Positions 1-23,403 of a DNA stretch of 23,403 bases are shown in pieces; positions within the stretch are counted from its first letter, which is position 1; every line of letters starts with the position of its first letter. Under the pieces are notes generated by a model. It saw nothing but the letters and a program-made list of their open reading frames with translations. It did not search any database and was not told where the DNA came from. The stretch comes from a virus. The translations under genes were made by a program, and so were the position numbers. The stretch lies in the IMG/VR virus record IMGVR_UViG_3300009011_000054, positions 1-23,403 of that record. The stretch is one strand, 5' to 3'.

Positions 1-8
1 CTTAGTTA

Positions 9-65
9 AATGGATATAAATAACAAATTAAGTAATTTGTTGATTTAATTACATTTATATCCATT
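9..65. repeat. Nested AT-rich inverted repeats
   Basis: Seen in sequence: an outer perfect 12-bp inverted repeat (AATGGATATAAA at 9-20, TTTATATCCATT at 54-65) encloses an inner perfect 9-bp one (AACAAATTA at 22-30, TAATTTGTT at 33-41) with a 2-nt loop. There is no gene at 1-183. The stretch lies at the tail-distal end of the phage cluster, where an attachment site, a terminator for a gene left of the window, or a protein-binding site would be plausible. None of these can be shown from the window alone. Confidence 0.6.
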
Positions 66-120
66 GGAATATTAGATTCTGTACCCATAAATGTACACAC
101 ATTAAAAATGTAACATACAC

Positions 121-168
121 TTGACGTCTGTAATCGCAAAAGCTTAAATACTGTATATCCAAACAGTA
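121..168 (+). promoter_or_regulatory. SOS promoter with LexA box for the DinI-like gene
   Basis: CTGTATATCCAAACAG at 151-166 is a CTG-N10-CAG LexA box. The flanking TA on each side also fits the enterobacterial 20-bp consensus. A possible -35 TTGACG (121-126) and a weak -10 TTAAAT (144-149) are 17 nt apart, which puts the start point inside the box, so LexA would occlude initiation. The DinI-like start codon lies 16 nt after the box. The box is a strong call; the exact -10 is less certain. Confidence 0.85.
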
Positions 169-183
169 TTTAGAGGTGCGTAT

Positions 184-447
184 ATGTTCGTTGAATTGGT
201 CTATGACAAACGTAATGTGGAAGGGTTGGATGGGGCCAGAGAGATTATCCTGGCAGAGCTGACGAAGCGGGTGCACCAGATTTTCCCTGATGCCGAGGTG
301 AGGGTGAAGCCAATGCAGGCGAACGCTTTAAATAGCGACGCCAGCAAAAGCGATAGGGAAAAGCTGAACCGTATGCTGGAGGAAATGTTTGATGAATCCG
401 ACATGTGGCTGACATCAGAATTTCCTACCGTTCGCCAGCATGGGTAG
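184..447 (+). CDS. DinI-family SOS modulator, phage type
   Basis: The 87-aa product matches the DinI family (host DinI is about 81 aa): a beta-alpha-beta-beta-alpha pattern, a central FPDAEVRVKPMQAN segment around residues 34-47, and an acidic C-terminal helix (EEMFDESDMW, about 66-75). Host DinI binds RecA, stabilises or modulates the RecA filament and limits LexA and UmuD cleavage. A phage copy would tune the SOS response that induces prophages. The start follows GAGGTG 6 nt upstream and sits directly behind a LexA box. The gene is on the plus strand, opposite to the late genes, and so can be expressed from a lysogen during SOS. Product family is confident; whether it dampens or prolongs SOS here is unknown. 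Confidence 0.85.
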   Translation: MFVELVYDKRNVEGLDGAREIILAELTKRVHQIFPDAEVRVKPMQANALNSDASKSDREKLNRMLEEMFDESDMWLTSEFPTVRQHG

Positions 448-552
448 AAACATACCGGGCAGAATCCACCAACTGCCCTCCAATCATTCAGGTGTGGTGC
501 CGTTTTACCACCCCAAATTTTGCCCCTATTTTGGAACCATGCTGTATGTCAC
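448..552. other. Non-coding spacer between the DinI-like gene and the cargo promoter
   Basis: No credible gene is seen. A weak hairpin, GTGGT and ACCAC around an 8-nt loop (about 493-510), followed by an A/T-rich stretch, may act as a poor terminator for the DinI-like gene. I see no tRNA and no duplicated att-like core. Confidence 0.4.
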
Positions 553-581
553 TTGTAACGCTTTAACTAGCTAAGTAAAAT
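553..581 (+). promoter_or_regulatory. Probable sigma-70 promoter of the acyltransferase cassette
   Basis: TTGTAA (553-558, 4/6) and TAAAAT (576-581, 5/6) are separated by exactly 17 nt, giving a start near 588 and a leader of about 28 nt before the small membrane protein gene. It is independent of the late operon and on the opposite strand, so the cassette can be expressed in a lysogen, as expected for a conversion gene. Confidence 0.6.
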
Positions 582-615
582 TAAACGTAAATGCCTAAAA
601 TGCCATGGATTGCTC

Positions 616-792
616 ATGAAAAAAGCTCTTGTTTATATCGTCACCTTAGTGACCATTTTACTTATTTTTGCCGCGCCTCCGGGCGATTCCTTATACAGCA
701 ACCCCTTTTATGTAGTGACGCTCATTTTCATTGTGGTGCTAGTTACCACTGCAATTACTCACGCAATTTATGACAAATCAAGCAATGACTAA
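616..792 (+). CDS. Small two-helix membrane protein upstream of the acyltransferase
   Basis: The product is 58 aa, counting from the ATG at 616; an in-frame TTG six bases upstream is less likely. It has two strongly hydrophobic segments at about residues 4-20 and 32-49, joined by a short polar loop with a PPGDS turn, and a charged tail (YDKSSND). Its 3' end overlaps the acyltransferase by 23 nt, which implies translational coupling. I do not recognise the family. A partner role for the acyltransferase (stability, substrate delivery) is inference from the overlap only. A clear Shine-Dalgarno is not obvious. Base composition is AT-rich like the acyltransferase, so the two probably arrived together. 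Confidence 0.7.
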   Translation: MKKALVYIVTLVTILLIFAAPPGDSLYSNPFYVVTLIFIVVLVTTAITHAIYDKSSND

Positions 793-1876
793 GCCACCAA
801 ACCAGATGCAACAGCTTAGATCGATTCAGATGCTGCGGGGCGTTGCAGCCCTGTTCGTAGTATTTTTTCATTTCACCATACCCATTCACTTAGACAAAAA
901 CACCATTGTTGGCTCTATGCTTTCGAACGGATGGTCTGGTGTTGATATGTTCTTCGTGATATCTGGTTTTATTGCAGCGTACACTGTTCGAACCGAGGAT
1001 TCAGGAGCCAAGGAAGCAGCCAACTATTTTTTAAAACGACTCATTCGGATAGTGCCGTTATATTATCTTGTCATCCTGCTTAGCATGGGCAGCTCACATG
1101 AAACATTCATAGAATCATTAAAATCTATGGTCTTTGTTCCTATCGGTGGTGAAGGTGCTGATAGCTATGGTCCATTGTATGGGGGTTCCAGAGTTGCCCA
1201 AGGATGGACATTAAACTATGAGATTTTTTTCTACATTGTAGTAGCGTTGTCGTTTTTTGTTGGCCGATTAAAATGGGTGTTTATCAACATCACTATGTTT
1301 TCCCTCATTTTAATTCCACTCCTTTTACTGCCGACGCCTGACAATTACGGTATTTCTGGATTCAGATTTTCGATCCCATACATCAGCATGATCACGAACC
1401 CTGTGATTCTGGAATTCCTGCTTGGATTGCTTGTTTTCTACACGCACAAGAAAATGGATAACAAAATCAATGTCACCTGGGTAATTGTCATCACATACTC
1501 CATCGTATTTTTTGTTTTAAATCTTCAAAGTCCTTTCTTTTACAGCTCACGGTTAACGATGTGGGGCATTCCCAGCGCACTGCTGGTAGTCTCATTATTG
1601 AAACTGGAGAAGTGCGACAAACTACCCAGTATTAAATGGTTAATGATTTCCGGAAGTCTGTCGTTTTCAATTTATCTGCTTCATGATGGAGTACAAAAAA
1701 ACGTCAGGAAAATTACAAAATCCCTTTTCGGAGATACTGCACTTCAGCATATCTGGATTCAGTTACTTGCTATTGGTGCTTCCCTTGCACTGACCTATAT
1801 GCTCGCGAAAGTAACATATAAATATATTGAGCAACGGCAAAACAATAACCTCCGCAAGTACATTCTTGTGCGGTGA
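770..1876 (+). CDS. Acyltransferase-3 family membrane protein, probable O-antigen acetyltransferase
   Basis: The 368-aa product belongs to the acyltransferase-3 family (Oac/OafA/NodX-like inner-membrane O-acyltransferases). Diagnostic parts are the N-terminal LRGVAALFVVFFHF segment with the family Arg (R23) and His (H34), GWSGVDMFFVISGFI at about 54-68, and an FLKRLIRIVP helix start at about 88-96. About ten membrane helices follow. There is no SGNH domain, so this is the short, Oac-like class. Phage enzymes of this class acetylate LPS O-antigen sugars and change serotype and phage adsorption. That substrate is inferred; capsule or another glycan is possible. ATG at 785 is an alternative start. 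The gene is clearly richer in A+T than the phage late genes, a sign of separate origin. Confidence 0.88.
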   Translation: MTNQAMTKPPNQMQQLRSIQMLRGVAALFVVFFHFTIPIHLDKNTIVGSMLSNGWSGVDMFFVISGFIAAYTVRTEDSGAKEAANYFLKRLIRIVPLYYLVILLSMGSSHETFIESLKSMVFVPIGGEGADSYGPLYGGSRVAQGWTLNYEIFFYIVVALSFFVGRLKWVFINITMFSLILIPLLLLPTPDNYGISGFRFSIPYISMITNPVILEFLLGLLVFYTHKKMDNKINVTWVIVITYSIVFFVLNLQSPFFYSSRLTMWGIPSALLVVSLLKLEKCDKLPSIKWLMISGSLSFSIYLLHDGVQKNVRKITKSLFGDTALQHIWIQLLAIGASLALTYMLAKVTYKYIEQRQNNNLRKYILVR

Positions 1877-1882
1877 CCTCAC

Positions 1883-1900
1883 GCGGGGGAACTCCCCCGC
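1883..1900. terminator. GC-rich hairpin between converging transcription units
   Basis: GCGGGGG (1883-1889) and CCCCCGC (1894-1900) form a perfect 7-bp stem with an AACT loop. It lies 6 nt after the acyltransferase stop and 5 nt beyond the stop of the oppositely oriented fibre assembly gene. There is no U-tract on either side, so termination may be weak or factor-dependent. Confidence 0.55.
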
Positions 1901-1905
1901 ATCCT

Positions 1906-2343
1906 TCACGGCTGCCCAGGCCAGTTGATAGAATCGAACAGTTCCTGACTCTCAACTCCATCAAATATTAACGCCTTAAGCTTTTTGTTGTAGTCGATCC
2001 ATTTCAGCAGTTGCACTTTATCTGTATCGCTAATTACCCCCAGCGCAGCTTCTGTTCGCCAGTCAGCCGTCGCCACGTCGGACACGTGCAATAATGCCTG
2101 CCTCTGCTCTTCAGCCTGTGCAACCCAGTCAACAGGTGGTGGCGAATACGGCGAGACGTCCCCCCATTTTCGCCGGTCGCACTGCGCAAAAATATCACGA
2201 CCCCACGCGAGAGCATCATCAGCCGTGGCCGTAAATGGAACATATTCGTCTGGTATATGTCTGAATAGCACTTCACAGTCAATAGCAGTTTTCTTTTCGT
2301 TTGCATATACAGGGTTACGAACATCATCAAACTGTAAATACAT
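1906..2343 (-). CDS. tfa: Tail fibre assembly protein (Tfa, Mu gpU-like)
   Basis: The 145-aa product fits the caudoviral tail fibre assembly family: a divergent N-terminal half beginning [14 protein letters not shown], a short Pro-rich linker, and the conserved C-terminal part with Trp-rich segments (ADWRTEAALGVISD, LLKWIDYNKKL). Such proteins are chaperones that trimerise or cap the distal fibre and often stay attached to the tip. The start overlaps the fibre stop (TAATG), the normal fibre-Tfa pairing. It is the last gene of the late operon. The gene is full length and intact. Confidence 0.9.
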   Translation of the reverse strand: MYLQFDDVRNPVYANEKKTAIDCEVLFRHIPDEYVPFTATADDALAWGRDIFAQCDRRKWGDVSPYSPPPVDWVAQAEEQRQALLHVSDVATADWRTEAALGVISDTDKVQLLKWIDYNKKLKALIFDGVESQELFDSINWPGQP

Positions 2344-3650
2344 TACGCAATCCTCACAAATAAAGTCGCTGAGTAATGGCGGTTTGATCCGTCCATGTCA
2401 TTGTATGCATACCCCAGACAGCGCCATGTACCGGCAAGTGAGCCAGTAGCCCTTAACGCCGCCCAGTTACCACCTGCGGTGTCGGGATAGCCAGCAACAG
2501 ATGCAGGTTGAATGTTACTTCCCGCCGTCGTTCCTCCAGGCGCAACTGTTGTGCTTTGCGGGTTTAAACGGGCAAAAACAACCGAACCGACCGCACCGTG
2601 GTTCCAGTTTACAAATCGCGCATCACTTTCCGCTTTTGTATACGCCTGACCGGCTGCCATGTAATCTCCCCTGGCCTGATAGCGCGCGTCAAAGTTGGTG
2701 TAGTTGCCGGGAATGATTTGTTCTTTCATTTCCAGGCGTCCGATGCGAACGTTGATATAGCCCATGATTCCAAGTTCGCCGGTGTTGGGGTAATTGCTGT
2801 AGAAGCCGATTCCGTACCAGCTTTTCAGCAGTAAGTTTGCACCGCTGAATGAAGCACCATCCGAGCCGTAACCAATGCCGCCCAGATATTCGGCATTTTG
2901 TAGGCGTAATCCTTGAGTGAATTGTACTTGCTTCTGAAAGGTTCCTCCCTGACTGGCGGAAACTGCATCCACATCATCAGCAGTGGGTTTATATGCAGTG
3001 GAATATAGCTGAGACCATGTAGCTGTCTTTGTACTGGTGTTCACCTGCCCTATATAGGCCTGATTAGAGCTGCGTAGCGTCACCCAAAATTGATTTGCAT
3101 AAATACTTTCAGCTTCTACGGAAAAACGAGTGTTACCTGAATTAGCGGGCATGCCTTCTGCAGCAATACTACCTGCACCAACTCCCGCCGCAGAATATTT
3201 ACCAGTACATGCAATATCAAAAATTGACGCTAGTGACGTTAATCCGGCCGTGGTGCCTAAACCATAATCTGTAACCTGCAGTACATGGCCTGATGTCGTA
3301 TCGTAACGGGATGTTGTGACATCTCGAGTTGCTGCACTCTTCAGCTGCAGGCTTGCCCGAGCGAGCGCAATATCGGTCAGATCTGAAAGATTATTTTTTT
3401 TCAGGAGTGCGTCAGGAATTTTGGACGTGATAATTTTAACGATCGCCTGATAAAGCTGGTCATGTTGCTCTTTGTCCAGAGCGAGTCCTGACTTCTCTAT
3501 TACGGCACAAATTTCTTCCTGAACGGCATCCCACATATCGCTGTTCAGGTCAGTAGCGCGACGCCCTGTCGCCGGGTCGCCATTCGTAAAACCATTTTTA
3601 CCGGGACCAAATTTATCGGCCTGTGCTGTGGGTGTATCAATTCGATGCAT
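2343..3650 (-). CDS. Tail fibre protein (Mu gpS-like)
   Basis: The product is 435 aa. The ATG at 3650 is chosen because AAGGAA lies 6 nt upstream and the protein then begins [15 protein letters not shown], a usual start for these fibres. An open frame continues upstream but only inside the preceding gene. The N-terminal part attaches to the baseplate; [18 protein letters not shown] (about 105-122) is a recurrent segment in enterobacterial prophage fibres. The middle is low-complexity, rich in Ser, Thr, Gly and Asn, and the end ([10 protein letters not shown]) is typical of Tfa-dependent fibres. It should bind the host surface receptor, likely LPS. No second, invertible fibre half is present nearby. 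Intact. Confidence 0.87.
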
Positions 3651-4224
3651 TGTCTGTTCCTTCCGGGTATGCAAATACGACGACGGTATGCGATGGAGCC
3701 AGTTTTTCGATGACGCATTCCGCGACCGTGTCGCCCCATGTCCTGATTGCGGAATTGCACGCACTGATGCTGGTCTGCCAGCTAACATTGGCGTCTGCAG
3801 GTATGTTCACCCGCCAGTAATAACGCCAGAATTCCCCCCACTCTGGATTGGGGGTGCTGTTGATGTTCTGAAACTGTTCAATTGTGGCCGTGGTATAGCC
3901 GAGTGCGTCCAGCTGGTTGCGATAAAACTGTTCGTTAATACCTCCAGCAACGTTAGCCTTGGCGTCAAGGCGCTGCTGCCGCTGTCGTAACGACTGAACA
4001 CCATCCGGAGTACAGGAATCAGGCAGGCCGTAGACGGTTTCATAGCGGTCTATCAGCTCTGTCGTCTGTGCAGGGTCGATTTCTTTCATCAGCGCGTTTG
4101 TACGCTGATGTACGCGTGTCAGTGACGGTGCCAGCCCTTCAATCAGCGGGTTTTCACCCTCCCATGCAGGGCCAGGTGGCAGCAACTTATAGAGAAGCTG
4201 CTCATATTCATCCTGCAGTGGCAT
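3637..4224 (-). CDS. Baseplate protein, YmfQ/DUF2313 family (Mu gp48-like)
   Basis: The 195-aa product has the family N-terminus ([17 protein letters not shown], about 5-21) and the segment [16 protein letters not shown] (about 126-141). Mu gp48 equivalents sit in the baseplate wedge and connect gp47 to the fibres. The gene begins immediately before the gp47-like stop and its 3' end overlaps the fibre start by 14 nt, so it is tightly coupled within the baseplate cluster. No lesion seen. Confidence 0.87.
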
Positions 4225-5303
4225 CAGCTACTTACCCCCGTATACGTTGCCCAGGTAATGGTGCCCACCACGGGTAATTCAGTCTCTCCCAGCGCAACAT
4301 CTGTCACCGGCGCACGTAACTGATGCGCTACCTCCCCCGTAGCCAGGCTGATCGCTTCACTGATTCGTGAGAGGTAGACTTTTCCGGATGGCATCCCATC
4401 ACGCAACATCAGGGAATTAAGCTCCGCCGTGACGGCCGCGCGAATTTCTTCCGTATCTTTTGCCAGCGCGATGGTCATCGGAATAATCTTTTCGCTGGCT
4501 GCAAATACTGTCAGGCCTGCACCGGCAACGGGTGCCAGTGGCAATATATGATTGCGGACGGTCTGGACAAGATCATCACCCGGAGCCGGATGTGTCGGGT
4601 CACTTGTTGCCACCATCACGCCAACAGTTCCGATCCCGTCGTAATGCCGTAGCGTCCAGGCTCGGGTGATACCAGCGATTTCTTTTGCCCAGATGACATA
4701 ATCGGAATCAGCTCCGCCCTGAGGTATCCAGTAGTAACGCTCCATAACGCGGGCGCGCCAGGTTTCCAGCTCTTCCACACCATCACCGCCTGTTACGGTA
4801 TCAGCGTATCCGGTTGACGGTATGCCACTGACTGGCGTCCCCAGACGTAACGCAATACCATCGTCGGTATTACCCGCTACCCCAGCGTTATCAGCGACCA
4901 GTGGCACGCGCAAAACGCCACCAGATGCTTTGAAAGTTTGGGTTGTAGTGAAGGTCACCTGGTCATCCCGCTGAATCTGTGTACCTGCAGGCAAGGTTAG
5001 CGTGCCGTTTATCCCATCCCAGCGCACAAAACCTGCCGCGGGCACAGCATCTTTTCGCGGGCAACGTTTGATTCTGGCGTGTCGGTATAACCAGTCCTCA
5101 TCGCACAAATCAGGCAGCATATTGCGCGCCAGATAATCGATGTATCCGTAAAGCGTATGAACTGCAGCGGCCTGAGCCCGCGCGTACACCTCAGCATCCA
5201 TCCTTCGGAGCAACACATCCTCCTGGAAGCGCGTCAGCAAATCACTGCGAATGGTGGCTATCAGTTGCGGGAGTTCAGGCCGTGAAAATTGACTGTCAGC
5301 CAT
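4224..5303 (-). CDS. Baseplate wedge protein J-like (Mu gp47)
   Basis: The 359-aa product belongs to the Baseplate_J/gp47 family (P2 gpJ, T4 gp6 relatives). It shows the family core [20 protein letters not shown] (about 166-185) and [18 protein letters not shown]. The wedge ring built from this protein surrounds the hub and drives sheath contraction. I choose the ATG at 5303, which overlaps the previous stop as TGATG, over a TTG just upstream. The following gene starts at its stop codon. Full length and intact. Confidence 0.92.
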
Positions 5304-5710
5304 CAAAGTTCACTCCATATGTCGTCAAATGTAATGTTGTGAAGAGTGCCGTCGCGCTGGTAAATCGTTACCCCGGCCGCCAGCACGTCTATTCCCGTTC
5401 GTTCTGCGTTAACGTCAACGCGAGCAGCCACACCATCCTCAGTCATCCACGCCAGCGCCTGCTGCATATACTCGCGGGCATCCTGTGGTGTTTTATTGGT
5501 GAGTTTACGTCGTTTCAGAAGATACAGGCGGGAACCGATCCGGTCGTTCTGAACAGTAGGCCAGGTATCACCCCACCAGCCATAAGGTTCTGGTGTCCGA
5601 TCGTCCCTTTCGGCACGACGCCACGAAAAAAGAGAGATCACGACGGAACGGGTTAAAAGGTCGAGCGGATCAGTGGACTCCTTCAGCAGCCCGTTAACAT
5701 AGAGGATCAT
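5303..5710 (-). CDS. Baseplate protein, Mu gp46 (gpW)-like
   Basis: The 135-aa product matches the GP46 family: a short N-terminal strand, then RRAERDDRTPEPYGWWGDTW (about 31-50), the hallmark Trp-Gly segment, and IGSRLYLLKRRKLT. It is functionally similar to the gp25/W wedge subunit that nucleates the sheath on the baseplate. It lies 2 nt after the spike gene and overlaps the gp47-like start. Intact. Confidence 0.9.
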   Translation of the reverse strand: MILYVNGLLKESTDPLDLLTRSVVISLFSWRRAERDDRTPEPYGWWGDTWPTVQNDRIGSRLYLLKRRKLTNKTPQDAREYMQQALAWMTEDGVAARVDVNAERTGIDVLAAGVTIYQRDGTLHNITFDDIWSEL

Positions 5711-5712
5711 GA

Positions 5713-6246
5713 TTATCTCATCTGTTGGTCAGGAGGGTTTGTAGTACCACCGCCGTCGCCGTTTTCCTTGTGCGTATGACCGTTGTACGTTGTGCGCATT
5801 GCAGACATCGTTTTGCCCGCGCCATCACAGAGGTCTTTAATTTGTCCCGTGGCCTCGATATCCATTTCGAAGCGGGCTTTTGGGGCATTAGTGAAAGTGA
5901 TTGGATTACCACCGCCGTTGACTACAATCCCCGAACGAGTCAGTTTTACAGACTGCCCCAGGTCGTCATAAATGGCCACCTCACCGCGCGCCAGCCCTTT
6001 CAGACGATACCGACGATCGGCAACTACCACTGCCACGCCATGAGAACGATCGCCCCCGGGGAACAGCATTACTGCTTCCGCACCATTCTGCGCAGCGGAC
6101 GTAAAACCATACGGTTCAAGGTGCTCCACGTTTTCTTTCGGCTCGCCAGCTATCAGCATCAGACCTGCGGCCTGGCATTTTTTTTCGGTATCGAGCGCGG
6201 TGATAACAGCGCGCGTAACGATATTCTGAAGAGAAGATCCAGCCAT
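5713..6246 (-). CDS. Baseplate central spike, Mu gp45-like
   Basis: The 177-aa product fits the Mu gp45 family: an N-terminal OB-fold region, a beta-helical middle, and a C-terminal tip. The sequence NGHTHKENGDGGG (about 155-167) holds an HxH pair (H157, H159). In Mu gp45 and P2 gpV such residues bind an iron ion at the membrane-piercing tip. The trimeric spike pierces the outer membrane on contraction. The start overlaps the gp44-like stop as TGATG. Intact. Confidence 0.92.
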   Translation of the reverse strand: MAGSSLQNIVTRAVITALDTEKKCQAAGLMLIAGEPKENVEHLEPYGFTSAAQNGAEAVMLFPGGDRSHGVAVVVADRRYRLKGLARGEVAIYDDLGQSVKLTRSGIVVNGGGNPITFTNAPKARFEMDIEATGQIKDLCDGAGKTMSAMRTTYNGHTHKENGDGGGTTNPPDQQMR

Positions 6247-7301
6247 CAGAATTCTGTGCCTCCCGACGTCTTTTTCTTTTTCGGCGTTGCCGGTTCTGGC
6301 AGATAAGCATCAGCCGGTCCGACACGGATTTCGGTTGTGGTGCCATTGTTATCCTGGCTGTATGTCACTTCGGCTATCACCAGTAACTCGTTATCAAACC
6401 CGTTCAGCGGATCGTAAACAATGACGGCGAGATTTGGCCGCCAGAGTTCGCCATTCCCCTGCCGCCACCCCTGAACGGTGTACGAGGTTTCCCGTGTTTT
6501 TGCAGCACGTTGCCTTGCCTCAAATTCACAACGTGCTTTGCAGCTGTCGGTCGTCGCCGTGCCGGACTGCTGCACGGTGTGCGGACGGTAGCGCGTCACG
6601 CCAGAATCAGTTGTGCTTTGTCGGATAGCAGCAATCGTTGCCTCACCGAAATCATCATCGGTACCGGGTCGCTGGCCGGTAACCTGATAACTGGAAAAAC
6701 GTTCACGAACACTGCGCTCTGTATCGCATGAAAGAATATTTTCCCCCAGCACCAGCGCCGTCGCAGCTTTCTCGCTTCCCGGTTTTCCGAGTACCAGTCG
6801 TCCCTGCGCATCGTCGTAAGCCAGCGCCTGCACCTGCCCCAGCAGGCGATTCAGACAATCCACCACAGTCTCGCTGTGTTCCGGTTGTGCATCGATGACG
6901 GCTGTGTCCGGGGCTCCTGCATCGATGACGGTAACGCCGAATGGTTTAGCCAGCGCACTGGCTATACGGAAAAGATTTTTCCCGTTGTGCTGTGTTGGCG
7001 CTGCTGAACAGTCAATAAGATCTGCCGTTTTGCTGCGCCCCACTATCCCCATAGTCATGGATGCCGCATCGTAGCGCAGCGGCAACGCTTCAACCCAGCC
7101 AGTAATGACCAGGTCGTCCCCGATCATCACCTCAACAAGGTCGCCATTTTTAATCTGTGAAACGCCATCACTGCCAGGCCATTGCCGGGTAATCGACACA
7201 TTAAAATCTCGGGCGACGCGATCAATACCTGCGCTGATGCGGGCCGATGTCCAGCCGCCCCATTCCCTTCCGTTTACGCGTAAAAAAACGGTATTGTTCA
7301 T
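6246..7301 (-). CDS. Baseplate hub protein, Mu gp44 (gpP)-like
   Basis: The 351-aa product fits the Mu gp44 / gpD-like hub family: an N-terminal beta-rich segment (VFLRVNGREWGGWTSARIS, about 5-23) and the later segment KTRETSYTVQGWRQGNGELW (about 268-287). The hub links the tube to the spike. The C-terminus ends in a Pro-rich, Lys-rich tail (PATPKKKK). It overlaps the gp43-like stop by ATGA and the spike start by TGATG. Intact. Confidence 0.9.
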   Translation of the reverse strand: MNNTVFLRVNGREWGGWTSARISAGIDRVARDFNVSITRQWPGSDGVSQIKNGDLVEVMIGDDLVITGWVEALPLRYDAASMTMGIVGRSKTADLIDCSAAPTQHNGKNLFRIASALAKPFGVTVIDAGAPDTAVIDAQPEHSETVVDCLNRLLGQVQALAYDDAQGRLVLGKPGSEKAATALVLGENILSCDTERSVRERFSSYQVTGQRPGTDDDFGEATIAAIRQSTTDSGVTRYRPHTVQQSGTATTDSCKARCEFEARQRAAKTRETSYTVQGWRQGNGELWRPNLAVIVYDPLNGFDNELLVIAEVTYSQDNNGTTTEIRVGPADAYLPEPATPKKKKTSGGTEF

Positions 7302-8641
7302 CGCACGGGTACCCTCAGTGGTTTTACAGGGACGAACCCAGAATGGCGGATTAGATTTCTTGAAAGAATGTCGTTTTCCCGACCTGCATCGTCATACCAG
7401 CTTGCTGCCAGCACCAGTGCGGGCAATACATCCGGGGGAATTCGCTCTGCGGTGATCTCCACCTGCGCCAGACGTGCAGAAATATCACGATTGAGGTCGG
7501 TCCTCAGAACCGTTATTTGCTTAAAAATGCCATCATCAATAATTCGCAACTGCTCCTGATCAATGGCCGTATTTAACGCGCTACGGATTTCTGTTAACTC
7601 GTCCCAGGCTGGAGGGTCTTCGGCCGTAGAGATAGGAACGGAGCCGTCGAGCGCAGGATGAGAAATGTTAATAATGTCATTACTGGCCGTGCTCCCTGTA
7701 ATCGTGCCTGCCTGACCCTGTGGCGGCGTAATGGTTTTTGGCTGAGCCAGTGTAGAAATTGTCTGTGAAGCGGTACTGATTGCTGTCGTTCTGATAACGG
7801 CCGCGATCATATTACTTCTGGCCTTTTGTACCTCAACAGAGCCGGAATCTGTCGGCCAGATTCCCCTTGGCGCCAGCCCAGGATCGAGCGTTACCCCGGA
7901 CATAGTTTTAATCATTGTTACAAGGTCTGAGGTATTGCCCGTAAGCCGGTCACCAGCGCGCCACGCATTTTGCAATGTACGCACAAAATCATTGGCTGCG
8001 CTTGGCGGCATCAGAATGACCGACAGGTCACCCTGCAGCAGACGCATCGCTGCAGATACGCCGGAATCAACCATCCGGAATGCATCCGCTACATTGCCAA
8101 TCATCGCTGCTGCGTCGGCCAGAACGTCACTCTGAATAAAATCGGGGATGCCAGAGAGTGAGAACGCGGAAAACATGCTTTCGATCGCATCATCAAACAA
8201 GCCACCTGATTGTGTGAGGCGTTGTGCCGTCGCCATGCCAGCGACCGGGAAGGAGAGATCACCGCTTTCCACGAACTGGAAGGAAACACGGCACATTCGC
8301 CCTTCTAAATTGCTGTGCGTGACCCTTACCTGCCCGTCGATACTGCCCTGCATTTCGCCATACTGGGGATGGACAAGTGTCCCCGGCCCTGCGGTTTCGA
8401 TAGCAACAATCAGACGATCACGCTTATCGGCATAATCATCGCCTACCAGATAGGCATTAATGGTCATCCGACGCGTTGCCCGCCCTAAATCCTCCGTGAA
8501 CGGTTTATCGCGGCTGGGATACTCATGCACCTGAACGCGGCGGCCAAGTGTACCTTCATCGTCTTCCACGGCAAAAGATACCCCGCGGAATGACGCATCA
8601 CGCAATCGATCGCGCCAGTCAGTTGAAGAAAAAAAAGCCAT
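7298..8641 (-). CDS. DNA circularisation / hub-associated protein, Mu gp43 (gpN)-like
   Basis: The product is 447 aa from the ATG at 8641. The open frame runs further upstream through the terminator hairpin, but MAFFSSTDWRDRLRDASFRG at 8641 is the recognisable DNA_circ_N start and has GGGGGC upstream. The N-terminal domain (about 1-90) includes GRRVQVHEYPSRDKPFTEDL. In Mu-like tails this protein belongs to the baseplate hub and tape-measure end; the name 'DNA circulation' comes from the SfV/Mu annotation, and a direct DNA role is not shown here. Intact. It is preceded by an intrinsic terminator, so its expression probably needs late antitermination or reinitiation. Confidence 0.88.
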   Translation of the reverse strand: MAFFSSTDWRDRLRDASFRGVSFAVEDDEGTLGRRVQVHEYPSRDKPFTEDLGRATRRMTINAYLVGDDYADKRDRLIVAIETAGPGTLVHPQYGEMQGSIDGQVRVTHSNLEGRMCRVSFQFVESGDLSFPVAGMATAQRLTQSGGLFDDAIESMFSAFSLSGIPDFIQSDVLADAAAMIGNVADAFRMVDSGVSAAMRLLQGDLSVILMPPSAANDFVRTLQNAWRAGDRLTGNTSDLVTMIKTMSGVTLDPGLAPRGIWPTDSGSVEVQKARSNMIAAVIRTTAISTASQTISTLAQPKTITPPQGQAGTITGSTASNDIINISHPALDGSVPISTAEDPPAWDELTEIRSALNTAIDQEQLRIIDDGIFKQITVLRTDLNRDISARLAQVEITAERIPPDVLPALVLAASWYDDAGRENDILSRNLIRHSGFVPVKPLRVPVR

Positions 8642-8650
8642 ATTGCCCCC

Positions 8651-8677
8651 AAAAGAAAACCCGCAAAAAGCGGGTTT
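8651..8677 (-). terminator. Intrinsic terminator inside the tail operon
   Basis: On the minus strand AAACCCGC, TTTTT loop and GCGGGTTT (8657-8677) form an 8-bp stem followed by the T-rich run TCTTTT (8651-8656). It overlaps the tape-measure stop codon and precedes the gp43-like gene. Within a late operon this would normally be passed by a Q-modified polymerase. Confidence 0.75.
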
Positions 8678-10597
8678 ATCGTGGTGTGCGGAACGGGGAA
8701 TACCCCACATCATGGGAAATGTTCATGAATGGATCGCCGCTCTTTGGGATTTCCTGAACACGCATTCCCGCTGGCGCATTATCGAATGTCACTTTAAGCT
8801 CGCCGCGCTGGGCAGATGGTGCAGCAGCACGATCAAACACTGGCCCGCGCTGGAGTAACGGCGGAGGCAGTGAGAAATCATCCCTCGTCGTCTGCCCCGT
8901 TAGCATTTCACGCTGTTGAACCTGCTGTTTATTGTTATACCAACCGCCCGCGCTCCAGCGATTTTTCAGTGACTGCCAGAATGAATCTGTGTGGTCGGCT
9001 TCCTTTGCTGCGTCAGCTATTTCTTTCAGTTGCTCAAACATATAAATGGCAACAGCAATCTGCACAGTAGCTGCCCCCATGGTGGCAATTTTCCCCAATA
9101 CGCCAGAAAGTTGTTTCGCTAATGTCAGGGTTGTGCGCAGCGTACCCAGCGTTTTTACTGTAAACACGCCAGTCATGTACATGCCCACGCCGCCGAGTAC
9201 GGTTTCCCACCCACCAATTGCCTGAGCAACCTTATCCACCTCAACCCATGCATCTTTTATCACCGGCCCAACTTCATCCCAGTTCTGAATATCAGCATGG
9301 CACCAGCCGCCAGCGCTGCGATCGCCACTTTGGCCGGGGACAGGTTGATCACAGAGTTCAGCACTTTTATTGCGCGGCCTAGCACCCCAACAGAGACACC
9401 AACACCCAGCAGAGCCGCACCGAATTTTGCAGCAGACTGTACCAGCTCTGGATTCGCACGAACGAATGTCCGGAGCTGCTCCAGATATGGCATCACCGCT
9501 TTTGCAGCCTCGTTGATCGCGGGCAGGAAAGTATCACCCAGCGTCACCGAAATAGCATTCACGCTGTTTTTCAGCAGAACCAGCTGGTTTTCGGTTGTTG
9601 CCGCACGGGATGCATATTCCTTCTGCATCGAGCCGCCATATTCCTGGGAATCTGCCACACGATTAAAGTTAGTGCGTAGCAGATCCAGGTTTGTCAGCAG
9701 CGGGGCAATTGCGCTGAGCGACTCTTTGCCAAATAGCGCATTCATGACAGATGCTTGCTTCGCCTTTGGCACTTTCGCGAGTGAGTCCAGCACCGTCAGC
9801 ATCGCGCCGCGCGCATCCTTTTGCATGTCTTCAGCGAGTTTACGGGGGTTAAGCTTCAGGAAAGCGAGCGCATTTTTCTGTGATTTAGTCGCTGAATTGC
9901 CAGCAGTAAGGGACAGCATGAAGTTTTTGATGCCGGTTGAGGCAATTTCAGACTCAACACCCATACCGGAAATTGTGGCTCCCATAGCAGCAATCTCACC
10001 AGAGGCCACACCCGCAACGCTCCCCAACGGACCGATCCTGGTGACAATATCAGAGATTTTCTTGGCGTTTGCCGGGCCGGTGTTGCCCAGATAGTTGATC
10101 TTGTCAGCAAGAACAACCACATCGTCCTGCGTCAGTTTAAACGCCGTTCGCCACTGCGCCATCATCTGGCCAGACTCTTCGGCGGTGGTGTCGAACGCAA
10201 CACCCATTTTCACGGCGTCGTTAGCGAACTGCATCAGATCACTGCGCGCGATCCCCGACTGGCCGCCTGCCGCTACAATTTCTGCGATCCCCTCCGCCGC
10301 CATCGGTAACTGCGTGGACAGGGTCAGGATATCGTCGCTCATCTGCGCGAACGCTTTTTTATCATCAAGACCGTCTACTACCTTTCGGATGTCGGCCATT
10401 TTTGACTCAAAGCCGATCGCGGAATTCACGGGAAGCGCCAGCGCGCCAAGGATGGCGGTTCCCGCGGCAGTCGCCCCCAGCGCCAGACTGCCCATCTCCT
10501 TCTGGAAGCCCTTGAGTTCACGCTGCATTCCTTTCATTGGCCCGGTCAGTTGGTCAACGGCTGTGATGATTGCCTTAAGCTGGAAACTGTCAGCCAT
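8676..10597 (-). pseudogene. Tape measure protein, broken by a one-base deletion
   Basis: The intact gene would encode about 640 aa (TP901-type tape measure, Mu gp42-like), which sets tail length and lines the tube. The frame starting at 10597 reads 435 good codons to ALAAGAMLI, then shifts at 9288-9292 and ends at 9260 after about ten foreign residues. Reading ATTCAGAAC from 9290 in the next frame restores a sensible continuation (IQNWDEVGPVIKDAWVEVDK) that runs to 8676. One missing base in ATATT explains both. There is no slippery heptamer, so a programmed shift is unlikely. A GTG at 9263 overlaps the premature TGA and could restart the 195-aa C-terminal part by coupling. Long Ala-rich helices and hydrophobic segments (about 37-60, 395-436) fit the family. 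Confidence 0.85.
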
Positions 10598-11008
10598 GCT
10601 TTACTTCCTCGTTGATGCGGACGGCCTCCGTTTCCAGTGCAAGGAAGTCAGATAAGGCCGCCCGCCGTAGCTCAAGGGGGTTTAATTTCCAGAACCAGGC
10701 GACGTTGTAGAGTCGTCGTCTGAGGTTTGCTCCGTCTCCGACTGGGTAAAAAAACTGAGGATTTGCATACAGGTTTTGAAAATATCCAGCTTTGCCAGCT
10801 GCGCAGCAGATGAACGAGGTATCCCCGCCAGCACCGGGATATATTTCAGTGCCACTGAACTATCCAGTTTGATCGTTCCGTCACCGGAAACAGTAAACGG
10901 GAAGCCGATCGCCTCAACCTCATCGTATGTTGGCTCACGCAGCTCCAGCACGTGCAGTTTTTCGTTATGAGCCATGATTGGCTTTTTCAGCTTTAACTCT
11001 TTTGTCAT
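10590..11008 (-). CDS. Tail assembly chaperone, -1 frameshift fusion (Mu gp41/gp41'-like)
   Basis: A -1 slip on the T7 run at 10748-10754 joins the first 87 residues of the chaperone to a 52-residue extension read in the -1 frame and ending at 10590-10592, just inside the tape-measure start. The extension is open throughout and looks like real protein (LYNVAWFWKLNPLELRRAAL, then an acidic helix). A G/GT-type pair encoded by frameshift just before the tape measure is a near-universal feature of long-tailed phages and is known in Mu. The fusion product would recruit tail tube to tape measure. The event is inferred from sequence, not shown. Confidence 0.72.
10682..11008 (-). CDS. Tail assembly chaperone, unshifted form (Mu gp41-like)
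   Basis: The 108-aa zero-frame product fits the Mu gp41/E-like tail assembly chaperone family: MTKELKLKKPIMAHNEKLHV start, then LREPTYDEVEAIGFPF (about 23-38), the family signature. The C-terminal 20 residues after the T7 run are acidic, Ser/Thr-rich and low in structure (TSDDDSTTSPGSGN), as expected if the important C-terminus is the alternative one reached by frameshifting. The start overlaps the tail-tube stop by ATGA. It coats the tape measure before tube polymerisation and is absent from mature particles in characterised phages. Confidence 0.85.
   Translation of the reverse strand: MTKELKLKKPIMAHNEKLHVLELREPTYDEVEAIGFPFTVSGDGTIKLDSSVALKYIPVLAGIPRSSAAQLAKLDIFKTCMQILSFFTQSETEQTSDDDSTTSPGSGN
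10748..10754 (-). promoter_or_regulatory. T7 slippery heptamer for -1 frameshifting
   Basis: On the minus strand the zero frame reads AGT TTT TTT ACC, that is T TTT TTT in X XXY YYZ phase. After re-pairing one base back the ribosome reads TTT TTT TAC and enters the long open -1 frame. Position and phase are exactly what is needed to make the chaperone fusion. Confidence 0.72.
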
Positions 11009-11361
11009 TGGTAGAATCCTTCTCGACCGTGGAATTCCAGATCCACCGTGCCCTCTTCGGGATTATGGTTTGCTTCGCCATGCAGCCAGGCGTTCGAAAG
11101 AACATAAACCTGACCGTTAGCCAGCTCTGAGGTAATAGTCATGCTGTCGGCGGAGGTGATTTTGCTCACCGGAAAATCTTTTGGCACCTTTGCCGTCACC
11201 TTCGTTTAGGGTGCCCGGTGCGTTTCTTTGTAATCAACATCGCCGGCAAGGCCGATCACGTCATCACGCACGCGGGTGTTCATCGGCACTTCAATGCCGC
11301 CGGTAATGGACAACTGCTGTCCATCGATTTTGAAATAAGTGGTACCCGCAATCTTTGCCAT
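11005..11361 (-). pseudogene. Tail tube protein with in-frame TAA
   Basis: From the ATG at 11361 (TAATG overlap with the sheath stop) the frame encodes MAKIAGTTYFKIDGQQLSIT and continues for 51 codons to YKETHRAP, meets TAA at 11206-11208 and then, in the same frame, continues TKVTAKVPKDFPVSKI to a natural stop at 11005. Full length is 118 codons, normal for the Mu gpM-like tube family. Only the point stop interrupts it; one base change from a Tyr codon (TAT/TAC) would explain it, though Gln, Lys, Glu, Ser or Leu codons are also one step away. Loss of the tube subunit should abolish tail assembly. An ATG-less restart (GTG near 11199) could give only a fragment. Confidence 0.85.
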
Positions 11362-12875
11362 TATGCGGTCTCCTCGCTGTATTGCAGACGGAACTGGTTA
11401 AGCACGGCGAACACACGCAGCTGGTTGACGTAATCAGGCGGGAACAGCACATCCAGGCGATTTGGGTCATTTGCGTTACGCTCGACAATCAGGAATTGCT
11501 GGAAGAGATCGAAGTTTTCCACGATCCCCTCTCGCTCGAGCTGGCGGTATATCGCCCCCAGCTCGCCACGGATGACGGCCGGTGTGACAAGCGCCTGTCC
11601 AGGGCCAAAGCGGGTGCCGTCATTTGCCAGCTTATGCCGCCCATATTTGCTGGTAATCACCGATTTGAGGCGACGCAGAACGTAAGCGCTGGTATGGAGC
11701 GTTTCGCTGTCCAGGTAGCTGTTATCCGCCACGCCGTAGGCGTTGGTTTTGTAGGTGGTGATGTCACGCTGAATGCGCAAAATACCGGATTCGGTGTACG
11801 CCGTTGCAATGCCATGCGTCAGCAATGACTGCTGCTCTGTGACGGTAAAACGCTTGCCGGTTGGGGCCGAAAGCGCGCCGGTCAGCTCTCCGGTTTGCGT
11901 CGGTCGCGCCGGATCGTTACGTAAAAATACGGCCTGACGTGCCAGACGATACGCCACCAGCTCATCTACCGTAGTCTGCACATCCGGCTCATACCCCGCG
12001 ATGGTGATGTGTTGATAATTAAACGTATCACCATAAGCCACCAGTTCAGACAGCGTGCCGGTTTTAGCGGTGTAAACGTGGCCGTAAAGCTGGCGAATAT
12101 AGCTCCAGCGACCGGAACTGTCGTTCATCTCCGTCACCATTAACTGCAGTGATGTCTTGTCGCTGTATGGCAGTCCGATAAAATCGAATGGTTCATCACC
12201 CATAGCGGCGATGGTCGGGGATAAATCAGGATCGCCTGCACCGCCACTCATTTTGCCGATCTGAATACTTAACCCAGCAGGCACCTCTTCGCCGCTGGAC
12301 GTACCGTAATAATTGAGGGTTAACGGGATACTGTTCCCAATGACGCCACCATTTACAGCCGTGAGTTCCAGCGTGCCCTGGTCAGGCCCGGCAGACGTCA
12401 CTTTATACTGCGCTGTCACTGGCAAATCAGGATTGCCATTAATCGCAGCCAGTAAAGCCTGGGCTGTTTCCGCTCCCGTGTCGTTTGTAGCGGCTGTTAC
12501 CTGTACGCGAGTGGTACCGATATACAGGTTTACCGAACCGGCGTCAGTCGCAGTGCCGGAGAATGTGATCGTACCGGTTGCAGCCTGTCCGTTATCCGTT
12601 ACAGCAATAACCCACAACTCACCAAAAGGATCAACACGACGATATGCTTCCACCATGCGCGCCAGCTGGCTGCCGCGCCCTGCCATTTTTTTTGCCCGGT
12701 CTCTGGAAGGCATAAGCACCAGTTGATTAACAGGCATGTCTGAGTCCGACAGTGCCATGCCAATCAGCAGGGATGGTCCGCTATCCTGCGCGGTGTTTGC
12801 GGCACTGTTATCCATCTCGGCATAAAACAGCGGTACCCGGTTATCGGCCGGGATGTGACTAAAGCTTACGGTCAT
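11361..12875 (-). CDS. Contractile tail sheath protein (Mu gpL-like)
   Basis: The 504-aa product is a Mu gpL-type sheath subunit. It begins MTVSFSHIPADNRVPLFYAE, shows a beta-rich insertion domain in the middle (about 105-200), and ends with the conserved C-terminal sheath domain that includes RRLKSVITSKYGRHKLANDG and the arm FPPDYVNQLRVFAVLNQFRL. Subunits polymerise around the tube from the baseplate and contract on infection. The start lies inside the end of the DUF2635 gene, with AAAGGGG-like sequence upstream. Full length and intact, in contrast to the broken tube gene that follows. Confidence 0.93.
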   Translation of the reverse strand: MTVSFSHIPADNRVPLFYAEMDNSAANTAQDSGPSLLIGMALSDSDMPVNQLVLMPSRDRAKKMAGRGSQLARMVEAYRRVDPFGELWVIAVTDNGQAATGTITFSGTATDAGSVNLYIGTTRVQVTAATNDTGAETAQALLAAINGNPDLPVTAQYKVTSAGPDQGTLELTAVNGGVIGNSIPLTLNYYGTSSGEEVPAGLSIQIGKMSGGAGDPDLSPTIAAMGDEPFDFIGLPYSDKTSLQLMVTEMNDSSGRWSYIRQLYGHVYTAKTGTLSELVAYGDTFNYQHITIAGYEPDVQTTVDELVAYRLARQAVFLRNDPARPTQTGELTGALSAPTGKRFTVTEQQSLLTHGIATAYTESGILRIQRDITTYKTNAYGVADNSYLDSETLHTSAYVLRRLKSVITSKYGRHKLANDGTRFGPGQALVTPAVIRGELGAIYRQLEREGIVENFDLFQQFLIVERNANDPNRLDVLFPPDYVNQLRVFAVLNQFRLQYSEETA

Positions 12876-13029
12876 CTTTAACCCCTTTTTGTTGAATTAC
12901 TTCGATTTCGCCAGCGGCTTTTCGACGAAACCAGTACGCGGACGCTTCTACATTTCGCCCTTTCACGGGCAAGACGTCGCCACGAGCCGGGTCCGGAACA
13001 GATAGCCCTTTAATGGGTTTCACAAACAT
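12859..13029 (-). CDS. DUF2635 small tail protein (Mu gp38-like)
   Basis: The 56-aa product starts MFVKPIKGLSVPDPARGDVL and includes VEASAYWFRRKAAGEIEV (about 28-45), the pattern of the DUF2635 family that always precedes the sheath gene in Mu-like tails. AGGAATAAACC gives the ribosome site. It begins 3 nt after the tail terminator stop and overlaps the sheath start by 17 nt. Molecular role unknown; position suggests a tail completion or sheath-assembly factor. Confidence 0.82.
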   Translation of the reverse strand: MFVKPIKGLSVPDPARGDVLPVKGRNVEASAYWFRRKAAGEIEVIQQKGVKDDRKL

Positions 13030-13032
13030 GGT

Positions 13033-13593
13033 TTATTCCTGAAATGTTATTTGGGTGTGGTGCTCAATGTTGCCGTCTGGCCCTGTGCCAGGTTCGATAA
13101 AATCAACATCAATACTGAGCGTTTTAAGGTCGGGTAAGCTGTCCAGATCATCCTGTTGACGGGTATCTGTTTCGGTAATTTCATACTTCACCGTGAAGTC
13201 AAACTGGTAATACAATTCGTGTCGGTTCAGATCCAGCAGCATTCCTCCGGCATACTGGATTTCATGCGCATCCGGATCAGGCTCCCAGCCAAGAAGCGCT
13301 TTCCAGATAATCTGTCGGACGTCATGGACGGCGTCATAAGATGCCCACTGCCCTTTTTCATCCCGTTCATTGCTGAGTACCGCGATGACGGAAAACCCCT
13401 CCGTTAAATCCTGCCAGTAGTCCGTCTGTGATTTCTGCTCGCCGGTGACGTCTTCAGCTGGAACGACATACGCTGCGGGCAGTCTGAGTTTTCCTGCCTC
13501 CGGTATCGCTTTGAACTGCGCGGCACCTCCCACACGGTTTTCAAACAGCGGACAGCGAGCGCGAAGTGCCGCAATAATTGGGGTGAGTTTCAT
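13033..13593 (-). CDS. Tail terminator-like protein (Mu gp37-like)
   Basis: The 186-aa product begins MKLTPIIAALRARCPLFENR, the typical start of the Mu-like tail terminator family, and contains AVHDVRQIIWKALLGWEPDP (about 90-109) and a predicted alternating strand HELYYQFDFTVKYEI. Such proteins cap the tube and sheath at the correct length and join the tail to the head. It overlaps the gp10-like stop by ATGA. Assignment rests on sequence pattern plus position between neck and sheath genes. Intact. Confidence 0.8.
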   Translation of the reverse strand: MKLTPIIAALRARCPLFENRVGGAAQFKAIPEAGKLRLPAAYVVPAEDVTGEQKSQTDYWQDLTEGFSVIAVLSNERDEKGQWASYDAVHDVRQIIWKALLGWEPDPDAHEIQYAGGMLLDLNRHELYYQFDFTVKYEITETDTRQQDDLDSLPDLKTLSIDVDFIEPGTGPDGNIEHHTQITFQE

Positions 13594-14102
13594 TTTGTCT
13601 TCCTGCGCTGAGGACGGAGTGATTTACGCAATTCGCGGGAGAGCACGTAACGTGTCCAGCTTCGGCGTTTTTCCAGAACCTCAGTCATGTAGTTATTGCG
13701 GGGGGCCACGCGCCAGCCGCTGCCGCCTGATGCGCCGCGATGGTGTCCTTTCTTCCGTTTCGCCCCACGGCGAACACCGTAAAATAGAAATGCCGGGTAA
13801 AAAGCGCCGTTAATATGGCGGTTGCCCTCACCGTTTTTCTGGTTCGGCGCAATCTTTACCATGAGCCCAGAACGTTTTTTGGAAGCGCGCGGGACGTAAT
13901 AGCCGATTGAACGCGCAAGCTGGCCAGTACGGTAAGACGGGTTTTCGCCTGGCATTGAGCGGCCACGTTTCATTACCAGTCGCCGCGCATCGCGCATGTG
14001 TACCTGGCCGACTTTGACGAATGCTCGACGCATCCTCGCCCGGTTAAATACCAGCTCTTCCGGTTGTTCGAAATCAACGTGTAAAAATGCTTTCTGCGGC
14101 AT
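13590..14102 (-). CDS. Neck protein, HK97 gp10-like
   Basis: The product is 170 aa from the ATG at 14102 (MPQKAFLHVDFEQPEEL), preceded by GGGAG 7 nt upstream; the longer open frame would overlap the adaptor further without a ribosome site. The protein is strongly basic, with Arg/Lys-rich stretches at the middle and C-terminus (RRGAKRKKGHH, RRSWTRYVL, QRRKTK). It fits the HK97-gp10 / tail-completion family found between head-tail adaptor and tail terminator. The basic character is common in this family. Intact. Confidence 0.75.
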   Translation of the reverse strand: MPQKAFLHVDFEQPEELVFNRARMRRAFVKVGQVHMRDARRLVMKRGRSMPGENPSYRTGQLARSIGYYVPRASKKRSGLMVKIAPNQKNGEGNRHINGAFYPAFLFYGVRRGAKRKKGHHRGASGGSGWRVAPRNNYMTEVLEKRRSWTRYVLSRELRKSLRPQRRKTK

Positions 14103-14478
14103 AGTCACTCCCGTTGTCGGTACCCAGCTCTTCGCACTCAAGCAACAGGAAGCGGCGTTCACTGTTCAGATCCCGGATGCGTTTAACCCGAAAAGTAATA
14201 TCATCGTGAACCACTTCATGATCGGCGGTGATGCCGCGGCGAAAACGGATAGTGAAATAGTGCGTCACCTTATTTTCAACCTGCACCGAACCCTGATAAG
14301 CCGCCGCCCCGGGTTGCGCCTTTTTGGCCCACGTGCGGATCTGTTCCGGATACGTTGGCGTCACGCCAAAATCATCAGCCGGTACATCAACGCGCCGGCG
14401 GATAATGATACGCTGGTCAAGTTCGCCGGGATCAGGCAAAAGGTATGTTGCGCTGGTCTGCGCCTGTCTGAGCTTCAT
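14074..14478 (-). CDS. Head-tail adaptor / stopper (SPP1 gp16, HK97 gp7-like)
   Basis: The 134-aa product fits the Phage_H_T_join family: LDQRIIIRRRVDVPADDFGV (about 20-39), the central Trp segment QIRTWAKKAQPGAAAY, and FTIRFRRGITADHEVVHDD. It closes the portal after packaging and provides the docking face for the tail. The start overlaps the connector stop (ATGA) and the 3' end overlaps the gp10-like start by 29 nt. Intact. Confidence 0.88.
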   Translation of the reverse strand: MKLRQAQTSATYLLPDPGELDQRIIIRRRVDVPADDFGVTPTYPEQIRTWAKKAQPGAAAYQGSVQVENKVTHYFTIRFRRGITADHEVVHDDITFRVKRIRDLNSERRFLLLECEELGTDNGSDYAAESIFTR

Positions 14479-14801
14479 AGCGGGATGTGCCTGTACGGTC
14501 CGACAAGCCAGTTAAAACTCATCGGAAGTTCCACTTTCTCCACCTCGGTAACCGTTGAGCGGTTTTCGTAGAAGTGCGTCACCAGAAGCAGCATCGCAAT
14601 ACGGATATCGTCGGAAAGAATAAGTCCTTCCGGGTCCTCTTCCGGAATACCTCCATCATCCGCTGCGTATAGTCTGCGGTTCAGATAATTTTCCGTCCTT
14701 GCCTGCACTGCCCGCCCAAGCAGATCAAGAAAGTCGTCTTCATCGGTATAATCCTCATCCAGCCGGAGCTGCGCCTTAATTTCCTCCGGAGAAAGCAACA
14801 T
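14475..14801 (-). CDS. Head-tail connector (HK97 gp6-like)
   Basis: The product is 108 aa from the ATG at 14801, chosen for its AGGAGG 5 nt upstream; the open frame extends back only into a hairpin. It begins MLLSPEEIKAQLRLDEDYTD, the classic HK97 gp6 pattern of two helices with acidic residues (EDYTDEDDFLDLLGRAVQA), and ends with the conserved SFNWLVGPYRHIPL. The dodecameric ring sits under the portal. Intact. Confidence 0.88.
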   Translation of the reverse strand: MLLSPEEIKAQLRLDEDYTDEDDFLDLLGRAVQARTENYLNRRLYAADDGGIPEEDPEGLILSDDIRIAMLLLVTHFYENRSTVTEVEKVELPMSFNWLVGPYRHIPL

Positions 14802-14812
14802 AGAACCCTCCT

Positions 14813-14834
14813 GTGCCCGCCGTGCAGCGGGCAC
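14813..14834 (-). other. Stable hairpin directly upstream of the connector ribosome site
   Basis: GTGCCCGC and GCGGGCAC form a perfect 8-bp stem with a 6-nt loop. On the minus strand it lies between the T7 tract of the capsid-end terminator and the AGGAGG of the connector gene, leaving the ribosome site free. It could mark an RNA-processing point or insulate translation. Confidence 0.5.
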
Positions 14835-14854
14835 AAAAAAACCGCTTAACGCGG
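14835..14854 (-). terminator. Weak intrinsic terminator after the capsid gene
   Basis: CCGC GTTAA GCGG followed by seven T (minus strand) lies 27 nt after the capsid stop. The stem is only 4 bp, so partial termination is the most one would expect; this would lower connector and tail expression relative to capsid. Confidence 0.5.
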
Positions 14855-14880
14855 CATAGTTTGATCAAAGGTGTAATTCG

Positions 14881-16110
14881 TTAGCTGCTTGCAGCGCCTT
14901 TGCCAACCAGCGCCTTAATGGCCGAAGTGTCTTCAAGAATGCAATCAAAACGGTGGAATGCGAGGAAGCCGGTCTGATCGAATTCTGCGTAACGCTCAAC
15001 CAGGCGCTTCAGGATCATGTAGCGCACACGGCGAATAATGAAACGATCGAAATCGCCACAGAACATGAATTTTTTACCCGCACCAATATCATCAATCTCC
15101 TGATCAATGACATACGGAATATTCAATACTGACGCAGGCGCCACACCAACAATATCCGGTAGCCAGAGCGGACGGCCCTGGCCATCTACCATCTCGCTGA
15201 TTAGTTTCAGAGTATTGTCATTGAACGCCAAGCGGAACTTCGGCCCGCGGCGGTACGCAGGATCAATGCTGTGTTTCAGGACCAGAATTTCCTGCCACTT
15301 AACAGCAGTGGCGGCGGCCGTCTGAGTGGTGCCAGTAACGGAGGTTGCCAGGCCTTTTGGCTGTTTTGGCGTGCCGGTGCCAGTACCCTGAATAAGATAT
15401 CGCGCTTCACCTCGGCCAATACGCTCCGCAATACGGCGGGCGAGATAGGCCTCCATATCGATCGCACTGTCCTGCAGCAATTCGTTGGACACACGGATAA
15501 TCTTGGACGTCATTTTCAACGCGCCAATGCTGTCCATACCGAATTCAGTATCCTCTTCTCCGGCTTCTTCGTTCTCACCCAGCAGCACGCCCACTTCAGC
15601 GGTTCCATCCGCGGTGGCCCACTCCATAGTGCGACCATCCGAAGTCGAGAGGATCTGCGCCACGCTGGCAATACCGCCGTAGGCTTTCATCTGCTCAACT
15701 ACTTTTGCCAGGAAGGTATCAGGCACGGTATAACCGCCCTTTTCATCCGGTGCCACGCCCTGCGCACGTAACTCACGCAAGGCCTTGCGCTCTTCGGAAC
15801 TCAGATCGCTGGCACCATGACGCATCCATTTATCAAAAATCTGGCCGCACTTTTCACTCTGCTGTGGGTTTTTATCCGCATCCAGATTATTACGCTGCTC
15901 GTCTTCGTTCTCATCAACGTAGGACTGATCCTGGCGGCGCAGCTCTTCTTCGCGGGCAATACGCTCGTCGAGTGCTTCCAGTTCAGACTTTGCCTTATTC
16001 CACTCGGTGCGCTGTTCTTCTGTCCATGCGTTATCGCCAATTTTTTCATTCAGCGCACGCATGTCGCTCGCGATGGTATTACGTTTTTGTTTCAGTTCAT
16101 GCAATTTCAT
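14881..16110 (-). CDS. Major capsid protein, HK97 fold
   Basis: The 409-aa precursor has an N-terminal charged coiled-coil delta domain (about 1-75, Glu/Lys/Arg-rich), then a protease-cleaved junction near the GGYTVPDTFLAKVVEQMKAY segment, then the HK97 fold (GQGRPLWLPDI, LNIPYVIDQEIDDIGAGKK, FDRFIIRRVRYMILKRLVER). The delta domain acts as built-in scaffold, and the upstream protease removes it. AAGGA lies 7 nt before the ATG, and the protease stop is 9 nt upstream. Protease-capsid order is that of HK97 and SfV. Intact. Confidence 0.95.
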   Translation of the reverse strand: MKLHELKQKRNTIASDMRALNEKIGDNAWTEEQRTEWNKAKSELEALDERIAREEELRRQDQSYVDENEDEQRNNLDADKNPQQSEKCGQIFDKWMRHGASDLSSEERKALRELRAQGVAPDEKGGYTVPDTFLAKVVEQMKAYGGIASVAQILSTSDGRTMEWATADGTAEVGVLLGENEEAGEEDTEFGMDSIGALKMTSKIIRVSNELLQDSAIDMEAYLARRIAERIGRGEARYLIQGTGTGTPKQPKGLATSVTGTTQTAAATAVKWQEILVLKHSIDPAYRRGPKFRLAFNDNTLKLISEMVDGQGRPLWLPDIVGVAPASVLNIPYVIDQEIDDIGAGKKFMFCGDFDRFIIRRVRYMILKRLVERYAEFDQTGFLAFHRFDCILEDTSAIKALVGKGAASS

Positions 16111-16119
16111 GGTTTTTCC

Positions 16120-16722
16120 TTACGCATTAAGAAGGGTCAGGACGCGCTCACGCGCCATTCGTTGGTTAATGGCTTTCTGCAGCGCGCCGCTGTCGCGCGC
16201 CTCCTGCCAGGCTTTCATGGAACGGACTGCAGAATCCGCCTCCTGATAGGCCGGATACGTTACTGGGCTGACATCCAGCAGACGGGAAAAGCGGGTAATT
16301 TCCCGGATAACGACGCCGTCATCATCCTGGTACCAGTCCTCGCCATCACGGGCGACCCTGAAAGCAAACGAGGACTGGTTGATATCACCGCGTTGCATGG
16401 GTGCCAGAACCAGATCACGAATTGTCTGGGTTTCGGGCGCGGTGATGTCATAACGTAGCCCACGATCATCCACGGTCAGTGCCAGTGTGTCCGCGCGGGT
16501 ACGCCCGAGAATAAAATTGGGATCGTGGTTGAACAGCGCCCGGACATCGTCCTTAAGCACATCATCAAACGCCCCGGGCCGGATAATTTCGCGAAACGAA
16601 CCGAAAATCAGTTCGGAACGGCTGTCAAAAACCGAACCGTATCCGATGATCCGGCTGGGTTCACTGTCGTGCGTTTCCGCGCGCACCTCGCCGCTGTAAC
16701 AGCGAATTTCACGTTCACTCAT
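16120..16722 (-). CDS. Prohead maturation protease (HK97 gp4-like)
   Basis: The product is 200 aa from the ATG at 16722 (GGAGA upstream); the longer open frame lies inside the portal gene. It belongs to the U35 serine protease family with a herpesvirus-assemblin-like fold. The expected catalytic His is H66 in LFNHDPNFILGRT, and the Ser is S117 or S118 in INQSSFAF. GYGSVFDSRSELIF and FREIIRPGAFDDVL are typical N-terminal segments. It cleaves the capsid delta domain. The start overlaps the portal stop by 8 nt. Intact. Confidence 0.92.
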   Translation of the reverse strand: MSEREIRCYSGEVRAETHDSEPSRIIGYGSVFDSRSELIFGSFREIIRPGAFDDVLKDDVRALFNHDPNFILGRTRADTLALTVDDRGLRYDITAPETQTIRDLVLAPMQRGDINQSSFAFRVARDGEDWYQDDDGVVIREITRFSRLLDVSPVTYPAYQEADSAVRSMKAWQEARDSGALQKAINQRMARERVLTLLNA

Positions 16723-17932
16723 CTTGAGTGTTCTCCTGGGTAGTGGCTTTGGCTGGCTGGGATGCGTTGACGCTGACGAGCATTTCATCCAGACCGTCTT
16801 TCGGATTCATATCCTCAAAGGCTCGCGCCTCGTTGCGGCTCATCCATCCATCAGTGATAGCGAAGTGATAGAACTCCGCGCGCTCTTTTGCCGTACCGCG
16901 CAGCAGACCGGCCAGATTAAACCGGACGTAATATCCGGCTTGCCGTTCAGCGCGGGTAAATAACCTGCGATTAAGTTCCTGCTCCCAGTTCGTAACCCAC
17001 GGCATCATCGTGTAGCGGACAAACTGAATCGCCTGCTCTGAGATGTTGGAGAAGGTGGCTTTTTCGAGATCGTTTATCATGTGTGCCGGCACGTTAAATA
17101 TCCCGGCAATCATTGAGCGGTTGAGCTTCATCATGTCGATGAGCTGGGCATCGACTGGAGAGACAGTCAGCGCTTTATAGTCCAGTTCTGCTGGAAGCAG
17201 CATCGTCCGGTTTTCCTGGCTGCGCAGCATCAAAGTCGCTTTCTGCCACATCTCTTTCAGTCTTTTCCAAGAACCATCATTCAACTCGCCTTTGACTGAG
17301 ACAATCCCCGCAGGCCTGGCGTTGCCGCTGAAGAAACTTTCCGTGTACTTCTGGCCGCTCATGCCCATTCCGATGGTTTCAGCGTGCTGCAGTACCGGAC
17401 TGAGTCCCATTTTCTGATCGTTGCCCAAGGCCCTGACGTGGATCATGTCGTCAGGATTGATGGCGAAGGACCCCTCTTCGTTATAAACGCCGTAGGTATA
17501 GCGTCCGCCGGTGTTCAGCAACGTTGTTTCCCACGGCATGCAGGCTTCAAGTCCAGTCACTTCACCGGTTCGCCGATGACGGTTAACACGTGTCTAGCCG
17601 TTACCCCAGCCCAGAATGTGCCGCTGTTTCAGCTCCCGCCATTTATAGCTGGTCTGCCAGGCGTTTGGTTCATCATGAACCAGGTAAAAAACGGGGTGAT
17701 CGCGCGCGGTTTCTACCCTTTTCCCGGAGCGCCGCATGACGTGAAGGGGCATCTGCGCAACGTTGGACGAAATAACGTAAATACAGGCATACACCGCCGC
17801 CAGTTTCATCGCCGTCCGGGGATTAACAATCACATCACCGTTGAAAATGCCGTCATTCTCGGCGGCTTCGACGGTGAGCGGAACCGCGGGGTTTTCCAGC
17901 GAGTTACTTCTAAAAATGGCGTCAATCAGCAT
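16715..17932 (-). pseudogene. Portal protein with in-frame TAG
   Basis: The start at 17932 has AGGAG 8 nt upstream and gives MLIDAIFRSNSLENPAVPLT. After 112 codons the frame reads GWGNG and meets TAG at 17594-17596, then continues in the same frame TRVNRHRRTGEVTGLEAC to a natural stop at 16715. Restored length is about 405 aa, normal for HK97-type portals. The family has a conserved G-N-x-Y motif here, so TAG replaces a Tyr codon by one base change (TAC or TAT to TAG). The dodecameric portal is essential for packaging and head-tail joining; without suppression no functional portal is made. Both sides of the stop keep full family similarity, so the lesion looks recent. Confidence 0.88.
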
Positions 17933-18084
17933 GATTTTATTCTCCTGGCCGCCAGCAACGCCCACAGCAGAAGGCCGCTACCGCCAGCCATGAGGGCAAC
18001 CGCCGCGCCGAATTTGAGGTAAACGCCTCCCACCAGCGCGCCGAAGCCTGCCAGCCCGGCCACATCGATAATTAGTGATTTCAC
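17926..18084 (-). CDS. Small membrane protein between terminase and portal
   Basis: The 52-aa product starts at a GTG that overlaps the TerL stop (GTGA) and ends 7 nt into the portal gene. It is almost entirely hydrophobic: two segments, about residues 4-30 (IIDVAGLAGFGALVGGVYL) and 31-46 (LMAGGSGLLLWALLAA), followed by a basic ARRIKSC tail. I recall a small protein of unknown function at this position in SfV/HK97-type heads. Coupled at both ends, so it is very probably translated. Function not known. Confidence 0.7.
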   Translation of the reverse strand: MKSLIIDVAGLAGFGALVGGVYLKFGAAVALMAGGSGLLLWALLAARRIKSC

Positions 18085-19811
18085 AGGAATAACAGGTCCT
18101 CATCAGGTTCGAGGTTAGAAAGGAAGTCTTTCGGCTCATTCAGCATTGCGCGCCCAACCCCCATCATCAGGCTGACAGCTCCATCAATTTTGTTACCTGC
18201 GCCCTCTTTAACCGGGCGAACGACATCGTCACTGCCGGGTAAATACTTGCCGACCACGTTCGATATACACCAGGTTAATAGCGGATTACCGTCATGATGG
18301 AATCTGCCCGAAGCGATCGCGGCCTCAATCTCACGCATAGGGTCGCTCATGTTGGTGTAATTCTGGGTAATGGTTACGGGCTCCAGCCCTTCATCCTGCA
18401 ACATATGCGAAAGGCCTGTAGCACCGTAGGGGTCAATCGGACTCGCCGCTATCTTTACGGTTTCACGTAATTTCAGTATCGCTTCCAAAATAAGACGGTA
18501 ATCTACTTCAGCCCCATCCGACGGAACCAGCACCCCCTGATTAACAAAGGACTGGTAACGGTCGGCGATCGTTTTAAGTGCCGGGTCCGTGGCGTAGACG
18601 GTGTCCTCCGGTACCCAGAACTGCGGCGATACGCAGTAATAATGACTTACCCCGTCGATTTCACGGCGGAAAACTGGTACCACCGCGTTCAGGTCGAGTT
18701 TTGAGGCCAGATCTATTCCGAGATAACACTCTTCCCCCGCAAAATCGGACAGTTTGAGCGTCTTATCCGCCGCCGCCATCCACTTCTGCAGGTTGTAGAA
18801 CGCCGTTTTAGAACTCACCCATTTGTTAAAATGTTTGGTGAGTATTTTGTTTGTCTGGCTTGGCGTGGACATCGCCAGCAGTTGCTTGGCCTTGAGAAAA
18901 CCTTCTCTTACCGAAACGTTGTAATTCGGGTTGGCTTTGATTAGCGCTTCCGGATTCGTCCAGTCGTCGTCCTCATCCAGGGTGTAGATGATCCCGAAAA
19001 TCGCTTCGTTCTCGCCACCTTCCCTGATGCGCTCCAGTATCTCGACCACCTGGGCGCGCTTCTCATAGCAGGGTGACGCAATATCAAAGCCCGCTGTCGT
19101 GATGATTAGCGTGATGGGCTGTTCCCTTGCCCCCATCCCCGTAGTCATAGTGGTATACAGCGCGTCAGTATCGTGCTCGTGATACTCGTCTATGATGGCG
19201 CAGGAAGGAGAATCACCGTCGCCGGGATCGCCGATAACTGGTGCAAACAAGGAGCCATCCGGACGCGTCATCTTCTTCGCCCAGGGCTTGATGCTGAACT
19301 TTTGGCGAAGGGAAGGAAGTTTTTTCACCATAGCCAGCGCGGGCGCAAAAACTTTCCACGCCTGTTTTTCCGTCGTGGCACCACAGTAAACTTCCGCTGA
19401 ATACTCCCCATCGGCACAAAACATGTAATTACCGACGGCCGCCGCGATCGCTGACTTCCCGTTTTTGCGTGGCACCTCGATATAAATCTCGGTAAAACGA
19501 CGAAAACCGGTATCCTTGCGCACCCAGCCAAACGGAACACCCAGCGAAAACTTTTGCCAGGGCTCAAACTCGATGCGTAGTTTCCGCCGCGCCCACTCAC
19601 CGGAGGTATGCGGCATTTTCTGTGAGAAACGGAGAAAGCGTTCAGCTTTATTTTTATCGAAGCGGTAAGGCCAGTGTGGATCTTTGGCGCGTTCCAGGTC
19701 GTCCAGATGTCGCTGACAGGCAAGAATGGTTAACCGGCAGGCCAGTATCTTCCCGTTCACGACGTCCCGCGCATACTGGTTCGCCGCATTGACGTTCGGA
19801 TATGTAGCCAT
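18081..19811 (-). CDS. terL: Terminase large subunit, HK97/Terminase_1 type
   Basis: The 576-aa packaging motor has an N-terminal ATPase and a C-terminal nuclease. Walker A is VPRKNGKS at about 113-120, Walker B with catalytic Glu is CAIIDEYHEH at about 204-213, coupling-motif candidate ITTAG near 238-242. The RNase-H-like nuclease begins at YLGIDLASKLDLNAVV (D368), with later acidic candidates in the C-terminal half. It cuts at cos and pumps DNA into the prohead through the portal. The start overlaps the TerS stop as TGATG. Intact, although its portal partner is broken. Confidence 0.95.
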   Translation of the reverse strand: MATYPNVNAANQYARDVVNGKILACRLTILACQRHLDDLERAKDPHWPYRFDKNKAERFLRFSQKMPHTSGEWARRKLRIEFEPWQKFSLGVPFGWVRKDTGFRRFTEIYIEVPRKNGKSAIAAAVGNYMFCADGEYSAEVYCGATTEKQAWKVFAPALAMVKKLPSLRQKFSIKPWAKKMTRPDGSLFAPVIGDPGDGDSPSCAIIDEYHEHDTDALYTTMTTGMGAREQPITLIITTAGFDIASPCYEKRAQVVEILERIREGGENEAIFGIIYTLDEDDDWTNPEALIKANPNYNVSVREGFLKAKQLLAMSTPSQTNKILTKHFNKWVSSKTAFYNLQKWMAAADKTLKLSDFAGEECYLGIDLASKLDLNAVVPVFRREIDGVSHYYCVSPQFWVPEDTVYATDPALKTIADRYQSFVNQGVLVPSDGAEVDYRLILEAILKLRETVKIAASPIDPYGATGLSHMLQDEGLEPVTITQNYTNMSDPMREIEAAIASGRFHHDGNPLLTWCISNVVGKYLPGSDDVVRPVKEGAGNKIDGAVSLMMGVGRAMLNEPKDFLSNLEPDEDLLFL

Positions 19812-20248
19812 CAGTCAAACTCATCAAATTCATTCCCTTCATCGTCCGGATCATTTTTACCGCTGGTCATTCTTATGCGGCTAAGCGGGTCTAACCCGAG
19901 AAGTGAACCCAGACGGGCGAGCTGCGAAACGGAGACATTACGGACATTGATCGCAGGATGTTTTTTCTCTCCCCCCATTTCACTTGATACGGTCAGACCG
20001 TCTTTTGCGATGACTTTTTCCGCCTCGATCATCAGATGAAATGCATTGCAGTACGCCAGGAGTAACGGCGCATCCTCCAGATCAAATACGCCACGTTCGA
20101 TTAAAATTTTGCTCTGCGTTTTCCAGATACGGATCGCAATGTCGCTCAATAATTCATCCGGGGGCGTAATCCTTGTCAGTTTACTTTTCAGGCCTGAGGG
20201 TAAATTACGTTTGCGGCCACCACCGGAAGAACGCACAGCACTACCCAT
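19811..20248 (-). CDS. terS: Terminase small subunit, P27 family
   Basis: The product is 145 aa from the ATG at 20248; GGAGG lies just upstream, and the in-frame TTG at 20260 is less likely. It fits the P27-type small terminase: a Gly/Ser/Arg/Lys-rich start (GGGRKRNLPSGLKSK), helices including ERGVFDLEDAPLLLAYCNAF, then the family segment KKHPAINVRNVSVSQLARLGS (positions about 99-119), and an acidic tail. It recognises cos DNA and loads TerL. The acidic C-terminus probably contacts TerL. Intact. Confidence 0.9.
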   Translation of the reverse strand: MGSAVRSSGGGRKRNLPSGLKSKLTRITPPDELLSDIAIRIWKTQSKILIERGVFDLEDAPLLLAYCNAFHLMIEAEKVIAKDGLTVSSEMGGEKKHPAINVRNVSVSQLARLGSLLGLDPLSRIRMTSGKNDPDDEGNEFDEFD

Positions 20249-20356
20249 TAAAACCTCCAATTCAATAGGCGAAACCTTCCGGAAAAAAGTTTCTTAATTT
20301 GGCCGCGTAAAAATGAAACGGGGCGGGCAGTCCGGAGGGGTAAAGGCTGGAGAGAT
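20249..20356 (-). other. Probable cos / packaging initiation region
   Basis: This 108-nt stretch between the HNH gene and TerS has no gene. In HK97 cos lies in this position. It contains a GC-rich block (CTGCCCGCCCC, about 20320-20330), two CCGGA pentamers, and a bulged inverted repeat with GGGTAAA (20338-20344) and TTTACCC (20356-20362). The exact nick positions cannot be read from sequence. Confidence 0.5.
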
Positions 20357-20725
20357 TTACCCTCCCCCCCGCCTTCCTGACAGGCGCTCTCGCGCCGTCT
20401 TTGCCCGAGGACATGGGGTACACAGGCTTTCAAGGTTGTCGTCACTGTCGCTGCCTCCGTGCGCCAGCGGCAGCCTGTGGTCTACGCTGACCGCCTCGGT
20501 TATTGCGCCACGGCGCAAACACTCCTGGCATAACCCCCGGTCTCTTTTGAGAATGCGGAGACGGGTCTTATCCCATGACGCACCATAGCCGCGCTGATGA
20601 CGTGACACTCCGGGTTTGTACTGTCTCCAGCTCTCTCCCCTGTGGTCATCACAGTATCCGCTACGGTCCGTTGTTGTTTGTTTGCAACCTCGTTTGCGGC
20701 ACGCTTTAGGTGTTCTCGGTGGCAT
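20357..20725 (-). CDS. HNH endonuclease (HK97 gp74-like), last motif residue altered
   Basis: The 122-aa product has a basic Cys-containing N-terminus (C9, C14, C25, H28, a possible zinc knuckle) and a C-terminal HNH domain: CQEC (66-69), VDHRLPLAHGG (81-91, catalytic His H83), DDNLESLC (95-102, Asn N97) and CTPC (102-105). In this family the second CxxC is followed directly by the third motif residue, His (CHRxKT); here it is Pro106 (codon CCT at 20408-20410 against expected CAT/CAC). HK97 gp74 works with terminase at cos. The change may impair metal binding and nicking. The domain is otherwise complete. Confidence 0.85.
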   Translation of the reverse strand: MPPRTPKACRKRGCKQTTTDRSGYCDDHRGESWRQYKPGVSRHQRGYGASWDKTRLRILKRDRGLCQECLRRGAITEAVSVDHRLPLAHGGSDSDDNLESLCTPCPRAKTARERLSGRRGGG

Positions 20726-20757
20726 GTGTACAGACCTTTCGACTTTTCATAAATTTC

Positions 20758-21297
20758 CTACAGAGAAAGTGCAGTCTCAAGGGACTGTCGGGGGAAGCAG
20801 GTAAGCCGCGTGGAGCGGGAACAGTTAACTATTTCAACGCCACCAGCAATATCAAGGAGGCGGGAGAATTCATCCTGCCAGCGCGCAACGCTGAATTTGT
20901 CGGGGTTGGACAGCAGAGCGTGGTTGCCGTGCCAGTGGATGCCGTTACGTATTGAGCAGTCATAGCCCAGCAACAGAACGCGGCTGGCGCCAAGGTGGAT
21001 CGCCAACTCAATCGCTCGCTGACCTGAATTAAACGAACCTGGAATTGCAGACGGTAGCCAGTTAATCCCGAATCGCCTGGCTGTGAACTCATCGCCACAC
21101 AACCGGACCGCCTCCGATGTTATCCCTGCCCCGTATTCTTCCCACCAGCAGCAGTCCGCGGCATAGATAGATGAAGAAAATGGAACAACTTCCCAGGAAT
21201 TATTCACAGCGATAGTGGCTATTCCTGCTTTATGAAGAAGTTTACAATCTACCGCAGTAAGCGAAGGGCCGCTTGCCACACAGGCAAAAGTATTCAT
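20758..21297 (-). CDS. DUF115-like phage protein of unknown function
   Basis: The 179-aa product begins MNTFACVASGPSLTAVDC and has AGIATIAVNNSWEVVPFSS (about 24-42), YAADCCWWEEYG, then SGQRAIELAIHLGASRVLLL (about 90-109) and GYDCS. The Rossmann-like start with a GPS turn and the 'VNNxW' strand resemble DUF115/MAF-type proteins, some of which are thought to handle nucleotide-sugar or sialic-acid-like substrates. I would not go beyond that. AGGAG lies 7 nt before the ATG. It is separated from the genes upstream by a strong terminator and has no obvious promoter of its own, so expression probably relies on late read-through. Looks complete. Confidence 0.65.
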   Translation of the reverse strand: MNTFACVASGPSLTAVDCKLLHKAGIATIAVNNSWEVVPFSSSIYAADCCWWEEYGAGITSEAVRLCGDEFTARRFGINWLPSAIPGSFNSGQRAIELAIHLGASRVLLLGYDCSIRNGIHWHGNHALLSNPDKFSVARWQDEFSRLLDIAGGVEIVNCSRSTRLTCFPRQSLETALSL

Positions 21298-21316
21298 ATC
21301 AAACTCCTGCCAAGTT

Positions 21317-21344
21317 AAAAAAAAGGCCGCCGAAGCGACCTTTT
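21317..21344 (-). terminator. Strong intrinsic terminator with UUCG tetraloop
   Basis: On the minus strand AAAAGGTCGC, TTCG loop, GCGGCCTTTT and a further run of T (8 T at 21317-21324) form a 10-bp stem with one G-U pair. It lies 8 nt after the stop of the 105-aa gene and should end transcripts from that gene's own promoter. Confidence 0.88.
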
Positions 21345-21352
21345 AAAACTGT

Positions 21353-21670
21353 TTAAGGCTGTTTAAGCCTTACTGATTTCAGTTCAAGCAATTCCCAATC
21401 CTCGCCGGTCTGGAGTTTCACCTCCTCCAGTTTAACCTTATAGGTATGATCTTTTGTGTCGCTAACAAGTACAAGATCCACGTTATCTTGTGCCATTTTC
21501 ATCAGCTCCGCGACATCATTACGGTTAAATTGCTGTCCTTCCTTTGAAAATCTGATGCTTATTCTTCCATCAGACATAGGAGCTGTGTATTCGAAAATAG
21601 AAAGCTTACCAAGATTTACTTCCTGCCCTTGTCCATAACGAACCCGAACAACTGTATTTTGTTCAATCAT
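21353..21670 (-). CDS. Unknown 105-aa protein, moron-like gene
   Basis: I do not recognise the family. The product starts MIEQNTVVRVRYGQGQEVNL behind a near-perfect AGGAGGG site. It looks like a small soluble alpha/beta protein: beta-rich N-terminal half (ISIRFSKEGQQF, about 37-48), one amphipathic helix (NDVAELMKMAQDNVDLV, about 51-67) and a charged beta-rich end (YKVKLEEVKLQ, LLELKSVRLK). No signal peptide or membrane segment. It has a plausible promoter upstream and a strong terminator downstream, the classic layout of a moron expressed in the lysogen, and lies between lysis and packaging genes, a known hot spot for accessory genes. Confidence 0.8.
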   Translation of the reverse strand: MIEQNTVVRVRYGQGQEVNLGKLSIFEYTAPMSDGRISIRFSKEGQQFNRNDVAELMKMAQDNVDLVLVSDTKDHTYKVKLEEVKLQTGEDWELLELKSVRLKQP

Positions 21671-21716
21671 AAACCCTCCTTTTTTGGAAGATTTACATTA
21701 GCACAGGTCGAAAGTT

Positions 21717-21745
21717 ATTACTGCTGTGTAGCTAACCATTATCAA
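21717..21745 (-). promoter_or_regulatory. Candidate promoter of the 105-aa gene
   Basis: Minus strand TTGATA (21740-21745, 5/6) and AGTAAT (21717-21722, 4/6) with a 17-nt spacer, predicted start near 21710, leader about 40 nt. It lies in the 103-nt gap between the Acb2-like gene and the 105-aa gene, the longest non-coding gap of the lysis-to-packaging region apart from cos. Confidence 0.5.
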
Positions 21746-21773
21746 GCCCACCAGCAGGTGAGCTTTGTAATGG

Positions 21774-22031
21774 CTAACAGTCAGCATCAGGACGAGCAAC
21801 GGCTCGACATGCGGCCATGCATGCGCGTTTCATGTCGAACTCAGCCTGTCTTATCCACTCTTGGGCTTCCCAACTGTCGATTCCTAGAGGGATGTCGCCC
21901 ATTTGTTCGCGAAGCAATTTGATGAACTGGCGGCTGATGTCCTTGAACTGGTTCATCTTGCCGATTTCACCGTAAGAGAGTTCGCGATAGCCCTTAACGG
22001 TGCTTCCGTCCTGTGGTTTAGCTTCACTCAT
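21774..22031 (-). CDS. Acb2/Tad1-hairpin-like protein, candidate anti-CBASS sponge
   Basis: The product is 85 aa from the ATG at 22031 (overlaps the Rz1-like stop as ATGA). The N-terminal GYRELSYGEIGKMNQFK (14-30) matches the pattern Y-R-x-L-x-x-x-E-I-x-x-M-N-x-x-K of Acb2-type proteins, and the C-terminal helix FDMKRACMAACRAVARPDA is the usual end in enterobacterial phage copies. As I recall, Acb2 of Pseudomonas phage PaMx33 uses Tyr11 and Lys26 to bind cyclic oligonucleotides; Tyr15 and Lys30 here have the same 15-residue spacing. Acb2 is a hexameric sponge for CBASS signals. The middle (REQMGDIPLGIDSW) is divergent and longer than in short members. Family call moderate; activity not shown. 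Confidence 0.65.
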   Translation of the reverse strand: MSEAKPQDGSTVKGYRELSYGEIGKMNQFKDISRQFIKLLREQMGDIPLGIDSWEAQEWIRQAEFDMKRACMAACRAVARPDADC

Positions 22032-22258
22032 GGAATTCTCTTCTCGTTTGGTTTCTGGCAGTTCGCCTGCCACGCTTTGTTATGCGCCAGGATGTCTTTC
22101 TTCGTCTGGCGGTCCAGAACGTCGATGTCGTGATCAGTCAGGTAGATCGGCTTTACCCAGTCACAGGCGGTATCAACCACCACCGGGACGCTTCCACGTG
22201 TCACGCAGCTCGCGATCAACATCGTCATCAGGCATGCGGTTAACAGTCTGCTGTACAT
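22028..22258 (-). CDS. Rz1-like outer-membrane spanin lipoprotein
   Basis: The 76-aa product has an N-terminal signal with lipobox LIAS-C (cleavage before C18), two further Cys, and a short helical C-terminal part (DILAHNKAWQANCQK). It starts inside the Rz-like gene in another frame (86-nt overlap), the usual Rz/Rz1 arrangement. The mature lipoprotein would sit in the outer membrane and pair with the Rz-like protein to disrupt the outer membrane in the last lysis step. Its VVVDTACDWVKPIYLTD region is common in enterobacterial phages that use this spanin type. Confidence 0.78.
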   Translation of the reverse strand: MYSRLLTACLMTMLIASCVTRGSVPVVVDTACDWVKPIYLTDHDIDVLDRQTKKDILAHNKAWQANCQKPNEKRIP

Positions 22259-22448
22259 TGCTGGCCTCTTTGGTTACTTCTACCCGGCGTTCGGCTACTG
22301 CTTCAGTGGCTGCTGCCTTTTCTTCGGTGCGCTGCTGGTCTGCCTTGGCTTCAGCTTTGCTGGTGCCGCGTGAATGACCAATACCAAAGGCACCGGCGAT
22401 AGCAGCCATTATCAGGGCAGCAATACCGACGATTGTTTCTAGTCCCAT
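22173..22448 (-). CDS. Rz-like inner-membrane spanin
   Basis: The product is 91 aa from the ATG at 22448 (GAGG upstream); the longer open frame would run into the endolysin gene. One N-terminal membrane helix (ETIVGIAALIMAAIAGAFGIG, about 4-24, type II) is followed by a charged, Ala/Glu/Lys-rich coiled coil (about 30-72) and a short tail ending in Pro-Gly-Gly-Gly. This is the i-spanin layout: membrane anchor plus periplasmic helix that reaches the lipoprotein partner. It lies between endolysin and the Rz1-like gene, which supports the call. Confidence 0.78.
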   Translation of the reverse strand: MGLETIVGIAALIMAAIAGAFGIGHSRGTSKAEAKADQQRTEEKAAATEAVAERRVEVTKEASNVQQTVNRMPDDDVDRELRDTWKRPGGG

Positions 22449-22455
22449 ATCAACC

Positions 22456-23082
22456 TCACACCAGTACCGTTTTGGCCTGACCGAAGCGAGCGCGACGATC
22501 TTCAAGTCCGTTCGTGCCACCGTTGATAACCTTCGTCACCTGCACCAGGTCGCCGGAATACTTCAGACATCCCTTAGTAGCAAAGAACCACGCCGCGCTT
22601 CTGGCTGCATAAACATCTTCGCCCAATAGTTCAGGCTGCTTAACCAAATCAACCTTCAAGCCGTTCCCACAATCACGGTAGTTATTGAGGCCGGTAATCT
22701 GGATAAGTCCACGTCCACGGTATAACCAGCCGTCGCCGGGAGCGTTGTTCCCCATTCGCTTGCTGTATACCAGGTTAGCGATAGCTCGCTGGCGCTCAAT
22801 CGGTAATGTTCGCTCTTCAGGACGACGTCCAAGCGCGTTAGCTTGGTCAGCAGTGAGGCGTCCCGCACGGATGAAGTTAACCAGTCCAGCAATGCGATAG
22901 TTGAAGCTCTCCACCAGCAGAGTAAAACCAGCTGATTCGTGCCCTGCCTGAGCAATAAACATCGCCTGGTCTACCGGATTGGTGATACCGAACTCTTTCA
23001 TCGCATCATTGATTGGCTGAAACCAGCGCGCACCTAACTCGGCGCTTAACCCAGCCGCCTTTTGAAATTGTGATTGGTTCAT
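22456..23082 (-). CDS. Endolysin, GH19 (chitinase-like) muramidase
   Basis: The 208-aa product fits the glycoside hydrolase 19 lysozymes common in enterobacterial phages. The catalytic Glu is E49 in [11 protein letters not shown], and the fold is recognisable in [28 protein letters not shown] (about 118-135) and the Trp-Phe segment [11 protein letters not shown]. It has no signal peptide or SAR helix, so it needs the holin to reach the peptidoglycan. The start overlaps the holin stop (TAATG). Intact. Confidence 0.93.
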
Positions 23083-23363
23083 TAGTGCCTCAGTGCATCA
23101 ATAAGGCGCGCCACGTTTCCCCGAGCCCAGAGAACAGCAGCACATATCAGGACGTTCACCAGCACCACAAACCAGTGCGATTCATGGTACAGGCCGAACA
23201 GGTAACGGAAAGGGACGCTGGCGTATACCAGCACCGTGAAATAAGCCATCAGCGATATCAGTGGGCGATGTCTCGCCCCACCGCGCTGGTAGAACATCAG
23301 TGCAATAACGATAACAGCAGAGATAATTGCGTTTGCCATCGCACTCGGATCACTTGTTACCAT
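23082..23363 (-). CDS. Holin, three membrane helices (phage holin family 3-like)
   Basis: The product is 93 aa from the ATG at 23363, selected for GGAGGGG just upstream and because the longer frame has no ribosome site. Three hydrophobic segments (about 10-23, 38-55, 63-79) fit a class I holin topology, with the family's [20 protein letters not shown] (about 32-51) and a basic C-terminus ([15 protein letters not shown]). It forms the membrane hole that times lysis and releases the endolysin. Directly coupled to the endolysin gene. Confidence 0.88.
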
Positions 23364-23403
23364 TGCTGGCCCCTCCACCACGTAAACGCGAGAGAATTCC
23401 AAA
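23350..23403 (-). CDS. Probable 3' end of an upstream lysis-region gene (partial)
   Basis: The frame ending in TGA at 23350-23352 reads [12 protein letters not shown] as its last residues and overlaps the holin start by 14 nt, as other genes here do. The start is outside the window. A small antiholin or first holin would be usual in this position; too little is visible to say. Confidence 0.4.
   Translation of the reverse strand, partial: FGILSRLRGGGASNGNK

Follow-up and report, generated by a model that had tools for sequence, protein, structure and literature searches.

An Acb2-family protein gene directly behind the spanin genes of an SfV/ST64B-like prophage: a putative late cyclic-dinucleotide sponge

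In a 23,403-nucleotide stretch of viral DNA (the window), the gene at positions 21774–22031 of the minus strand is, with high confidence from its sequence and predicted fold, a genuine member of the Acb2 family, whose proteins sequester the signal molecules of the bacterial CBASS defence. What is new is a further member of an already known family, for which we infer ligand binding, hexamer formation and anti-CBASS activity. We hold it very probable that the gene is the acb2 of an SfV/ST64B-like prophage and that its hairpin protein would form a hexameric cyclic-dinucleotide sponge, made late and preventing abortion before lysis. The features of the window used in this analysis are listed below.

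18081–20260, minus strand: terminase small and large subunit genes, downstream of acb2 (PF05119, PF20441, PF03354)
21321–21344, minus strand: terminator-like hairpin plus T run, AAAAGGTCGCTTCGGCGGCCTTTT TTTT (sequence scan)
21774–22031, minus strand: acb2 homolog, 85 amino acids, helical hairpin (Pfam, PHROG and PDB sequence matches, predicted fold)
22028–22258, minus strand: Rz1-like o-spanin with lipobox LIASC and stop codon TGA (phrog_1275, E 3.2e-35)
22173–22520, minus strand: Rz-like i-spanin, overlapping Rz1 in a different frame (phrog_1026, E 8.8e-34)
22456–23082, minus strand: GH19-type endolysin (PF00182, phrog_181)
23082–23402, minus strand: holin (Phage_holin_3_7), at the contig edge (PF05449, phrog_217)

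The acb2 reading frame comprises 85 codons, and its ATG shares the tetranucleotide ATGA with the stop codon of the Rz1-like frame, a 4-nt overlap that suggests translational coupling of the two genes. A purine-rich stretch, GAGAAGAGA, lies just 5′ of acb2 and could be a separate ribosome site. The lysis gene order holin, endolysin, Rz, Rz1, acb2 was borne out by PHROG and Pfam matches; the assignment of Rz1 to phrog_1275 and of Rz to phrog_1026, together with the overlap, confirmed the position behind the spanin genes given in the original prediction. The true start of Rz is probably inside its open reading frame, since the PHROG match starts at residue 25.

Comparison of acb2 with its seven nearest same-length relatives with usable dS resulted in dN/dS values of 0.02–0.06. 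Such purifying selection excludes a chance open reading frame and marks acb2 as a conserved gene. Within the group of 85-residue proteins, dN/dS was lowest for residues 1–42 (0.014) and highest for the inter-helix residues 43–58 (0.19). It is very improbable that the gene is a decayed, non-functional acb2 remnant. Damaged copies are known, for example L093, and two relatives (L007 and L058) have Cys at the position of Tyr15, but the copy in the window is full length, retains all pocket residues and shows this low dN/dS against its near relatives. In L093 (6001–6115), a Raoultella terrigena prophage, the middle of acb2 is deleted and the first ~16 codons are joined directly to the 3′ end.

To assess family membership, the protein was compared with profile and structure databases. 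The Pfam model PF24729 (Acb2_Tad1_hairpin), with a curated cut-off of 27 bits, matched at 43.7 bits (E 3.1e-11) over the full model length 1–58, the outcome of the very search by which the original prediction had proposed to check its Acb2-like candidate. The protein also matched phrog_717 (E 4.7e-21), the group taken for Vs.4 homologs by Jenson and colleagues (PMC10097602). Against the PDB, the single sequence retrieved p26 (Acb2) at E 1.8e-7 and T4 Vs.4 at E 0.0094, and profile A1, built from 43 relatives, retrieved the same two proteins at E 1.7e-14 and 3.6e-9. NCBIfam returned no family for the protein. There were no hits in 14 control genomes, and the match is well above what chance would give. 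One viral collection held 340 relatives, and complete E. coli genomes yielded only three weak DNA matches.

The AlphaFold2 monomer (pLDDT 85) is an antiparallel two-helix hairpin with helices at residues 20–46 and 53–79; the helical hairpin, the absence of which had been named as grounds for dropping the Acb2 assignment, is thus present in the model. In a Foldseek search of the PDB, the first seven matches were all Vs.4 or Acb2, with E-values of about 1e-3. Realignment of these matches with VIA-align gave Z-scores of 10.0, 8.7 and 8.6, to be read with the caveat that helical hairpins are common and that a Z under about 13 may reflect no more than a generic helical bundle. The HK97 small terminase, which also appeared in the Foldseek list, was set aside as a low-scoring, generic helical match. 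The best fold match was T4 Vs.4 (Acb2; PDB 7uq2; Z 10.0, 76 aligned residues, 2.1 Å).

As the Pfam model describes a hairpin found in Acb2 and Tad1 alike, a Tad1-type (Thoeris anti-defence) protein was considered as well. Tad1 and Acb2 have the C-terminal hairpin model and the sponge principle in common, but Tad1 has an additional beta domain and also binds gcADPR; its N-terminal beta-sheet is followed by two long helices (PMC12043709). The solved structures matched by sequence are Acb2 and Vs.4, not Tad1. The window protein, 85 residues long and with no strand in its predicted fold, lacks the N-terminal antiparallel beta-sheet, and we rejected Tad1 as extremely improbable. Acb4, the sponge of SPO1 and N4, also sequesters CBASS nucleotides but is a tetramer of unrelated fold (PMC11722364).

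Next, we compared the residues of the binding pocket. The translation carries the motif YRELSYGEIGKMNQFK, running from Tyr15 to Lys30 (Y15-R-E-L-S-Y-G-E-I-G-K-M-N-Q-F-K30), which agrees exactly, spacing included, with the YRxLxxxEIxxMNxxK pattern claimed earlier. In T4 Vs.4, Y8, K23 and R79 contact cGAMP (PMC10097602). These residues of the cyclic-dinucleotide pocket align with Tyr15, Lys30 and Arg76 of the window protein, which are conserved in 41, 42 and all 43 of the 43 relatives, respectively. In addition, A63, A70 and A74 align with the small residues A66, A73 and A77 of the Vs.4 hexamer interface. The acidic residue at position 61 of Vs.4 is also matched, at position 58 of the window protein. 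In contrast, Vs.4 H11 and the base-stacking F82 are replaced by Leu18 and Ala79, and the genome context differs. As the proven Acb2 of PaMx33 has the same Ala and Leu, F82 and H11 do not define the family. With the curated Pfam cut-off passed, phrog_717 matched, solved Acb2 structures recovered by both sequence and fold, and the dinucleotide contact residues in place, the Acb2-like identity was upheld. In two relatives, L007 (3001–3255) and L058 (3001–3273), Cys occupies the position of the pocket residue Tyr15, which is possibly a loss of binding in the wild of the kind reported in other phages that face Panoptes.

The hairpin fold is also that of the Acb2 proteins of Pseudomonas phages PaMx33, PaMx35 and PaMx41 (p26; PDB 8h2j, 8h2x, 8ixz), to which the window protein is about 30–35% identical over the structural alignment. 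Their Tyr11, Lys26 and Arg85 have equivalents in the window protein, and both have Ala at the T4 F82 position and a C-terminal RAxAxPD motif. The window protein differs in a shorter inter-helix segment and in the replacement of Arg67, Lys73 and Thr74 by Glu58, Glu64 and Phe65. The location of the gene differs too, in the lysis operon in the window versus the end of the replication operon in the Pseudomonas phages. Nearer relatives are HK639 gp72 and URC09942 of Escherichia phage vB_EcoS-733R5, annotated as hypothetical, which belong to the same family at 49–56% identity. Like acb2 of the window, both of these and the E. coli DUF7681 proteins are encoded directly behind Rz1-like spanin genes; the inter-helix loop and the genes between acb2 and terminase differ from those of the window.

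The residue at position 58 may bear on ligand preference. It is Glu in the window protein, Arg67 in PaMx33 Acb2 and Asp61 in T4 Vs.4, and among the 43 relatives it is acidic (Glu or Asp) in 25, including the window protein, and Arg in 17, the more distant ones. The adjoining K73 and T74 of PaMx33 have likewise become Glu64 and Phe65. Arg67 of PaMx33 Acb2 is said to contact cyclic trinucleotides; if so, its replacement by Glu58 would make the window protein prefer dinucleotides over trinucleotides. The original prediction had instead attributed a possible change in ligand preference to the divergent sequence between the helices. That segment is indeed variable, but it is a loop of 8 to 27 residues across relatives that lies away from the pocket residues, and the change at position 58 is more telling.

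These substitutions also speak for a different reading, in which the protein is an Acb2-family sponge whose main ligand is other than classic cGAMP. The Glu58 clade would then bind dinucleotides only, the trinucleotide site being lost, or would bind another signal such as the nucleotides of Panoptes or type III CRISPR. We regard this reading as possible but doubtful. The split at position 58 and the changes at positions 64 and 65 favor it, provided that Arg67 does contact trinucleotides. It is also consistent with the binding of 2′,3′-c-di-AMP by T4 Acb2 (PMC12657218) and with the varying spectrum reported for Acb2 homologs (PMC12043709).

We then examined how acb2 is placed across relatives. 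Among 71 distinct loci with at least 1.5 kb of upstream sequence, all of which derive from one query and are not independent, spanin genes lie upstream on the same strand in 68. In 58 of these the spanin is within about 0.7 kb, and 14 have the same 4-nt overlap. Such close linkage could also be expected of a lysis-timing accessory, for example a spanin or endolysin regulator, that shares the hairpin fold without binding nucleotides. However, the adjoining spanins belong to several unrelated families (phrog_1275/1026, 214/3001, 3198/456 and 5672/2536) while acb2 stays the same, homologs elsewhere adjoin capsid, tail or replication genes, few positions are as well conserved as the pocket residues, and no membrane helix is apparent in sequence or model. 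Because of the unrelated spanin partners, the non-lysis contexts and the conserved pocket, a lysis-timing role was rejected as most unlikely. Comparison of pairs of acb2 genes that are 85–99.5% identical showed flanks less than 62% identical upstream in 134 of 225 pairs and downstream in 206 of 225, against an average of 53% for shuffled DNA. Since acb2 remains similar where the flanking DNA is often unrelated, acb2 keeps its site while its neighbors are exchanged.

The same placement was surveyed in 21 annotated phages chosen for diversity, a sample rather than a census. In about 15 of them the genes around the homolog are those for capsid, tail, terminase or lysis, and its context is unclear in four.

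Beside capsid genes: Pseudomonas phages SS2019XII and Ps60; Vibrio phages D96a and H188; Shewanella phage 1/41; Pectobacterium phage Amona
Among tail genes: Vibrio phage R20L
Near terminase: Vibrio 1.204 and Zuri
After lysis genes: Pseudomonas 5400, MR7, Tola, ZX1, HK639 and EcoS-733R5
At the end of replication or recombination operons, as exceptions: PaMx35 and IME279

Two of the Pseudomonas phage homologs (L104:2983–3270 and L118:2483–2713) carry the label "NAD/FAD-utilizing enzyme apparently involved in cell division", seemingly an erroneous annotation that has been passed on.

Late expression of a counter-defence protein had been considered odd in the original prediction, a view that does not hold given the 68 of 71 relatives behind spanins, the predominance of late contexts in the sample and the timing of CBASS triggers. 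RNA from the terS-terL region activates one CBASS cyclase, and mutations in the capsid allow escape (PMC10686824); the RNA trigger was demonstrated in staphylococcal phages, not in the window phage. Acb2 is reported to be active during induction and not during lysogenic maintenance (PMC12043709). Since the published triggers and escape sites, terminase-derived RNA and capsid, are late products and Acb2 acts at induction, late expression of acb2 is sensible. Judged by title and abstract, none of three papers found on anti-CBASS together with spanins and lysis evidently concerns this linkage.

In the window, an HNH gene and the small and large terminase genes follow 3′ of acb2 on the same strand, and the capsid genes are also downstream on that strand. 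The structural genes resemble those of a group of enterobacterial myophages with SfV and the Salmonella phages F1055 and ST64B among their relatives. The terminator-like hairpin at 21344–21321 lies 0.43 kb downstream of acb2, past the next open reading frame and before the terminase genes. Late transcripts would therefore need antitermination to pass it, and one transcript shared by acb2 and terminase is an assumption. A weak scan of the window for an early promoter found no sigma-70-like site 5′ of acb2 on the minus strand; the late promoter is outside the window.

The interval between acb2 and terminase contains further genes. At 21353–21670 (minus strand), a 105-amino-acid open reading frame with a strong ribosome site precedes the hairpin; it has no match in Pfam, PHROG or NCBIfam and looks like an accessory "moron" gene. 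At 20758–21297 (minus strand), a 179-amino-acid protein matches phrog_4603, labelled alpha-2,3-sialyltransferase (E 2.8e-60). As glycosyltransferases occur in the same interval of related prophages, the junction seems to collect accessory genes.

Taken as the acb2 of an SfV/ST64B-like enterobacterial prophage, the gene would encode a protein predicted to fold as a two-helix hairpin and, by homology, to form a hexamer that sequesters cyclic dinucleotides from host CBASS cyclases, with Tyr15, Lys30 and Arg76 probably holding the ligand at protomer interfaces. As the final gene of the lysis cassette it would be expressed late, its translation overlapping Rz1. Its production would therefore come from the strand and region that also encode terminase and capsid, whose products or RNAs are reported CBASS triggers or escape sites. 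The sponge would thereby keep the cell from aborting ahead of lysis. A wider reading is possible but less likely than not: acb2 may be kept preferentially in late operons because CBASS triggers are late products, in enterobacterial prophages it may have become fixed at the lysis-packaging junction as a mobile cassette, and the clade of the window may be dinucleotide-specialised with the trinucleotide site lost.

With the E58/R58 split, di- versus trinucleotide specificity becomes open to simple mutational analysis. The puzzle of late placement becomes a testable idea, that of a sponge timed to its trigger. Finally, a large lysis-linked branch, still annotated as "hypothetical" or "DUF7681", is added to this counter-defence family.
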